In this document: positions 1 to 64,000 of the stretch, piece after piece
Numbering within the stretch: the stretch's first letter is position 1
How the letters are laid out: each line of letters begins with the position of its first letter
Source: Desulfobulbaceae bacterium
GTDB taxonomy: Bacteria > Desulfobacterota > Desulfobulbia > Desulfobulbales > Desulfocapsaceae
Direction of reading: 5' to 3'
DNA: 64,000 nucleotides
Assembly (NCBI GenBank): GCA_008933635.1
Contig: WBUQ01000006.1
Location: forward strand, 1-64,000
The notes under the pieces: generated by a model
What the model was told of the DNA's origin: nothing
What the model saw: the letters and a program-made list of their open reading frames with translations, nothing else
Database searches by the model: none
Translations under genes and position numbers: made by a program

Positions 1-1734
1 GACAGTCCTCGTCGCGCCCATTCGATCGCCGCCCAGGGGGGAATCAACGCCGCGAAGAATTACCAGAACGACGGGGATTCCATTTTCCGGCTGTTCTACG
101 ACACGATCAAAGGCGGCGATTTTCGTGCCCGCGAGGCCAATGTCTACCGCCTGGCGCAGGTCAGCGGCAACATAATCGACCAGTGCGTAGCCCAGGGAGT
201 GCCCTTCGCCCGCGAATACGGCGGAACGCTGGCCAACCGTTCCTTCGGCGGTGCCCAGGTGTCAAGGACCTTCTATGCCCGTGGGCAGACTGGCCAGCAA
301 CTGCTGCTCGGCGCCTACGGCGCCCTTTCCCGTCAGATCAACAGCGGCAAGGTGCTGATGTTCAACCGCCGGGAAATGATGGATCTTGTCGTCATCGACG
401 GCAAGGCCAGGGGCATCACCACCCGCAACCTCATCACCGGCGAACTCGAAAGTCATGCGGCCGATGCGGTGGTGCTGGCCACCGGCGGCTACGGCAATGT
501 CTATTTCCTCTCGACCAACGCCATGGCCTCGAACGTCACCGCTGCCTGGCGTGCATGCAAGCACGGAGCCGGTTTCGCCAACCCCTGCTTCGTCCAGATC
601 CATCCCACCTGCATCCCGGTCCATGGCGATTACCAGTCGAAGCTGACCTTGATGAGCGAGAGCCTCCGGAACGACGGCAGGGTCTGGGTCCCGGCCAAAA
701 ACGGTGATCAGCGGCCGCCATCGGCCATTCCTGAGGAGGAACGCGATTACTACCTGGAAAAGAAGTACCCCAGCTTCGGCAACCTGGTCCCGCGCGACGT
801 CGCCTCGCGCAATGCCAAGGAACAGTGCGACGCCGGCAAGGGGGTCGGCAGCACCGGGCTTGCCGTCTACCTCGATTTTGCCGAGGCGATCAGGCGGGAC
901 GGCGAGGCGACGATTCTGAAAAAGTATGGCAACCTCTTCCAGATGTACGAAAAGATCACCGCCGCCAACCCGCTCAAGGAACCGATGATGATCTACCCGG
1001 CGGTACACTATACCATGGGCGGACTGTGGGTCGATTACAACCTGATGACCACCATACCGGGTCTCTTTGCCATCGGCGAATGCAACTTCTCCGATCACGG
1101 GGCCAATCGTCTCGGTGCCAGCGCCCTGATGCAGGGCCTGGCCGACGGCTATTTCGTCATCGCCAACTCCATTGCCGGCTATATCGGGTCGACATCCCTT
1201 GAAAGGGTCAACGAGACTGCCTCCGCCTTTGATGAGTCGCGGAAAAACGTTGCCGACCGCATCCACAGGCTGCTGCGCAACACCATGAAGGGGCCTGCCG
1301 GCAAAGTCACCGTCGACGAAATCCATAAGCAACTCGGTCGTCTCCTGTGGGACAACTGCGGCATGGCGCGCAACAGGGAGGGGCTAGAATCTGCCCTCGC
1401 GCAGCTGCCGGCTATCCGAGAGCGATTCTGGAGCGATGTCTTCATACCCGGCAACGCCACCGATATCAATCAGTCCCTGGAACGTGCCGGACGGGTCGCC
1501 GATTTCCTCGAATTCGCCGAGATGATGATCCACGATGCCCTGGCCCGTGAAGAATCCTGCGGCTGTCACCTTCGCGAGGAAAGCCAGACAGCCGAAAACG
1601 AAGCAAAGCGGGATGATGCCAACTACACCCACGTTTCGGTCTGGGAATTTACGGGAGAAGAAACGCCGCCCGTTATGCACAAGGAGCCGCTGGTTTTTGA
1701 GAACGTCACCCCGAGCCAGCGCAGCTACAAATAG
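1..1734 (+). CDS. frdA: Fumarate reductase/succinate dehydrogenase flavoprotein subunit (5' partial)
   Basis: The gene enters from the left edge, and 577 residues up to the stop are present. It is the FAD-carrying catalytic subunit that interconverts fumarate and succinate at the membrane. The first residues include [10 protein letters not shown], the flavinylation motif with the FAD-linked histidine. Further on are an [12 protein letters not shown] segment, the HPT active-site motif (near base 600) and a C-terminal [14 protein letters not shown] motif. The sequence style ([15 protein letters not shown]) fits the type-B enzymes of Geobacter, Wolinella and relatives rather than E. coli SdhA. 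frdB follows after 53 bp. The membrane cytochrome b subunit is not visible and would be expected upstream, outside the window. The physiological direction cannot be told from sequence. Confidence 0.95.
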
Positions 1735-1787
1735 ACCGGCACGCTGTGGAAGTCTAATTACGCTAACGATTTCAAAGGTATATAACG

Positions 1788-2543
1788 ATGAGCAGCATTG
1801 ACCTCACCCTGCAGATCTGGCGTCAGAAGAATAACGATTCGCTCGGTCAGCTGGAGACGCACAGCCTCAACGGCATCAACACCGACATGTCCTTTCTCGA
1901 AATGCTCGATGTCCTGAACGAGAAGCTGACCAGGGAGGGAAAGGAGCCGGTCGCTTTCGACCATGATTGTCGGGAAGGAATCTGCGGGATGTGCGGGGCG
2001 GTCATCAACGGTATCGCCCACGGCCCGGAGCGGGAGACCACGCTCTGCCAGCTGCATATGCGCAATTTCCGCTCCGGGGATACCCTTGTGATCGAGCCTT
2101 TTCGTTCCCGCGCCTTTCCTGTCCGCAAAGACCTGATGGTCGACCGCTCTGCCTTCGACCGCATCATCCAGTCCGGCGGCTATGTGTCGGTCAACACCGG
2201 CGGCACGCCCGACGCCAATTCCATCCCCATCCCCTCCCAGATCGCCGAGCTGGCGATGGATGCCGCAGCCTGCATCGGTTGCGGCGCCTGCGTTGCGAGT
2301 TGTCCGAACGGAGCGGCGATGCTGTTCACCAGCGCCAAGATCTCACAGCTCTGCCTGTTGCCGCAGGGACAGCCTGAACGAAAACGCCGTGCCCTGGCAA
2401 TGGTCGAGACCATGGACCGGGAAGGTTTCGGCAACTGCACCAATGCCAGGGAATGCGAGGCAGTCTGTCCCAAGGGAATATCCATCCGAAACATTGCCCG
2501 CCTCAACCGGGAATTTCTTGCCGCGAGTCTCCTTGAGGGATAG
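1788..2543 (+). CDS. frdB: Fumarate reductase/succinate dehydrogenase iron-sulfur subunit
   Basis: This 251-residue protein passes electrons between the flavoprotein and the membrane anchor. The N-terminal ferredoxin-like domain has [11 protein letters not shown] plus a downstream Cys (near residue 87) for the [2Fe-2S] cluster. The C-terminal domain has [12 protein letters not shown] and [14 protein letters not shown] for the [4Fe-4S] and [3Fe-4S] clusters. Length is normal for the family. An AAAGG ribosome site lies about 10 bases before the ATG. It follows the flavoprotein gene closely and is almost certainly co-transcribed with it. Confidence 0.95.
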
Positions 2544-2629
2544 AATCCGTCTCTCCACATGCAGCATCTGTTCCGGTGGACAACCGGAACAGGCTGGAAC
2601 AGCTTCCCTATCATTCCGGATCGCGCCCA

Positions 2630-3661
2630 ATGGAGTATGATGTCGTCATTGTCGGGGCCGGTCCGGCCGGACTTGCCTGCGCCGGCATAGCAGCCGGAGG
2701 CGGAATGAAGGTCCTGGTCCTTGAAAGAAAGCCTTTCCCCGGGCCAAAGGTCTGCGCCGGTGGCATCACCTGGAGCGGACTGATCAACAGGGTTCCCGGG
2801 TGCCTTGAGGAGCGGCGGTTCTCGCGGCAATATGTCCGCACCCCGCTCCAGCAGGTCTGCATCTCGGCAGGCAATCCGATCGTCGCCACCGTCAACCGGG
2901 AAAAACTCGGCAGCTATATGACGTCCAAGGCCGTATCGGCAGGAGCGACGGTCATCTCCCCGGCCGTGGTCAGAAGCATCGGCGAAGAATCGGTCAGATA
3001 TTGCGGAAAGGAGGATGGCAAGGAATTCAAGGTCAGGTACCGCTTTCTCGTCGGTGCGGATGGTTCCGCCTCGCTGGTACGGCGCTCGCTGCAGCTGCCG
3101 ACACGGCACTGCGGCATCGGCATCAACTGCCAGATATCCGGCGGACTCGAGAAGATGGAGTGGCATCTGGCACCTTCCCTGTTCGGTAACGGCTACGCCT
3201 GGATTTTTCCGCACCGGGAGACGACCTCGATCGGCGCCTATGCCGATGCCTCAGTCATGAAGGCGGGCGACCTGCAGCATGGGCTGAAGAGCTGGGTGGC
3301 AAACCGCGGACTCTCCCTGGCCGGCGCACGGCAGCGGGCCGAACTGATCAACTTCGACTATCGCGGCTGGAAATTTGGCCGGGTGTTCCTGGCCGGCGAT
3401 GCGGCCGGCCTTGCGTCGGGTCTCACCGGGGAGGGAATATTCCCGGCCATCGTTTCCGGAGAGGCGATTGCCCGTTACCTTCTCGATCCCGCATGCGATC
3501 TATCCGACCTGAACCGCCTGATCCGTATCCAGCAGCGCCACAGACGGATAGTTCTGTTCACCGGCAGGAGGCGATTTCTGCTGCCGGTGTTTTCAGAAGC
3601 TGCCGCCCTGGCCCTGCGCCTGGGTCTGCTCGACTTCAGCAACTTCGAGATGTCCCACTAA
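2630..3661 (+). CDS. Geranylgeranyl-reductase-family FAD-dependent oxidoreductase
   Basis: A 343-residue flavoprotein. The N-terminal Rossmann motif VVIVGAGPAGLACAG binds FAD, and the second FAD motif (VFLAGDAAGLASGLTGEG) lies near residue 260. KVCAGGIT near residue 40 resembles the conserved Cys/Gly segment of the geranylgeranyl reductase family, which saturates isoprenoid chains. The start is placed at the ATG directly before the Rossmann fold; a GTG at 2576 is possible but adds unconserved residues. It lies downstream of the fumarate reductase genes and before a small diheme cytochrome. A role in reducing a menaquinone or lipid prenyl tail is an inference; the substrate is unknown. Confidence 0.75.
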   Translation: MEYDVVIVGAGPAGLACAGIAAGGGMKVLVLERKPFPGPKVCAGGITWSGLINRVPGCLEERRFSRQYVRTPLQQVCISAGNPIVATVNREKLGSYMTSKAVSAGATVISPAVVRSIGEESVRYCGKEDGKEFKVRYRFLVGADGSASLVRRSLQLPTRHCGIGINCQISGGLEKMEWHLAPSLFGNGYAWIFPHRETTSIGAYADASVMKAGDLQHGLKSWVANRGLSLAGARQRAELINFDYRGWKFGRVFLAGDAAGLASGLTGEGIFPAIVSGEAIARYLLDPACDLSDLNRLIRIQQRHRRIVLFTGRRRFLLPVFSEAAALALRLGLLDFSNFEMSH

Positions 3662-3691
3662 CGTTCCCTGCAAGTAACCTGCGTGTACCAT

Positions 3692-3958
3692 ATGAAGTTG
3701 AAACCAAAGACAATCGTCCTCAATGTCGTTTTTATCCTGACCTGTGCCGCTATCCTGCTGTTTCTGCTGAAGGCGCCGGATGAGAGCACCGCACGCCTGC
3801 CACTTGACGATATCCACAAGCAGTTCCAGGCCGGTATGGGCAAGAAGGAGGCCGAGAAGCATTGCGGCCGGTGCCATGGTCCAAAGGGCGAGTCCCCCCT
3901 CCCGGAAGGTCATCCGCCCCCCTACCGCTGTCTGTTCTGTCACAAACGCCAGTCCTGA
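3692..3958 (+). CDS. Small membrane-anchored diheme c-type cytochrome
   Basis: An 88-residue protein with one N-terminal hydrophobic helix (about residues 7-24) that anchors or exports it. Two CxxCH heme-attachment motifs, CGRCH and CLFCH, sit in the last third, only about 22 residues apart. This places two hemes on the periplasmic side. It starts 30 bp after the flavoprotein gene and may share its transcript, which suggests a periplasmic electron-transfer role. The ATG at 3692 is preferred over an in-frame GTG at 3683. I do not recognise a named family. Confidence 0.75.
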   Translation: MKLKPKTIVLNVVFILTCAAILLFLLKAPDESTARLPLDDIHKQFQAGMGKKEAEKHCGRCHGPKGESPLPEGHPPPYRCLFCHKRQS

Positions 3959-3985
3959 ATCGGACAGGGCGGCCATCCGGCCTGC

Positions 3986-6610
3986 CTAAAGGCTCTTCTT
4001 GGCGATTTCGTAGACGTCCGTTGAGAGATTGTCGGTGGCAAGGATGCGCTCCAGCTCCCTGCGGATCAATTCCTGCCGTGCCTCGTCGTACCTTCTCCAG
4101 GTGGTCAACGGGGAAAGCAGACGGGCGGCCACCTGCGGGTTGGTGGCGTTGAGTTCTATGATCCGGTCGGCCAGGAAGGTATACCCGGCTTCCGATGCAT
4201 CATGAAAACGGAAATGATTGCCGGAACAGAAGGCACCGATCAGGGCCCGCACCTTATTGGGATTTTTCATCGAAAAGGCCGGGTTGCCCATCAGGCGTCT
4301 GACCTCGCTGAGGGTGTCGGCAAGCGGCGAAACCGCCTGCAGGGTGAACCATTTGTCGAGAACCACCGGGTCATGTTGCCACCGGGAATAAAAATGGGCG
4401 AGGATCTCTTCCCGGCGACCTCCCCCGACCTGAGTGACACCTGTGAGGGCGGCGATGGTATCGGTCATGTTGGTGGCCTGGAAGTATTGCCGGCAGCAGA
4501 GGTCGTACAGCGCCGCATCGGCTGCACCGTTTGCCATCAGGTAGGAGAGAGCGATATTCTTCAGGCTGCGGCGGCCGATGGCTTCCGGCGAGATGCTGTA
4601 CTCCCGTTGTCCGTCGTTCTCCTGATATGTCTTCAGGAACTCCTCTCTCAGTTGCGACGCCAGCGTCCCTCTGACATACTCCCGTGCATAATGGAGATTG
4701 TCGGGATCGACAATCTCCATCTGCTGGGCAAGGTAGGTTTCTGCGGGCAATTGCAGCGCCAGCGTCAGCAGGGCCTTATCGTCGGCAGGACGAGTCAGGT
4801 TGGCCCGGACAGCATCGACAAAGCGCGCATCGAGAACCGGTTTACCGCCTGACTGCAGCGTCTCCACGATTTCTAGAATGATCGATTCGGCAAGCTTGCT
4901 GGCTGCATTCCAGCGATTGAAGAGGTCCGAGTCGTTAGCGAGGAGAAAGGCCAGTTCCTCGCGAGGTTGCTCTGGCCGGACCTTGACCGGAGCGGAAAAG
5001 CCGCGCAGAAAGGAGAGCACCGGTTTTTCCCCTATGCCGGTGAAGGAAAACCGCTGCTCCTTCTCCTTGAGCTCCAGTAGGTGTGTGCCTCCGTCACTCA
5101 GCAGATCCCGGCCCTGGCTGTCCAGCAGGCCGATGGCGATGGGGATGTGGAACGGCAGCTTGTCGGTCTGACCGGGGGTGTCGGGACAGTGCTGGCGAAC
5201 GGTCAGATGATACCGCTGCTCGTCTGCCGACCAGTGGTCCTCGAACTCCAAAATAGGCGTACCGGCCTGGCTGTACCATCGTTTGAACTGACTGAGGTCT
5301 GTGCCGGAGGCATCGGCCATCGCCGCGACAAAATCATCGCAGGTGACGGCCTGACCGTCGTGCCGTTCGAAGTAGAGATCCATCCCCTTGCGAAAACCGG
5401 CCGCGCCCAGCAGGGTATGCATCATCCGGATCACCTCCGCTCCCTTGTTGTAGACAGTTACCGTATAGAAGTTGTTGATCTCGACATAGGAATCGGGGCG
5501 GACGGGATGGGCCATCGGGCCGGCATCCTCCCGGAACTGGAAATTGCGGATCAGCTGGACGTCGTCGATCCTCTGCACCGCCCGTGAGTTCATGTCGGAC
5601 GAGAATTCCTGGTCGCGGAACACGGTCAGCCCCTCTTTCAGGCTGAGCTGGAACCAGTCGCGGCAGGTAACCCGGTTGCCGGTCCAGTTGTGGAAGTATT
5701 CATGGCCGACGATCCCCTCGATATCCATGTAATCCTGATCCGTAGCCGATTCAGGGGAGGCCATGACATACTTGGAGTTGAAGATGTTCAACCCCTTGTT
5801 TTCCATCGCCCCCATATTGAAATCGTCAACGGCGACGATCATGAAGATGTCGAGGTCATATTCGAGTCCGAACACCTCCTCGTCCCAGCGCATGGCCTTT
5901 TTCAGCGAACGCATGGCGTGATCGCATCGGCTGCGGTTTCGCTCTTCGACGTAAATCCGCAGGACGATGTTCCGGCCCGATCTCGTGGTGAAGGTGTCCT
6001 CGAGATGAACCAGCCTGCCGGCCACCAGGGCGAAGAGATAACACGGTTTCGGAAAGGGGTCGTGCCAGACGGCATAGTGCCTTCCGTTTCCGAGGTCGCC
6101 GGAATCGATCAGGTTGCCGTTGGACAGCATCACCGGGTTCGCCTCGCTGTCCCCTTCGATACGTGTCGTGAAACGGGCCAGAACATCAGGCCGGTCCGGG
6201 AAATAGGTCATCCGGCGGAAACCTTCCGGCTCGCACTGGGTGCAGTAATTGCCGTTTGAGCAGTACAGGCCCTCGAGTGCGGTATTGGCGGCAGGATCGA
6301 TCCTGGTGGTGATTTCCAGTTCGAATCGGTCAGTTCCCGGCACCAGGCTCAGTTCCCTGTCGGTGAGAGTGTATTCCCCTGGCGTCAGTTCCCTGCCATC
6401 CAAGCTGACCCCGAGCAGTTCCATCTTCTCACCGTTGAGCACCAGCCTCCCGGAAAAATCGGTACTGGCCTGGTTGACCCTGTATGTCGTCCTCGCGGTG
6501 ACCAGGGTGTGGTCTTGATACAGACAAAAAGTCAGAAATATCTCTTCTGCCAGGTATTCCGGGACATTGTACTCCTCGCGATAGTGAGTGAGATGCTGTT
6601 CGCTGTTCAT
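3986..6610 (-). CDS. pepN: Aminopeptidase N (M1 family)
   Basis: An 874-residue cytosolic zinc aminopeptidase that removes N-terminal residues from peptides. It is almost the same length as E. coli PepN (870). The exopeptidase signature GAMEN and the zinc site HEYFHNWTGNR, followed 18 residues later by the third ligand Glu in LKEGLTVFRDQEF, are intact. An AAGGAA ribosome site lies 5-6 bases before the ATG. It is convergent with the cytochrome gene and divergent from dapL, which shares the 200-bp intergenic region. Confidence 0.96.
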   Translation of the reverse strand: MNSEQHLTHYREEYNVPEYLAEEIFLTFCLYQDHTLVTARTTYRVNQASTDFSGRLVLNGEKMELLGVSLDGRELTPGEYTLTDRELSLVPGTDRFELEITTRIDPAANTALEGLYCSNGNYCTQCEPEGFRRMTYFPDRPDVLARFTTRIEGDSEANPVMLSNGNLIDSGDLGNGRHYAVWHDPFPKPCYLFALVAGRLVHLEDTFTTRSGRNIVLRIYVEERNRSRCDHAMRSLKKAMRWDEEVFGLEYDLDIFMIVAVDDFNMGAMENKGLNIFNSKYVMASPESATDQDYMDIEGIVGHEYFHNWTGNRVTCRDWFQLSLKEGLTVFRDQEFSSDMNSRAVQRIDDVQLIRNFQFREDAGPMAHPVRPDSYVEINNFYTVTVYNKGAEVIRMMHTLLGAAGFRKGMDLYFERHDGQAVTCDDFVAAMADASGTDLSQFKRWYSQAGTPILEFEDHWSADEQRYHLTVRQHCPDTPGQTDKLPFHIPIAIGLLDSQGRDLLSDGGTHLLELKEKEQRFSFTGIGEKPVLSFLRGFSAPVKVRPEQPREELAFLLANDSDLFNRWNAASKLAESIILEIVETLQSGGKPVLDARFVDAVRANLTRPADDKALLTLALQLPAETYLAQQMEIVDPDNLHYAREYVRGTLASQLREEFLKTYQENDGQREYSISPEAIGRRSLKNIALSYLMANGAADAALYDLCCRQYFQATNMTDTIAALTGVTQVGGGRREEILAHFYSRWQHDPVVLDKWFTLQAVSPLADTLSEVRRLMGNPAFSMKNPNKVRALIGAFCSGNHFRFHDASEAGYTFLADRIIELNATNPQVAARLLSPLTTWRRYDEARQELIRRELERILATDNLSTDVYEIAKKSL

Positions 6611-6812
6611 GGCAGTTCCTTGATCTGGTATATTGGCAGGTGGGTCGCAGCAGCCGCAATGGCAGGGAAATCCTTATGGAGCAACGGTTGCCGTTACGAC
6701 ATTGGAGGTTGACAGTGGTCGGCTTTCCAGTATATTCAGACAGGTTTTATACCGGTCGAAACCAGCGAAAGCAATTTCAATATATGTCTTTTTTCAGGAA
6801 GAGAAACACCAG

Positions 6813-8036
6813 ATGATAACGATCAACGAACACTATCTGAAACTGCAGGCCTCGTATCTTTTCTCCGATATCGCCCGCAGGGTCGCCACGTTCCAGCAGA
6901 ACAACCCTGAGGTTGAAGTGATCAAGCTCGGCATCGGTGATGTCACCAGGCCTCTGCCAAGGGCCTGTATCGAGGCCATGCACAGGGCGGTGGAGGAAAT
7001 GGGGGCTGAGCCGACCTTTCGCGGTTATGGCCCGGAACAGGGATATGCCTTCCTGCGGGAGGCCATCGCCCTGCATGATTTCCAGGCGCGGGGAGCCGAT
7101 ATCCAGGCCGACGAGATCTTCGTCAGCGACGGGGCAAAATGCGATACCGGCAACATCCAGGAACTCTTCAGTCAGGATATCAGGGTAGCCATTCCCGATC
7201 CGGTCTACCCGGTCTATCTCGATACCAACGTCATGGCTGGCAGAACCGGTGAGTTTGCTCATGGCCGCTACCAGGGCATTGTCTATCTCGACTCGACCAG
7301 GGAGAACAACTTCGTCCCCTCCCTGCCGGCCGAGCCGGTCGATCTGATCTATCTCTGTTTCCCGAACAACCCCACCGGTTCGACGATCAGTAAGGCGGAA
7401 CTGAAGACATGGGTTGATTATGCCCGGGCCAACAAGGCGCTGATCCTGTTCGACGCCGCCTATGAGATCTTTATCCGGGACGAGAGCCTGCCCCATTCGA
7501 TCTACGAGATCGAAGGAGCAAAGGAAGTGGCCCTCGAATTCCGGAGTTACAGCAAAAGTGCCGGTTTCACTGGGACCCGCTGCGCCTACACGGTGGTACC
7601 GAAGGAGTGCACGGCTTTTGACCGCAACGGCAACAGGCAACTCCTGCACTCTTTGTGGAATCGCCGACACTGTACGAAATTCAACGGCGTGTCCTATCCC
7701 GTCCAGCGGGCGGCAGAGGCGGTTTACAGTGAAGAGGGCAGGATGCAGACCAGAGAGCTTGCCGATTATTACCTGCAGAACGCCGCCAGCGTCCGCCGGG
7801 AAATGCAGGCACTCGGTTTTTCGCTGGTCGGCGGAGAAAATGCGCCGTACGTCTGGATCGACGGGGGACGCGACTCCTGGGAGTTCTTTGACATGCTGCT
7901 CAACAAGGCCGGCGTTGTCTGCACTCCGGGAGCGGGGTTCGGCCGATGCGGGAATGGCTACATCCGTATTTCCGCCTTCAACAGTCACGAGAACGTCGAA
8001 AAGGCGCTGCAGCGCATCCGGCAGGCACTCTCCTGA
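6813..8036 (+). CDS. dapL: LL-diaminopimelate aminotransferase
   Basis: A 407-residue PLP enzyme that converts tetrahydrodipicolinate straight to LL-2,6-diaminopimelate, a one-step bypass of the acylated lysine/peptidoglycan route. The start [17 protein letters not shown] is typical of DapL, the PLP lysine is in [13 protein letters not shown], and CFPNNPTGS is the usual fold-type I segment. Length matches the family (about 410). The open frame runs further upstream, but the ATG at 6813 has a GGAAGAG ribosome site and matches the family N-terminus. DapL occurs in plants, chlamydiae and many Desulfobacterota. Confidence 0.95.
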
Positions 8037-8092
8037 GAGGACCTATTGCAGTCGGCGGCCGGGAGGGCGGGACATCCCGAGTCCTCCTGGCG

Positions 8093-9037
8093 TCAGCCTT
8101 GATCCGTCATATCGGCCGGCTCGAAATGGATATCCTCCTTCTTCCCATCGATTTCCGTGATGGTGACCGTCATCCGCTCCTCCATCCAGCGGATCACCTC
8201 TTTCACCAGCCTCTCCGGAGCAGAGGCGCCAGCCGTGATGCCGATCCTTTTTCTTCCTTCGAACCACGCAGTCTGCAGGTCCCCGCTGTCGTCAATCAGA
8301 TAACCGGGAGTGCCGTGTCGTTCGCTGACTTCACGCAGCCGATTCGAGTTGGAACTGTTCTTTGAGCCGACGACGAGAATCAGATCTGTCTGCTCCGCCA
8401 GTTTCCTGACGGCATCCTGGCGGTTCTGGGTAGCGAAGCAGATGTTCGACCCCGGGCCTCTGATCCCAGGGAAACGATCCTTGAAAATTCCGACGATACC
8501 GACGATATCATCCTTGCTCAGGGTGGTCTGGGTAACATAGGCCACCCGCGCTGGATCAGTGACCTGGCATTGGCGCGCCTCCTCTTCCGACGATATGACA
8601 TGGACCCGGCCTTCCACCCTGCCGGCCGCTCCCACCACCTCGGGGTGACCGTGGTGGCCGATGATCAGTACGTCGAACCCTTCGGCATGGTATTTCTCCA
8701 CCATGCGGTGGACACTGGCCACCAGAGGGCATGTGGCATCCACCGTCTTCAGGCCAAGCCTTTTCGCCGCCTCTTCAGTGGCCCGGGAAACGCCGTGGGC
8801 GCTGAATATGCAGATTCCTCCCACGGGGATGTCGGCGAGATTTTCGACAAAGATGGCGCCGAGTTGTTCAAGCTCGTTCAAGACATGGCGGTTATGGACG
8901 ATTTCATGGAGGACGTACACCGGCGCGCCGTGTTTTCTCAGGGTAAGCCGCACTGTTTCAATGGCTCGCTCAACCCCGGCGCAGAAGCCGCGGGGCTGAG
9001 CGAGCACGACCATCAGATTTTCAGCGTCATTCTGCAT
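8093..9037 (-). CDS. ispH: 4-hydroxy-3-methylbut-2-enyl diphosphate reductase
   Basis: A 314-residue enzyme for the last step of the MEP isoprenoid pathway, making IPP and DMAPP. The three [4Fe-4S] ligands are visible in GFCAGVERA, VDATCPLV and NICFATQNRQ. HEIVHN and the SSNSNRLREV segment are also conserved. The ATG at 9037 is preferred to an in-frame TTG nine bases earlier. It lies downstream of the universal stress protein gene on the same strand, 45 bp away. Confidence 0.96.
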   Translation of the reverse strand: MQNDAENLMVVLAQPRGFCAGVERAIETVRLTLRKHGAPVYVLHEIVHNRHVLNELEQLGAIFVENLADIPVGGICIFSAHGVSRATEEAAKRLGLKTVDATCPLVASVHRMVEKYHAEGFDVLIIGHHGHPEVVGAAGRVEGRVHVISSEEEARQCQVTDPARVAYVTQTTLSKDDIVGIVGIFKDRFPGIRGPGSNICFATQNRQDAVRKLAEQTDLILVVGSKNSSNSNRLREVSERHGTPGYLIDDSGDLQTAWFEGRKRIGITAGASAPERLVKEVIRWMEERMTVTITEIDGKKEDIHFEPADMTDQG

Positions 9038-9082
9038 CTTGCACAACCTGTCAGTTGCCGGGATGTACCTGCCAGTTCCCCA

Positions 9083-9574
9083 TTACATGTTCGGGACAAT
9101 GAGAACCGGCACTGTTGCCAGCCGTGCGACCCGTCTGGCTGAGGAGCCCATGACCTTGCTCCCCATGACCTTCTTGGATGACTGGCCCATGACGATCAGG
9201 TCGGCGTGGTACTTCTCTGCTGCCCTGAGGATTTCCTCGCTCGGCCTGCCTGCGATAACGACGATATCCTGCAGGGGCAGCTGTTCAATGCCGATGCCGT
9301 CGCACTCCTCCTCGGAGAATTTCTGCACCCGCTCCTTCATGTGAGCGACAATATTTTTCATGCCGTCCTTCTGGATTTCTTCGATTGCCGTTTCCGGCAT
9401 GTAGGCGGAGATAACCGCCCTCGCCGTTTCAGTCAACGGTTCGACGACATGCATGATTATGACCTTCGCCCGGTGAACGTTGGCATGGGCGATGGCCTGA
9501 CGGAACACGGGGCGGGTAAATTTCCCGAGATCGGTGGCATAGAGAATCGTCTTGATCTGGGGTATGGGTATCAT
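9083..9574 (-). CDS. Universal stress protein (UspA family)
   Basis: A single-domain Usp protein of 163 residues. It starts MIPIPQIKTILYATDLGKFT and ends with LATVPVLIV, both typical of the family. The nucleotide-loop region reads VMGQSSKKVMGSKVMGSSARRV, an expanded version of the usual GxxGx9GS ATP motif with a short MGSKVMGS duplication. Whether it binds ATP is therefore uncertain. A GGAGGG ribosome site lies 6 bases before the ATG. Confidence 0.9.
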   Translation of the reverse strand: MIPIPQIKTILYATDLGKFTRPVFRQAIAHANVHRAKVIIMHVVEPLTETARAVISAYMPETAIEEIQKDGMKNIVAHMKERVQKFSEEECDGIGIEQLPLQDIVVIAGRPSEEILRAAEKYHADLIVMGQSSKKVMGSKVMGSSARRVARLATVPVLIVPNM

Positions 9575-9740
9575 TTCGGCCCTCCTTCACGTTGAGATAT
9601 CTTGAACTGCTGTCCGGTTATTTGGTGGCGAAGCTGCATATCCCGGTTTCTATTGTATGGCCGGGTAGCCGAAAAAACCATACCGCAGGGCATATATTGT
9701 CGAAAAAAAGAAGAAAATTTCAATTCCGGATGGTTTGAGC

Positions 9741-11096
9741 TTATTTGTAATCTCTCTTTTCCAGGCCGTATTTGCGCATCTTGTCATAGAGGGTTTTGCG
9801 GGGGATGGCGAGGGCCTCCATGACATCCTTGATGCTGCCGTTGCTTGCCACCAGTGCCTGTTCGATCAGGCTGCGTTCAAAGCAGTCGACCTGCTGCGGC
9901 AGATTCCGTTTCTGGCCGACTTCCATGCCTGAGAGCAGCCGCTCGAGCGACCAGTCATACTGGCTTCCGAGCAGGACGTAACGTTCAGCGAGGTTGCGCA
10001 GCTCGCGGACGTTGCCCGGCCAGGAATAGGCCATCAGGGCGTTCATCTGGGTCGTGCCAGGCAACGGCACTTCCTGCTGGTAGCGATGGCCGGCGACGAG
10101 CAGAAAATGGTGGAACAACAGTGGGATATCTTCACGCCTTTCACGCAGGGGAGGAATTTCGAGGCATACCACGTTGAGCCGGTAGTAGAGATCTTTCCTG
10201 AATTCCCCTGTTTCCGCCAGTTGCCTGAGATCAACCTTCGAGGCGGCAACGATACGCAGATCCAGATCGATCAGTTCGTTGGAGCCGAGACGTTCTAAAG
10301 ATCTTTCCTGCAGAACCCGAAGCAGATGAATCTGGATCCGCAGCGGCATCGATTCGATTTCGTCGAGCAGCAGCGTTCCCCCGTTGGCATGTTCAAACTT
10401 GCCGATCCGGCGGGTCCTGGCGTCGGTAAAGGCGCCGGCTTCATGACCGAACAGTTCGCTTTCGATCATCGTCTCGGAAACAGCCCCGCAATTGACGGCG
10501 ACAAAGTTCCTGGTGCGGCGTTTGCTGTGTTCGTGGAGCGATCTTGCAACCAGCTCCTTGCCGGTCCCTGTTTCACCGAGGACCAGGACATCGGCTCCGG
10601 TATCGGCGAGCTGGGCGATGGTAGTCCGGAGATGTTCCATCGCCGGGGTTTTTCCAAGGATGCGCGGGCCGAGAGCGCTATGGGCCTCGAGTTCGCGGCG
10701 CAGGCTGCGGTTCTCCAGGGTCAGGGCCCGCTTCTCCAGGGCCCTTTGGACGGTCTTCACCAGCCTTTCCGAGGAATATGGTTTTTCAATGAAATCGTAG
10801 GCGCCATCACGCATCGCCTGGACGGCCGTCGAGACGTCGCCGTGTCCGGTGATCAGAATGATCGGGAGGTGTGGGTCGATCTTCCGGGCACGGATGAGAA
10901 ATTCGAGGCCGTCCATGTTCGGCAGGCGGATATCGCAGACAACCACCCCCGGCCATTCCATCGACAGGAGGGGCAGGACGTCTTCGGCGCAATCGTGACA
11001 ACTCACGACGAGATCGGCGAGTTCAAGGGTCTGCTTGTTCGCCTGTCGGATATGTTTTTCATCATCGATGAAGATGATGCTGTTGAGTGGCTCCAT
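9741..11096 (-). CDS. dctD: Sigma-54-dependent response regulator, DctD-like
   Basis: A 451-residue NtrC-class activator. The receiver domain (1-120) has FIDDE, the phosphoacceptor Asp in CDIRLPNMDG, and the Lys in EKPYS. The AAA+ domain (about 140-370) has Walker A GETGTGKE and the sigma-54 contact loop GAFTDA. A Fis-type helix-turn-helix (SIKDVMEALAIPRKTLYDKM) closes the protein. It starts three bases after the stop of the DctB-like kinase, so the two form one translational unit. DctBD pairs usually control C4-dicarboxylate uptake; no such transporter is nearby, so the target is inferred only from homology. Confidence 0.92.
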   Translation of the reverse strand: MEPLNSIIFIDDEKHIRQANKQTLELADLVVSCHDCAEDVLPLLSMEWPGVVVCDIRLPNMDGLEFLIRARKIDPHLPIILITGHGDVSTAVQAMRDGAYDFIEKPYSSERLVKTVQRALEKRALTLENRSLRRELEAHSALGPRILGKTPAMEHLRTTIAQLADTGADVLVLGETGTGKELVARSLHEHSKRRTRNFVAVNCGAVSETMIESELFGHEAGAFTDARTRRIGKFEHANGGTLLLDEIESMPLRIQIHLLRVLQERSLERLGSNELIDLDLRIVAASKVDLRQLAETGEFRKDLYYRLNVVCLEIPPLRERREDIPLLFHHFLLVAGHRYQQEVPLPGTTQMNALMAYSWPGNVRELRNLAERYVLLGSQYDWSLERLLSGMEVGQKRNLPQQVDCFERSLIEQALVASNGSIKDVMEALAIPRKTLYDKMRKYGLEKRDYK

Positions 11097-11099
11097 GAC

Positions 11100-12980
11100 T
11101 CAGGCCTTTTCCAGTGTGATGATGAAGCATGCCCCGTCCGGGGTGTTGACTGCGGTGATGGTTCCGTTCATGTCGAGGATGATGCGGTCGCTGATGGTCA
11201 GCCCAAGACCGAGCCCCTGGCCTGATTTCTTGGTCGTGTAGAATGGCTCGAAAATATGGGGAAGATGGGCCTGGGGAATTCCTGTTCCGCTGTCTTCGAT
11301 GATAATCGGGACGAGTTCCTGTTCCTGCTTGGCATCGATCGAAATCTCCTTCCTCTCCTTTCCTTCCATCGCCTGGATGCCGTTGCTGATGACATTGACG
11401 AGCACCTGCTGCAGAAGCACGTTGTTGGCTTTGACCTCGAGGTCTTCCGGGTTGATCCTGACCCGGACAGTCGCCCCCGATTTCTTGATCGCCGGCCCCA
11501 GTATCTCCAGAGCGCCGTCGATGACGCCATGAAGCGGTACAGTTGTCATCTGCCCGCTCGATTTGCGGGCAAACAGTTTGAGCTGACTGCCGATCTGCGC
11601 CATTCGCACGGTCAGCTCGGCGATCTGTTCAAGATTCCACCTGGTGTCATCCAGCCGCCCCTTGTCAAGAAACTGCCTGCCATTCTCGGCATAGCTGCGG
11701 ATTGCTGCAAGAGGCTGATTAAACTCATGGTTGATGCCAGCCGACATCTGCCCGAGGGCCGCGAGCTTGGCGGCATGGATCAGCTCTGAACGCGTTTTTT
11801 TCAGCGCGGCTTCGGTCCTTTGCCGGTCGGCAATTTCCTTGCGGAGAAGCCGGTTGGTTTCCGTCAGCTCCCGTGTTCGATCAAGCACACGAAACTCAAG
11901 CTGTTCGTTTGCTTCCTGCAGTGTTCTCCTTGCTTCTTCTTCGATTCTGTTCAATTCGCGTAACCGGTGCTGCCGCTGGGACAGGAGAAGAAGGAACAGA
12001 AAGCCAAGCACGAGGCCTGAACAAATCAGTGAGTTGAAGATGAAAACATCCCGTTTCAGTTTCTCCATATCGGTGAGGATATTGACGTACCAACCGGCGT
12101 CACGCATGAAGTGGAACTGGCGGAGATAGCTCTTTTCCACACTCTCCCGGGGCGGAGTGAGCTGAAGAAGCTGGCGGCCACTGGCGATGTTTTCAATGTT
12201 GGTGCCGAGAGTTTCAAATCTGGTGTTGGGATACCTCTTGCTGTCGACGATTTTTTTCTGTTGTTCGGGGGAAAGCAGCTCAAAGGTCCTGTACCGCCAT
12301 TCCGGGGTTGAGGTAATGAAAATCACTCCGTCCGGATCGGATATCATGAAGCTCTCTTCACGATGAGCCCAATTTTGTTCGACCGTGTCGATATTGATTT
12401 TAATGGCGACGACGCCGACGATGGCCATGCCTTTTCTGACAGGAAAGGCAAAATAATAGCCGCGCTTGGAGGAGGTCGTGCCAAGGGCAAAGTAGCGACC
12501 GAGCTGCCCTCGCATCGCCTCCTGAAAATAGGGACGATAGCTGAAATTATTCCCGATGAAGGGGTTGTCATGTTTCCAGTTGCTGGCGGCAATCGTCAAG
12601 CCGTTCCGATCCATCAGGTAGATGTCAGCGGTGTCGCTGATGCTGTTGATTGCCTCAAGATACCGGTTCAGGGCGTCGATCTGGAGTTGGTTGGAGGGGT
12701 TTTGCAGGGCGGCCAGCAGCATCTTGTCCGTTGCGAGCAATTCCGGAAGCGTTTCATATTTCTCCAGAACTCCTTGCAGGTACGTGCGATAGAGCTCGAG
12801 TTTGACCATCCCCTGGTCGGCGAGCTTTTCAAACCCCTGCCTGTAGATCCATCTGCTGGACAGGAAAAGGACAAGGGCAAGCAGCACAACAAACAGCAGC
12901 ACGCTCTTCAGGATGGAGACATGCCATGGGCTGATTCCCCTGGCAACAGGCATGCTGCCGGCTGAGTAGGGTCCTTCCAT
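11100..12980 (-). CDS. dctB: DctB-like membrane sensor histidine kinase
   Basis: A 626-residue sensor. A transmembrane helix near residues 25-45 and a second near 312-335 flank a periplasmic double-Cache-type domain. A coiled coil follows, then the HisKA box GINHEFNQPLAAI with the phosphoacceptor His, and an HATPase domain (NVISNGIQAM, DSGTGIP, GLGLGLTIS). The HEFNQPLAAI variant is typical of DctB. The ATG at 12980 directly follows an in-frame GTG. It probably phosphorylates the adjacent DctD-like regulator. The fumarate reductase genes at the left edge make a C4-dicarboxylate ligand plausible. Confidence 0.9.
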   Translation of the reverse strand: MEGPYSAGSMPVARGISPWHVSILKSVLLFVVLLALVLFLSSRWIYRQGFEKLADQGMVKLELYRTYLQGVLEKYETLPELLATDKMLLAALQNPSNQLQIDALNRYLEAINSISDTADIYLMDRNGLTIAASNWKHDNPFIGNNFSYRPYFQEAMRGQLGRYFALGTTSSKRGYYFAFPVRKGMAIVGVVAIKINIDTVEQNWAHREESFMISDPDGVIFITSTPEWRYRTFELLSPEQQKKIVDSKRYPNTRFETLGTNIENIASGRQLLQLTPPRESVEKSYLRQFHFMRDAGWYVNILTDMEKLKRDVFIFNSLICSGLVLGFLFLLLLSQRQHRLRELNRIEEEARRTLQEANEQLEFRVLDRTRELTETNRLLRKEIADRQRTEAALKKTRSELIHAAKLAALGQMSAGINHEFNQPLAAIRSYAENGRQFLDKGRLDDTRWNLEQIAELTVRMAQIGSQLKLFARKSSGQMTTVPLHGVIDGALEILGPAIKKSGATVRVRINPEDLEVKANNVLLQQVLVNVISNGIQAMEGKERKEISIDAKQEQELVPIIIEDSGTGIPQAHLPHIFEPFYTTKKSGQGLGLGLTISDRIILDMNGTITAVNTPDGACFIITLEKA

Positions 12981-13094
12981 CACGTTGAACGGTCAAAAAG
13001 TGGCGATTGCGGAAATAAGCATTGAAAACAGGGCGGAAAAAAATATACTGGCTGCTCGTTTCTCACAGTAATCACAAAACTCTCATGGTGATAT

Positions 13095-13724
13095 ATGTAC
13101 AGGTCCGCCTGGCAACCGATGTTCCGCCGTGCTCTCGCGCTTCTGGTCTCAGCAGCGCTGCTGAACGGTTGCACCGTCGCCGGCGATGTCTATTATCCGG
13201 TAATGGAGGCTGCCCCCCGACACAGCACGCTCGGATTCTCCGTCTGCCCGCCCCCGGGCAAAGGGTGGTATGAAAAACACAAGGATGACAGTCTTGTCTA
13301 TCTCAAGCAGCTCAGTCCGTCCGCCTACTCCATTTCTGCCAGAGCCACCGAAATCCATGTCGAAAATGAATTCAGACTGCAACAGGAATTTCACCAGTAT
13401 GTAAAAAAACATAAAGAATACAGAAAGATGCCTGCACAATACCGAAATGTCCAGTTCCGCTATTCCGACATGGACGGTCTTTCGCCTTTCTGCGTCAAGT
13501 ACCAGAACACCTACGAAGACCACACGCCTGCCCCGGAGTCCGGTGCAGCCTATTATGCCGTGAAAAGGTCGGGCATCATCTGCATGCACCCGGAATCTCC
13601 CCGGGATGGCATCGACATGTATTATCTGGAACGTACCGCCGCCACCTCTTCGAAGAGCCTGTCATTTGAGAATGAAGGCGAACGCTTTCTGAGCAGCCTG
13701 AAATTTTATCCGATCACGCGGTAG
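13095..13724 (+). CDS. Hypothetical lipoprotein
   Basis: A 209-residue protein with a basic N-terminus, a hydrophobic stretch and the lipobox LLNGC (Cys near residue 26), so it should be exported and lipidated. The mature part is rich in Tyr, Lys and His and has four further Cys, with no motif I recognise. It reads away from dctB across a 110-bp gap and is convergent with hisHF. A GGTGAT ribosome site precedes the ATG; another ATG lies at 13119. Confidence 0.75.
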   Translation: MYRSAWQPMFRRALALLVSAALLNGCTVAGDVYYPVMEAAPRHSTLGFSVCPPPGKGWYEKHKDDSLVYLKQLSPSAYSISARATEIHVENEFRLQQEFHQYVKKHKEYRKMPAQYRNVQFRYSDMDGLSPFCVKYQNTYEDHTPAPESGAAYYAVKRSGIICMHPESPRDGIDMYYLERTAATSSKSLSFENEGERFLSSLKFYPITR

Positions 13725-13748
13725 GATCGACGTCGCGGAGCAGGTTTT

Positions 13749-15344
13749 TCAGAAGCGGATTTCTATCCCGGCTTCCGCCACCGCGTGCTTCACCTCTGCA
13801 ATCCCGACTTCCCGCCGGTGAAAGATACCGGCGGCAAGCGCCGCATCGGCGTCTGTTGCCTTGAAGACCTCGATAAAATGTTCGGCACGGCCGGCACCGC
13901 TCGATGCGATTACCGGGATGCCGACAGCGTTCTTGACCATGGCGATAAGCTCGAGGTCAAAGCCGCTGTTCGTCCCATCCCTGTCGATACAGTTCAGCAG
14001 TATCTCTCCGGCGCCAAGCAGCTCACACACCTGCGCCAGCTGGACGACATCGATGTCCCGTCCTTCCCGCCCTCCCTGCACCGTGCACTGATACCAGCAG
14101 TAGTTTTCTCCCCGCGGTCCGGGAAATTGCGTCCGCATCGTTGCGTGGGAGGTATCGTCAGGCGATGCGACATACACCCTCTTCGGATCGATGGAAATAA
14201 CCACCGCCTGGGCACCGTAGACGATCGAGATCTGTTCGATGGCGCTGTCGCCGGATTTTTTTCCACGAGCCAGATACCGTTCAACTTCGAAGACGGCATC
14301 GCTGCCGATGGAAATCTTGTCGGCGCCGGAGCGGAAATACTCAGAAGCGACATCAAGAGCGGAATACTGTCTGCCATCCGAGGCGGTAAATGAACGGATT
14401 CCGCCGCCAATCGTCAGCGGCACGAAGACATTTTCCGAGGTGCGTTTCAGTACCTCGAGCATCGGCTGGTCCTGCAGGGGAAAATCGCGGAAGCCGGTGA
14501 TGTTGAGGAAGGTGATCTCATCGGCGCCTTCCTCGTAATACCTCCTGGCCAGATCGACGGGTTTGCCGAGATTGCGCACCTCGCCCGCTTCCCTGACGTC
14601 GTACTGGTCGCCCTTGGTGACGACCAGATCGCCGCTGTCGTTGCTGCGGACATCGAGGCAGGCGATAATCCTCTTGGCCAGTCGGGTGGTCTTTTCTTGT
14701 GATCTTCGTGTCGGCGGCGAGGCTTCGACAGCATCCTGCCGCCTGCTCAGGAACTGATACAGAATAGCCAGGCCGGCTTTCCCGCTTTTTTCCGGGTGGA
14801 ACTGGAAGGCGGTGATATTGCCCTTCTCTACTGCTGACACAAAATCCTGGCCATAGCAGGTTGTTGCCAGCAGCCAGTCTTCGCACCGGTCATCGATCAC
14901 CGCATGGTAGGAGTGGACGAAATACAATTTTTCACCGGCGTACTCGGACAACAGGACCGAATCTTTCCTCGGCAGGATGCCATTCCAGCCGATCTGCGGC
15001 ACTGAAAGGCCCGGGGAGGAAAATCGTCTGACAATGCCGGGGATTATACCCAGGCCGGGAACGCCGGGGGACTCTTCGCTGCCCTCATATAGGGCCTGGA
15101 GGGCCACACAGATGCCGAGCATGGGGCGGTTCAGCCGAATACGCTCCTTCAGCGCCTGGTCGTAGCCATCCCTGACCAGGCGTTCCATGACGGTGCCGAA
15201 ACTGCCGACGCCTGGGAAAATCAGTTTTTCGGCGGTGACAATGTCCTCAGGGCTGGCAACATCTTTAACCGTGAATCCGAGCTTCCTGATGGCGTTCCTG
15301 ACGCTGCGGACATTGCCGGCGCCATAATCCAGTAGTGTTATCAT
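13749..15344 (-). CDS. hisHF: Fused imidazole glycerol phosphate synthase HisH-HisF (HIS7-like)
   Basis: A 531-residue fusion for histidine synthesis. Residues 1-203 are the HisH glutaminase: Cys79 in MLGICVALQALYEGS, and His183/Glu185 in QFHPEKSG. After a 20-residue linker, residues 221-531 are the HisF cyclase with the catalytic Asp pair in IACLDVRSND and CIDRDGT. The HisF part carries insertions and motifs I associate with yeast and plant HIS7, such as TKGDQYDVRE, SEYFRSGADKISIGSD and ENYCWYQCTVQGGREG. The ATG at 15344 has an AGGTAG ribosome site and gives the standard HisH N-terminus. It lies 25 bp after the FmdE gene at the end of the corrinoid operon. Confidence 0.95.
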   Translation of the reverse strand: MITLLDYGAGNVRSVRNAIRKLGFTVKDVASPEDIVTAEKLIFPGVGSFGTVMERLVRDGYDQALKERIRLNRPMLGICVALQALYEGSEESPGVPGLGIIPGIVRRFSSPGLSVPQIGWNGILPRKDSVLLSEYAGEKLYFVHSYHAVIDDRCEDWLLATTCYGQDFVSAVEKGNITAFQFHPEKSGKAGLAILYQFLSRRQDAVEASPPTRRSQEKTTRLAKRIIACLDVRSNDSGDLVVTKGDQYDVREAGEVRNLGKPVDLARRYYEEGADEITFLNITGFRDFPLQDQPMLEVLKRTSENVFVPLTIGGGIRSFTASDGRQYSALDVASEYFRSGADKISIGSDAVFEVERYLARGKKSGDSAIEQISIVYGAQAVVISIDPKRVYVASPDDTSHATMRTQFPGPRGENYCWYQCTVQGGREGRDIDVVQLAQVCELLGAGEILLNCIDRDGTNSGFDLELIAMVKNAVGIPVIASSGAGRAEHFIEVFKATDADAALAAGIFHRREVGIAEVKHAVAEAGIEIRF

Positions 15345-15369
15345 CTGTCTACCTGCACTTTCACCAGGT

Positions 15370-15957
15370 TCATTGGTCAATCACCCGGTAGTATCTCCCC
15401 TGCGCACAGCTGCGGCAGAGAACTTCAGCTTCCCTGACTACTTCCCGGCCATCCTGGACCCAGTCGCCGCACAGACTGCACTGCACTCTTGTCAGAGGGC
15501 GTCCGGGGAGATTGGTTGCAGGGATATCGACTTCCACCATCTGGACACGGAAGAGCTCCTCTTCGGGCATGGTCTTGTAGGCTTCCAGCTGGCGGGCGTA
15601 CTTGTTTTCGCCCTGGGTGCAGTACGTGTCGGCAAGGTCTCTGGCCTCCTCTCTCGCCGTGACCCGAACGGCCTTTCCGTTTGACAGATTGACAAAGGTG
15701 GCGGCCATGATGCCGAGATCGATAAAGTACAGCGACCGCTTGCCGAGACTGCAGCCGGTGACCGACTGGATCGCATCGGTGGCACATCTGTCGATCTCGA
15801 CCATCACATAGAGCTTCTTGCGATCAGCACCTGTGGGGTCGTCGATGCCGATCAGTCGCAGCGCCAGCATACTCATCCGGACACCGATCACCTGTCCGGC
15901 GCAGAGGTGGCCATGGATCCTGACGGAATCCGCGAGCAGCGTTTCAAATTCCTTCAT
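15370..15957 (-). CDS. FmdE-family protein with C-terminal zinc finger
   Basis: A 195-residue protein. The N-terminal FmdE domain (about 1-140) has the HGHLCAGQVIGVRM motif and the EIDRCATDAIQ and TGCSLGK segments with conserved Cys. The C-terminus carries CSLCGDWV and CRSCAQG, a four-Cys zinc-ribbon. FmdE proteins accompany formylmethanofuran dehydrogenase in methanogens, but many bacterial homologues have no known role. The start at 15957 is supported by AAGGGT five bases upstream. It lies between cobO and hisHF in the same run, which hints at a metal, molybdopterin or corrinoid-linked role; this is inference. Confidence 0.88.
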   Translation of the reverse strand: MKEFETLLADSVRIHGHLCAGQVIGVRMSMLALRLIGIDDPTGADRKKLYVMVEIDRCATDAIQSVTGCSLGKRSLYFIDLGIMAATFVNLSNGKAVRVTAREEARDLADTYCTQGENKYARQLEAYKTMPEEELFRVQMVEVDIPATNLPGRPLTRVQCSLCGDWVQDGREVVREAEVLCRSCAQGRYYRVIDQ

Positions 15958-16014
15958 TGTACCCTTATGCGACGTAATATGATGATATCCAGACGGCAAA
16001 GTCCTCGCCGGCCA

Positions 16015-16536
16015 TTAAAATTCGAACCCTTTCTGGGCTGCAGTGCCGTTGGCAAACGGGTGTTTGATCTCAACCATCTCGGTGACCAGGTCCGCGAGGT
16101 CGATCAGCTTCTCGCTGGCATGCCTGCCTGTCACCACCACGTGCATTCCCGCTGGGCGTCTGCTGAGCACACGCAGCACTTCATCCTCGGACACCATATT
16201 ATACCTGATCAGATAGGTGAGTTCATCCAGGATCACCAGATGATGTTCATTCTTTTCGATGGTTTCTACGGCAAGTTGCCAGCCTTTCTGCGCAAGTGCG
16301 GTGTCCTCGGCGAGGTTCTCGGATTTCCAGGTAAACCCTTTGCCCATGATGTGAAATTCGATCAGAGGCGAGATGTTTTTTGCGAACAGCTGTTCACCGC
16401 TCGTCCAGTTGCCCTTGATGAACTGTATCACACAGACCTTGTGGCCGTGCCCGAGGGCCCTGAAGGCGATCCCCAGCGCGGAAGTCGTCTTGCCTTTGCC
16501 ATTGCCGGTGAACACGGCCAGTATTCCTTTAGTCAT
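16015..16536 (-). CDS. cobO: Cob(I)yrinic acid a,c-diamide adenosyltransferase
   Basis: A 173-residue CobA/CobO/BtuR-type enzyme that adds the adenosyl ligand to the corrinoid cobalt using ATP. The P-loop is GNGKGKTTSALG, VILDELTYL is the Walker B region, and the end QKGFEF matches the family. The ATG at 16536 overlaps the end of cbiF by 8 bp, with an AGAGG site inside that gene, so translation is probably coupled. Confidence 0.93.
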   Translation of the reverse strand: MTKGILAVFTGNGKGKTTSALGIAFRALGHGHKVCVIQFIKGNWTSGEQLFAKNISPLIEFHIMGKGFTWKSENLAEDTALAQKGWQLAVETIEKNEHHLVILDELTYLIRYNMVSEDEVLRVLSRRPAGMHVVVTGRHASEKLIDLADLVTEMVEIKHPFANGTAAQKGFEF

Positions 16537-17308
16537 CTCGCGCCTCTCTTGTTCCGTGACTGAAATGCCGGTCATATAATTTGGACAGGGTAACGGGTAA
16601 CTGCCTGGCGAAGACCCTGCCGACACAGATCATCGCCGTTTTCCTGACCTGCTGTGCTTCTGCCAGGGCGCAGATGTTCCCCAGCGTTCCCCTGATGATA
16701 CGTTCGTTGTTCCAGCTTGCCCGCTCCACGATGACGACAGGTGTCTCGGCAGGATATCCGCCGGCTGCGAGTTCGGCCACCACCTTTCCAAGCAGGCTGG
16801 CCGAAAGAAATATCAGCATGGTTGTCTGGTGACTGGCAAGCAGGCTCAGTTTTTCCTTCTCAGGAACCGGAGTACGGCCTTCCTGGCGGGTAATGATCAC
16901 CGTCTGGGCGAGTTCGGGCAGCGTCAGCTCGGCTTTCAGGCTTGCAGCTGCGGCAAATGCGGAGCTGACGCCGGGAGTGATCTCGTAGGGGATGGATTGT
17001 TCATCGAGGAGGACCATCTGTTCATGGATCGCCCCGTAGATGGAAGGATCTCCGGTATGCAGGCGTACCACCTTCAGTCCCTGTTGCCAGCCCCTGGCCA
17101 TCAGTTCGAGAATTTCACCAAGATCGAGTCCGGACGAGTCGTGGACGGTTGCCCGGCACCCATCAAGCAGCTGCGGATTGACGAGGCTGCCGGCGTAGAC
17201 GATGATGTCCGCGTCGTCAAGGAGTCGGCGTCCCTTGACGGTGATCAGTTCAATGTCACCAGGGCCGGCGCCGACAAATTGAACTGGATATCGCTGTATA
17301 GAGGTCAT
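16529..17308 (-). CDS. cbiF: Cobalt-precorrin-4 C11-methyltransferase
   Basis: A 259-residue SAM-dependent methyltransferase of the corrin ring. The start VQFVGAGPGDIELITVKGR is the family's glycine-rich motif, and YAGSLVNPQLL, HTGDPSIYGA and TPGVSSAFAAA follow in the expected order. It sits 13 bp after cbiET. Because cbiD and cbiET are adjacent, the anaerobic (early cobalt) pathway is more likely than the aerobic one, where the same enzyme is called CobM. Confidence 0.94.
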   Translation of the reverse strand: MTSIQRYPVQFVGAGPGDIELITVKGRRLLDDADIIVYAGSLVNPQLLDGCRATVHDSSGLDLGEILELMARGWQQGLKVVRLHTGDPSIYGAIHEQMVLLDEQSIPYEITPGVSSAFAAAASLKAELTLPELAQTVIITRQEGRTPVPEKEKLSLLASHQTTMLIFLSASLLGKVVAELAAGGYPAETPVVIVERASWNNERIIRGTLGNICALAEAQQVRKTAMICVGRVFARQLPVTLSKLYDRHFSHGTREARDD

Positions 17309-17321
17309 TTCTTGTGATCCT

Positions 17322-18563
17322 TCAAGGATGTTTCTGCCCCAGGACCAGGGTGATCGGATTCAGCCTGGTGCTCTGCCGGCTCGGGAAGGTTTCCCTTTCG
17401 ACCGCTATGGTCGTCATTTCCACCCTAAAGCCATGATCATGCAGGAGCACGGGCGCTTTCTCGATGGTTGATTTCAGGACGGCGGCAATAATCACCCTTC
17501 CCCGCTGGCGTAAGCGTGTACTGACAACCTCGACAATTTCGGGCAGGTTGCCACCGCTGCCGCCGATAAACACCCGGTCAGGATCTGGCAGGCTGTTCAG
17601 CGCCTCCGGCGCCTCTCCTTCGATTATCTCGACATTCCAGGCATGAAATCTGTCCCTGTTTCCGATAATATGAGCTATCTGCTGCCGGTTTCTCTCAATG
17701 GCATAAACGTCCAAATCTTTAGCCATTCTGGCGGCTTCGATGCTGACCGACCCCGATCCGGCGCCAATGTCCCAGAAAATGCCAGTTTCAGGTAACCTCA
17801 GGCTATGCAGGGCTGCGGCGCGTATTTCGCTCTTGGTGATCAAACCACGGCAGTGTCCGATCTCCTTCTCTCCGAGGCCCAGGGTCGGCAGATCCTCCCC
17901 GGCCGGGTCTTCGTGCCGCAGCAGGACTATGTTGGGCTCGGCATACTGCTGCGCAGCTATCTCCTGGAGGGTTCCCGTGACGATCCGCTCGGCATGATGA
18001 CCGAGTTTTTCTCCAACTGACATAGAGTAAAAGCAGTGCTGGTCCGGTGGAAGCATGTGCAGCAGTTCAGTGGCCAGCCAGGACGGGCTGCGTTCTCTGT
18101 CGGTGAGGATGCAGACTTTGGGACTGGATAGGATCGCCGAGAATGGAACCCTGCCCTTTCGCCCGTGGAGACTGATGAAACCGGCATCGTGCCAGGGTTG
18201 ACCGAGGCGGGAACACAGCAGCTGCATCGAGGAGACAGCAGGTGAGGTGATGACCCTCTCTTTACCGAATTGGCGGACAAGAATTTCGCCGATGCCGAAG
18301 AAGAACGGGTCGCCGCTGGCGATAACGGCTATGTTGCCTCTGGATATCGTGCGTCCGATAGTGTCGATCGCCGACGCCAGAGGAGTGATGGCTGCAAAGC
18401 GGGATGGATCGTCGTATGGCAGCAATCCCTGCAGGACCTCCAGCATTGGCTTGCTGGCGACAACAAGGACGCATGTCTGCACCAATCCCGCTGCCCTCTG
18501 ATCGAGTTGGCCGCCGGCTGAGCCAACGATGTGGATCTTGAAATCTCCCATGGCTTCTTTCAT
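17322..18563 (-). CDS. cbiET: Cobalt-precorrin-7 C5-methyltransferase / cobalt-precorrin-6B C15-methyltransferase (decarboxylating), fused
   Basis: A 413-residue two-domain enzyme. The N-terminal CbiE half (about 1-215) has ASGDPFFFGIG and SPAVSSMQLLCSRLGQPW. The C-terminal CbiT half has the SAM site WDIGAGSGSVSIEAA and FIGGSGGNL. Fusion of the two domains (also named CobL) is common. The first CbiE loop reads IHIVGSAGGQL rather than the usual VGIGPGxP, so it is somewhat diverged. Its ATG overlaps the stop of cbiD as ATGA. Confidence 0.92.
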   Translation of the reverse strand: MKEAMGDFKIHIVGSAGGQLDQRAAGLVQTCVLVVASKPMLEVLQGLLPYDDPSRFAAITPLASAIDTIGRTISRGNIAVIASGDPFFFGIGEILVRQFGKERVITSPAVSSMQLLCSRLGQPWHDAGFISLHGRKGRVPFSAILSSPKVCILTDRERSPSWLATELLHMLPPDQHCFYSMSVGEKLGHHAERIVTGTLQEIAAQQYAEPNIVLLRHEDPAGEDLPTLGLGEKEIGHCRGLITKSEIRAAALHSLRLPETGIFWDIGAGSGSVSIEAARMAKDLDVYAIERNRQQIAHIIGNRDRFHAWNVEIIEGEAPEALNSLPDPDRVFIGGSGGNLPEIVEVVSTRLRQRGRVIIAAVLKSTIEKAPVLLHDHGFRVEMTTIAVERETFPSRQSTRLNPITLVLGQKHP

Positions 18564-19651
18564 ACCGTCAGGATAATCCTGCCATTTGCCTGAACCAGAT
18601 AGACGGTAGCCGGCAACCCGGATACAGCCTGGCAGTAATCCAGGGCGGCGAGACAGACGCGGCTGATGACTTCGGTTTCCCCATGACGGTCAAGGCGTTC
18701 ATAAATCTCCCTGGCCGAATTGGCTCCTCGCAGATACTGCAAATCAAGTTTCCTTGCTGAAATCCTTTCCAGAAATGAGATAGCCTGTTCCGGGTCCAGC
18801 GCGCCATGTCGTACATGGGTCTGGGGGATGTTCATCGCGGCCTTGACAATCTTTGCCCACATCCCGGCGAGATGGATTCTTTCGAAACGATGTCCTGCGG
18901 CTTCCTGCAGCGAAAACTCGAGATAGTCACCCATCATGACGTATGCTTCCTCTGGGAACCGGCAATACGCTTCCACTGCACGTTCAGATGTGCGACCGGT
19001 TGACAGCACAATTTCCCTGACACCCATTTCCTTGGCCACGTCCATCGAAGCACTGATTGTTGCCGTCCAGGCTGCAGAGGAGACAGGGACAACGATACCG
19101 GTCGTGCCGAGGACCGACAGTCCTCCGACAATGCCCAGCCTGCTGTTCAGTGTGTATCTGGCCAGTCTCTCACCTTCCGGTATGGAAACAGTGACCTGCA
19201 CCCTGCATGAACGAATATCTCTGCCGAGTTCGAGAAAGGCCTCTTCAACGGCTTCGTTGATCATCGCAAGTGGTACCGGATTGATCGCAGGGCTGCCGAC
19301 GGGAAGAGCCAGGCCTGGCTTGGTGACCCTGCCCACCCCTGTACCGCCGATTATCGCTATACCGGCGGTTCGCAGGTCTTCGGCTTCCGTAACGATCACC
19401 TCAGCAGATACCTCTGCACCATTGGTGACGTCGGGGTCATCTCCTGCATCCTTGATTACCGAACATCTGGCCGTCGAGTTTGCGCCATCGTCAAGATGGC
19501 ATCGAATCAAAGGGAACTGAACCCTTCTGCCGTCGGGAAAGGGAATTTCACTGGATAACGGCAGTTCTCCTGAAATTGCTGCAATTGCAGCACCTTTTGC
19601 CGCGGCGGCAGCACAAGCACCGGTTGTATAGCCAGACCTGAGACGTTTCAT
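18560..19651 (-). CDS. cbiD: Cobalt-precorrin-5B C1-methyltransferase
   Basis: A 363-residue CbiD, specific to the anaerobic cobalamin pathway. RSGYTTGACAAAAAKGAA at the N-terminus, GGTGVGRVTKPGL and GGLSVLGTTGIV are hallmark segments. It is first in the run cbiD-cbiET-cbiF-cobO-fmdE-hisHF. The ATG has no ordinary ribosome site. It is preceded within four bases by the U-run of a strong terminator hairpin (19655-19688), and no alternative in-frame start lies between that hairpin and the preceding stop. Expression is probably controlled through this leader. Confidence 0.95.
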   Translation of the reverse strand: MKRLRSGYTTGACAAAAAKGAAIAAISGELPLSSEIPFPDGRRVQFPLIRCHLDDGANSTARCSVIKDAGDDPDVTNGAEVSAEVIVTEAEDLRTAGIAIIGGTGVGRVTKPGLALPVGSPAINPVPLAMINEAVEEAFLELGRDIRSCRVQVTVSIPEGERLARYTLNSRLGIVGGLSVLGTTGIVVPVSSAAWTATISASMDVAKEMGVREIVLSTGRTSERAVEAYCRFPEEAYVMMGDYLEFSLQEAAGHRFERIHLAGMWAKIVKAAMNIPQTHVRHGALDPEQAISFLERISARKLDLQYLRGANSAREIYERLDRHGETEVISRVCLAALDYCQAVSGLPATVYLVQANGRIILTV

Positions 19652-19654
19652 GAA

Positions 19655-19688
19655 TAAAAAAGGGCCGTCCCTTTTCAGGGACGACCCT
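19655..19688 (-). terminator. Intrinsic terminator or attenuator just before cbiD
   Basis: On the minus strand two 12-base arms (19688-19677 and 19672-19661) pair with one G-U wobble around a GAAA tetraloop and are followed by five to six U. The U-run ends about four bases before the cbiD ATG. It could end the HU transcript, but a promoter cannot fit between it and cbiD. Any cbiD transcript must therefore cross it, which favours an attenuator. Confidence 0.8.
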
Positions 19689-19871
19689 CAGACAAATTTT
19701 TTCCAGGCATATCTTCTCCGGTGGTACCAGATTCCGGTTCAAGTGAAAAGAAAGCCTTCCATCCCCCTGTTGTTATGCACGGTCAAATCGTCTTCTATCA
19801 GCAGTAGAGCATTCCACACGTGGACAATCTCATTGATCGCGATTCAGGTGTGTATTCTCGATCGGTGGAAA
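19689..19871 (-). promoter_or_regulatory. Possible leader of the cbiD operon (HU-cbiD intergenic)
   Basis: There are 183 bases between the HU stop and the hairpin before cbiD. They contain small inverted elements such as CCGG-N12-CCGG (around 19715-19738) and a TGGTACCA palindrome, but I see no convincing promoter boxes. The canonical cobalamin-riboswitch core (B12 box GCCACTG) is not present. The role is inferred from position only. Confidence 0.35.
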
Positions 19872-20144
19872 TTAATTGACAGCCTCGGAAAGTTTGCTTC
19901 CTGCTTTGAACTTTGCAACCTTCTTGCCTGGGATCTTGATGGCCTTGCCAGTCTGCGGATTCCTTCCCTGACGAGCTTCGCGTTTTGATACTGAAAATGT
20001 ACCAAAGCCGACAAGAGTTACTTTGTCACCTTTTTTCAACGCTTCGGCAATGGCTGCTAAGGTCCCGTTCAATGCTTTCTCGGCAGCAGCTTTACTGATG
20101 TCTGCCGCGCCTGCGATGCTCTCAATAAGTTCCTTCTTGTTCAT
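19872..20144 (-). CDS. hup: HU-family DNA-binding protein
   Basis: A 90-residue nucleoid protein. It opens [20 protein letters not shown], has [21 protein letters not shown] (the DNA-intercalating arm with Arg-Asn-Pro), and ends with [11 protein letters not shown]. It matches HU rather than IHF in the arm sequence. A GGGAGG ribosome site lies 5-6 bases before the ATG. It is monocistronic or the distal upstream gene of the cbiD run. Confidence 0.96.
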
Positions 20145-20212
20145 GTAATCCTCCCTGCTAAGATCTTTCGTTGCTTAGTATCAGGACTTTATGTCCCTTC
20201 TCCTGTGTTGAT

Positions 20213-20241
20213 GCTTTAATCAAACTGTTTTCAATTGTCAA
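20213..20241 (-). promoter_or_regulatory. Putative sigma-70 promoter of the HU gene
   Basis: On the minus strand TTGACA (20241-20236) is followed after 17 bases by TAAAGC (20218-20213), a good -35 and a weak -10. It lies about 70 bases upstream of the HU start in an AT-rich, gene-free stretch (20145-20411). Confidence 0.5.
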
Positions 20242-20411
20242 AAGAAAAAACCGGGCGATTGATAATTGCAGGAATGCAGTTAAATATCCTACAACCCTTT
20301 ATATTCGCGGTTTTACGAGAATACGAGCGCACAATAATTGAATCATGCTTCAGACGCAAGTACTAATTCATAGTGCTTCGCAGAAAGTACCTGAATAAAA
20401 ATTCTAATACT

Positions 20412-21218
20412 TTATCGGCCAGTTACGTTGAGGAACACCTTGCCGAGAGCAAGCTCGTCAGCGCATTGCTGTATCAGGCTGCGGATGTCTCTGCAGCAGA
20501 AACGTTCCATATCCTGCTCCCTGATTTCAAGGTTAACACAGTCCCGGGCGATCCTGAACCGTGTTCCGCTGAAGCCGGCGGTATCAAGGACGGACTCAGC
20601 CAGGTCCACTCTTTCCAGCAAGTGTGGAGTAAGCCTGATCCCTGTTTCTATCCGGGTAGCCAGACATGAATCCGAAGGTTCTGCATGATTCGGCAGCCCG
20701 GCATTGCCGGCCAGGAATCTGATCTCATCCTTGGTCAAGCCCGCCGCCAGCAGCGGTGTTGCCACCCGCAGTTGGCGAATCGCCTCTGTACCCGGCCGGT
20801 ATTGTGTGCTGTCATCGACGTTGGTACCATCCGCCAGATGCCAGCCCTGGAGGGTGAAAAGCTCAGAAAGAAAACGCTGATACAGTCCTCTTTTGCAATA
20901 ATAGCAGCGCCGATTGGTGTTCTCGGCCACCCCTTGCCAGGCCAGCGGGTCAACCGGGATTTTCCTCAACTCGAGACGATGCTGAAACGCATCTCTGAAA
21001 AAGGATTCGGCCTTCACCTTGCGCCTGGGGCCGGTGAGACAGGATTCGCCATAGAGTGCGAGGACATTTTCCGTACCGAGAATCTGTACCGAAAAATAGA
21101 GCAGGAGGGTTGAATCGACGCCGCCGGAATAGGCAATGGCGACCTTTTCCAACCCTTCCAGAATCGAGCTGAGGTGGGAAAGCTTTTTCGCGAGATCCTC
21201 GCCTCTGCTAGGATCCAT
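20412..21218 (-). CDS. larE: LarE-like ATP-dependent sulfur transferase (PP-loop)
   Basis: A 268-residue protein of the LarE family, which adenylates a substrate carboxylate and inserts sulfur, as in nickel-pincer cofactor synthesis. The PP-loop SGGVDST is at 31-37. Three conserved Cys are present: Cys105 and Cys108 in NRRCYYCK and Cys185 in SDSCLATRI. This fits the cluster-binding LarE subtype rather than the single-Cys sacrificial type (recalled from the literature, not tested). No larA, larB or larC is in the window. It overlaps the end of the DUF39 gene by 11 bp, so it may donate sulfur in that pathway. Confidence 0.85.
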   Translation of the reverse strand: MDPSRGEDLAKKLSHLSSILEGLEKVAIAYSGGVDSTLLLYFSVQILGTENVLALYGESCLTGPRRKVKAESFFRDAFQHRLELRKIPVDPLAWQGVAENTNRRCYYCKRGLYQRFLSELFTLQGWHLADGTNVDDSTQYRPGTEAIRQLRVATPLLAAGLTKDEIRFLAGNAGLPNHAEPSDSCLATRIETGIRLTPHLLERVDLAESVLDTAGFSGTRFRIARDCVNLEIREQDMERFCCRDIRSLIQQCADELALGKVFLNVTGR

Positions 21219-22386
21219 CAGGCAGGGTCTGCGCAGGTCTGTTCAACAGGAATTTTCCATCGGCGATCCATCTTTTCAGGGTCTCGGCGATCTTCCTCGC
21301 CATGACGACACTGGACAGGGGGGCTGTCTGCACCTCCTTGCCGTTCACGGTAATGGTGCCGGATTTCAACTGCGCGTAATTCACTTCCCCGAAATTGCGG
21401 ACGATGCCATTCGTGTAATCATGACCATAGTCGACAATCTGGGTGTACAGATCTTCGTCGGCGACGCCGGTGAAAGCGGCCATTTCGCCGTTGAGGATGG
21501 GGATCGGTATGCCGAGTCCGACCGCCAGACTGCAGCCGTATCCGAGGATCGATACACCCCGCAGCCACTCGGCGGACATCTGTTTCAGATCCCCCTGCAC
21601 CATCATCGTCCCTGCCGCCTTGCGCGGGACTCCGCCAGCCGTCCTCGGCGCGTTGGGGTTATGCTGGGTCCCGTGCCAGGTGACGTAACCGATACCGCCT
21701 CCCAGAAATATTCTGGTCCCTATGCCGATGGTGCGGTAGTACGGGTCGTTGAGCAGCGGACTCAGTTCGCCCGCGCTGCAGTAATTGGCATTGCGGCAAT
21801 GCGGTTTCAGCATGCCCATATACGTGTAGACCGCCTTGTCTGACAGGTTCACCGCGCAGTTGTAGTTCTGGTAACCGTTGCGGGGGTTGCACAGCAGGGC
21901 GTAGGGAAGATCGTCCAGCCCGACTTCCTTCTTCATCTTTTTGGCGGCATAGCAATCCGTGCCATAAGCCTTCGCCTCGAGGAGCAATTTTTTACCGCGG
22001 AGGAGGTCTTCGATCACATGCCCGCCGCCATAGCGGAATTCACCCGGGTAGATCTTGTTCAGCGGGTCGTCCTCACTCGGCTCGGTGGCGCCGATATAGG
22101 CATCGACGGCGGCAAGTCCGGCATAGGCCGGAACTTTGTTGACCCAGACCCTCGACGCCTTGATGGTCGGAATCATCTGGCCGAAATTGAAAAACATCCC
22201 GGAAGAGCACATCGGTGCAAAGGTGCCGGTGGTGACCACATCGACTTCCCGTGCAGCCTGTTCCGGGCCTTTCTTCCTGACAATCTCCACCATCTCCTCA
22301 GCCGTGACAACCACAGCCTCCCCGGCCTTGATCCGGGCGTTGATCTCTTCATACGTCTTGCTGATCTTCTGTTTGGTCATGGCCAT
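21208..22386 (-). CDS. Homocysteine biosynthesis protein (DUF39/HcyBio)
   Basis: A 392-residue protein of the DUF39 family. In methanogens and some Desulfovibrio this family is needed to make homocysteine from aspartate semialdehyde and sulfide without O-acylhomoserine. Typical segments are VDVVTTGTFAPMCSSG near the start, GGGIGYVTWHGTQHNP and GYGCSLAVGLGIPIPI. Several Cys (CYAAKK, CNPRNGY, KPHCRNANYC) may be catalytic or bind metal. The ferredoxin-type partner usually encoded nearby is not seen here. The LarE-like gene follows with an overlap. Confidence 0.9.
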   Translation of the reverse strand: MAMTKQKISKTYEEINARIKAGEAVVVTAEEMVEIVRKKGPEQAAREVDVVTTGTFAPMCSSGMFFNFGQMIPTIKASRVWVNKVPAYAGLAAVDAYIGATEPSEDDPLNKIYPGEFRYGGGHVIEDLLRGKKLLLEAKAYGTDCYAAKKMKKEVGLDDLPYALLCNPRNGYQNYNCAVNLSDKAVYTYMGMLKPHCRNANYCSAGELSPLLNDPYYRTIGIGTRIFLGGGIGYVTWHGTQHNPNAPRTAGGVPRKAAGTMMVQGDLKQMSAEWLRGVSILGYGCSLAVGLGIPIPILNGEMAAFTGVADEDLYTQIVDYGHDYTNGIVRNFGEVNYAQLKSGTITVNGKEVQTAPLSSVVMARKIAETLKRWIADGKFLLNRPAQTLPDGS

Positions 22387-22487
22387 TCTTCATGTACAGA
22401 ATTTGAACCGGGTCATCGACCGAGGACATGTCTTCTTGTGAAGCACGCAGCGATGGTCCGAATTGTGAGGGGCTTCCCTTTTCCGCC

Positions 22488-22516
22488 TTGACAGAGCTAT
22501 TGCTATTGCCTAAGCT
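22488..22516 (+). promoter_or_regulatory. Putative pheA promoter
   Basis: TTGACA (22488-22493), a 17-base spacer and TAAGCT (22511-22516) precede the pheA start by 74 bases. The -10 is a weak match. Confidence 0.4.
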
Positions 22517-22535
22517 GATGAACTTCGGTCGAAGA

Positions 22536-22551
22536 ACAGTGGTATCACTGT
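22536..22551 (+). promoter_or_regulatory. Perfect inverted repeat in the pheA leader
   Basis: ACAGTG-GTAT-CACTGT is a perfect 6-bp inverted repeat with a 4-base loop between the putative pheA promoter and the start codon. It could be an operator half-site pair or a short leader hairpin. It does not resemble a TyrR box. Confidence 0.35.
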
Positions 22552-22589
22552 CTTGCCTCGTATTATGCTTGAATCTAACAGGACAGATC

Positions 22590-23690
22590 ATGGTTGACGA
22601 GCAGAAAAACGAAATTCTCCAAATACGGAAAAATATTGATGCGATTGACAGCGGGATCGTCGCCCTGCTCAGGCAGCGGATCGACTTTGCCAGGGAAATC
22701 GGCAGGCTGAAGGACGAGAATAATAGGGCTAAATGGGATCCCCTGCGTGAGCGGCAGATCTACGAAAGATTGCTCAAGGAAAACGACAATTCATTCCCCG
22801 AAGATTCGCTGCGGACCATCTTTCATGAGATCATCACTGCCTGTCGTCTCTCTCAGCGCAATATCGAGGTGGCCTACCTCGGGCCTGAGGCCACGTTTTC
22901 CCATCTTGCCGGGGTTAAATACTTCGGCCACTCGGCAACCTACAAACCCCAGGATGCCATAGACGATGTCTTTTCAGAAGTGGAAAAGGGCCGAACACGC
23001 TACGGTATCGTACCGGTCGAGAATTCGATCGAGGGTTCGGTGGTGACCACCCTCGATTCGTTCATGAAATACAAGGTGCAGATCTGCGGTGAGGTGCAGC
23101 TGGAGATCAGCCATAACCTGGTCTGCCGGTCTGGCAACATCGAAGATATCCAGACCGTCGCCTCCCATGCCCAACCCCTCGCCCAGTGCCGTGAATGGTT
23201 GCGCAAACACCTGCCGAACGTCCCTACCCTGCCCGTGCTCTCGACCGGTGCAGCGGCACAGATGGCAGCCAACAACCCGAATATCGGGGCGATCGCCTCA
23301 TCGCTTGCCATCAAACGCTACGAGTTGCAGGTGGTGGTCAAGGGAATCGAGGATTATCGCGGCAACACCACCCGCTTCCTGGTAATCGGCAAGAGATCGC
23401 CTTCAGCCAGCGGTCAGGACCGGACCTCGCTGCTGATCGGTACCATGGACCGGCCCGGGGCGCTCAACGAGATCCTCACCGTGCTCTCTGAGGAAGAGAT
23501 CAATCTGACGAAGCTTGAATCCCGCCCGATCAAGGGCAAGCAATGGAAGTATCTATTTTTCCTCGATATGACGGGGCATATAGAAGATGAAAAGATATTC
23601 AGGGGCTGTGAGCGTCTCCGGCCCCTGTGCTCGTATTTCGAGTGGCTCGGATCGTACCCGCAGAGTAATTACCTACCCTCCGATGCGTGA
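22590..23690 (+). CDS. pheA: Chorismate mutase / prephenate dehydratase (P-protein)
   Basis: A 366-residue bifunctional enzyme for phenylalanine synthesis. Residues 1-90 are an AroQ chorismate mutase (RKNIDAIDSGIVALLRQR, followed by the DPLRERQIYERL region). Residues 95-275 are the prephenate dehydratase (AYLGPEATFSH, VPVENSIEGSV, GNTTRFLVIG with the catalytic Thr). An ACT domain at the end (TSLLIGTMDRPGALNEIL, KLESRPIKGK) has the ESRP motif for phenylalanine feedback. The ATG at 22590 has an AGGA ribosome site. Its 3' end overlaps that of moaA by 18 bp on the opposite strand. Confidence 0.95.
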   Translation: MVDEQKNEILQIRKNIDAIDSGIVALLRQRIDFAREIGRLKDENNRAKWDPLRERQIYERLLKENDNSFPEDSLRTIFHEIITACRLSQRNIEVAYLGPEATFSHLAGVKYFGHSATYKPQDAIDDVFSEVEKGRTRYGIVPVENSIEGSVVTTLDSFMKYKVQICGEVQLEISHNLVCRSGNIEDIQTVASHAQPLAQCREWLRKHLPNVPTLPVLSTGAAAQMAANNPNIGAIASSLAIKRYELQVVVKGIEDYRGNTTRFLVIGKRSPSASGQDRTSLLIGTMDRPGALNEILTVLSEEEINLTKLESRPIKGKQWKYLFFLDMTGHIEDEKIFRGCERLRPLCSYFEWLGSYPQSNYLPSDA

Positions 23691-24806
23691 CATCTGACCT
23701 GGACACTGGAGAGCCGCCCCATCTTCCAGTTGCCCCTGCAGGCGATGACCTTTCGGTTTATCCAGCACCGTATCGCGAATCATCTTCATCAGTTCTTCGT
23801 CTGTTGCTCCTCTTCGCAGTAGTGCTTTGATATCCCGTTCGGAATCATTGAGAAGACAGGACCGCAGCTTCCCCTCGGCGGTCAGGCGGAGACGGTTGCA
23901 TTGGTCGCAGAAATGATGGCTGATCGGGCTGATGAATCCGACGTATCCCTGCCTCCCGTCTTTGGCGCGCAGATGAAATACCCTTGCCGGCCCGTCGACC
24001 CGGAGGCGCTGGATCGGTTCGAAGCTGCCGAGATCGGATACGCTCGCCTGGATTTCCTCGGCCCGGATGAACTGGTCCAGTTGCCAGCTGCTTTTTTCCC
24101 CGACCGGCATGAACTCAATAAACCGGACCTGGAAGGGTTCGTTCAGGGCGAGGTTGACGAAATCTCCGAATTCGTCATCGTTAATTCCCCGCATCGCCAC
24201 GATATTGATCTTGATGCGGAATCCGAGATCGCGCGCAGCCCTGATTCCTTGCCAGACTTTTTCGAAATAGTCTCGGCCGGTAATCCGGGCAAATTTTTCC
24301 CGCTTCAGACTGTCGAGCGAAATATTGAGCTGCCGTATTCCGGAGTTGTACAACGATTGGGCATAATCATGCAGTAAGACGCCATTGGTCGTCAGTCGTA
24401 CCTCGTCCAGACCATCAATTTTCATCAGGTATGCGATAAAATCCAGAATCCCCCGGCGGACCAGCGGCTCACCGCCGGTAAGTCTGATCTTGTTCATCCC
24501 GAGCCGTACAGCCACGCGTACGATCCGCAGCAACTCCTCATAGGAAAGCAGGTCGACATGGGACAGAATAGGGCTGTTTTTCCGCCGGCACGCGTTGTCG
24601 CCGCTTTCATCTGGCATGCAATAAAGGCAGCGCAGATTACAGCGATCGGTTACCGAAAGCCGCAGATAGGAGATAGTCCTGGAAAAATTGTCGACCAGCG
24701 ATGAACCATTTTGGTTGAAAGGCACTGTTTTCGTCACGATATGTGGAAGCAATGGGGTGCGAAGGGGAACAGGGAGGGGCGCCATTGACTTTCCCCCTCC
24801 CGGCAT
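23673..24806 (-). CDS. moaA: GTP 3',8-cyclase (molybdenum cofactor synthesis)
   Basis: A radical-SAM enzyme that starts molybdopterin synthesis from GTP. The SAM cluster motif CNLRCLYC is near residue 57. The second cluster is bound by HHFCDQCNRLRLT and a later Cys in LRSCLLN. The C-terminal MSRIGG provides the double Gly needed by the family. The first ATG gives 377 residues with about 35 before the family's usual start (VDNFSRTISYLRLSV). In-frame GTG codons closer in are possible starts, so the N-terminus is uncertain. The gene fits an anaerobe using Mo or W enzymes. Confidence 0.93.
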   Translation of the reverse strand: MPGGGKSMAPLPVPLRTPLLPHIVTKTVPFNQNGSSLVDNFSRTISYLRLSVTDRCNLRCLYCMPDESGDNACRRKNSPILSHVDLLSYEELLRIVRVAVRLGMNKIRLTGGEPLVRRGILDFIAYLMKIDGLDEVRLTTNGVLLHDYAQSLYNSGIRQLNISLDSLKREKFARITGRDYFEKVWQGIRAARDLGFRIKINIVAMRGINDDEFGDFVNLALNEPFQVRFIEFMPVGEKSSWQLDQFIRAEEIQASVSDLGSFEPIQRLRVDGPARVFHLRAKDGRQGYVGFISPISHHFCDQCNRLRLTAEGKLRSCLLNDSERDIKALLRRGATDEELMKMIRDTVLDKPKGHRLQGQLEDGAALQCPGQMSRIGG

Positions 24807-24886
24807 TTATATATGCTAATTCTTACCCTGAAACAGCGCAACGTGACAATCGAAAATCCTTTTCCCTCTTCATATCCGCCACCCCA

Positions 24887-25891
24887 ATGTTGATCCTCGG
24901 AATAGAGAGTTCGTGTGACGATACCGCTGCCGCGGTATGGGAAAACAGGAACACTCTGCTCGCCAGTGTATTGAGCAGCCAGGACGCCGTTCATCGTCCT
25001 TTTGGCGGCGTTGTCCCGGAACTGGCATCGAGAAGACATCTCGAGTCTGTGTATCCCGTCGTTGACGAGGCGCTGAAAAGGGCGAAGGTCACTCTTGCAG
25101 ATATCGACCTTGTGGCGGCGACCCAGGGACCAGGTCTGATCGGATCTCTGCTGGTCGGGTTTTCCTTCGCCAAGGCCCTGGCAGCCGTGAAATCGATACC
25201 ATTCAGGGGAGTGGATCATATGGCCGGCCATATTCTTTCTGCCTTTCTCGAGGAAACCGCACCGTCCTTCCCTTACATTGCCCTGATCGCCTCCGGCGGC
25301 ACGACCTCCCTTTATCTGGCTGAAAGCCACACCTCCTTTGTCCTCCTGGGCAGGACTCGTGACGATGCCGCCGGTGAAGCTTTTGACAAGGTAGCAAAAT
25401 TACTCGATCTGCCCTACCCTGGTGGGCCTCAGGTCGCCCGACTGGCGGAGGAATGGCACGGAGAGTTGATCAATTTTCCCAGGGCATGGCTCGAGGAGGA
25501 GTCCTTCGATTTCAGCTTCAGCGGCCTGAAGACAGCCGTTCTGAATCACTGCAACCATTGCAGGCGATCTGGCGTATCTCTGCCTGTCGCCCAGATCTGC
25601 GCATCATTCCAGGAAGCGGTGATTGAGGTGTTGGTTGAGAAGACCCTGCGTGCTGCCAGGCAACGTGAGGTGCCGACAATCGTTCTTGGAGGGGGAGTTT
25701 CGGCCAACAGCAGACTGCGTGAAGTCTTCGCCAAACGTTCCCGGCAAGCTGGCAAAAAGTTGTATGTCCCCAGGCCCGCATTCAGCACCGACAATGCCGC
25801 GATGATAGCCCTGGCCGGTTATTACAGTTTTCTCAAGCACGGCCCGTCTGAAATGGTGAGTGATGTCTACTCGAGATCCTCGCTGGGATAA
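24887..25891 (+). CDS. tsaD: tRNA N6-adenosine threonylcarbamoyltransferase
   Basis: A 334-residue ASKHA-fold protein that transfers threonylcarbamoyl to A37 of ANN-decoding tRNAs, working with TsaB and TsaE. It starts LILGIESSCDDTAAAVW, carries the metal motif HMAGH, and has LIASGGTTSLYL and GGGVSANSRLRE. Length is standard. The frame is open further upstream, but the ATG at 24887 gives the family start. TsaC, which makes the substrate, is encoded separately at 43621-44283. Confidence 0.95.
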   Translation: MLILGIESSCDDTAAAVWENRNTLLASVLSSQDAVHRPFGGVVPELASRRHLESVYPVVDEALKRAKVTLADIDLVAATQGPGLIGSLLVGFSFAKALAAVKSIPFRGVDHMAGHILSAFLEETAPSFPYIALIASGGTTSLYLAESHTSFVLLGRTRDDAAGEAFDKVAKLLDLPYPGGPQVARLAEEWHGELINFPRAWLEEESFDFSFSGLKTAVLNHCNHCRRSGVSLPVAQICASFQEAVIEVLVEKTLRAARQREVPTIVLGGGVSANSRLREVFAKRSRQAGKKLYVPRPAFSTDNAAMIALAGYYSFLKHGPSEMVSDVYSRSSLG

Positions 25892-25902
25892 GGGCTGGAC
25901 AG

Positions 25903-26403
25903 ATGAAATTCGACAGGCTCAGGAAGTACTATTATCTCCGGTTCATCCGCCTGAAAGGAGATCCGCAATCACTGGCTTTCGGCACAGCGATCGGCGTGTT
26001 TATCGGGATCACCCCCACCATGCCCCTGCACACTGCGATCATTCTCCTTCTCGCGGTTCTCACCAGGACATCGGCGATTGCCGCGATTCTCAGCAGCTGG
26101 ATTGTCTGCAATCCCCTGACCTATATTCCGATCTATTATTTTTCGACGGTTATCGGTAACGCACTGACCCCATATGAACTGAACTGGGAAAAGATCCAGA
26201 ATATCGTGAACGAAATCCTGTCTTCCCAGGGACTCGTCCATACACTCCAGCTTCTTGCCGGTCTTGGGTATGAAGCCATCGTGGTCCTCCTTGTCGGCGG
26301 TACCGTTCTGGCCTTGCCCTTCGCCATCGTCAGCTACTATCTTTCTCTCTCCGCCTTCCTGAAAATAAGGGCCAAGAGGCGGGAGAAACACATACTTAAT
26401 TGA
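25903..26403 (+). CDS. DUF2062 membrane protein
   Basis: A 166-residue protein with a basic N-terminus and three hydrophobic helices (about 24-45, 47-72 and 122-145). AFGTAIGVFIGITPTMPLHT is the hallmark of DUF2062. Function is unknown. It starts 11 bp after tsaD and is followed within 50 bp by rsmA, so the three are probably co-transcribed. Confidence 0.85.
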   Translation: MKFDRLRKYYYLRFIRLKGDPQSLAFGTAIGVFIGITPTMPLHTAIILLLAVLTRTSAIAAILSSWIVCNPLTYIPIYYFSTVIGNALTPYELNWEKIQNIVNEILSSQGLVHTLQLLAGLGYEAIVVLLVGGTVLALPFAIVSYYLSLSAFLKIRAKRREKHILN

Positions 26404-26448
26404 TGCCGGGCGCATCATCAAGCCGTAACCGGCTCATTGCCCTCCTCC

Positions 26449-27363
26449 ATGACGACATACAGTAAAACAAGGTCTGCCCTCGCCAGGCACAAGCTCGCCC
26501 CGTCGAAGAGATTCGGTCAGAATTTTCTTGTGCATCGCCATACGGCCGAGGCCATCGTACGGTCAGGCGAGATTCTCCCGCAGGACATCATCGTCGAAGT
26601 CGGCGTCGGGCTGGCTGCGCTGACCCTGCCTCTTGCCAGGAAGGCCAGGCATGTTTACGGCGTTGAGATCGACAGCGGCATCATCAGGTTTCATGAACAG
26701 GAAAAGGATCTGCCTGAGAATGTCACCCTCCTCCATCAGGACATTCTCAAGACCGATTTTCATGAACTGGAACAGCGATGTGGCGGAAAGCTGAAGATTA
26801 TGGCCAATCTTCCCTATTCGATCTCCAATCCGTTTATCTTCAAACTGATCGAAAACCGCAACCACGTCGAGAAGGCAACGGTCATGCTGCAGAAGGAAGT
26901 GGCCGACCGCCTGCTTGCCGGCCCTGGCTCAAAAGACTATGGCATCCCCTCGATTCTCCTCCAGCACTGCGCCCGCATCAGAAAACTGATGACTCTCGGT
27001 CCTGCCGAATTCCACCCGCAACCGAAAGTGGATTCGGTGGTCATCCAGATTGCCTTTTCTGCCGAACGCGGCGGGTTGTCGTCACTTTCCTCCGACGAAT
27101 ACGCGCTGTTCGTCCAGATAGTGAGGGCGACCTTCAGTCAGAGACGAAAGACCATTCTCAATACACTGACGGCAATGCATCTGTTTCCCGGGCTGGAGGA
27201 CAGAAACGAAGTAAAGGTCTTGACAGAGCAGGCCATTACCGCAGTCGGTCTCTCTCCCCGGCTGCGGCCGGAGGCGATGGGCATTCAAGCGTTTGAAGAT
27301 CTGAGCCGGTCCTTTCAGCGACTGCGCCTTGCCTCCGCTCGCACAGGGCGCGATGAAGGGTAA
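26449..27363 (+). CDS. rsmA: 16S rRNA (A1518/A1519) dimethyltransferase
   Basis: A 304-residue KsgA-type enzyme acting late in small-subunit assembly. RFGQNFLVHRHTAEAIV, the SAM loop EVGVGLAALTLPLA (normally GPGLGALT) and the catalytic NLPYSISNPF are all present. A C-terminal helical domain with TFSQRRKTILNTL completes the protein. A TTG 12 bases upstream is in frame; the ATG is preferred. Confidence 0.95.
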   Translation: MTTYSKTRSALARHKLAPSKRFGQNFLVHRHTAEAIVRSGEILPQDIIVEVGVGLAALTLPLARKARHVYGVEIDSGIIRFHEQEKDLPENVTLLHQDILKTDFHELEQRCGGKLKIMANLPYSISNPFIFKLIENRNHVEKATVMLQKEVADRLLAGPGSKDYGIPSILLQHCARIRKLMTLGPAEFHPQPKVDSVVIQIAFSAERGGLSSLSSDEYALFVQIVRATFSQRRKTILNTLTAMHLFPGLEDRNEVKVLTEQAITAVGLSPRLRPEAMGIQAFEDLSRSFQRLRLASARTGRDEG

Positions 27364-27564
27364 GCAGCAAAGGTGGCAGAACCGTTTTGCCGCATAGAAT
27401 GTGACCTTGGAGGGAATCAGGCGATGGCGCAGAGAGGTGCAGGACTGCACCCAGGCGTGGATCGGAAGGGTTTTGTACTGCGGCAAGACGCGGCGCGCCG
27501 ATAGCTCATATCGATCATCACCGCGCCTTACGACAAGATCGGGCGTTCAGGGGATGCTCAAGCC
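27364..27564. other. Gene-free stretch between rsmA and the lipoprotein gene
   Basis: About 200 bases between two convergent genes. I see no convincing coding frame, terminator or repeat. Confidence 0.5.
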
Positions 27565-28065
27565 TTACTGCATGGTTGATTCGCCGAAGGGATTGACATT
27601 GCCTGCCGCACTGAGATCAGCTGTCACATAGAGGGTGGCGTGGGTCTTGCCCAGAGAGCCTCCCAGGCCTTCATCAAGGACGATCATGCAGGTTCTGTTC
27701 GGTTTGGTAAAGGCGAGCAGCGTGTACTCATACGAGGCCTCACCCACCAGCTTCCACTTATTGTTGCGCATGGAGGCGACGATGAAATCCTTCAGCGAAT
27801 TTATCTCCACGCGACCGGTATAGTGCAGGATGCCACCTTTAAATGATTCGGTGTTGATCGACATCGTTTTGTCCTGATCGATCTTCATCTCAACCGGCAG
27901 TTCAAGGTCGCCGAAACTTCCGATTGAAGTGGCCAATGGCGGCAGATCGCCGGCTGCTGGGGCCGGCTGGTTCTGACCCTTTCCGGAACAACCGCCGAGC
28001 GCCATCATCAGTGCAGCAACAGAGATAAAGGTCGAGATCCGCCTGACCATCTTCGCCGTATTCAT
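27565..28065 (-). CDS. Hypothetical lipoprotein
   Basis: A 166-residue exported protein with a basic start, a hydrophobic stretch and lipobox ALGGC (Cys near residue 26). A Gly/Gln/Pro/Ala-rich linker follows. The mature domain has a pattern (LPVEMKIDQDKTMSI, then FKGGILHYTGRVEINS) suggesting a small beta-rich fold; I do not recognise a named family. Its AGGAGG ribosome site is formed by the last Gly codons of the nitroreductase gene upstream, so the two are one operon. Confidence 0.8.
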   Translation of the reverse strand: MNTAKMVRRISTFISVAALMMALGGCSGKGQNQPAPAAGDLPPLATSIGSFGDLELPVEMKIDQDKTMSINTESFKGGILHYTGRVEINSLKDFIVASMRNNKWKLVGEASYEYTLLAFTKPNRTCMIVLDEGLGGSLGKTHATLYVTADLSAAGNVNPFGESTMQ

Positions 28066-28068
28066 AAT

Positions 28069-28584
28069 TCATCCTCCTATAATTTTTAATATGAAATCGT
28101 TCACGTTTTTTCTGTGAGATTTTTGATTTCGGTGAGCGGGATGCCCGACAGCGATGACTGCCATCAGATCGTATCTGGCGCTGATTCCCAATTCGGCATT
28201 GACCTCATGCTTGTTTTTCAGTATCTGGCCGAGCCACACCGCACCGAGGCCCAGGGATTCAGCAGCCAGAAGGATATTCTGGATTGCAGCACCGGCTGAC
28301 TGGTGATCCTTAACTTCATCATACACGGCCTCTGTGTCGAGAAAGACCACGATCAGACTTTTGCAATTTGCGACTATATGACGGTACAGGGTCAGATCGG
28401 CGATATTGTTTCTCACTTCCTCGTCAGTGAGTATGACAAACCGCCAGGGTTGATTATTCTTGCCGGATGGAGCCCAGGTGGCAGCTTCTACCAGGGTCAT
28501 CAGCTCCTGTTCAGAGACCGCTTCACTGGTGAATTCGCGAATACTCCGTCGCTCCTTTATCGCTTTCAAGATGCTGTTATCCAT
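28069..28584 (-). CDS. Nitroreductase-family flavoprotein
   Basis: A 171-residue FMN oxidoreductase. ERRSIREFTSEAVSEQEL and the FMN-binding ATWAPSGKNNQPWRFV are typical of the family, as is the C-terminal ESLGLGAVWLGQIL. The substrate cannot be told from sequence. It is co-transcribed with the lipoprotein gene three bases downstream. Confidence 0.9.
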   Translation of the reverse strand: MDNSILKAIKERRSIREFTSEAVSEQELMTLVEAATWAPSGKNNQPWRFVILTDEEVRNNIADLTLYRHIVANCKSLIVVFLDTEAVYDEVKDHQSAGAAIQNILLAAESLGLGAVWLGQILKNKHEVNAELGISARYDLMAVIAVGHPAHRNQKSHRKNVNDFILKIIGG

Positions 28585-28734
28585 AGCTCTTCAGCAGACT
28601 CATAGTGTCCCGCACCGGATGGCCGCTATCAATCGGTGCCCTGCCCGCTCCCGCCAATATTTGGCTTTTTAACACAAACTAGTTTAATTTTAAATGGTTG
28701 TCGAGAACAAATACACCTTTCGACACCTCCCTTG

Positions 28735-30198
28735 TCAATCGAGATCGCCAAGGCACATGTACTTGATTTCCAGAAATTCATCCATGCCGTATTTTGATCC
28801 CTCTCTTCCCATTCCCGAGTCCTTTTTACCGCCGAAAGGCGCTGCCTCGGAGGAAAGGACGCCGGTATTGACCCCAATCATGCCGCATTCGAGGTTTTCT
28901 GCGATCTTCCACGTCCGGCGCAGATCCCTGGTGAAGAAATAGGCCGCAAGCCCGTAATCTGAATCGTTGGCGATTTTCAGGGCCTCATCCTCATTACTGA
29001 ACCGGAATAGAGGTGCGACCGGACCGAAGGTTTCTTCCCTGGCTATCCGCATCCCGCACGTGACCTCGAGCAGGACCGTCGGTTCAAAGAAGAAGCCTCT
29101 GCCAGGCACCCTTTTTCCTCCAATCGCAAGTTTCGCCCCTTTTTTCAAGGCATCTTCGATCTGACTTTCGATTTTCACCACCGCCTTCTCGTCGATCAAC
29201 GGACCTTGGTTGCATCCGGTGCAGTTGCCGGGACCGACAACAAGCGTGTTTTTCACTTCTTTGATGAATCTGGAGGCAAATTCGTCGTATATCGTATCCT
29301 GTATGAGAAACCTGTTGGCACAGACACAGGTCTGGCCGGAATTGCGGAATTTCGAGGTCATCGCCTCCGTCACCGCCAGGTCGAGATCGGCGTCGGCAAA
29401 GACGATAAACGGGGCGTGGCCGCCGAGTTCAAGAGACAGTTTTGTCAGAGACTCTCCGCAATCCCGCATCAGCTTTCTACCAACTTCGGTCGATCCGGTA
29501 AAACTGATCTTCCTGACCCGTTTGCTTTTCGCCAGGATATGCCCGATGCGATCACCCTCTCCAGTGACCACATTGATAACCCCGGCCGGAAAACCCGCCT
29601 TCTCAGCCAGCACGGCGAGAGCCAGGGCGGAGAAAGGGGTATACGACGAGGGTTTGATGATCACCGTGCATCCGGCAGCAAGGGCCGGTGCCGCCTTCCT
29701 GGTGATAGTGGAAAGAGGGAAATTCCAGGGGGTGATCGCCGCACAGACACCGACCGGTTCCTTGAGGACGATGATGCGTTTTCCTCTTTGTCCCATGGGG
29801 ATGGTATCGCCATAGACACGTTTTGCCTCTTCCGCGTACCACTCCACGTAAGAGGCGCAGGAGAGAACTTCTCTTTCCGCTTCAGCAATGGGTTTCCCCT
29901 GTTCCCGGGACATGATTCCGGCCAGTTCCCTGCGATGATCGAGAATCAGGTCATGCCAGCGTTTCAGCAGAAAGGCCCGTTCCTTGGCGGTCAAGCCCTT
30001 CCAGGAAGGGAATGCCGCATCAGCAGCCTGAATGGCTGACTGTACAGCCTCGTCACTGAGGATGGGGACGGAGCCGAACGGTTGTTGAGTTGAAGGATCA
30101 ATCACATCGACCCGCCCGTCAGAAGAGATCCACCGACCAGCGACAAAACATTGCTGTCTGAATAACGCAGAATCCTGAACAATCACAGTTGTCCTCAC
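28735..30198 (-). CDS. gabD: Succinate-semialdehyde dehydrogenase, NAD(P)+
   Basis: A 487-residue aldehyde dehydrogenase closely resembling GabD. ALFRQQCFVAGRW matches the GabD N-terminus. ITPWNFPLSTITRKAAPALA, FTGSTEVGRKLM, LELGGHAPFIVF (catalytic Glu) and GQTCVCANR (catalytic Cys) are present, and the end PFGGKKDSGMGREGSKYG is family-typical. It appears to start with GTG (30198, or GTG 30186). No GABA transaminase is nearby, so the exact aldehyde is not certain. Confidence 0.88.
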   Translation of the reverse strand: MRTTVIVQDSALFRQQCFVAGRWISSDGRVDVIDPSTQQPFGSVPILSDEAVQSAIQAADAAFPSWKGLTAKERAFLLKRWHDLILDHRRELAGIMSREQGKPIAEAEREVLSCASYVEWYAEEAKRVYGDTIPMGQRGKRIIVLKEPVGVCAAITPWNFPLSTITRKAAPALAAGCTVIIKPSSYTPFSALALAVLAEKAGFPAGVINVVTGEGDRIGHILAKSKRVRKISFTGSTEVGRKLMRDCGESLTKLSLELGGHAPFIVFADADLDLAVTEAMTSKFRNSGQTCVCANRFLIQDTIYDEFASRFIKEVKNTLVVGPGNCTGCNQGPLIDEKAVVKIESQIEDALKKGAKLAIGGKRVPGRGFFFEPTVLLEVTCGMRIAREETFGPVAPLFRFSNEDEALKIANDSDYGLAAYFFTRDLRRTWKIAENLECGMIGVNTGVLSSEAAPFGGKKDSGMGREGSKYGMDEFLEIKYMCLGDLD

Positions 30199-30358
30199 GG
30201 AATAAAAAAAGCCCTGTCATGTCTGCCGTCGCACGACTCGAGCTCTCTTAACGATCTTGCTATATAAAATCCTGGCACTATACCCCAAAATTGAGCTGAA
30301 TGTCAGAAAAACAGCATGGTTGTCTTCTCGAAATCGTATATAACAACTTTTGAGTGAC

Positions 30359-30378
30359 CTGTTTTCCAATCAAAACAG
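30359..30378. repeat. Inverted repeat upstream of the S4-domain gene
   Basis: CTGTTTT and AAAACAG form a perfect 7-bp inverted repeat around a 6-base centre, about 40 bases before the S4-protein start. It could be an operator or a leader hairpin. It lies in the 219-bp divergent region with gabD. Confidence 0.4.
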
Positions 30379-30417
30379 AAGCGAACCATGAATGCCTGAC
30401 GGGACTCAGCCGTAAAC

Positions 30418-30645
30418 ATGATGACCGATATCTCTATTGCCAATCTCCCCATTCGACTCGGCCAATTCTTAAAACTTGCCAACCTTGCCCAGGACGGTCT
30501 TGAGGCGAAACTTCGCATTCAACAAGGGGAAGTTGTCGTCAACGGGATTCTGGAAAAACGCCGGGGGCGGCAACTCGTCGAGGGAGATGCCGTGGCAATT
30601 GGGGGCCGCACGTATCGGATCAGATCGCCGAAACCGTCATTATGA
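30418..30645 (+). CDS. Small S4 RNA-binding domain protein (YbcJ-like)
   Basis: A 75-residue protein that is essentially one S4 domain: IRLGQFLKLANLAQDG, then EAKLRIQQGEVVVNG and GRQLVEGDAVAIGG. Such proteins bind structured RNA, often ribosomal. Two adjacent ATG codons (30418 and 30421) are candidate starts. It ends 15 bp from the convergent cyclase gene. Confidence 0.88.
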   Translation: MMTDISIANLPIRLGQFLKLANLAQDGLEAKLRIQQGEVVVNGILEKRRGRQLVEGDAVAIGGRTYRIRSPKPSL

Positions 30646-30660
30646 AGCGCATGATACGCG

Positions 30661-32220
30661 TCAGGGTACACCGTTCGGTATCACGGAAAAGAGTGAGATC
30701 TCTTTCTCCATCCCCCGCAGCACCCTGCTCTGCTCATGCCTGAAAGCAAACAGCCCGTCGATATCATCACGCACCTGGCCGGTGATGAGAATCTTCCCTG
30801 ATTCGGTGTCGGACGCCAGGCGCTGGGCGATGTTCACTTCCGTTCCGATCACCGTGTAGTCAAGCCTTTTGGCCGATCCGACATTGCCCAGGAACATTCT
30901 TCCCCGACTGATCCCGATTCCCAGGCCTACCTGTTTGAAGAGATCAGATTTAACCGTCCATTCCTGTTTCAGCCGCTCAAATGAGGCCAGTATCTTGATT
31001 GCCGTCTTTACCGCCGCAACACTGGGCCGTTCTATGACAAGCGGGGCGCCGAAGATTACCAGTGCCGCATCCCCCATGAATTTATCCAGCGTTCCTTTGT
31101 TGGCGAAGACCTCGCGGGTGAAAAAATCAAAAAAGCAATTGAGAAAAGCGCGGAGTTCCTCAAGGGAAAGATGCTGGACAAGCAGGGTGAAATGCCTGAT
31201 ATCGGCAAACAGCACGGTCAGATCTCTGATATCGCCGACATCCAGCAGATCCTGATTGCTCCTGACCAACAGGCCTGCAACTTCCGGTGAGACATACTGT
31301 TCGAGGAGGGCTTTTATCCGTGCGTGCTCCTCGCGCTCCTTGATAAATGTCAGGTTTTCGATAGCCACGACCGCCTGTCTGCAGATGATGGCCAGGAGCT
31401 CCAGGTCGCTCTGGCTGTATTCAACATCGGGCCTGGTCTGGCTGATGTTCAGGACACCGATGGTCTTTTCACGGCCTTTCAGCGGAAAGGAAATGGCGGC
31501 GGCAATCTCCTTGCGGGTGAGGTGAGAAGAAAATGGCGTTGTATGCTGCGTTTCCCTGTTGAGGATGACCGGTTCTCCATTTTCAAAGACCCAGCCGGCG
31601 ATCTTTTCGCCTGGTCTGAGATCGATGCCTTCGACAACCTCTCTGTCGAGGCCTCTGGAGGCAGCGATGGTCAGCCTTCCGCCCTCGTCTTCGGGGATCA
31701 TCACGGAGGCGGAAGGAACGTGGATTTCCCGGCAAACGGCATCGACCAGTTCATCCAGAACCTGATGAATAGAAGAAGACTGGAGAAACCTCTCGCCCAG
31801 GCGATAGAGCGGTACAAGGGTATGCAGCCGTGTGTTCTCTTCCCGGACGGTCAGCTGCTGAAATGCCTGATCGATCAATTTTCTGAGTACCCGGCTGTCA
31901 AAAGGCTGTTCAACAATTCCGCTGAAGCCGCAATTTGCGGCCTTGACCGCCATGGCGACGTCCAGATGGGATGACAACAGGATGCCGACCATGTTCGGCT
32001 CATTTACCTTCAGCCTTTCGAACGCCTCGATACCGGTCATGTCGGAAAGGACATCACTGATGAGCGCGAGGTCGAAGCTCTCGACAGCCGCAACAGCCAA
32101 TGCCTGCATGCCGGTTGAGATACGGCGTACCTCCGTGTGTCCCATATCTGCCAGGGTTGCTGAGCAGAAATTGACCGCGGTGCTGTCCGTGCTGACAATG
32201 AGTGCCTTCCTGGCCAACAT
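30661..32220 (-). CDS. Class III adenylate/guanylate cyclase with degenerate receiver and GAF domains
   Basis: A 519-residue protein in three parts. Residues 1-125 have the receiver fold but lack its chemistry: the acidic pair is VST, the phosphoacceptor position is Ser55 (next to Asp56) and the conserved Lys is Gln105. A GAF domain follows (about 130-300, with RLTIAASRGLD and ISFPLKGREKTIGVLNIS). The C-terminal class III cyclase has FADIRHF and MGDAALVIFGAP (metal Asp), DKFMGD (base-selecting Lys), and DYTVIGTEVNIAQRL (Asp, Asn, Arg), so catalysis should be intact and probably makes cAMP. The ATG at 32220 has a GGGAGAGG site; a TTG lies 24 bases upstream. Confidence 0.9.
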   Translation of the reverse strand: MLARKALIVSTDSTAVNFCSATLADMGHTEVRRISTGMQALAVAAVESFDLALISDVLSDMTGIEAFERLKVNEPNMVGILLSSHLDVAMAVKAANCGFSGIVEQPFDSRVLRKLIDQAFQQLTVREENTRLHTLVPLYRLGERFLQSSSIHQVLDELVDAVCREIHVPSASVMIPEDEGGRLTIAASRGLDREVVEGIDLRPGEKIAGWVFENGEPVILNRETQHTTPFSSHLTRKEIAAAISFPLKGREKTIGVLNISQTRPDVEYSQSDLELLAIICRQAVVAIENLTFIKEREEHARIKALLEQYVSPEVAGLLVRSNQDLLDVGDIRDLTVLFADIRHFTLLVQHLSLEELRAFLNCFFDFFTREVFANKGTLDKFMGDAALVIFGAPLVIERPSVAAVKTAIKILASFERLKQEWTVKSDLFKQVGLGIGISRGRMFLGNVGSAKRLDYTVIGTEVNIAQRLASDTESGKILITGQVRDDIDGLFAFRHEQSRVLRGMEKEISLFSVIPNGVP

Positions 32221-32504
32221 CGATGCCTCTCCCGATACCTGCAAGGCGGTTCAATGCAGAATTTTCCCATAGAATTTTCTGCAAAAAAATGCCAATCTTG
32301 AAGAATAATAAGTCATTTTGCCTGTAGAGATACTATCATCAGCCACCTGCTCTTTCAAGAAGAAGATAAGACTGAAAAAGTGTGTCCATTGACGAGAACT
32401 GCAGGAAATCTTATCTCATTTTCCTCATTATGTTGATTGAGCGACTTGTATTCACCGTGAGCTGGTTGCGATTTCCCTTACCTCAGCTGAGCAAAAAAAC
32501 CTTG
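32221..32504. other. Divergent intergenic region between the cyclase and the selenoprotein
   Basis: This 284-bp AT-rich stretch should hold promoters for both genes. I cannot assign convincing boxes. An in-frame GTG at 32382 would lengthen the selenoprotein's N-terminus by 41 residues. Confidence 0.4.
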
Positions 32505-33773
32505 ATGAAATCAGTCAGCAGGATCTGCCGGATATTCCAGTTGTTGCCAGGCATGTTTCAGCAAAACGCGCCGCATATCCTGTCCTGGTGTATCTGCGTA
32601 TCTGCAACTCTCCTCCTCAATCCGGCCTTCGCTACCGCAGCTGAAACCCCGTCGCAGCGACAAAATCTGACGATTTTCTATTCAGCCAACAACCTCGGAG
32701 AGACAGACCCTGGCGGGTGAGGCTCGAACCAACTGGGCGGTCTGTCCAGGAAGGCATTCCATCTCTCTGCGGCTGCAAGGTCGGGAGCGTCGGCTATGCT
32801 CCTGCTCGATGCTGGAAATCTTCTGTTCAAGCCAGAATCAACGGCAACTGTCCAGGAAAGGATCACCGCTTCGACAATAGCGGAGATATACGGACAATTA
32901 CCGTATGGTGCCGTTGCCGTAGGCCCCTATGATCTTCCCGCCGGGATCGATTTTCTCCGGGAGACGACAGGGGCGAAGGGTTTTCCATGGCTATCGGCGA
33001 ATGTGGTCGACGATGATGGGCTTCCGGTGTTCGAGCCATTCCGGAAGATCAGCAAGAATGGCCTCACTATCGGCGTCATTGGTCTTACCGGGCCCGGTTC
33101 CGTCTTGCCAGGGCGAATACAGATTGTCGACTGGAACCTCGCGCTGCCTCCGCTGTTGCAGACCCTTTCGCCTTCCTGCGACCTGATCATCGTCCTCTCC
33201 TCCTTGGCCGAAGAGGAAAACAGGCGGCTCATGGAAGCTCATCCCGCTGTCGACATCCTGATCAGCGCCGATCGCCGCCTTGGAAACGTGCACCCGAAAA
33301 TAGTCAGGAACACCCTGACTGCACAGGTGGTGAGCCAGGGCAAGTACCTGGGTAAACTCGATATTGACTGGCAAAAGGATCGGCCTTGGTCACGGGACTT
33401 CAGTCAGGAATCTGCCAGCCTCCAGGAACAGCTTGCCCTGATCAATCGCCGTATCCAGCGTACTGAGATTCAGCAGCAGAAAAACGGTACCCAGGAACGG
33501 ATTCGACTTCTCAGAGAGCAACGGGAGCAGGTCGTTGCGCGTTTGGCAGCCATCAATTCCCAGCAGGATTTATTGGCGCAGGATCCTGAGTCGCTCAACA
33601 CCTTCTCCAATTCCTTCATCGCTCTGTCGCGAAATCAGCCGGAAAGCCGGGATGCCAATGAGGCGCTGGCAGCAATGCAGCAGGAAATAGCCCGGAGCTA
33701 CGTCGACGGGCAGCACCGGGACGATTCGTCATCGAGCTGCGGCCAAAGCAAGCAGAAGTGGCAGAACTACTGA
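32505..33773 (+). CDS. UshA-like secreted selenoprotein (UGA read as selenocysteine)
   Basis: Read through the in-frame TGA at 32718, this is a 422-residue protein with Sec72. Residues 1-45 form a signal peptide (hydrophobic core, then AFATA before AETPSQ). NLTIFYSANNLGETDP, then GGUGSNQLGGLSRK and MLLLDAGNLLF, follow the order of UshA/5'-nucleotidase-like proteins, where EPCGC-type and LLDAGD motifs occur. The metal ligands of that fold are missing: GNHE is GPYD (140-143) and GHSH is SADRR (254-258). A coiled coil spans about 302-357 and a Ser-rich tail with one Cys ends the chain. A SECIS-like hairpin follows the UGA. The coding frame and family resemblance continue on both sides of the stop. 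Alternatives are a recent nonsense mutation or a sequencing error. The start could also be ATG 32553. Confidence 0.82.
32718..32749 (+). promoter_or_regulatory. Bacterial SECIS element with its UGA codon
   Basis: UGA (32718-32720) is followed after 12 bases by a 6-bp stem, CTGGGC (32733-32738) with GTCCAG (32744-32749), including one G-U pair and a GGUCU loop. CC at 32729-32730 can pair with GG at 32753-32754 across a small internal loop. As I recall it, the E. coli fdhF SECIS has the same 18 bases between UGA and an apical GGUCUG, the SelB contact. Confidence 0.82.
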
Positions 33774-33825
33774 TTCGAAAACAGCTCATCTATTTCCTGA
33801 CCATTTCTCCTTGCCTAAAATAAGA

Positions 33826-33855
33826 AAGGCGGACCCGGTATTCCGGGTCCGCCTT
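33826..33855. terminator. Bidirectional intrinsic terminator
   Basis: A perfect 13-bp stem (33826-33838 with 33843-33855) with a TATT loop lies between the convergent selenoprotein and ppaC genes. On the minus strand it is followed by a U-rich run (TTTCTTATTTT); on the plus strand the tail is ATTCT. It probably ends both transcripts. Confidence 0.88.
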
Positions 33856-33892
33856 ATTCTGAACAGAGGTCAGTGCTCGATCAAGTCACAGA

Positions 33893-34822
33893 TCAGCAGC
33901 CGAAGGCCTTCTGCAGGTTCGGGATGGTCTGTTTCTTGCGGCTCATCATGCCATCTACCCACATCGAGGAACCCTGCAGCTTGCTGTCGAATGCCTTCTC
34001 AATCAGCGCCGGATCGTCGGAAAGGACAACCAGGTCGGTACCTTCCTTGACGACGTCGGTAAGCATGAGCAGTACTGAATGACGACCTTCAGCCTTGACT
34101 TCACCCATGGCCTTGAGCAGATCTTCACGGATATCTGCTACCTGATCGAGGGTGGCGAGCTCGAGCTGACCTACGCCTACCTTGTTGCCCTTCATGTCGA
34201 AATCTTTGAAATCACGGAAGAGCAAATCTTTGACCGGTACGCCGGATACGGAAGACTTGGCCTTCAGCATCTCCATGAACAGGTCGTCGGTGTTGGCAAC
34301 ACCGGCAACGCCCTTCAGTTCGGCGACGGCAGCTTTGTCCTCATCGGTGCAGGTCGGGGATTTGAAGTTAACGGTATCGCTCAGGATTGCAGCAAGCATG
34401 CCGCAGGCGACATTCTTCGGAATGGCGATTCCGGCATCCTTGAACATCTTGTTCAGAACGGTGCCGGTGCAGCCGACGGGTTCGGCCCGGAAGAGAATCG
34501 GGTTGTTGGTGGTGACATCACCGATCTTGTGGTGATCAACGATCATAACGACATTGGCTGTTGCCAGGTTGGCCGGTCCCTGGGCGAGATCGCTGAAATC
34601 AACGAGGGCGATATCCTTGCCTGCGGCATCAGTCAGCAGTTCGGGAGCGGTCAGGCCAAACTGCGCAAGCAGCATTTTGGATTCCGGATTGAGAGCGTCA
34701 GCGCTTGTCTGCATGCAGGCCTTGGCGTCCTTCCCCTGGGCTTTCAGGAGAGCTGCAAGGGCGATTGACGACATGACAGAATCGGTATCCGGGTTGGAAT
34801 GGCCAACTACACAAATTGTCAT
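33893..34822 (-). CDS. ppaC: Manganese-dependent inorganic pyrophosphatase
   Basis: A 309-residue family II (DHH) pyrophosphatase that hydrolyses PPi in the cytosol. GHSNPDTDSVMSS at the start, VDFSD, the DHH motif in MIVDHHKIGD, and a C-terminal substrate region (SRKKQTIPNL) are all present. The start has a textbook ribosome site, GGAGG seven bases before the ATG. In sulfate reducers a soluble pyrophosphatase pulls sulfate activation forward; whether this organism reduces sulfate is not shown here. Confidence 0.96.
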   Translation of the reverse strand: MTICVVGHSNPDTDSVMSSIALAALLKAQGKDAKACMQTSADALNPESKMLLAQFGLTAPELLTDAAGKDIALVDFSDLAQGPANLATANVVMIVDHHKIGDVTTNNPILFRAEPVGCTGTVLNKMFKDAGIAIPKNVACGMLAAILSDTVNFKSPTCTDEDKAAVAELKGVAGVANTDDLFMEMLKAKSSVSGVPVKDLLFRDFKDFDMKGNKVGVGQLELATLDQVADIREDLLKAMGEVKAEGRHSVLLMLTDVVKEGTDLVVLSDDPALIEKAFDSKLQGSSMWVDGMMSRKKQTIPNLQKAFGC

Positions 34823-34919
34823 CGTAATTCCTCCATAAAAAAGTTTGTATGATGTAAAAGGGTTAACTCCAGTAAAAGCAGCGTGTAATTGCTTCTTTTT
34901 TATCAAATTTAGACGAAGT

Positions 34920-34948
34920 AGCATAGTGTTTTCGACCACCTCCGTCAA
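34920..34948 (-). promoter_or_regulatory. Putative ppaC promoter
   Basis: On the minus strand TTGACG (34948-34943), a 17-base spacer and TATGCT (34925-34920) form a good sigma-70 promoter. It implies a leader of about 90 bases before ppaC. No stable hairpin is obvious in that leader. Confidence 0.65.
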
Positions 34949-35117
34949 GAGGAAAAAGCGCCGCCAACCTTGCCAGCATCGATATCGCCGCTCTCCCCCA
35001 AACTTTTGAAATACTTCAGTCGTGACAATGATCATGCCCTGAAGTATATTTTTGGCCGTGCAGTCCCATGCCCGGCATGTCGTTCCACCCCTCCTTCATA
35101 TCACAGGGCTTCAACAG

Positions 35118-36113
35118 ATGGACCACAACGATCCCGACACCAGCGTGCGTTCCCGCCGAACAAAACGTGCGAAAGGAAAGGCTCTCCTGATCTTTCTTGT
35201 GCTCATCATCGCCGTCGCCATTTTCATTTTCTGGCAGAAAGACACCTTGCTCGATCGGTTCAGCCGAAAGGATACCGGTTCCCACGTCACCTCAAGCGGC
35301 CAGGCCTCACCTGATGCAGGTGAAACTGTTTCCGTTGCCGACCAGGCAATGTCGCCACCTGCCAATCCCTCCGTTTCTGAGGAGATACAAGATGCTACTG
35401 ACGATGCGGCGATGAGGGATGGAGCAAAAAATGAAAAGGATTCAACAGCCGAAGACAGAATATACACAAGGGAGGAGATCTGTGCAGAGGACCCTGCGAA
35501 AATAGAGGCCTTCTATGCCCGTCTTGACGGCCAGGATTACATCAAGTCGCTCAAGCTGCAACGGTCCAGCAGAGAACAGATCAACGAGATTTTCCAGAAA
35601 CTTGCCGCCACCCCGCCGGTAGTCACCCGAGAGACGGACGATCTTCTCACCATCCTGAAAAACACCGCCCATTTTTTCCGGGTGATCGGCAAGGACAACA
35701 TCATTCTTGCCAAGAGCATCATCGAGCAGGAACAAGAGGAGTATGAAGATATCGTTGCAGCATTGTACAGATTATCCAGCCAGCCAGACTGCCTCAAGGA
35801 CCGGCTGGGTCTGGCGATTCCCGAATCCGTCTACTATGATTATTCCTGCTTCTTTCTCACTACCATGGGAGGGAGGCTCTATCTCTTCCGACGTGACTTC
35901 AAATCAAGAATGCTGGTCAACTACTATTCCATTCTGATGGTCGACCGTGCCAACCAGCTGGGCACCAACAGCCACGGTGTCGATATCCGACCCGCGATCG
36001 GTTCCCTGATAGAAGAGATGGAAAATAGCGGCGATCAGCTGAAGCGCAGGGAGTCCTACCTTGATCAGCTCTATGCCCTGAAGGAAAAATATCCCGAAGA
36101 ACCTCGGCAGTAA
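35118..36113 (+). CDS. Membrane-anchored protein of unknown function
   Basis: A 331-residue protein. A basic N-terminus (RSRRTKRAKGK) is followed by one transmembrane helix (about 22-39), so most of it is periplasmic. A Ser/Ala/acidic linker (about 50-115) leads to a helical C-terminal domain with Cys in REEICAEDP, QPDCLKD and YDYSCFF. I do not recognise the family. The start was chosen at the ATG just before the basic stretch; an earlier in-frame start is possible. Confidence 0.7.
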   Translation: MDHNDPDTSVRSRRTKRAKGKALLIFLVLIIAVAIFIFWQKDTLLDRFSRKDTGSHVTSSGQASPDAGETVSVADQAMSPPANPSVSEEIQDATDDAAMRDGAKNEKDSTAEDRIYTREEICAEDPAKIEAFYARLDGQDYIKSLKLQRSSREQINEIFQKLAATPPVVTRETDDLLTILKNTAHFFRVIGKDNIILAKSIIEQEQEEYEDIVAALYRLSSQPDCLKDRLGLAIPESVYYDYSCFFLTTMGGRLYLFRRDFKSRMLVNYYSILMVDRANQLGTNSHGVDIRPAIGSLIEEMENSGDQLKRRESYLDQLYALKEKYPEEPRQ

Positions 36114-36149
36114 CCTCAAATCGACATTCTTACAGCAAGGATCAACGTC

Positions 36150-37157
36150 ATGGACAACTGGTACGTAGCCGTCAATGGCCAACAGCAGGGGCCGTATTCG
36201 CAGGAATCAATCCGCCAGTCGCTCGCGATCGGGGCCTATAGCCAGGAGACACTGGTCTGGCGCCAGGGCTTCGAAACCTGGCAGCCAATGTCCCAGGTGC
36301 CGGAGCTGCTCGCCCCTGCTGAGCGATCAACCCCACCGATGCCCTACGGAGCTTCCCCGGCCGCCCATGAGATCGACTACGAGATCTTCGGCAACGAGAT
36401 GCAGTTCGTTGAAATCGGACTTGACAGCCAGGAAAGCACGGTTGCCGAGGCCGGATCAATGATGTACATGTCCCATGCGATCAAGATGGAGACCGTCTTT
36501 GGCGACGGCAGCGCGTCCGGAGCGGGCGGCGGTCTGCTCGACAAGATGCTTGGTGCAGGGAAAAGGCTGATCACCGGAGAAAGCCTGTTTACCACGGTCT
36601 TCACCAATACCGGCCAGGACAAGGGCAAGGTGGCGTTTGCCTCTCCATATCCGGGGAAAATCATCCCGCTGCATCTGAAGCAGTATGGTCACAAACTCGT
36701 CTGTCAGAAAGATGCCTTCCTCTGTGCCGCCAAAGGTGTTGCCATCGGTGTCGAATTCCAGAAGAAAATCGGCGTTGCCCTCTTCGGCGGCGAAGGGTTT
36801 ATCATGCAGAAACTGGAAGGCGATGGCCTGGTTTTCATCCATGCCGGCGGCACTATCATCGAAAAGGAACTCCAGGCGGGTGAGATGCTGCGGGTCGATA
36901 CCGGCTGCCTGGTGGCCCTGACCCAGACTGTTCATTATGATATCGAATTTGTCGGCGGGGTCAAATCAGCCCTGTTCGGCGGTGAAGGGTTCTTTTTCGC
37001 CACCCTGCGCGGACCAGGTCATGTCTGGCTGCAGTCCCTGCCTTTTTCAAGGCTGGCTGGCCGCATCCATGAAGCTGCCCCCCAGAACAACGCCGGTTAC
37101 TCCACCAGCGGCGAAGGATCCATCCTCGGCGGCCTGGGGAATCTTTTCGAGCGCTGA
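36150..37157 (+). CDS. AIM24/TIGR00266-family protein with N-terminal GYF_2 domain
   Basis: A 335-residue protein. Residues 1-50 are a GYF_2-type domain ([18 protein letters not shown] and a later Trp-Gln motif). After a Pro-rich linker comes a beta-rich AIM24 domain ([19 protein letters not shown], repeated ALFGGEGF segments, [10 protein letters not shown]). Function in bacteria is unknown. An AAGGA site precedes the ATG. Confidence 0.88.
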
Positions 37158-37290
37158 CAGCGGCACACTTGGTGAAAGGACGGTACGCTGAACCAGCAGA
37201 GCGGCATTCTCCGGCCAACCATTTGCCTGCAGAGTTTTTCTACGCTATAATGGAGCACTAAGAATTATTTTCACAGGGCAGGAATCCCCG

Positions 37291-38013
37291 ATGATCGAGA
37301 ACGTCCTTCCAGGATTCAGCGAACATAGCGCATATCAGCCTGGCCTGCAGCGCCAGTCTGGTGAACGCGTTCTTGCCATTGCTGCGCCGAGGACTGGGAA
37401 AGAGATAAACGTATCGGATACAACGACGCTTTCACCGGAAGGCGTAGCCGCTCATCAAAGCCGAGCCGGTACCGGGAAAAATGCACCGACAGCATCCCCA
37501 GGGCAGACCCAGCTCAATCTGACCGAGGAGGAAGTCAAACAGCTCCAGCAACTCAAAAACCGCGACCGGGAAGTGAGATCCCATGAACAGGCCCACCTTT
37601 CGGTGGCAGGATCATACGCCAGAGGTGGCGCGTCCTATACCTATCAAAAAGGGCCTGATGGCAACCGCTACGCAACCGGCGGCGAGGTGCCGATTGATGT
37701 CAGCGAAGAACCTTCGGCCGAGGCGACCATCCAGAAAATGCGTGTGATCCGCCGGGCGGCGCTTGCCCCGGCTGAACCCTCCCCTGCCGACAGGCAGATA
37801 GCCGCCAATGCTCTCGCCAAGGAAGGAGCGGCCAAGCAGGAGTTAGCGGCAGAGCAGCAGAGCGAGATGAACCGGATCCTCGAATCCGCAGCCGATCATC
37901 CTGAGACTCGGGAAACTGCAGGCGAAGCCAGCCCTGCAGCAGGAATGGCTGGTGGTGTAAGCCGCTCCATGATGGCGTCAGCCTACCAGCGGATTTCGTC
38001 TTTAGCGACGTGA
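37291..38013 (+). CDS. SprA-related putative metallopeptidase
   Basis: A 240-residue protein. A disordered N-terminus is followed by a conserved core (about 95-160) with RSHEQAHLSVAGSYARGGASY and YATGGEVPIDVSEEPS, the signature of the SprA-related family with an HExxH zinc motif. An Ala/Glu-rich helical tail follows. The role is unknown. AGGAAT lies 8 bases before the ATG. Confidence 0.82.
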   Translation: MIENVLPGFSEHSAYQPGLQRQSGERVLAIAAPRTGKEINVSDTTTLSPEGVAAHQSRAGTGKNAPTASPGQTQLNLTEEEVKQLQQLKNRDREVRSHEQAHLSVAGSYARGGASYTYQKGPDGNRYATGGEVPIDVSEEPSAEATIQKMRVIRRAALAPAEPSPADRQIAANALAKEGAAKQELAAEQQSEMNRILESAADHPETRETAGEASPAAGMAGGVSRSMMASAYQRISSLAT

Positions 38014-38061
38014 TGCGTTCAATTCAGCCAATCTCATCCTCCAAAATATCTGCGGCAATTT

Positions 38062-39372
38062 ATGAATGAAACACTGCTGAACGCGTCCCTTTTCCATTTC
38101 CTGCGTTCGTCGCCATCCCCTTTCCACGCTGCTGCCACGTTGGCGGAACAGTTGCGTGAATCAGGATTCATCCGATTGCGTGAAGATGAGTTCTGGTCAC
38201 TGACGCCGGGCTCTTCGTATTATCTTCTCCGTGAAAACGCCGGACTCGTTGCCTTCAGACTGGGTACAGCCTGCACTGCCGAAGATGGCTTCAGGATGCT
38301 GGCGACCCACTGCGACAGCCCGGGCCTTCAGATCAAGCCGCGAGCGGACAGGCCATCCGGTTCGTACCTGCAGCTCGGTGTCGAGGTTTATGGCGGACCA
38401 TTGCTGAACCCGTGGTTCGACAGGAACCTGTCGATTGCCGGCCGGGCTTGCTGCCGGTTGGCAGATGGCAGACTACAGACCCTCTTGATCGATTTTGCCC
38501 GTCCTCTGCTGGTCATCCCCAGTCTGGCGGTCCACTTTGACCGCACAGCCAACGAGAACAGAACGGTCAATGCCCAGAATCACCTGGCGCCGATCATCGC
38601 TCAGGCCGTCAACAATCAGCTGCCGAATTTTCAGCAGATCCTGCGCAATCAGCTCGCCAACCACAACCCTGATCTGCAGATCGAGGAAATCCTTGGCTTT
38701 GAGCTGTTCTGTTACGATATCCAACAGCCTGTTTTCTCAGGGCTGGACAACGAATTCATCAGCTCGGGCCGGCTCGACAACCTGTTGAGTTGTCTTGTCG
38801 CCGCAAGGGCAGTGATCGATGCCGGCCATTCGCACAACCTGCTGTTCTTCTGCGCCAACCACGAGGAGAACGGATCTGTCTCCTCGTCAGGCGCGCGAGG
38901 GGCCTTCCTCGAATCCGTCCTCGAAAGGATTGTTCCTGAACCTCAATCCCGGCGGATAGCACTGGCACGATCTTTTTTGGTCTCCGTCGACAATGCCCAT
39001 GCCGTTCACCCCAATTTCAAGGACAGCTCGGAACCGCAGCATGAGACCTTGATGAACGGCGGACCGGTTATCAAGATCAACGCCAACCAGCGGTACGCGA
39101 CCAACTGCGTCAGTGCGGCACTCTTTAAGATTTTTGCCCGGGAAGCCGAAACAGCGGTACAGGAATTCGTCATGCGCAGCGACATGCCCTGTGGCAGCAC
39201 CATCGGCCCGCTCTCCGCGGCCAGGCTGGGGGTGCGGACGGTGGATGTCGGCGTTGCGACCCTGGCGATGCATTCGATCCGTGAGCTTGCCGGCAGCAGA
39301 GACCCGTTTCTCCTCTACAGGGCAATCCGGCAGTTCCTGACCTCGACCACCGACATTCGAATCAGCGCATAA
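38062..39372 (+). CDS. apeB: M18-family aminopeptidase
   Basis: A 436-residue dinuclear zinc aminopeptidase, similar to aspartyl aminopeptidases. The metal ligands are visible in ATHCDSPGLQIKP, SGRLDNLLSC, CANHEENGS and VSVDNAHAVHPN. A tetrahedral-type C-terminal pattern DMPCGSTIGPLSA with a late His (AMHSIREL) is also present. Its stop codon abuts the ATG of the next gene with no gap, so they are co-transcribed. Confidence 0.93.
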   Translation: MNETLLNASLFHFLRSSPSPFHAAATLAEQLRESGFIRLREDEFWSLTPGSSYYLLRENAGLVAFRLGTACTAEDGFRMLATHCDSPGLQIKPRADRPSGSYLQLGVEVYGGPLLNPWFDRNLSIAGRACCRLADGRLQTLLIDFARPLLVIPSLAVHFDRTANENRTVNAQNHLAPIIAQAVNNQLPNFQQILRNQLANHNPDLQIEEILGFELFCYDIQQPVFSGLDNEFISSGRLDNLLSCLVAARAVIDAGHSHNLLFFCANHEENGSVSSSGARGAFLESVLERIVPEPQSRRIALARSFLVSVDNAHAVHPNFKDSSEPQHETLMNGGPVIKINANQRYATNCVSAALFKIFAREAETAVQEFVMRSDMPCGSTIGPLSAARLGVRTVDVGVATLAMHSIRELAGSRDPFLLYRAIRQFLTSTTDIRISA

Positions 39373-39993
39373 ATGAAGCGACCTGACCGCTTGCAACTCT
39401 GCCTGCTTTTCTCCCTGCTGCTGGTGTTCGCCCCAACCACGGGATGGGGCGATCTCGGCAATTACCTGTCAAAATACAACCGCCAGTCGATCTCCCGCAA
39501 GGAACTGATCTTCCTTTCCCGCTATGATCATCTGATCAGATACTTCACCAGTTTCTCTTATTTTCTGCCACGCCACAAGGTCTCTCCGGATTTCGTCAGA
39601 GCCTTGATCCTGGCCGAGTCCGGCGGTAACTCCGACGCCGTTTCCAGTAAAAATGCCAGGGGACTCGGCCAGCTGATCCTGCCAACGGCCCGCAAGGCCG
39701 GACAGGAACTGGCGCGCTCCCGCACCGTCTTCCGTCATGTCTCCCGTCAGCGGCTGGCAGATCTGAAGGCTGAAGATCTTCATGATCCCGCCGTGAATAT
39801 CCTGCTGACCTGCTATCTCGTGGCAAAGTACAATTATCGTTTCGATGGCAGGCTGGACCTGGTCGTTTCAGCCTGGAATGCCGGCGAACACACTTCATCG
39901 CTGGCGTACGGCAGATACGCCGATTACGAAGAGACCAAGGATCTGATCGGCAAAGTCAACAGCTATTATCGCTACCTGTTGAGCAGACGCTGA
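39373..39993 (+). CDS. Secreted lytic transglycosylase
   Basis: A 206-residue exported protein with a signal peptide (about 1-26). The SLT domain has the catalytic Glu in ALILAESGGNSDAVSSKNARGLGQL and the later WNAGEH motif. It cleaves peptidoglycan glycan strands. It starts immediately after the M18 aminopeptidase stop. Confidence 0.9.
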   Translation: MKRPDRLQLCLLFSLLLVFAPTTGWGDLGNYLSKYNRQSISRKELIFLSRYDHLIRYFTSFSYFLPRHKVSPDFVRALILAESGGNSDAVSSKNARGLGQLILPTARKAGQELARSRTVFRHVSRQRLADLKAEDLHDPAVNILLTCYLVAKYNYRFDGRLDLVVSAWNAGEHTSSLAYGRYADYEETKDLIGKVNSYYRYLLSRR

Positions 39994-40046
39994 CTGTTGC
40001 CGGTTCTATTGCCGAAAAGTGCCGCCTGAGCCGGATCACTTCTGTT

Positions 40047-41135
40047 TCACACCGCCAGATCGATCTGCTGGATAGTACCGACGCTGCCGTCATCGCCAAG
40101 GAAGATTGAGCTGTCGCGCACCTTGCCCAGCAGTTCGTTGCCGTCGTCCTTGATCGAGAACGGTGTTGCCAGGTGATTGAGGTAGATGGCGCCGACCCCT
40201 TTTTCGCCCAAGGCGAACAACTGCTGACGGCCGTCGGCTGTCTGCGTCCAGACCCGCAGCCGGTCATATATATCGTCGTTCTCGTCGATCCAGCCATTGC
40301 CATCGAGATCGAACGCCGCCAGTTCCGCAAAGCCGCTGCCGGTTGAGGGGCCGAAAAGCTCCGAACCATTGTTGATGGCGCCGTCGCCGTTTCGGTCAAG
40401 GGCCAGGAAGCCGCTCTGCGGTCCGACGAATGAGATCTGATCGCTCGTGCCGTCGCTGTCGATATCAAAGACGAAATTCCTCTCGCCAAGTTCCGCTGCG
40501 GCCCCGGAGAAATTGACGACGAGGGGGTCCTTCAGCGCGTCACCGGCCCTGATGCTGACGCTTTTTTCGACCATGAACTGCCGCGACATGTTCAGCTGCG
40601 CCGAGAAATCAATTTCTCTGCCGTCTTCGGTGCGGATCACCCCGGAGGCGGAAAACGACATCGCCTCCTTCTCGCTGTACGACTCGTGGTAATCATACGC
40701 CATTCCGAAACCTTGGAGCTCTCCCTGGACGGATTCCTGGGCTGCTGCCTCCGGATTCTGTGCGGCTGCGACATCCCCTTCTGCAGACACGGCCTCTGTC
40801 GGCACAGTGACATCGATCTTCCGGCCGGTGAGCCGTTCGACCAGCATCGCAAAGATCCGCAGGTTGAGGTCGGCTATGTCCCGCTCGTCTTTTGAGAGCG
40901 GAGTGATCTCTCCACGATGGTGTCGGACTCTCCGACCGGTATCAGACAGGTCGACCCTGCTGGCTGAGTTGATGTGGCCGGCACCCTTTGATTCAGGCAG
41001 CCGCTTAAATCTGTTCAGTCCAGGAATTTCTCCGTTGGGCCTGTTATCCCATACGGTCAGGGACTCACTTTTTTTGTAGGTTTCCTGGTAGCTGTGTTGT
41101 GAGGCGAAAAATACTGCCGATTCGGCGATCTTCAT
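40047..41135 (-). CDS. Protein with EF-hand-like Ca2+-binding repeats
   Basis: A 362-residue protein without an obvious signal peptide. The N-terminal half is unrecognised. The C-terminal half has three Asp-rich loops: DIDSDGTSDQISF, LDRNGDGAINNGSELFG and FDLDGNGWIDENDDIYDRL. These match the DxDxDG calcium loops seen in VCBS/dockerin-like proteins, so calcium binding is likely. GGGAGGG lies 8 bases before the ATG. It diverges from ettA. Its substrate or partner is unknown. Confidence 0.75.
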   Translation of the reverse strand: MKIAESAVFFASQHSYQETYKKSESLTVWDNRPNGEIPGLNRFKRLPESKGAGHINSASRVDLSDTGRRVRHHRGEITPLSKDERDIADLNLRIFAMLVERLTGRKIDVTVPTEAVSAEGDVAAAQNPEAAAQESVQGELQGFGMAYDYHESYSEKEAMSFSASGVIRTEDGREIDFSAQLNMSRQFMVEKSVSIRAGDALKDPLVVNFSGAAAELGERNFVFDIDSDGTSDQISFVGPQSGFLALDRNGDGAINNGSELFGPSTGSGFAELAAFDLDGNGWIDENDDIYDRLRVWTQTADGRQQLFALGEKGVGAIYLNHLATPFSIKDDGNELLGKVRDSSIFLGDDGSVGTIQQIDLAV

Positions 41136-41450
41136 GGCGGGGGCCCTCCCTGGCTGATACGAGACTGAAACCGATTCATCCATGAACCGGAAAACGCAAA
41201 GAACTCTCACTGTTTTCTATCGGCAGGTCGACGTCCTTTCTTTAGCAGAATGTGTGATGGTCGCGAATGCGGTCGTATCATCAGCATTACCCATCGTGCA
41301 TCAGCAAAATCCGGCCGGTATCATCCGTTCTGTTTGGCTAAGAATGGATTTTGCTGTATTATCCCGGATCAAACAGCTGCACATCGCTGTATATCGACAT
41401 TGTCATTGTAGCCCATCCGGCATAACCGATTCCCACCACGAAAGGAAACC
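41136..41450. other. Divergent intergenic region before ettA
   Basis: A 315-bp stretch between the EF-hand-like gene and ettA. It contains a likely ettA promoter (41334-41362). A plus-strand open frame through it (41182-41454) shows no recognisable protein character. Confidence 0.5.
41334..41362 (+). promoter_or_regulatory. Putative ettA promoter
   Basis: TTGGCT (41334-41339), a 17-base spacer and TATTAT (41357-41362) give a plausible sigma-70 promoter, with a leader of roughly 80 bases before ettA. Confidence 0.5.
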
Positions 41451-43136
41451 ATGAGTACCGATGATAAAAAGATCATCTATTCGATGATCAAGGTAAGCAA
41501 ATATTATGACAACAAGCCCGTCTTGAAAGATATTTCCCTCTCTTATTTCTATGGGGCGAAGATCGGCGTTCTCGGCCTGAACGGCTCGGGAAAAAGCACC
41601 CTTCTGCGTATCCTCGCCGGCATAGACAAGGAATTCAACGGGGAAACCATCCTTTCGCCCGGCCTGACGATCGACTACCTTGATCAGGAGCCGCGTCTTG
41701 ATCCGGAAAAGACCGTTCGCCAGGTTGTCGAGGAAGGAGTGCAGGAGACTGTCGACCTCCTTGCCGAATTCAACAGGATCAACGAACGCTTTGCGGAACC
41801 GATGGGCGACGATGAAATGCAGGAGTTGATCGATCGCCAGGCGGCAGTCCAGGATAAACTCGATCATCTCTCGGCCTGGGACCTCGACAGCAGGCTGGAA
41901 ATGGCGATGGACGCCCTCCGCTGCCCCCCGTCCGACTCCAGGTGCGGTATTCTTTCCGGTGGTGAACAGCGCCGAGTCGCCCTGTGCCGGATTCTGCTGA
42001 AAAAGCCCGACATTCTGTTGCTCGACGAGCCGACCAACCATCTCGACGCCGAATCTGTCGCCTGGCTCGAACATCATCTTCAGGGGTACGCCGGCACCGT
42101 CATCGCCGTCACCCATGACCGCTACTTTCTCGACAATGTCGCCGGCTGGATCCTCGAACTGGATCGCGGGATCGGCATTCCCTGGAAGGGCAACTACTCA
42201 TCCTGGCTTGAGCAGAAGGAAAAACGCCTGGCGCTGGAGGAGAAGAAAGAGAGCGAACGCCGCAAGACGCTGCAGCGGGAACTGGAATGGATAAGGATGT
42301 CGCCGAAAGGCCGCCGCAGCAAGTCAAAGGCCCGTATCAGTTCGTATGAGCAACTGATGTCGCAGGAAAGCGAAAAGCTGGCCCGTGAACTCGAAATCTT
42401 CATCCCGCCCGGTCCTCGACTTGGCAAGGTGGTTATCGAGGCGGACAATGTCAGCAAGAGTTTCGGTGACCGCCTCCTGTTCGACGCCATGAATTTCTCC
42501 CTGCCGCCAGGAGGCATTGTTGGCGTCATCGGCCCCAACGGTGCCGGCAAGACAACCCTGTTCCGCTTGATAACCGGCCAGGATTCTCCTGACAGCGGCA
42601 CTATCCGCATCGGTGAGACGGTGAAGTTGTCCTATGTCGATCAGAGCCGCGAAGCTCTTGATCCGGAGCAGACGATCTGGCAGGCCATTTCCGACAACCA
42701 GGAGACGATCTGGCTCGGAACCAGGGAAATCAACAGCAGGGCATATGTGGGCAAGTTCAACTTCTCCGGCACGGACCAGCAGAAAAAGGTCGGCCTGCTC
42801 TCCGGCGGACAGCGGAACAGGGTCCACCTGGCGAAAATGCTGAAGGAAGGCGGCAATGTGTTATTGCTTGATGAACCGACCAACGACCTCGATGTCAATA
42901 CCCTGAGGGCCCTTGAGGAGGCGCTGGAGAATTTCGGCGGTTGTGCTGTGGTCATCAGTCATGACCGCTGGTTCCTCGACAGGATAGCCACCCACATCCT
43001 TGCCTTCGAGGGGGACTCGCAGGTTGTCTGGTTTGAAGGGAATTATTCGGATTACGAAAAGGATCGCAAGGCCCGTCTTGGCACCGATGCCGACCAGCCA
43101 CACCGGATCCGCTACAGGCAGATGACCAGGGGCTGA
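41451..43136 (+). CDS. ettA: Energy-dependent translational throttle protein (ABC-F ATPase)
   Basis: A 561-residue soluble ABC-F protein that binds the ribosomal E site and gates elongation according to the ATP/ADP ratio. Two nucleotide-binding domains have Walker [10 protein letters not shown] and GPNGAGKTT, signatures [13 protein letters not shown] and [14 protein letters not shown], and Walker [12 protein letters not shown] and [11 protein letters not shown]. The inter-domain linker is Lys/Glu-rich, as in EttA. AAAGGA precedes the ATG. Confidence 0.95.
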
Positions 43137-43174
43137 TCGTCCAGCAGGTTGTATTTGAAACGGTTCATGGGGGC

Positions 43175-43498
43175 TCAGAGATTCTTCAGTTCGAAGAGGA
43201 GCCCCTCCAGTTCGGGGAACCGTTGAGCAGCGGCTTCAATCTTCCCCTCCTTGCCGTCCATTTCGATGGCAAGGGCTATTTCGCGGATCGCTTCGATACC
43301 GAGGCTTGCTGCAGCGCCTTTAATTGAATGGGCTGCGCTGGCGACCTGGGCTCCGTCCAGCCTGGAAATACCGGAACGAATCAACGCGCAGTCGCTGGCG
43401 CAGGAATCCTTAAAGATGTTGATCAGTTCCTGCAGCAGTTCAGTATCATCCGCCGTCTGCTCCAAGGCAAACGCCTTATTCCATCGTAACCCGGACAT
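43175..43498 (-). CDS. Stand-alone HPt phosphotransfer protein
   Basis: A 107-residue helical protein. AAHSIKGAAASLG carries the phosphorylatable His near residue 57. It should relay phosphate between a hybrid kinase and a regulator encoded elsewhere. A strong GAGGAAGGG ribosome site directly precedes the ATG. It stands alone between ettA (convergent) and tsaC. Confidence 0.9.
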   Translation of the reverse strand: MSGLRWNKAFALEQTADDTELLQELINIFKDSCASDCALIRSGISRLDGAQVASAAHSIKGAAASLGIEAIREIALAIEMDGKEGKIEAAAQRFPELEGLLFELKNL

Positions 43499-43620
43499 CC
43501 CTTCCTCTTGGTGTCAGCTCGGTCTTCGCCCATTCGGGCCTGGGAACTCAGTTCGCCACACTTGGATGCTATCATTTTCTTTCGTGATAAACAAATCCAT
43601 ACATGCGGATTGTGGTCCAC

Positions 43621-44283
43621 TCATTTTCGGAAAGATGCCGTTTCTCGAACTAGACCAAATTCTGCAAGGTTGATCACCCCGGAGCGGACCAGTTGCAATG
43701 TGCCCCCGGATTCACTGACAATCGTTGAGCAGAGGCCTGCCGGCGTCATACCCCCGTTCAGGACAACATCTACCATTGCATCAAATACGGAGCGTATCTG
43801 TGCTGCCGAACGGGCCGGCGGCTGGCCGGAAATATTCGCACTGGTGGCGGTCATCGCGCTGCCGAAGGCCTCTCCCAATGCCTGGGCGACGGGGTGCGGA
43901 GATATGCGGACGCCGACCGTCCCCGTTCCTCCCGTCACCAGTGGAGAAAGCCCGGGGCGCGCCGGGAAGATAAGAGTGAGGGGGCCTGGCCAGAATCGCT
44001 CGATAAGGGGCGAGTAGATTTCCGGGATGTGGGTGACCAGTGATTCCAGTTGAGAGATAGTATTGATCAGCAGAAGTACCGGTCTGTCGGCCGGTCTGTT
44101 CTTCGCCTGAAAAAGCTTTGCCAGGGCCTGTTCGTTGAAGGGGTCGACGGCCAGGCCATAGCAGGTTTCGGTGGGAAAGGCAACTATGCCGCCAGCAATC
44201 AGCGTCTGAACGGCGAGGCCGATATTTTCATCGGCCGCTCCGCCAAGATTGTCAACCAATGATGCGTTTTGCCTTTTCTTCAA
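43621..44283 (-). CDS. tsaC: L-threonylcarbamoyladenylate synthase
   Basis: A 220-residue YrdC/Sua5-type enzyme that makes threonylcarbamoyl-AMP for t6A. IVAFPTETCYGLAVDPFN, KNRPADRPVLLLI and TSANISGQPP are family motifs. It appears to start with TTG at 44283, inside the last codons of purDE (32-bp overlap) and after an AAGAGG site. A second TTG lies 24 bases downstream. Translation is probably coupled to purDE. Confidence 0.92.
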   Translation of the reverse strand: MKKRQNASLVDNLGGAADENIGLAVQTLIAGGIVAFPTETCYGLAVDPFNEQALAKLFQAKNRPADRPVLLLINTISQLESLVTHIPEIYSPLIERFWPGPLTLIFPARPGLSPLVTGGTGTVGVRISPHPVAQALGEAFGSAMTATSANISGQPPARSAAQIRSVFDAMVDVVLNGGMTPAGLCSTIVSESGGTLQLVRSGVINLAEFGLVRETASFRK

Positions 44284-46027
44284 CCTCTTTCACCATTACC
44301 TCTCGAAACTCGATGAGCCGAGCCGCCAGCCGGGTATCGTTCAGCGCGAGTATACGAACAGCGAGGACGGCAGCGTTTTTTGCCCCGGCCTTGCCGATAG
44401 CCATGGTCGCCACCGGAATGCCGGGCGGCATCTGGACCGTTGCGAGCAGCGCGTCCATCCCGTGCAGCGGTGAGGCATCGAGCGGAACTCCGATGACCGG
44501 CAGGTCGGTGTGGGCGGAAATCACTCCGGCAAGGTGGGCAGCCATGCCCGCCCCGGCGATGATCACCTGCAAGCCGCGTTCACCGGCGGTTCTTGCCCAC
44601 TGGGAAGCCCTTTCTGGAGTGCGGTGAGCGGAAGCGACCGTCAACTCATAGGCAACGCCCATGTCTTTGAAAAAATCAGCGGCAGCCTGCATGACCGGCA
44701 GATCCGAATCGCTGCCCATGACGATGCCGACCCTGGGTGTCCGCTCGATGCCGGCCATCCGCCGCAGTGCTTTTCCCCCGATATCCTTTCGATAGTGGCA
44801 ACCGGCGAAATGGATCGCGTTGACGCCGCGGTAGGCCCTGTCGATTGCTTCGGCCAGATCGCTGCCGACTGCCGTCACACCGAGGACCCGTCCCCCGCTG
44901 GTGACCGTTTTCCCACCGGATTTTTTTGTGCCTGCGTGAAAGACCTGAACTCCTTCGATCTTTGACGCATTCTTCAGCCCCTTGACAGGCCTGCCGGTGG
45001 CATAGGAGCCGGGATAGCCGCCTGAAGCCATCACAACGCAGACCGTCGGCCTTGGATCGACCCGGATCTCCATGCGGTCGAGCGTACCGTCGATACAGGC
45101 CTCGACGATGTCGACGATATCCGTCTCGATGCGCATCAGCAGAGGCTGTGCTTCAGGGTCGCCGAACCTGCAGTTGAATTCGAGGACGTTGACACCCTTC
45201 TCGTCTATCATCAGCCCAGCATACAGGATTCCCCTGTAAGGCCGCCCTTCCTTGGCCATGCCGAGAATCGTCGGCTTGAGGATCTTTTCGATGACATATT
45301 CCGTCATCTCCGGGGTTACCACCGGCGCTGGAGAATATGCCCCCATTCCTCCGGTATTCGGTCCCCTGTCACCATCAAAGACCGCCTTGTGGTCTTGCGA
45401 GGTGGGCAGGGCTCTGATCGTCTTGCCATCGGTAAAGGCGAGGAAGGAAGCCTCTTCTCCGGTCAGACAATCCTCGATGACGATGGTATTGCCTGCGGCA
45501 CCGAACGCCTTGTCCTTCATGATGAGATCGACGGCTTCACCGGCCTCCTGCAGACTGGCGGCAACGATGACGCCCTTGCCGGCGGCAAGTCCATCCGCCT
45601 TCACGACTATCGGCGTCGTGCATCGTTCAAGATATTTCTTCGCCTCCTTGCCGCTGGTGAACGCTTTGTAGGCTGCAGTTGGAATTCCATATTTTTTCAG
45701 GAAATCCTTGGTAAAGACCTTGCTTCCCTCGAGGATTGCCGCCCTTTTCGACGGTCCGAAAATCCGCAGGTTTTTTTCCTCGAAGGCGTCGACAATACCC
45801 TCGACCAGAGAGGATTCAGGTCCGACAACTGTCAAGTCGATGGCCTCCTTCATGGCAAAAGCAAGCAGGCCTTCAATGTCTGTTGCCGAAATGTCGACGC
45901 ATTCCGCAACCTCGCCGATCCCTGCATTGCCAGGTGCACAGTACAATGTTTCAACCTTAGGGCTCTGGCGGATTTTCCAGGCCAGCGCATGCTCACGACC
46001 ACCCGATCCGACAATGAGGATTTTCAT
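44252..46027 (-). CDS. purDE: PurD-PurE fusion: GAR synthetase and AIR carboxylase/N5-CAIR mutase
   Basis: A 591-residue fusion of two purine-pathway enzymes that act at separate steps. Residues 1-425 are the ATP-grasp PurD (LIVGSGGREHALAWK, KADGLAAGKGV, FDGDRGPNTGGMGAYSPAP, FNCRFGDPEAQ). Residues 430-591 are PurE (VGIVMGSDSDLPVM, TVASAHRTPE, IAGAGMAAHLAGV, PVIGVPL). There is one continuous frame with a short linker. No purK is in the window. GGGAGA lies 8 bases before the ATG. It is divergent from the FadR-like regulator. Confidence 0.95.
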   Translation of the reverse strand: MKILIVGSGGREHALAWKIRQSPKVETLYCAPGNAGIGEVAECVDISATDIEGLLAFAMKEAIDLTVVGPESSLVEGIVDAFEEKNLRIFGPSKRAAILEGSKVFTKDFLKKYGIPTAAYKAFTSGKEAKKYLERCTTPIVVKADGLAAGKGVIVAASLQEAGEAVDLIMKDKAFGAAGNTIVIEDCLTGEEASFLAFTDGKTIRALPTSQDHKAVFDGDRGPNTGGMGAYSPAPVVTPEMTEYVIEKILKPTILGMAKEGRPYRGILYAGLMIDEKGVNVLEFNCRFGDPEAQPLLMRIETDIVDIVEACIDGTLDRMEIRVDPRPTVCVVMASGGYPGSYATGRPVKGLKNASKIEGVQVFHAGTKKSGGKTVTSGGRVLGVTAVGSDLAEAIDRAYRGVNAIHFAGCHYRKDIGGKALRRMAGIERTPRVGIVMGSDSDLPVMQAAADFFKDMGVAYELTVASAHRTPERASQWARTAGERGLQVIIAGAGMAAHLAGVISAHTDLPVIGVPLDASPLHGMDALLATVQMPPGIPVATMAIGKAGAKNAAVLAVRILALNDTRLAARLIEFREVMVKEVEEKAKRIIG

Positions 46028-46115
46028 TATTCGTTCTCCCTTAAATCAACTTTTCCAATATAATGAATCATATTCAATGAAAACCTGACCGCACGACGCT
46101 CTTCATTTTATCCTG

Positions 46116-46143
46116 TTGACAACGAAATAAAAGGAAATAAACT
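46116..46143 (+). promoter_or_regulatory. Putative promoter of the FadR-like regulator
   Basis: TTGACA (46116-46121), a 16-base spacer and TAAACT (46138-46143) lie immediately before the operator palindrome at 46149-46166, so a bound repressor would block initiation. Confidence 0.5.
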
Positions 46144-46148
46144 ATTCT

Positions 46149-46166
46149 TGAATGAATGGTCATTCA
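46149..46166. promoter_or_regulatory. FadR-type operator palindrome
   Basis: TGAATGA-ATGG-TCATTCA is a perfect 7-bp inverted repeat with a 4-base centre. It matches what I recall of the Bacillus FadR (YsiA) operator. A weaker copy, TGAAT-CAT-ATTCA, lies at 46064-46076 towards purDE. Autoregulation of the adjacent regulator is likely. Confidence 0.72.
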
Positions 46167-46216
46167 CCGTCGGTCAGGACATTTTTACTAATTTATTGAA
46201 TGAGTTGTGCGCCGAA

Positions 46217-46819
46217 ATGAAAGATACCAGCAAACATGCAAAAATAATCGCCGCAGCGACCAAGGTCTTTGCCAAGAAAGGTTTTTTTACCGCCAGAATA
46301 GCCGATATTGCCCAAGAAGCCAAGGTTGCCGATGGAACGATCTATCTTTACTTCAATAACAAATATGACATCCTGATCTCGGTCTTCGAGGAAGAGATAG
46401 GAAAAATCGTCGAGCAGATCAAAAAGGTACTGGCAACTGAAACAGACCCGCGGAAGATGCTGGAGGCCTATATCACGAGACATCTCCAGACCATGAAGCG
46501 CAACCGCAACCTCGCCGAAGTAATCCAGATCGAATTGAGGCAGACCAATAAGCTGATCAAGGATTACCGGAACAACAAATTTACCGAATACACTGATCTG
46601 GTCGCGGATATTGTCCAGCTCGGCCAGAGCCAGCAGATTTTTCGTGCCGATATCCAGCCAGATATCGCCAAACGGTTCTTTTTCGGTGCCCTGGATGAAG
46701 TCTCAAGGATCTGGAATACCTCTGCCGAAGGGAAATATTCGGTGGAAGAAATCTCCGATCAGCTGTTGAAAATCATCCTGTCCGGTCTTCTCGTGCAGAA
46801 AGGCAACGGAATATCCTGA
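46217..46819 (+). CDS. TetR-family regulator, FadR-like
   Basis: A 200-residue repressor. The helix-turn-helix (TKVFAKKGFFTARIADIAQEAKV, then GTIYLYFNNK) is at residues 15-55. The ligand domain has a FadR-like pattern (TRHLQTMKRNRNLAEVIQIELRQ, ending in a helical tail). FadR-type proteins sense acyl-CoA and control beta-oxidation. An open frame starts at TTG 46148, but that start would overlap the operator; ATG 46217 gives the normal TetR N-terminus. Confidence 0.88.
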   Translation: MKDTSKHAKIIAAATKVFAKKGFFTARIADIAQEAKVADGTIYLYFNNKYDILISVFEEEIGKIVEQIKKVLATETDPRKMLEAYITRHLQTMKRNRNLAEVIQIELRQTNKLIKDYRNNKFTEYTDLVADIVQLGQSQQIFRADIQPDIAKRFFFGALDEVSRIWNTSAEGKYSVEEISDQLLKIILSGLLVQKGNGIS

Positions 46820-46899
46820 AACGTCGCCCCTGGCCGATCTCCCTGATGGGAACAGTGCCATGCCGGATGAAAGAACAAAGCGCGGATGATGGGCATTTC

Positions 46900-47385
46900 T
46901 CAGGAAAATGTCGAAGGCTGGATATCAATGATTTCAAACTCTCTGGTCCCGCCAGGCGTTTTTGCCAGTATTTCATCGCCGATCGATTTGCCGAGCATGC
47001 TCTGCCCCAGTGGTGAAAGGACGGAAATTGAACCTTTTTTTACATCTGCCTCTTCAGGTCCGAGCAATTGATAGGATACCTCGTCGTCATTATCGAGATC
47101 GAGCAGTTTCACGACCGTCCCGAATACGGCAGATTTCGTCGACACCTTCAGGCAATCGATGACCTCGGCCCGGGACAGCTTATCCTTGAGTTCGAGGATT
47201 CTGCCTTCGATATGTCCCTGTCTCTCCTTGGCCGCATGGTATTCCGCGTTTTCCTTCAGATCTCCGTGCTCTCTGGCTGTCTCAATCGCCTTTACCACTT
47301 CGACCCGATCAATCCTCTCCAACCGGCTCAGCTCTTCTCTCAACTTCTGGTTCCCCGTCTTTGACATGGGAATGCGTACAACCAT
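46900..47385 (-). CDS. greA: Transcription elongation factor GreA
   Basis: A 161-residue factor that rescues backtracked RNA polymerase. The N-terminal coiled coil (REELSRLERIDR and REHGDLKENAEYHAAKERQ with the tip acidic residues) and a C-terminal FKBP-like domain (LSPLGQSMLGKSIGDEI) are complete. Two ATG codons are adjacent; the second (47385) has AGGAGG at a better 5-base spacing. A terminator hairpin's U-run abuts that ribosome site. Confidence 0.95.
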   Translation of the reverse strand: MVVRIPMSKTGNQKLREELSRLERIDRVEVVKAIETAREHGDLKENAEYHAAKERQGHIEGRILELKDKLSRAEVIDCLKVSTKSAVFGTVVKLLDLDNDDEVSYQLLGPEEADVKKGSISVLSPLGQSMLGKSIGDEILAKTPGGTREFEIIDIQPSTFS

Positions 47386-47396
47386 CATAACCTCCT

Positions 47397-47444
47397 AAAA
47401 AAAATTCCTGCCAAGGCACCTTGCTACCGGTATCCAGGCAGGAA
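47397..47444 (-). terminator. Terminator or attenuator abutting the greA ribosome site
   Basis: On the minus strand TTCCTGCC and GGCAGGAA form a perfect 8-bp stem (47444-47437 with 47412-47405) around a 24-base loop, followed by eight U (47404-47397) and then directly AGGAGG. It terminates the upstream TPR gene, and because greA has no separate promoter space it may also attenuate greA. Confidence 0.72.
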
Positions 47445-47460
47445 ATGAATGTTCAACAAT

Positions 47461-50400
47461 TTACCAGCGATATATCAAGGACAGCAGTGCGCCTTTCTGT
47501 TCGTAATCATCCGAGGTCGCATATGAAACGCTTCCTTTTAATAGAAAATGCGTACTCATTTCAAGCAAAATATCAAAACCCATCCGGTGGGTGAAGATTT
47601 CCCCGGACTCGAAACCGACAGAATAGTCGAGGGAATAATAACTTGGGGTTCCCTTCGCAAAACTGTAGGTCTTCAGGAGGTGCTGGAAACTGATGGTCGC
47701 CAGATGCTCCCAGTATTTGTCCGGACTCCAGTAGAGCGGCGTATCGGAAGTCTCGGAAGGAACAACATCAGCAAACTCTTCGGAACTCTCATTGCTGTTG
47801 TCGATTGTCCTGTAATCGTACTGAAACTTGAAGGTCGTCGCCTCCGCATAGATCGCATAGCCGGTCCACAGATGGGTCTGATCCTGGGAGTTGTCATCGC
47901 TGTAGCGACGCCGCCGATAATCGCCGCCAAAGGCTATTCCCATGGGAGTCTCGGCGATCAGTCCTGCTTCATAGTCCTGCGAATAGATCCCCATCTCCAG
48001 CGCCGCCAGAGTATCGTAGACCGGATTCTGGTCGAAGAGAACATACGCCTTCAAATACTCATCGAGCTGGCAGTTGATCCGTGTCCCGACCACGGCGGTT
48101 GTGTCATAGTCATCAAGATTTTCGGCGCCGACGCGCAGTTGCAGATCAAAATATACTGGGAAATCATGCGAATAGGACCCGACCAGCCTGTTTCCGCGGA
48201 TCGTCTCGACGTCTTTGCTGTCAGAATAGGCATTGCGTCGGTATTCAAGGGACGCTTCCTTTTCCAGGGCGGGCATGAACCAGAGCGTACCGCCCTGGCT
48301 CCTGCGCAAGGTGTCGATGTATCCGCCGCGGCCTTTCTTCTCAACGACCTCGAAATCTGCTGACAGACGGGGTTGCCGCAACAGTTCGTTCCTCTTGATC
48401 GCCTCGCTCAGTTCCGGGTATGCAAATCCGTACTCTCGCATATCCTTATACAGTTGAGCTTCTTTGCCATACTCGCCCAGCCTGCCATATATCTGCGCTA
48501 GATCAAACAATCCCTCCTGCGAGGCGTCTTTCTCGACAAGCTGCTTGTATTGCCGCTCGGCCTCCCGGATATCCTTTCTCCGCTCGGCCATCTTTGCCTG
48601 ATATTCGTTTCGAATAAGCCTCTGCCAGCGATATTTTTCATACATGCGGGCAGTTATCCTGTCCACAGACGTACCGGCATGGCGGCTGACAAATTCCGGT
48701 TCCATGTAGTGGGCAAGCGGATCGTTGATGGCAGGCCGACTGAAGGACAGGATATTCCAGATACTTTTTTTCAGCGGGGGATGGAACACCTCAATCTTTT
48801 CTGCCGCCATTGCCGATTGAAAATCCTGCTGCACAGGATCATCGAGGAGGTGCTCGTAAACTTCGCTGGCCGAATCCCATTCCCCGGCAGTCCAGAGGGC
48901 TCGGGCCAGCAGGAGCCTTCGCCAGTAATCAGGTACCGGTGTCTTATCGATTCTCTCCTGTCGTAGATTCGGCGAAGGCTGCCGGGTTTCTTCCGATTCC
49001 CTGACCACCTCCGCATAGTTGCCCCGCCTGAGTTCGAGTTCCAGTATCTGATCGCGGAAAAACCTCTGTTCTCCCACGGAAGAAATGAGATTGTGGTATG
49101 CCTGCAGCGAATCCTCTAATTTTCCGGCCAGGGCAAACAATTCCGCTTTGAAAACCTGGGCGCGGACGGAACCGGGTACAATCTGCTGGATGAGATTGAC
49201 GTGATGCAATGCCGCCTCGTATTCTCCATATCCGATCTCCACTTCCACCGCCTGGAAGAGACGCAGCGGCGAAACCAGCCCGGCATGGGCGAGCATTTTA
49301 TCCAGTTCTCTGAAAGCTGTTGCCGGCTTTCCTTTTTTCTTGGCTACCTGAAACCACAAGACAGCCAGTTCGACATCATCCTCCTTCTTCCCTGATAATT
49401 CATTGATGATTTCCTGGCAGCGATCGTAATCCCCAAGGCTATACAAAGCCCGGCATTTCACGATGTCGATCTTGGAAAGAAAAACCTCAAGATCTCTGCT
49501 CCGGGCAAGCCCCGATATCCGTTTCTGTATTTCCTCAATTTCGACGACAACCTGTTCGAATAGACCTTCGAGCATCAGGATATCAAGATGCAATCGAAAG
49601 ATATCCCGCCCGGTCTTCTCTGAGCACGCCTTCCAGTTGATCGTTTCAGGTTGCCGAAGTATGACATGGAACCAATCTCTCGCCGATTTGCTGTTCTTTG
49701 TCTGCAGTGCCAGAGATGCCAAGCGAAGAGCTGTTGAGACCATCTTCTCGTCGCCGGCCAGGAGTTCCCGAAGCACCTGTTCGGCAAGAAAGTCCTGGCG
49801 GGAGGCAAGAAGTGTGTCCGCTTTATGCAGCAGGACCTTCTTCACTGCATCGTTCTGCCCTTGAAACTCCTGGAGCAGCCGATCGTATGCCGGCCAGGTT
49901 TGGTCGAACAGGGCATTCGATCTCAGACCATCGAGATAGTCGAGCGTCAGGGCGAAATGGTCTTTCCCCCCCCTCTTTCTACCCCTGTTGTCGTAGAGTT
50001 TTCGCAACTCGTCGATCAGGCCCAAACGACCGGCGAGATACAGAGCTTTCGTCCGGATTGCGTCGTTGCCCGGGTTTATTTCAAGTACCTCGGCATAATG
50101 GCCTAAGGCCTCGACATCCAACCCGATTTTTTCTGCGGTTGCCGCCCTGAGCATGAGATATTCGAGATTTTCGGCGTACCCCTTTACGATTTTGTCCTGA
50201 AAGGTCAACGACGCAGAATAATTACCGATTTTGAAATATGTCCTGGCGATCCGGAAGATGTTTTCATGATCTTCCGGATGGTGTTGATGGAGAACAAGGA
50301 GTATCTTCAGCATGTCCTCCAGATTTCCTTTTCTTTCAAGCTTGTCGGCCATCGCAGAATAGATCGCCTCACGGTTCGGCGTTATCTCGACAAGGTCATC

Positions 50401-51474
50401 CCACAGCATCTGCACCCCGTCTTTTTCGACAATGGAGATAAAATCATCGGCAAGAACTGTGCGGATTTTCTCAATCTGGAAGCCCGTGTCGATATCTTCC
50501 GGATGTTTTTCCGCGTATTGCTCCAGATACTGCAGGGCTTTTTCGGGCCGTTTTTCATCATTGAGCAGTATTCTGCCCGCAACCAGCAGCAGCTCGTCGT
50601 CCTCGACACCGTTTTCGATCATGAAGAGGATATGGGGAAGGGCTGATCTCGGTTTGCCGATCAGCATATAGTAATCGGCGATCTTTTTATGGAACGGGAG
50701 ATAGCCGGGTTGCCGCTCCAGGTATCTTTCCCAGATGGCCAGAGCGTCCTGCCTTGCCCCTGATTCCTCAAAGGCGGAGGATGCTCGTACCATGATTTCG
50801 TCATCGGTGCTGAACTGGTCGACGAGATCTGAATAGTATTCTCGCGCTTTTTCAAGATACTCAAGATCCTGCGCGATACCGGCGAGGTCCTGCAGGAGCG
50901 CCTTGTCTTTAGGGGTCCGCCGATACAGTTGTTCCATCAGCGGGAAAGCTTCCTGTTTTCTTCCCATTCCGATGAGACCTGAAACCAGTCCTTTCAAGGC
51001 GGTAACCGAAGATGGTCCGGCGGGATCTGCGTCATAGACCTTGCCGTAACGGTCCACCGCCTTTTTGAATTCTTTCTTTTCCAGTGCAATCTGCCCTGCC
51101 AGCAAAAGATAATCCTGGCGATCGCCATCGATTTCCAGCAGATTCTCGACAAGTTCTGCAGCGGACAACCAGTCCTGGATTTCGACCAGGACTTTGCAGT
51201 ATTCCCAGCGGATCTCTTCAACCTGAGGTTTGCTCTGGAGCAGCTCGGAATACTTCTGCGCGGCTTCCTGATATTCCTTGCGGAAGACATGACTGCGCGC
51301 CTCATCCCATTTTTTCTTCCATGCTGGGGGAGGAGCGCCATCGAGAATGACAATGCCTTTCGGCGTATTTGTCATTGCGTGGAGGATCGCCGCGGAATCC
51401 GGCAGTAGGCCTGATAAAACAAGGCAGGCTGAGAAAACCGAGAACCGGAGCCGTCGTGATCGACACAGAATCAT
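47461..51474 (-). CDS. Large TPR protein with C-terminal outer-membrane barrel-like region
   Basis: A 1337-residue exported protein. A signal peptide (about 1-33) is followed by some 1000 residues of TPR-like helical repeats (recurring patterns such as YSELLQSKPQVEEIRWEY). From about residue 1040 the chain changes to alternating aromatic/polar strands and ends in LLSLIYRW, a terminal aromatic typical of outer-membrane barrels. This layout resembles PelB, PgaA and BcsC, which pass polysaccharide through the outer membrane. No polymerase is adjacent, but a sugar aminotransferase gene precedes it. Export of a surface polymer is an inference. Confidence 0.75.
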   Translation of the reverse strand: MILCRSRRLRFSVFSACLVLSGLLPDSAAILHAMTNTPKGIVILDGAPPPAWKKKWDEARSHVFRKEYQEAAQKYSELLQSKPQVEEIRWEYCKVLVEIQDWLSAAELVENLLEIDGDRQDYLLLAGQIALEKKEFKKAVDRYGKVYDADPAGPSSVTALKGLVSGLIGMGRKQEAFPLMEQLYRRTPKDKALLQDLAGIAQDLEYLEKAREYYSDLVDQFSTDDEIMVRASSAFEESGARQDALAIWERYLERQPGYLPFHKKIADYYMLIGKPRSALPHILFMIENGVEDDELLLVAGRILLNDEKRPEKALQYLEQYAEKHPEDIDTGFQIEKIRTVLADDFISIVEKDGVQMLWDDLVEITPNREAIYSAMADKLERKGNLEDMLKILLVLHQHHPEDHENIFRIARTYFKIGNYSASLTFQDKIVKGYAENLEYLMLRAATAEKIGLDVEALGHYAEVLEINPGNDAIRTKALYLAGRLGLIDELRKLYDNRGRKRGGKDHFALTLDYLDGLRSNALFDQTWPAYDRLLQEFQGQNDAVKKVLLHKADTLLASRQDFLAEQVLRELLAGDEKMVSTALRLASLALQTKNSKSARDWFHVILRQPETINWKACSEKTGRDIFRLHLDILMLEGLFEQVVVEIEEIQKRISGLARSRDLEVFLSKIDIVKCRALYSLGDYDRCQEIINELSGKKEDDVELAVLWFQVAKKKGKPATAFRELDKMLAHAGLVSPLRLFQAVEVEIGYGEYEAALHHVNLIQQIVPGSVRAQVFKAELFALAGKLEDSLQAYHNLISSVGEQRFFRDQILELELRRGNYAEVVRESEETRQPSPNLRQERIDKTPVPDYWRRLLLARALWTAGEWDSASEVYEHLLDDPVQQDFQSAMAAEKIEVFHPPLKKSIWNILSFSRPAINDPLAHYMEPEFVSRHAGTSVDRITARMYEKYRWQRLIRNEYQAKMAERRKDIREAERQYKQLVEKDASQEGLFDLAQIYGRLGEYGKEAQLYKDMREYGFAYPELSEAIKRNELLRQPRLSADFEVVEKKGRGGYIDTLRRSQGGTLWFMPALEKEASLEYRRNAYSDSKDVETIRGNRLVGSYSHDFPVYFDLQLRVGAENLDDYDTTAVVGTRINCQLDEYLKAYVLFDQNPVYDTLAALEMGIYSQDYEAGLIAETPMGIAFGGDYRRRRYSDDNSQDQTHLWTGYAIYAEATTFKFQYDYRTIDNSNESSEEFADVVPSETSDTPLYWSPDKYWEHLATISFQHLLKTYSFAKGTPSYYSLDYSVGFESGEIFTHRMGFDILLEMSTHFLLKGSVSYATSDDYEQKGALLSLIYRW

Positions 51475-51565
51475 AGTTGTTGCTTCAACCGGCTGGGTGA
51501 TGATGACAGCATTGGCGGGAGAGGTGGTTCAGCAGGATGAATCTGCAGCTATCTCCCTTGTTCAG

Positions 51566-52750
51566 CTACTTTTTTGCAAAAAATCCGGCGATGGTGGAGA
51601 CGACGTACTCCTGCATCTCCGTAGTCAGTTCCGGATAAATGGGTAATGCCAGAGTCTGGGCGGCGGCCTTTTCAGCTTCAGGAAGCGAAATTCCATGATA
51701 ATCGGGGCCGAGGCATTTTTGCTGGTGCAGTGCGACCGGATAGTATATTTCGCAGCCGATATCGTTGGCAAGCAGCCAGTCCCTCAAGGCATCCCGATCA
51801 CTCACCCGTATCACATACTGATTGTAGATATGGTAATGACTGGCAGCGGAAGTCGAATCAAGTGACCTGTACACAGCGGTCGGCGGCTCGACATGGCCCT
51901 GCTCGACCAGACCGGCCTGATGAAAAAGCCGGTCATATCTTTGAGCATTGTCAACGCGTTTCGCATGCCATCCGTCGAGATACGGCAGCTTGACCCGCAG
52001 AGCCGCTGCCTGGATGGGGTCAAGTCGGAAGTTCCCGCCAACCAGAGAATGATAATACTTGGGGTGGGCTCCATGGTTGCGCAGCAGGTTTACCCTCTGC
52101 GCAAACTCGTGGTCCTTGCTGACAACCATGCCGCCATCGCCTATTCCACCGAGATTCTTACTGGGGAAAAAAGAAAAGCAGCCGCAAAGCCCCATGGAAC
52201 CGGCCCGGAGGTTCTTCATCCCTTGTGCCGTTGCAAGTGGATATTCAGCCCCGATAGCCTGTGCGGCGTCTTCGATCACCGGCAGTTGGAACTGTTCCGC
52301 GATCGCCATAATGGCTTTCATGTCGGCGCACTGTCCGTACAGATGCACGGGGATAATGGCCCTGATCCGCCGGTCTTCGTCCGCTTCAAGGACCTCGATC
52401 ATCTTCTTCGGATCGATATTGTAGGTGACGGGGTCAATATCGGCGAAGACCGGCCGCGCCCCTACCCGCAATACCACGCCCATGGTCGCGAAGAACGAGT
52501 ACGGGGTCGTCAGGACCTTGTCACCGTTGCCTATGCCGAGGGCCATCAGGGAGGCCAGAAGCGCATCGGTCCCGGATGATACGCCGATGCCATGCGCAAC
52601 GCCGGAGTATTCCGCCACTTCCTTTTCGAGGGCTTCGACCTCCGGCCCCTGGATATACCTGGTCGATTCCAGGACCCTGATGACGGCAGTGGTCAGTTCA
52701 TCCTTGAGATACGCCAGCTGCGCCTGCAGATCGAGCAAAGGTACTTTCAT
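51566..52750 (-). CDS. DegT/DnrJ/EryC1/StrS-family sugar aminotransferase
   Basis: A 394-residue PLP enzyme that aminates nucleotide-linked keto-sugars for surface glycans. VPLLDLQAQLAYLKDEL at the start, GVSSGTDALLASL, IEDAAQAIGAEY and the PLP Lys in FFPSKNLGGIGDGG are typical. It is closest in style to WbpE/WlbC-type enzymes; the sugar is unknown. It lies between rpoH and the TPR/barrel gene on the same strand. Confidence 0.9.
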   Translation of the reverse strand: MKVPLLDLQAQLAYLKDELTTAVIRVLESTRYIQGPEVEALEKEVAEYSGVAHGIGVSSGTDALLASLMALGIGNGDKVLTTPYSFFATMGVVLRVGARPVFADIDPVTYNIDPKKMIEVLEADEDRRIRAIIPVHLYGQCADMKAIMAIAEQFQLPVIEDAAQAIGAEYPLATAQGMKNLRAGSMGLCGCFSFFPSKNLGGIGDGGMVVSKDHEFAQRVNLLRNHGAHPKYYHSLVGGNFRLDPIQAAALRVKLPYLDGWHAKRVDNAQRYDRLFHQAGLVEQGHVEPPTAVYRSLDSTSAASHYHIYNQYVIRVSDRDALRDWLLANDIGCEIYYPVALHQQKCLGPDYHGISLPEAEKAAAQTLALPIYPELTTEMQEYVVSTIAGFFAKK

Positions 52751-52804
52751 GAGATATCGGTTATGAAGAAAAGAAAGATTGAAATAAAACAGAAAAACAG
52801 AAGG

Positions 52805-53800
52805 TTAATCCCTGGAGTTGGAGTGAATGGTGATTTTCTCGCCATCAAAGAAATCAACAATGTCCGGCATCTCCTCTTCAAGGTACTTCCGCATCTTCTT
52901 CAGCAGGTTGACCTCGATCTGGCGCACCCTCTCGCGGGAGATGACAAACATGTCTGCGATATTCTGCAGGGTCATCGGCTCATCGGTCAGCAGTCTCCGT
53001 TCAAGGATCATCCTTTCCTTGTCGTTCAGCTTTCCCTTCAACTTCTCCAGCAACTCGTTCAGCCGCAGCCGCATTTCCTTGCCGGCCACCATGGATTCAA
53101 TCCCAGGGCCGTTACTGGGAATGAAGTTCTTCTGCTCATCGTCGGAATCGGAGCGGACAGGGCTTTCCAGCGAAACATCCCAGTTGTCCATACGCTGGGT
53201 CATCTCGACAACTTCCCGCTCCTTGACGTTGAGTCGGTCGGCCAAAAGCTTGGTTTCTACAGAAAATCCCTGTGATTCAAGCAGCTTTCGTTCCTTGTTG
53301 AGACTGAAGAAGAGCTTGCGCTGAGCCTGCGTCGTGCCGATCTTGACCAGCCGCCAGTTGTCCATGATGAACTTGAGGACATAGGCACGAATCCAGTAAG
53401 CGGCGTAATAGGAGAACTTGACCCCGCGATAGGGGTCGAACTTCTTGGTGGCCTGCACCAGGCCGACATTGCCTTCCTGAATCAGGTCCATGAAATTCTG
53501 CATCCAGTATTTCTGGAAATCCATGGCAACCTTGACGACAAGGCGAAGATTGGCTGAGACAAGGCGATAGGCTGCCTCCTGGTCGCCTGTTTCCCTGAAC
53601 CGGGTCGCCAGCTCGTCTGTTTCTTCCCGTGACAGCAGCTCATACTGACTGATCTCCTGCAGATACCTGTGCAGGGCGGGATTGCTGAGGACCGGCAGAT
53701 TCTCATCTTCCGATATGGTTACCAACGGCTGGTCGAGTATTTCTTCCTCGAAATATTCTTCTTCCAGATCGGCATCCACTTCGATCTCATCTTTATTCAT
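52805..53800 (-). CDS. rpoH: RNA polymerase sigma factor RpoH (sigma-32 type)
   Basis: A 331-residue sigma-70-family factor. An acidic N-terminus is followed by region 2 (DLIQEGNVGLVQATKKFDPY, then GVKFSYYAAYWIRAYVLKF), an RpoH-box-like AQRKLFFSLNKER, and region 4 (TLQNIADMFVISRERVRQIE). It probably directs heat-shock transcription. The ATG at 53800 follows GAGG; an in-frame TTG 48 bases upstream is less likely. Confidence 0.9.
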   Translation of the reverse strand: MNKDEIEVDADLEEEYFEEEILDQPLVTISEDENLPVLSNPALHRYLQEISQYELLSREETDELATRFRETGDQEAAYRLVSANLRLVVKVAMDFQKYWMQNFMDLIQEGNVGLVQATKKFDPYRGVKFSYYAAYWIRAYVLKFIMDNWRLVKIGTTQAQRKLFFSLNKERKLLESQGFSVETKLLADRLNVKEREVVEMTQRMDNWDVSLESPVRSDSDDEQKNFIPSNGPGIESMVAGKEMRLRLNELLEKLKGKLNDKERMILERRLLTDEPMTLQNIADMFVISRERVRQIEVNLLKKMRKYLEEEMPDIVDFFDGEKITIHSNSRD

Positions 53801-54062
53801 TCCCCTCGGTCTCCGGGTTGGACTATAGTTGTTTTCATAAGGATGCAAATTCTACTTCACATCAATGAAAGTGCAATCGCAAAGTTACAGACTCAGGGAG
53901 GCATTTGCCCGTCATTGCACGACTATTCTATGATATCACAGTCTTCACGGGCTGGAAAATTGTATTTAATTTGCCTCTGATTTATGATACATATCATGTT
54001 CCTCCGCTCCAAGTCCTGTGAACCGATTATTCTCGCCCGAATCTCAACTCCTTCTCCAATAA

Positions 54063-55859
54063 ATGAAACATATACGTAACTTCAGCATAATAGCCCATAT
54101 TGACCATGGGAAGTCCACCCTGGCCGACCGGATGATCCAGAAATGCAACCTCATTACCGATCGTGAATTCAAGGACCAGTTTCTCGACAGTATGGATATC
54201 GAGCGCGAACGGGGTATCACCATCAAAAGTCAGGCGATCTGTCTTCCCTATACAGCCAGCGACGGCCAGACCTACTCTCTCAACCTGGTCGACACCCCCG
54301 GTCATGTCGATTTCAGCTACGAGGTCTCGAGAGCCCTGACATCCTGCGAAGGGGCCTTGCTGCTGATCGATGCGGCCCAGGGGGTCGAAGCACAGACCCT
54401 GGCCAACCTCTACCTGGCAATGGAGAACGACCTCGAGATCATCCCGGTGATCAACAAGATCGACCTGCCTTCCGCCGAACCTGAAAAGGTTGCCCTGCAG
54501 ATCGAGGAAGACCTGGGGCTCGACAGCTCGCTCATCCGGTACTGTTCCGCCAAAAGCGGCCAGGGAGTCGAGGAGATCCTCGAAACCATCGTCAAGCACC
54601 TGCCCCCTCCCCAGGGCGACCCGGACAAAGAACTGCAGGCGCTGATATTCGACGCCTCATACGACGCCTTCCGCGGCACCATCATCTCGGTCCGCATCGT
54701 CAACGGCACTGTCAAAGCGGGAGATTACATCACCTTCATGTCGAACGGCACGGAATACAGGGTCGAGGAAGTCGGCCTCTTCCGTATCCGTCGCGAACCG
54801 CAGAAACAGCTTTCCGCCGGTCAGGTCGGCTACATCCTCGCCGGCGTCAAGACCGTCAGGGACACGAGACCTGGCGACACCATCACCCTACGCGACCGGC
54901 CGTGCGCAAACCCGCTGCCAGGTTTCAAGGAAGTCCAGCAGGTCGTCTTCTCCTCGCTCTACCCGATCAGCACCGATGATTACGAGGATCTGGCCGCAGC
55001 CCTTGAAAAGCTGCAGCTCAACGATGCCGCCCTCAGCTTCCAGAAAGACTCTTCCGCCGCCCTCGGCTTCGGCTTCCGCTGTGGCTTCCTTGGCCTCCTC
55101 CACCTCGAAGTGGTCCAGGAACGCCTGGAACGCGAATTCGATGTCTCGCTGATCCTCACCGTTCCGTCGGTCAAATATATCTTCTATCTCTCCGATGGCA
55201 CGACCAGGGATGTCGACAATCCGGCCCACTTCCCTGACCCCGCCAAGATCCAGCGGGTGGAAGAGCCGTATATCCGGGCGACCATCCTGATCCCCGAGCG
55301 GTACATGGGTTCGGTGATGACCTTGTGCATGGAGCGGCGCGGTGAGAACACCAGCTACCACTACCCGATGCCCGGCAGGATCGAATTTACCTGCGAACTG
55401 CCGCTGGCCGAGGTGATCTATGATTTCTACGACCGCCTGAAATCCATTACCCAGGGCTACGGTTCCTTCGATTACGAGATGCTCGATTACCGCCCCAGCG
55501 ACCTGGTCAAGCTCGACATCCTCGTCAACGGCGAAGTGGTCGACGCCCTGTCGCAGCTGGTCCATCGCAGCAATGCCCGGGCAAGAGGTCTGCACGCCTG
55601 CGAGATGCTGAAGGAGGAGATTCCCCGCCAGATGTTCAAGATCGCCATCCAGGCGGCGATCGGCGGCAACATCATCGCCCGGACCAACGTCTCGGCCCTG
55701 CGCAAGGACGTGACGGCGAAGTGTTATGGCGGCGATATCACCCGGAAGAGAAAACTGCTGGAAAAACAGAAAGAAGGCAAAAAACGGATGAAGACGGTGG
55801 GCAATGTCGATATCCCGCAGACCGCCTTCCTGGCAGTACTGCGCTCCGAACAGAAATAG
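54063..55859 (+). CDS. lepA: Elongation factor 4
   Basis: A 598-residue translational GTPase that back-translocates or remodels stalled ribosomes. The start KHIRNFSIIAHIDHGKSTLADR, the G motifs DTPGHVDF and NKIDLP, and the C-terminal LepA domain (RKRKLLEKQKEGKKRMK, then GNVDIPQTAFLAVL) are complete. Length is exactly typical. No clear ribosome site is seen. rpoH reads away on the other strand. Confidence 0.97.
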   Translation: MKHIRNFSIIAHIDHGKSTLADRMIQKCNLITDREFKDQFLDSMDIERERGITIKSQAICLPYTASDGQTYSLNLVDTPGHVDFSYEVSRALTSCEGALLLIDAAQGVEAQTLANLYLAMENDLEIIPVINKIDLPSAEPEKVALQIEEDLGLDSSLIRYCSAKSGQGVEEILETIVKHLPPPQGDPDKELQALIFDASYDAFRGTIISVRIVNGTVKAGDYITFMSNGTEYRVEEVGLFRIRREPQKQLSAGQVGYILAGVKTVRDTRPGDTITLRDRPCANPLPGFKEVQQVVFSSLYPISTDDYEDLAAALEKLQLNDAALSFQKDSSAALGFGFRCGFLGLLHLEVVQERLEREFDVSLILTVPSVKYIFYLSDGTTRDVDNPAHFPDPAKIQRVEEPYIRATILIPERYMGSVMTLCMERRGENTSYHYPMPGRIEFTCELPLAEVIYDFYDRLKSITQGYGSFDYEMLDYRPSDLVKLDILVNGEVVDALSQLVHRSNARARGLHACEMLKEEIPRQMFKIAIQAAIGGNIIARTNVSALRKDVTAKCYGGDITRKRKLLEKQKEGKKRMKTVGNVDIPQTAFLAVLRSEQK

Positions 55860-55876
55860 AACGGGGGAAAATCGCG

Positions 55877-56170
55877 ATGCGGAAGAGCAGGACACGAGAG
55901 GATGTCGCCACCCTGACCGACATCCCGAATGTCGGCCCGGCCACCGCCCGGGACCTCCGGCGGCTTGGAATCGAAGAGCCGGAACAGTTGCGCGGCCGGG
56001 ATCCGTTTCAGCTCTACGACAGTCTCTGCAGCCTCACCGGCAGGCGCCATGATCCCTGCGTCATCGATGTCTTCATAGCCGCCGTCAGGTTCATCGAAGG
56101 GGCTCCCGCCAGACCCTGGTGGGAATATACGGCGGAACGCAAGGCGATCGTGTCTGGAAAAAAATCATAG
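55877..56170 (+). CDS. Cdd1-like helix-hairpin-helix protein
   Basis: A 97-residue protein. TDIPNVGPATARDLRRLGI is a helix-hairpin-helix DNA-binding motif, and DPFQLYDSLCSLTGRRHDPCVIDVF followed by PWWEYTAERK matches the 'pathogenicity locus' Cdd1/mitomycin-resistance family. Its function is not established. GGGGGAAAA precedes the ATG. It lies 17 bp after lepA. Confidence 0.85.
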   Translation: MRKSRTREDVATLTDIPNVGPATARDLRRLGIEEPEQLRGRDPFQLYDSLCSLTGRRHDPCVIDVFIAAVRFIEGAPARPWWEYTAERKAIVSGKKS

Positions 56171-56218
56171 GTTCCCAGTTCCCTCGCGATTTTCCCGCAT
56201 CCCATACAGCGCCTGGCC

Positions 56219-57124
56219 TCAGGCGCTCCCTCCATCCTCAGCCCGGCCGCTCCTGCTCTGCAGAGCAAGCCCCGCAACGATGAAGACCAGCCCGACGAAG
56301 GTTGACGGGAGAATCTCCTCGCCCACAAGGAAGTGGATGAAAACGAGAGAGAGGAAGGGACAGATGAAGATCAGGTTGGCGATCCTGGCGGTATCGGTCG
56401 ACAGTTTCATTGCCTTGAGCCAGAAGATATACGCAATCCCCATCTCGAAAAAGCCGATATACGCCGCACCGAACAGTCCTGCCGGCTCGGGCTTCCTGAA
56501 CCCGTGGACCAGCAGCACGTAGCCGGCGATACAGGGCAAGGCGCAGCAGAAGTTCAGCAAGAGACCGATAATCGGTTCGCGGTTGTCCCTGGTGCTGAAG
56601 ATCCAGTAGAGGGCCCAGATCAGCGTGGAAAACAGGGCCAGGCCAACGCCGGCGGGGCTGTCGAACTCCATCGCCAGCAGGTCGCCGCGGGTCGAGATGA
56701 CCAGGACCCCGATGTAGCTGACACAGATGGCGAGGATCTGCATCCTGCCGATCTTCTGTTTCAGCAGCGGAATCGACAATAGCGTCAGGGTGATAGCCCA
56801 GGTATGGTTGATCGGCTGAGCCTGCTGAGCCGGGAGCAGATCGTAGGCCTTGAACAGCACCAGATAATAGAGAAAGGGGTTGAGCAGGCCCAGACGACAG
56901 GAAATCAGCCACTGCCGGCGATCTATCTCCACAAGTTCCCGGCCCCGACCCTGCGCCAGGATGACGGCCAGCAGAACGCCACAGGAAACGACGGTGGCAT
57001 AGAGGAGCAATTCCGCCGGCTGCAGATAGCGCAGCGACAGCTTGAAGGCACTGGCGACGGTCGACCACAGGGCAACCGTCGCCAGTGCATAGGCATAGGC
57101 CTTTTGCTGGTTCCCGATTGCCAT
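56219..57124 (-). CDS. EamA-family (DMT) transporter
   Basis: A 301-residue membrane protein with about ten helices in two EamA repeats (AYALATVALWSTVASAFKL and, later, GVGLALFSTLIWALYWIFSTR). DMT proteins export or exchange small metabolites; the substrate is unknown. Its ATG overlaps the stop of the next EamA gene (TGATG), so the pair is an operon and may form a heteromer. Confidence 0.9.
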   Translation of the reverse strand: MAIGNQQKAYAYALATVALWSTVASAFKLSLRYLQPAELLLYATVVSCGVLLAVILAQGRGRELVEIDRRQWLISCRLGLLNPFLYYLVLFKAYDLLPAQQAQPINHTWAITLTLLSIPLLKQKIGRMQILAICVSYIGVLVISTRGDLLAMEFDSPAGVGLALFSTLIWALYWIFSTRDNREPIIGLLLNFCCALPCIAGYVLLVHGFRKPEPAGLFGAAYIGFFEMGIAYIFWLKAMKLSTDTARIANLIFICPFLSLVFIHFLVGEEILPSTFVGLVFIVAGLALQSRSGRAEDGGSA

Positions 57125-58005
57125 CAGCGTTCTCTCCGTTCAGGCAGGATCAGCAGCAGCAACGCCGAGAGGATTAGCAGCAGGCCAATGGCGGAGACGA
57201 AGGCCAGCCTCTCCCCGACCACGACTATTCCCAGGATCGCAGCGGTCAGCGGTTCTGCCAGCGAAAGGGTCATGGCCGTCGAGGCGGCAACCGTTTTCAA
57301 ACCGCTCGCGAAGAGCCAGTAGGAAAGTGCGGTGGCAAGGATGCCAAGGTGGAGCATCAACAGCCAGCCGTTCATCCGCCCGAGCCAGCTGAGATCCGCC
57401 CCAAGCAGCAGCGGCGAAAGGAATACGGCGCCAAGGCAGAAGATTACGGCCGTGACATCCTCCGGCGACCTGCCTGGCAGCAGCATCTTGATGGCGAGGG
57501 CATAGGACGCGTAGGAAAAGCCGGCCCCAAGGGCAAGGATGACACCCGTCATGTCGACGCGTACGTCTCCTGAGTGAAGCAGGAGCAGCAGGCACCCGAG
57601 CACGGCGATGCCGGTGGAGAAATACCAGCGCCGTGCGGGCAGGCGCTTTCTGAAGAAATATTCGAGCACCCCGGCAAAAACGGGGGCGGAGCCGATTCCG
57701 ACGATCGTCCCCACGGCGACGCCGGTCTTCAGCACCGCCCAGAAGAAGGTCACCTGATAGAGGGCAACAAAGGCTCCTGCGGACAGAGTCAGCAGTGGCG
57801 GCCAGGAATGCTCCCGCAGCCCGCCGCGCAGATAGGCGGAAAGAGCGAGAGAACCGCCACCGAGAACAAGACGCAGAGCGCCGATAACTGGCGGCGAACT
57901 CTCCGCCGGGGCCAGGGCCTGCGACGTCCCTGTCGTTCCCCAGAGCACCGCTGCGGCAAGGATGAGCCAGGCCCCCCTGTCCTTCACCCATCGCGATGCA
58001 TTCAT
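57124..58005 (-). CDS. EamA-family (DMT) transporter
   Basis: A 293-residue membrane protein with ten predicted helices. GAWLILAAAVLWGTTGTSQALAP is the first-repeat signature, and LALGAGFSYASYALAIKML opens the second repeat. The substrate is unknown. The ATG at 58005 was chosen because the residues before it in the open frame are polar and unlike the family. Confidence 0.9.
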   Translation of the reverse strand: MNASRWVKDRGAWLILAAAVLWGTTGTSQALAPAESSPPVIGALRLVLGGGSLALSAYLRGGLREHSWPPLLTLSAGAFVALYQVTFFWAVLKTGVAVGTIVGIGSAPVFAGVLEYFFRKRLPARRWYFSTGIAVLGCLLLLLHSGDVRVDMTGVILALGAGFSYASYALAIKMLLPGRSPEDVTAVIFCLGAVFLSPLLLGADLSWLGRMNGWLLMLHLGILATALSYWLFASGLKTVAASTAMTLSLAEPLTAAILGIVVVGERLAFVSAIGLLLILSALLLLILPERRER

Positions 58006-58275
58006 CGATTCACGCTCTGCATGTTCACTCCTTCTCTCTCCCGCTGCCTGCGACCGGTTCGCGCCAGGTCGCTGAGCTGTTAACAACAGGAATTACAAAA
58101 TAATTCTCAGGATAGGTAGCACAGCCGGCACCAGGATTCAACAGAGGATTTGCGCTTTGCGGAGGTGCTGGTCGGATTCCCGGTTTTTCTTCGTCCCTTT
58201 TGCCCAACCGTGAACTTCTATGGTAGGATAGCCGAAGAAAGGACATCATCAACTCCCTCCCGAGCGCTGCCAACC

Positions 58276-60984
58276 ATGTCCGGTGATCCGCCAGCAACGG
58301 CACAATATCTGTCGCTCCCCGCCGACGCGGTCCTGGCGAAGCTGGAAACCCGCAATACCGGGCTGAGCGACGGCGAAGCGGCTGACCGGCTCAAGGCGTA
58401 TGGCCCCAACGAACTCCTGAACAGCCAGCGTTCCTCCATCTGCAAACTGCTGGCTGAACAGCTCAAGAACAGCCTCATCCTGATCCTGCTCGCGGCAACA
58501 CTGGTTTCAGCCTTCGCAGGCCATGCAGTCGAGGCGACCGCCATCGTCATCATCGTCAGCTTTGCAGTTCTGTTCGGATTCATTCAGGATTACCGCGCGG
58601 AACGGGCCATCGACTCCTTGCGCCGGATGGCAGCCCCACTGGCCACCGTCATCCGGAATGGCTCGGCCGCCACTCTGCCGGCTCGGGATCTTGTGCCTGG
58701 AGACATCCTCCTTCTCCTCGCCGGAAACCAGATCCCCGGTGATGCCAGACTGCTGGAGGCGATCCACCTGCAGACCCAGGAGGCATCTCTTACCGGAGAA
58801 TCAGAACCGGTGGAGAAACACTGCAACCCTCTCCCCGGAGCTGATCTTCCCACGGCCGACTGGAAGAACATGGTCTTCGCCGGGACCAGCGTGTCACGTG
58901 GCCGCGGCCGGGCGATAGTCGTTGCTACCGGCATTCACACCGAATTCGGCAAGATCGCCAGGATGCTCCAGACGGTCGAGTCAGGCCGCACTCCCCTTCA
59001 GATCAGCCTGGACAAGCTCGGACGGACGCTGACCAATTCCGCCCTGGTCATCATCGCCGGCATCGTCGCGCTCGGCCTCTTACGCAACCAGCCCTTCCTC
59101 GAAATCCTTGTATTTGGCATCGCCCTCGCCGTGGCCGTGGTCCCTGAGGCCCTGCCGGCTGTCGTCACGATCTCACTGGCCATCGGGGTCCAGCGGCTGG
59201 TGAGAAAAAACTCGCTCATGCGTCGCCTCGCAGCCGTTGAAACCCTTGGCAGCACCTCGGTGATCTGTTCCGACAAGACGGGAACCCTGACCCGTGACGA
59301 GATGACCGTCCGGGCCCTGCTGGTAGCGGGAAAAGAAGTCGGGATCACCGGTACCGGCTATCGCCCTGCCGGCTGCTTCACGATAGACGACAAGGCGATC
59401 GACCTCTGCCGTCCTGATGACAATCCCGCCATTCCTTTGATCCTGCAGCTGCTGCAGGCCGGCACACTGGTGAGTGATGCAGCCCTCGAGGAGTCAGGTG
59501 GAGAGTGGCAGGTCAGGGGCGACCCCACCGAAGGGGCGATCGTGGTAGCCGCTGCCAAGGCTGGCCTGGCCAGGGAAGACTTGACAGACCGCTTCCCGCG
59601 GATAGGCGAGATTCCGTTCTCCCCGGAATCGAAGAGAATGACGAGCCTGCATCGCACGGCTAAAGGGTTGGTCGCGTACACCAAGGGAGCGCCGGAAGTT
59701 ATCCTGCCGTCCTGTACGCGGCTGTCGATGCCCGAGGGCGAGATGGAGCTCGACGATGCGGAAAGAAGGCGGATCTCCGGAAAGGCCCAGGTCATGGCGG
59801 CAAAGGCGATGCGGGTACTGGCGGTCGCCATGCGCCGTCAGGCGTCACGGGAAATCGTCGAGGATGGGCTTGTCTTTCTTGGCCTGGTCGGCATGATCGA
59901 TCCACCCCGTCCGGAAGCACGGGCAGCCGTGGAGACGGCGGCTGCTGCCGGCATCCGGGTCATCATGGTCACCGGCGATCACCCCCAGACCGCCAGGGCA
60001 ATCGCCGGGGAACTCGGTATCGCCGATTCGGACAATATCGTCACCGGCAGGCAACTGGCTGCGATGGACGACAACGATCTGGCAACGGTCATTGATTCCA
60101 CAGGGATCTTTGCCCGGGTCGAACCTGAACACAAGCTGCGGATCGTCAGCGCACTGCAGGGAAAGGGCCACGTTGTCGCGATGACCGGTGATGGCGTCAA
60201 TGACGCACCGGCCCTGAAAAAGGCCGATATCGGCGTCGCGATGGGGATCACCGGCACCGATGTGGCGAAGGACGCGGCTGCCATGACCCTGCTTGACGAC
60301 AATTTCTCGTCGATCGTCGCCGCGGTGGCGGAGGGACGGGGGATTTTCGCCAATATCAAGAAATATCTGGCCTTCGTCCTGTCCTGCAATATCGGCGAGA
60401 TCGGCCTGATGGCCTTTGTCGCCCTTCTCGGCATGCCGCTGCCTCTCACCTCCGTCCAGATACTGTATGTCAACCTGGCCACTGATGGTCTGATCGCCCT
60501 GGCCTTGGCCGTTGATCCCTATGAACCGGACCTGATGCAGCTGCAGCCGCGCAATCCTCGCTCAGGGATCCTATCCCGGCCTGTGCTGAACCTGATGCTG
60601 GTCGGCGGAGCCTGGTCGACAGCCGTCAATCTGGCCATTTTCACCTGGATGCTCCAGTCGGGCAGGTCAGTCGCCGAGGCGATGACGGTCACGTTCGTCT
60701 CCCTTGTCCTGATTCAGTTCTTCAAGGCCTTCAATTTCAGATCATACCGGTTGTCCGTACTGTTCCGGCCATTCGCCAACCGCTGGCTGAACCTCGCCGT
60801 ACTCTGGGAGATGGTCCTCCTGCTGCTGGTTGTCTACCTCCCCTTCCTGCAACGCCCCTTCGGCACGGTGGCGCTGTCAGCGTCCGACTGGCTCGTCATC
60901 GTCGCCGCCTCGCTGACGGTGGTTCCTGTCCTGGAACTGGTAAAATGGCAGATCCGGCGGGGAAAGCTGGGAGAACTCGTCTGA
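58276..60984 (+). CDS. P-type cation ATPase (type II, Ca2+-ATPase-like)
   Basis: A 902-residue ion pump. ASLTGESEPVEK (actuator), PEALPAVVTISLAIG in helix 4, the phosphorylation site CSDKTGTLTRDE, KGAPE in the nucleotide domain, and MTGDGVNDAPALKKADIGVAMG are all intact. NLATDGLIALALAVDPYEPD near the end matches helix 6 of PacL-type calcium pumps. The ion (Ca2+ or Na+) is not certain. The open frame continues upstream, but ATG 58276 gives the family N-terminus. Confidence 0.92.
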   Translation: MSGDPPATAQYLSLPADAVLAKLETRNTGLSDGEAADRLKAYGPNELLNSQRSSICKLLAEQLKNSLILILLAATLVSAFAGHAVEATAIVIIVSFAVLFGFIQDYRAERAIDSLRRMAAPLATVIRNGSAATLPARDLVPGDILLLLAGNQIPGDARLLEAIHLQTQEASLTGESEPVEKHCNPLPGADLPTADWKNMVFAGTSVSRGRGRAIVVATGIHTEFGKIARMLQTVESGRTPLQISLDKLGRTLTNSALVIIAGIVALGLLRNQPFLEILVFGIALAVAVVPEALPAVVTISLAIGVQRLVRKNSLMRRLAAVETLGSTSVICSDKTGTLTRDEMTVRALLVAGKEVGITGTGYRPAGCFTIDDKAIDLCRPDDNPAIPLILQLLQAGTLVSDAALEESGGEWQVRGDPTEGAIVVAAAKAGLAREDLTDRFPRIGEIPFSPESKRMTSLHRTAKGLVAYTKGAPEVILPSCTRLSMPEGEMELDDAERRRISGKAQVMAAKAMRVLAVAMRRQASREIVEDGLVFLGLVGMIDPPRPEARAAVETAAAAGIRVIMVTGDHPQTARAIAGELGIADSDNIVTGRQLAAMDDNDLATVIDSTGIFARVEPEHKLRIVSALQGKGHVVAMTGDGVNDAPALKKADIGVAMGITGTDVAKDAAAMTLLDDNFSSIVAAVAEGRGIFANIKKYLAFVLSCNIGEIGLMAFVALLGMPLPLTSVQILYVNLATDGLIALALAVDPYEPDLMQLQPRNPRSGILSRPVLNLMLVGGAWSTAVNLAIFTWMLQSGRSVAEAMTVTFVSLVLIQFFKAFNFRSYRLSVLFRPFANRWLNLAVLWEMVLLLLVVYLPFLQRPFGTVALSASDWLVIVAASLTVVPVLELVKWQIRRGKLGELV

Positions 60985-61062
60985 TTCTTCCCCTTGCCGA
61001 GGTATACCGGCAGGCTCGAAAATGAGGGGGATGCCGCAGCAACCACCTATGACCAAGCAGGC

Positions 61063-61710
61063 TCAGTTCCTAGTCGTCATCGCCAACCGGATGCCGAGAC
61101 CGACAAAGAGACAGGCGGCTATCGCCTTGCATAGCCTGCTAAAAATGGTCGATTGTCTGAATCTTGAGGCGATTTGGGAGGTCAGCAGCGCGAATACGAT
61201 GTTGACGACGGTGCCGTTGACATCGAACAGCACCCCGAGGAACAGAAATGACAGAGAGGGATACGGCGAGGACGGAGAAACGAATTGCGGCAGCAGGGCC
61301 ATGAAAAACAGAGCGACCTTCGGGTTCAGCGCGTTGACCAGTATCGCCTGGCGAAAGATCCTGGCCATCGGCAGGGGGACGGTCTCCTCCGTCGCATCCG
61401 GTTCGCTCGTGCGGAGGGAGAAAAGCGTCATCAACCCGAGATACACCAGATACGCTGCACCCGCAAACTTCACCAGGGAGAACGCAAACGCCGAGGTCGC
61501 CAGCACAACCGACAGCCCGAAGGTGGCAAACAGGATATGAATGAGGCAGCCGGCACCTATCCCCACGGCTGCGACAACCCCGGCCTTTGATCCCTGCGCG
61601 GCGCTTCGGCCGGCGATGAAGAGCATGTCGGCCCCGGGTGTGATATTCAGGAGAAGACCTGCGGCAACAAACACTCCGAGGTTTTCCGTACCAAGAAAAG
61701 TCATCGTCAT
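61063..61710 (-). CDS. LysE-family amino-acid exporter
   Basis: A 215-residue inner-membrane protein of about six helices. LLLNITPGADMLFIAGRSAAQG, GIGAGCLIHILFATFGLS and the NPKVALFFMALLPQFV motif are RhtB/LysE hallmarks. The substrate is unknown. Its ATG overlaps the stop of the YciH gene as ATGA. Confidence 0.93.
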   Translation of the reverse strand: MTMTFLGTENLGVFVAAGLLLNITPGADMLFIAGRSAAQGSKAGVVAAVGIGAGCLIHILFATFGLSVVLATSAFAFSLVKFAGAAYLVYLGLMTLFSLRTSEPDATEETVPLPMARIFRQAILVNALNPKVALFFMALLPQFVSPSSPYPSLSFLFLGVLFDVNGTVVNIVFALLTSQIASRFRQSTIFSRLCKAIAACLFVGLGIRLAMTTRN

Positions 61711-62066
61711 CCTCCGCTCGGCCTGACCTTCCAGCCTCGCCGGTGCATTTCCGCAAGCAGCAGTTGACGGTGATCTCCCTGGATTTCGATCCTGCCGTCC
61801 TTCACCGTCCCGCCGGAACCGCAGATTTTTTTCAGGTCCCGGGCCAACGCCACAAAGCCGGCTTGATCGAGAGGGAGTCCGGTGATAACCGTCATCCCCG
61901 CTCCCTTGCGGCCTCTCGTCTCACGGCCGATCCTCACGATACCGTCGCCCGGTAAAGCGTTCTGTCGCTGGCGGCAGGCGCATGCTGCCATCGGGTTGCC
62001 GCATCCCGGGCATATCCTCCCGTGTTCAGTCGAGTAGACCAACGGGTTCAAAGCAGATTTCTTCAT
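61707..62066 (-). CDS. yciH: YciH/SUI1-family (eIF1-like) protein
   Basis: A 119-residue protein. A short N-terminal segment with CPGCGNPMAACAC (potential zinc ligands) precedes an eIF1-fold domain (GMTVITGLPL, KKICGSGGTVKDGRIEIQGDH, then RGWKVRPSGG). Bacterial homologues are thought to affect initiation fidelity. The ATG at 62066 has GAGG upstream; a GTG nine bases earlier is in frame. Confidence 0.9.
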   Translation of the reverse strand: MKKSALNPLVYSTEHGRICPGCGNPMAACACRQRQNALPGDGIVRIGRETRGRKGAGMTVITGLPLDQAGFVALARDLKKICGSGGTVKDGRIEIQGDHRQLLLAEMHRRGWKVRPSGG

Positions 62067-62129
62067 TCTCAGCACCTCAGCCGGCGGTCCCGTTCCGTCA
62101 GACGCTTGGTCGTCAGACGCACGGATTTC

Positions 62130-62501
62130 TCACACTTCATAATTGATCCTGCGTCTGTAGCTGGGGGCATGGATATCGACAATCTGCACGGTTATACTGC
62201 TCTGCAGCTCTTCGAGGGTCCGATGAAAATGGCTGGCAAGAATTTTCAGGCAGTTCTCGGAAACACTCTGCTTCAAATTGTCGCTTCTCCCTGCCAGGAT
62301 CTGGATTGTCAGCGAGATAAAGGCCTGCTCGGGACTGCCGTTGCCGACGCAGTAATTCGTCAGCCTGACCGCCCGGCTCTTGATATCGGGGCTGTACCAT
62401 TCGCTGGTGGCGATCAGCACCCCGTGAATATCCCGATACAGATCTCCCCAACGCGGTTCTTCTATAATATTGTCAGTATATTCGATAATAAGGTGAGGCA
62501 T
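62130..62501 (-). CDS. 5-carboxymethyl-2-hydroxymuconate isomerase-like tautomerase
   Basis: A 123-residue CHMI-family protein. PHLIIEYTDNI puts the catalytic Pro directly after the initiator Met, as in 4-OT-type tautomerases. The rest (VGNGSPEQAFISLTIQIL, ASHFHRTLEE) fits the CHMI length and pattern. No homoprotocatechuate genes are nearby, so the substrate is open. AGGAGCG precedes the ATG. Confidence 0.85.
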   Translation of the reverse strand: MPHLIIEYTDNIIEEPRWGDLYRDIHGVLIATSEWYSPDIKSRAVRLTNYCVGNGSPEQAFISLTIQILAGRSDNLKQSVSENCLKILASHFHRTLEELQSSITVQIVDIHAPSYRRRINYEV

Positions 62502-62533
62502 GGCGCTCCTGCTGGCGGTATCACTTCAGCTTC

Positions 62534-62722
62534 TCAGCTGCCCGAATCGGGACGTCCCGTGCCGGTGAGTTCGAGTCGGCCTCCCGATCGCCAGCGAATG
62601 GTTCCTTCACGAAATTCCTCTGGTCCGCCATTCTCTTCCATGGTATAGAATGGCCATTTGCACCAGATACTACAACTATTGGTGTATTCGCAAGCTTTGT
62701 CCCATTGATTCCGGTCATTCAT
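62534..62722 (-). CDS. Small conserved-looking hypothetical protein
   Basis: A 62-residue frame, MNDRNQWDKACEYTNSC at the start, with three Cys and four Trp. The composition looks like a real compact protein rather than a shadow frame. It heads a minus-strand run with the CHMI-like gene 32 bp on. Its ATG overlaps the ATG of the divergent K+ channel gene within the same CATG, which leaves no room for two promoters between them. I do not know the family. Confidence 0.5.
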   Translation of the reverse strand: MNDRNQWDKACEYTNSCSIWCKWPFYTMEENGGPEEFREGTIRWRSGGRLELTGTGRPDSGS

Positions 62723-63713
62723 GGATTTTTCCAGGCTGAAAAATTCTCTCATCCTCCTGTTTGCGATCATCACGGCAGGCACCGGAAGTTATGTCTTTCT
62801 CGAAGGCATGACTCCGTTCGAGGCCTTCTACATGACGATGATCACCATCAGTACCGTCGGTTTTTCCGAGATCAAACCACTCACCGATATCGGTCGTTTC
62901 GTCACCGTCATCATCATCATATCCGGATTGTGTGTGCTCACCTATACCCTCGGACAGGTCGCACAGGTGTTTATCGAGGGGGAACTGCGCAAACTGCTGG
63001 GGAGAAGGAAATTGGAAAAGAATATCGCTCGGCTTCGAGATCACTACATCATCTGCGGCTACGGCAGAATCGGCAGCACCATCGCCCACGAACTGATCAA
63101 ACAAGGCATCCCCCTGGTTGTCATCGAACAGAATCCCCAGCAGATCGAAATCCTGGAGGCCGAGCAGATACTCTATATCAATATGGATGCAACCGAGGAG
63201 GACGCTCTGGAAAAAGCCGGCCTTCGCTATGCGAAAGGACTGGTCACCACGGTCACCTCGGATTCCAACAACGTCTTTATCTCACTGACGGCCAAAGGCT
63301 TGCGTCCGGACCTGTTTATTTTGGCCCGCGCCTCCGACCCGAAGAACGAGAACAAGCTCCTCCGGGCCGGCGCTTCACGCGTAGTCTGCCCCTACCTGAT
63401 GGGAGGCCGGCGAATGGCTGAGATCCTGAGAAAGCCGACAGTCGTCGATTTCATCGACCAGACCATGGTTGATGATACACTCGGTCTGGGAATGGAAGAG
63501 GCTATCATCTCCCCGACCTCCAAGCTGGTCGGCAAAAACCTGATCAGCAGCAATCTCCGGTCGGATTTCGGCGTCATCGTCGTGGCGATTAAAAAGGCCA
63601 GCAGCAGGATGATATTCAACCCGCTTCCCTCTGAAATGCTTGACGCCGGTGACGTCATCGTCGTGATCGGCAAGAAGGACAGCCTGGCGAAAATGAACGA
63701 TGTCCTGCACTGA
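62721..63713 (+). CDS. Potassium channel protein with RCK (TrkA-N/TrkA-C) domains
   Basis: A 330-residue protein. Two transmembrane helices (about 8-28 and 58-80) flank a pore loop with TISTVGFSEI as selectivity filter, a TVGF variant of TVGYG. A cytosolic RCK domain follows (YIICGYGRIGSTIAHEL binds nucleotide), then a C-terminal TrkA-C domain (ISPTSKLVGKNLISS). It resembles MthK-type gated K+ channels. Confidence 0.9.
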   Translation: MDFSRLKNSLILLFAIITAGTGSYVFLEGMTPFEAFYMTMITISTVGFSEIKPLTDIGRFVTVIIIISGLCVLTYTLGQVAQVFIEGELRKLLGRRKLEKNIARLRDHYIICGYGRIGSTIAHELIKQGIPLVVIEQNPQQIEILEAEQILYINMDATEEDALEKAGLRYAKGLVTTVTSDSNNVFISLTAKGLRPDLFILARASDPKNENKLLRAGASRVVCPYLMGGRRMAEILRKPTVVDFIDQTMVDDTLGLGMEEAIISPTSKLVGKNLISSNLRSDFGVIVVAIKKASSRMIFNPLPSEMLDAGDVIVVIGKKDSLAKMNDVLH

Positions 63714-64000
63714 CCATTGCACCCTGCCGGACGGTTTGAGTTGACTGCCACAACCGTAAATCTGTCCAGGATTGTCCGACCCGGACACTGGCGCGGCGAG
63801 GAATTCTTGTCCGCACCCGGATGCTGACGACAATCTGATAGGATCCATCACTGCGGGGCTTTGATGGCGACCCCCATCACGAGTAGAAGCCGGCATCTCA
63901 ACCGAATATCCGGATCGACCTTGTCAGGCCGGTCGCTCCGGACTCTTCATTCTCGGCCCTCCGACAGAAATTACCATTTCCTTCTTCACTTCTTCGTTTT
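63714..64000. other. Right-edge stretch with no supported gene
   Basis: 287 bases. An open plus-strand frame begins near base 63864 and runs off the edge, but it is too short to judge. Confidence 0.4.

What the first reader, a model, noticed from the sequence alone, without database searches (positions are those of the whole stretch)
32505..33773. An unannotated selenoprotein: UshA-like protein with Sec72 and an fdhF-like SECIS
Two open segments in the same frame are separated only by a TGA at 32718. Reading through joins a signal peptide to an UshA-like domain, with family-like sequence on both sides (NNLGETDP, then GSNQLGGLSRK and LLLDAGN). The TGA falls where Cys-containing EPCGC-type motifs occur in related proteins. 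The next bases fold into a 6-bp stem with a GGUCU loop, at the same 18-base distance from UGA as I remember for E. coli fdhF. Standard gene calling would report only a truncated protein from 32796.
Basis: partly seen in the sequence, partly recalled or inferred. Interest (0 to 1): 0.92.

Follow-up and report, generated by a model that had tools for sequence, protein, structure and literature searches.

The report
UshA-like selenoprotein of a known family
The gene is almost certainly a real selenocysteine-containing protein from a Desulfoprunum-type sulfur bacterium, but its family was already catalogued; the only unusual point is that it has lost the cysteine that normally sits two residues before the selenocysteine.

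Summary
TGA 32718-32720 interrupts one reading frame with homology on both sides. The read-through protein scores 308.5 bits (cut-off 275) against NCBIfam NF041198, 'UshA-like (seleno)protein', a family listed in selenoproteome papers since 2008. The genome has selA, selB, selD and a tRNA-Sec. At this codon 71 of 72 sampled genes, the window's included, have TGA; all 17 UGA-free homologues that carry the motif have Cys there. A 6-bp stem with a GGUCU loop starts exactly 18 bases after the UGA, as in E. coli fdhF; an equivalent stem is in 68 of 71 Sec genes but 2 of 17 Cys genes. So this is a new member of a known family, not a new selenoprotein.

What is unusual is local. The near-invariant PCGU motif reads PGGU here, PRGGU in the isolate Desulfoprunum benzoelyticum and PCGGU in a third relative. 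These three also lack the tetraheme tail of the long form and carry a Cys near the C-terminus. The fold is 5'-nucleotidase-like but the usual metal ligands are missing, so nucleotidase chemistry is unlikely and a redox role is inferred.

The parts
32505..33773 (+). UshA-like selenoprotein gene (ATG 32505 or ATG 32553 start; stop TGA 33771-33773), 422 aa with Sec72
   Evidence: NF041198 308.5 bits vs cut-off 275; six-frame genome search finds it over the cut-off with 1 TGA inside
32718..32720 (+). UGA codon read as selenocysteine (Sec72)
   Evidence: TGA in 71 of 72 sampled genes including this one; Cys (TGC/TGT) in all 17 UGA-free homologues with the motif
32733..32749 (+). SECIS-like hairpin: 6-bp stem CUGGGC/GUCCAG, loop GGUCU beginning 18 bases after UGA
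   Evidence: Folds alone at -7.8 kcal/mol, z -3.0; same offset as fdhF; equivalent stem in 68/71 Sec vs 2/17 Cys homologues
32709..32720 (+). Motif P-G-G-U in place of the family's P-C-G-U: Cys at Sec-2 is Gly here
   Evidence: Alignment of homologues
32505..32644 (+). Probable signal peptide region (hydrophobic stretch, then AFATAAETP)
   Evidence: Read directly from the translation; not tested with a predictor
33726..33773 (+). C-terminal tail SSSSCGQSKQKWQNY with a lone Cys (Cys412), where long-form relatives continue into a tetraheme cytochrome domain
33893..34822 (-). Convergent neighbour: manganese-dependent inorganic pyrophosphatase (start taken at MTICVVGHS), a conserved neighbour of this gene across the order; context, not part of the selenoprotein
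   Evidence: NF003877, 387 bits; next to the UshA-like gene in more than 30 loci

Best explanation
32505-33773 encodes an exported UshA-like selenoprotein of the NF041198 family. UGA 32718 is decoded as Sec by the genome's SelA/SelB/SelC/SelD system, guided by the hairpin just downstream. Shown: homology across the UGA, Sec/Cys exchange at this codon among homologues, the Sec machinery and the hairpin. Inferred: actual Sec insertion, export, and function. The protein has a 5'-nucleotidase-like fold but the family mostly lacks the usual metal ligands, so it is most likely a redox protein whose Sec sits in the loop near the former metal site (function: about 0.5). In this short, heme-free form electrons would have to come from a partner protein. 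The Cys at Sec-2, the usual CxU partner, is gone, so the selenol must be resolved by another thiol (perhaps the C-terminal Cys) or by a small thiol. The stated confidence is for the selenoprotein identity and family, not for the redox function.
For: NF041198 match over cut-off. SelB, tRNA-Sec with UCA anticodon, SelA, SelD itself with an internal TGA. 137 of 146 genomes of the order and 77 of 93 of the family have a match, nearly all with one TGA. TGA at the same column in 71/72 sampled genes; Cys in UGA-free homologues. Hairpin in 68/71 Sec vs 2/17 Cys genes, Fisher p about 3e-12, not corrected for relatedness. The cultured relative D. benzoelyticum has the same arrangement. dN/dS about 0.36 between the two closest relatives. 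AlphaFold model pLDDT 89.8, best PDB matches are 5'-nucleotidases. Metal-ligand columns mostly not conserved.
Against: No expression or selenium-incorporation data. The hairpin is not energetically special in the longer stretches (32721-32752, z -0.4; 32715-32764, z +0.4). The genus evolves this gene fast: 51% identity to D. benzoelyticum while the adjacent pyrophosphatase is 94% identical, so relaxed constraint or a changed role is possible. The name-giving Cys of the motif is missing. The redox function rests on inference only.
Confidence: 0.95

Rival explanations
1. The UGA is a true stop: a nonsense mutation in a former Cys gene, leaving a decaying pseudogene.
For: Fast evolution in this genus; loss of Cys at Sec-2 and of the heme tail.
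Against: TGA at the same codon in 70 of 71 other sampled genes from across the phylum; Sec machinery present; hairpin kept; frame otherwise intact; dN/dS below 1 in the closest pair.
Confidence: 0.03
2. The UGA is read as another amino acid (for example Trp) or read through without SECIS.
For: None found.
Against: UGA-free homologues with the motif have Cys, never Trp, at this place; a tRNA-Sec with anticodon UCA and the rest of the Sec system are present.
Confidence: 0.01
3. The selenoprotein is a genuine metal-dependent 5'-nucleotidase in which Sec plays a side role (a rival to the redox function, not to the selenoprotein identity).
For: 5'-nucleotidase-like fold and sequence profile; the HMM is named UshA-like.
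Against: By profile alignment, the columns equivalent to the Asp-x-His, Asp, Asn-His and two later His ligands of 5'-nucleotidase are N and L, N, P and Y, S, and D/R in the window and are mostly non-ligand residues across the family; only the first Asp survives, in 12 of 35 members.
Confidence: 0.05

Closest known systems
NCBIfam NF041198, UshA_like_PCGU, UshA-like (seleno)protein (COG0737, CxU)
   Same: Sequence score over the curated cut-off; Sec at the same column; signal-peptide-like N-terminus; same gene neighbour as other members in the order
   Different: PGGU instead of PCGU; no C-terminal tetraheme domain (match ends near profile position 394-400 of 519)
NCBIfam NF049981, UshA-like (seleno)protein family 2 (CxxU)
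   Same: Same superfamily, weak match
   Different: 52 bits, far below its cut-off of 140
E. coli UshA / CD73 / SoxB metallophosphoesterases
   Same: Fold and distant sequence profile
   Different: Metal ligands mostly not conserved; the Sec motif is not found in them (5'-nucleotidase alignments)
E. coli fdhF SECIS
   Same: GGUCU loop starting 18 bases after UGA
   Different: Stem sequence differs

Membership tests
NF041198 UshA-like (seleno)protein | Whole-protein HMM score over the curated cut-off (275) | tested here: met
   308.5 bits; 299.7 in the six-frame genome search
NF041198 UshA-like (seleno)protein | Sec (UGA) or Cys at the motif position | tested here: met
   TGA at codon 72, aligned with TGA in 70 of 71 other sampled genes and Cys in UGA-free homologues
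NF041198 UshA-like (seleno)protein | Name-giving PCGU motif, Cys two before Sec (CxU) | tested here: not met
   PGGU in the window; PRGGU in D. benzoelyticum. The curated membership rule is the score, which is met; so filed as a member with an aberrant motif
NF041198 UshA-like (seleno)protein | C-terminal tetraheme cytochrome part of the long form | tested here: not met
   No CxxCH in the window protein; also absent from 11 sampled relatives with an intact CGU motif, so not essential
Bacterial selenoprotein | selA, selB, selC, selD in the genome | tested here: met
Bacterial selenoprotein | SECIS hairpin directly after UGA | tested here: met
   Comparative test; single-sequence energy is significant only for the short segment
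Bacterial selenoprotein | Selenium in the product | not testable with these tools
   Needs 75Se labelling or mass spectrometry
Metal-dependent 5'-nucleotidase (UshA) | Dinuclear metal ligands and catalytic His | tested here: not met
   Profile alignment and column counts

The most novel reading that the evidence does not exclude
In one Desulfoprunum lineage the Sec site has been rebuilt: a CxU pair became CxxU (PCGGU), the Cys was then lost at least twice (PRGGU, PGGU), while the heme domain was shed and a Cys near the C-terminus took over as the resolving thiol for Sec.
Probability: 0.2. Interest if true: 0.4.

Novelty: new member of a known kind. Interest (0 to 1): 0.22.

Why it matters
It confirms a selenoprotein that a plain gene caller would truncate. 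It also supplies a small natural series (PCGU, PCGGU, PRGGU, PGGU within one genus) for asking whether Sec in this uncharacterised family needs its neighbouring Cys. The function of the family itself remains unknown.

Tried and rejected
A scan of the GTDB genome contigs with the single protein found no relatives, probably because its short patterns were too specific to this protein; HMM and protein searches of whole genomes replaced it. Rfam found nothing in the window at gathering thresholds. Pfam gave no domain for the window protein. Minimum-energy folding of a 50-base stretch did not recover the SECIS stem, so the argument rests on comparison with Cys homologues. A scan for further UGA-interrupted genes in the window gave no other convincing candidate (judged by eye, not by homology). 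The idea that a C-terminal Cys accompanies every altered motif is weakened by Desulfofustis glycolicus, which has CGGU, no heme tail and no C-terminal Cys. An in-house count of tail-less members wrongly included L029 (its sequence starts too close to the locus end for that script; one search shows 4 heme motifs), so 11, not 12, is used here.

Full report
Observation. The TGA at 32718-32720 lies inside one long frame; from ATG 32505 the read-through product is 422 residues with U72. The quoted motifs are there. NCBIfam model NF041198, 'UshA-like (seleno)protein', matches residues 35-411 with 308.5 bits against a cut-off of 275, so homology covers both sides of the UGA. A six-frame search of the genome finds the same place with one TGA inside.

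Is it selenocysteine? The genome has SelB, SelA, SelD, itself with an internal TGA, and a tRNA-Sec of 69 bits with anticodon UCA. In the order, 137 of 146 genomes carry a relative, nearly all with exactly one TGA. Of 72 genes read in detail, including the window's, 71 have TGA at this codon; the exception has CGA and has also lost the neighbouring Cys. Twenty further homologues without an internal UGA were fetched: the 17 that have the motif carry Cys (TGC/TGT) exactly there; the other three are distant relatives without the motif.

SECIS. The stem CUGGGC/GUCCAG with loop GGUCU begins its loop 18 bases after UGA; in E. coli K-12 fdhF the GGUCU also begins 18 bases after UGA. Because GGU CUG also encodes a conserved Gly-Leu, the loop alone proves little. 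The control is that Cys homologues mostly encode the same residues: a stem of at least 5 bp at this place is found in 68 of 71 Sec genes and 2 of 17 Cys genes (p about 3e-12, relatedness not corrected). Energy alone is not convincing: significant for the 19-base hairpin (z -3.0), while in longer stretches it is unremarkable (32721-32752 keeps the stem at z -0.4; 32715-32764 folds otherwise at z +0.4).

Known or new? Known. UshA-like CxU selenoproteins are listed in the 2008 ocean survey (PMC2398784), in a 2022 review (PMC9312934) and as NF041198 in a 2026 review (PMC13188914).

What is different here. The Cys two before Sec is nearly invariant in the sample. The window has PGGU. Same-genus relatives show PCGU with tetraheme tail (L083, L084), PCGGU without tail (L082, same motif and tail as L115, Desulfobulbus sp. 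Tol-SR) and PRGGU without tail (L045, on a contig of the same length, and with the same protein ends, as L169, Desulfoprunum benzoelyticum DSM 28570, a named strain). A named isolate with the same kind of change makes an assembly artefact an unlikely cause of the pattern, although the window's own codon was not checked against reads. The three tail-less members with altered motif each have a Cys within 15 residues of the C-terminus, unlike the 11 sampled tail-less members with intact CGU; but Desulfofustis glycolicus has CGGU and neither heme tail nor terminal Cys. These are three species of one genus, so the correlation is a lead only. The window protein is 51% identical to D. benzoelyticum's over the domain while their pyrophosphatase neighbours are 94% identical, lower than most other pairs at that distance; dN/dS for the closest pair (L045, L082) is about 0.36.

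Neighbourhood. Downstream and convergent lies a manganese-dependent inorganic pyrophosphatase, found next to the UshA-like gene in more than 30 loci across the order. Upstream and divergent is a protein with a response-regulator-like receiver and, judged from its translation, a nucleotide-cyclase-like domain, also kept in some relatives. No operon partner suggests a function.

Function. The AlphaFold model (pLDDT 89.8, pTM 0.85) matches 5'-nucleotidases best. The profile aligns to snake-venom and human 5'-nucleotidases, and the columns of their metal ligands (ligand identities from general knowledge of this enzyme family) are occupied by mostly non-ligand residues. The Sec loop follows the first strand, close to where the first ligands would be. 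A redox role fits Sec, the CxU motif of relatives and the tetraheme tail of long forms, but is inference.

Verdict. The reading as a selenoprotein is well supported; the implied novelty is not. This is a new, somewhat aberrant member of a known family. Interest 0.22.

Noticed in passing
window 32709-32720; L082, L045, L118: Motif drift PCGU, PCGGU, PRGGU, PGGU within Desulfoprunum relatives; CGGU also in Desulfofustis glycolicus.
   Followed up: partly
L026 (G111:C168): A tetraheme member with PSGR: both the Cys and the Sec (CGA) are lost.
   Followed up: no
L101, L103: Cys homologues that still carry the SECIS-like stem with GGTCT, as if converted from Sec recently.
   Followed up: no
L047 and other long forms, last 20 residues: 53 of 58 sampled tetraheme members have a non-heme Cys close to the C-terminus, often in a CP motif.
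   Followed up: partly
window 33893-34822: A manganese-dependent pyrophosphatase next to the UshA-like selenoprotein gene is conserved across the order, with no obvious functional reason.
   Followed up: partly
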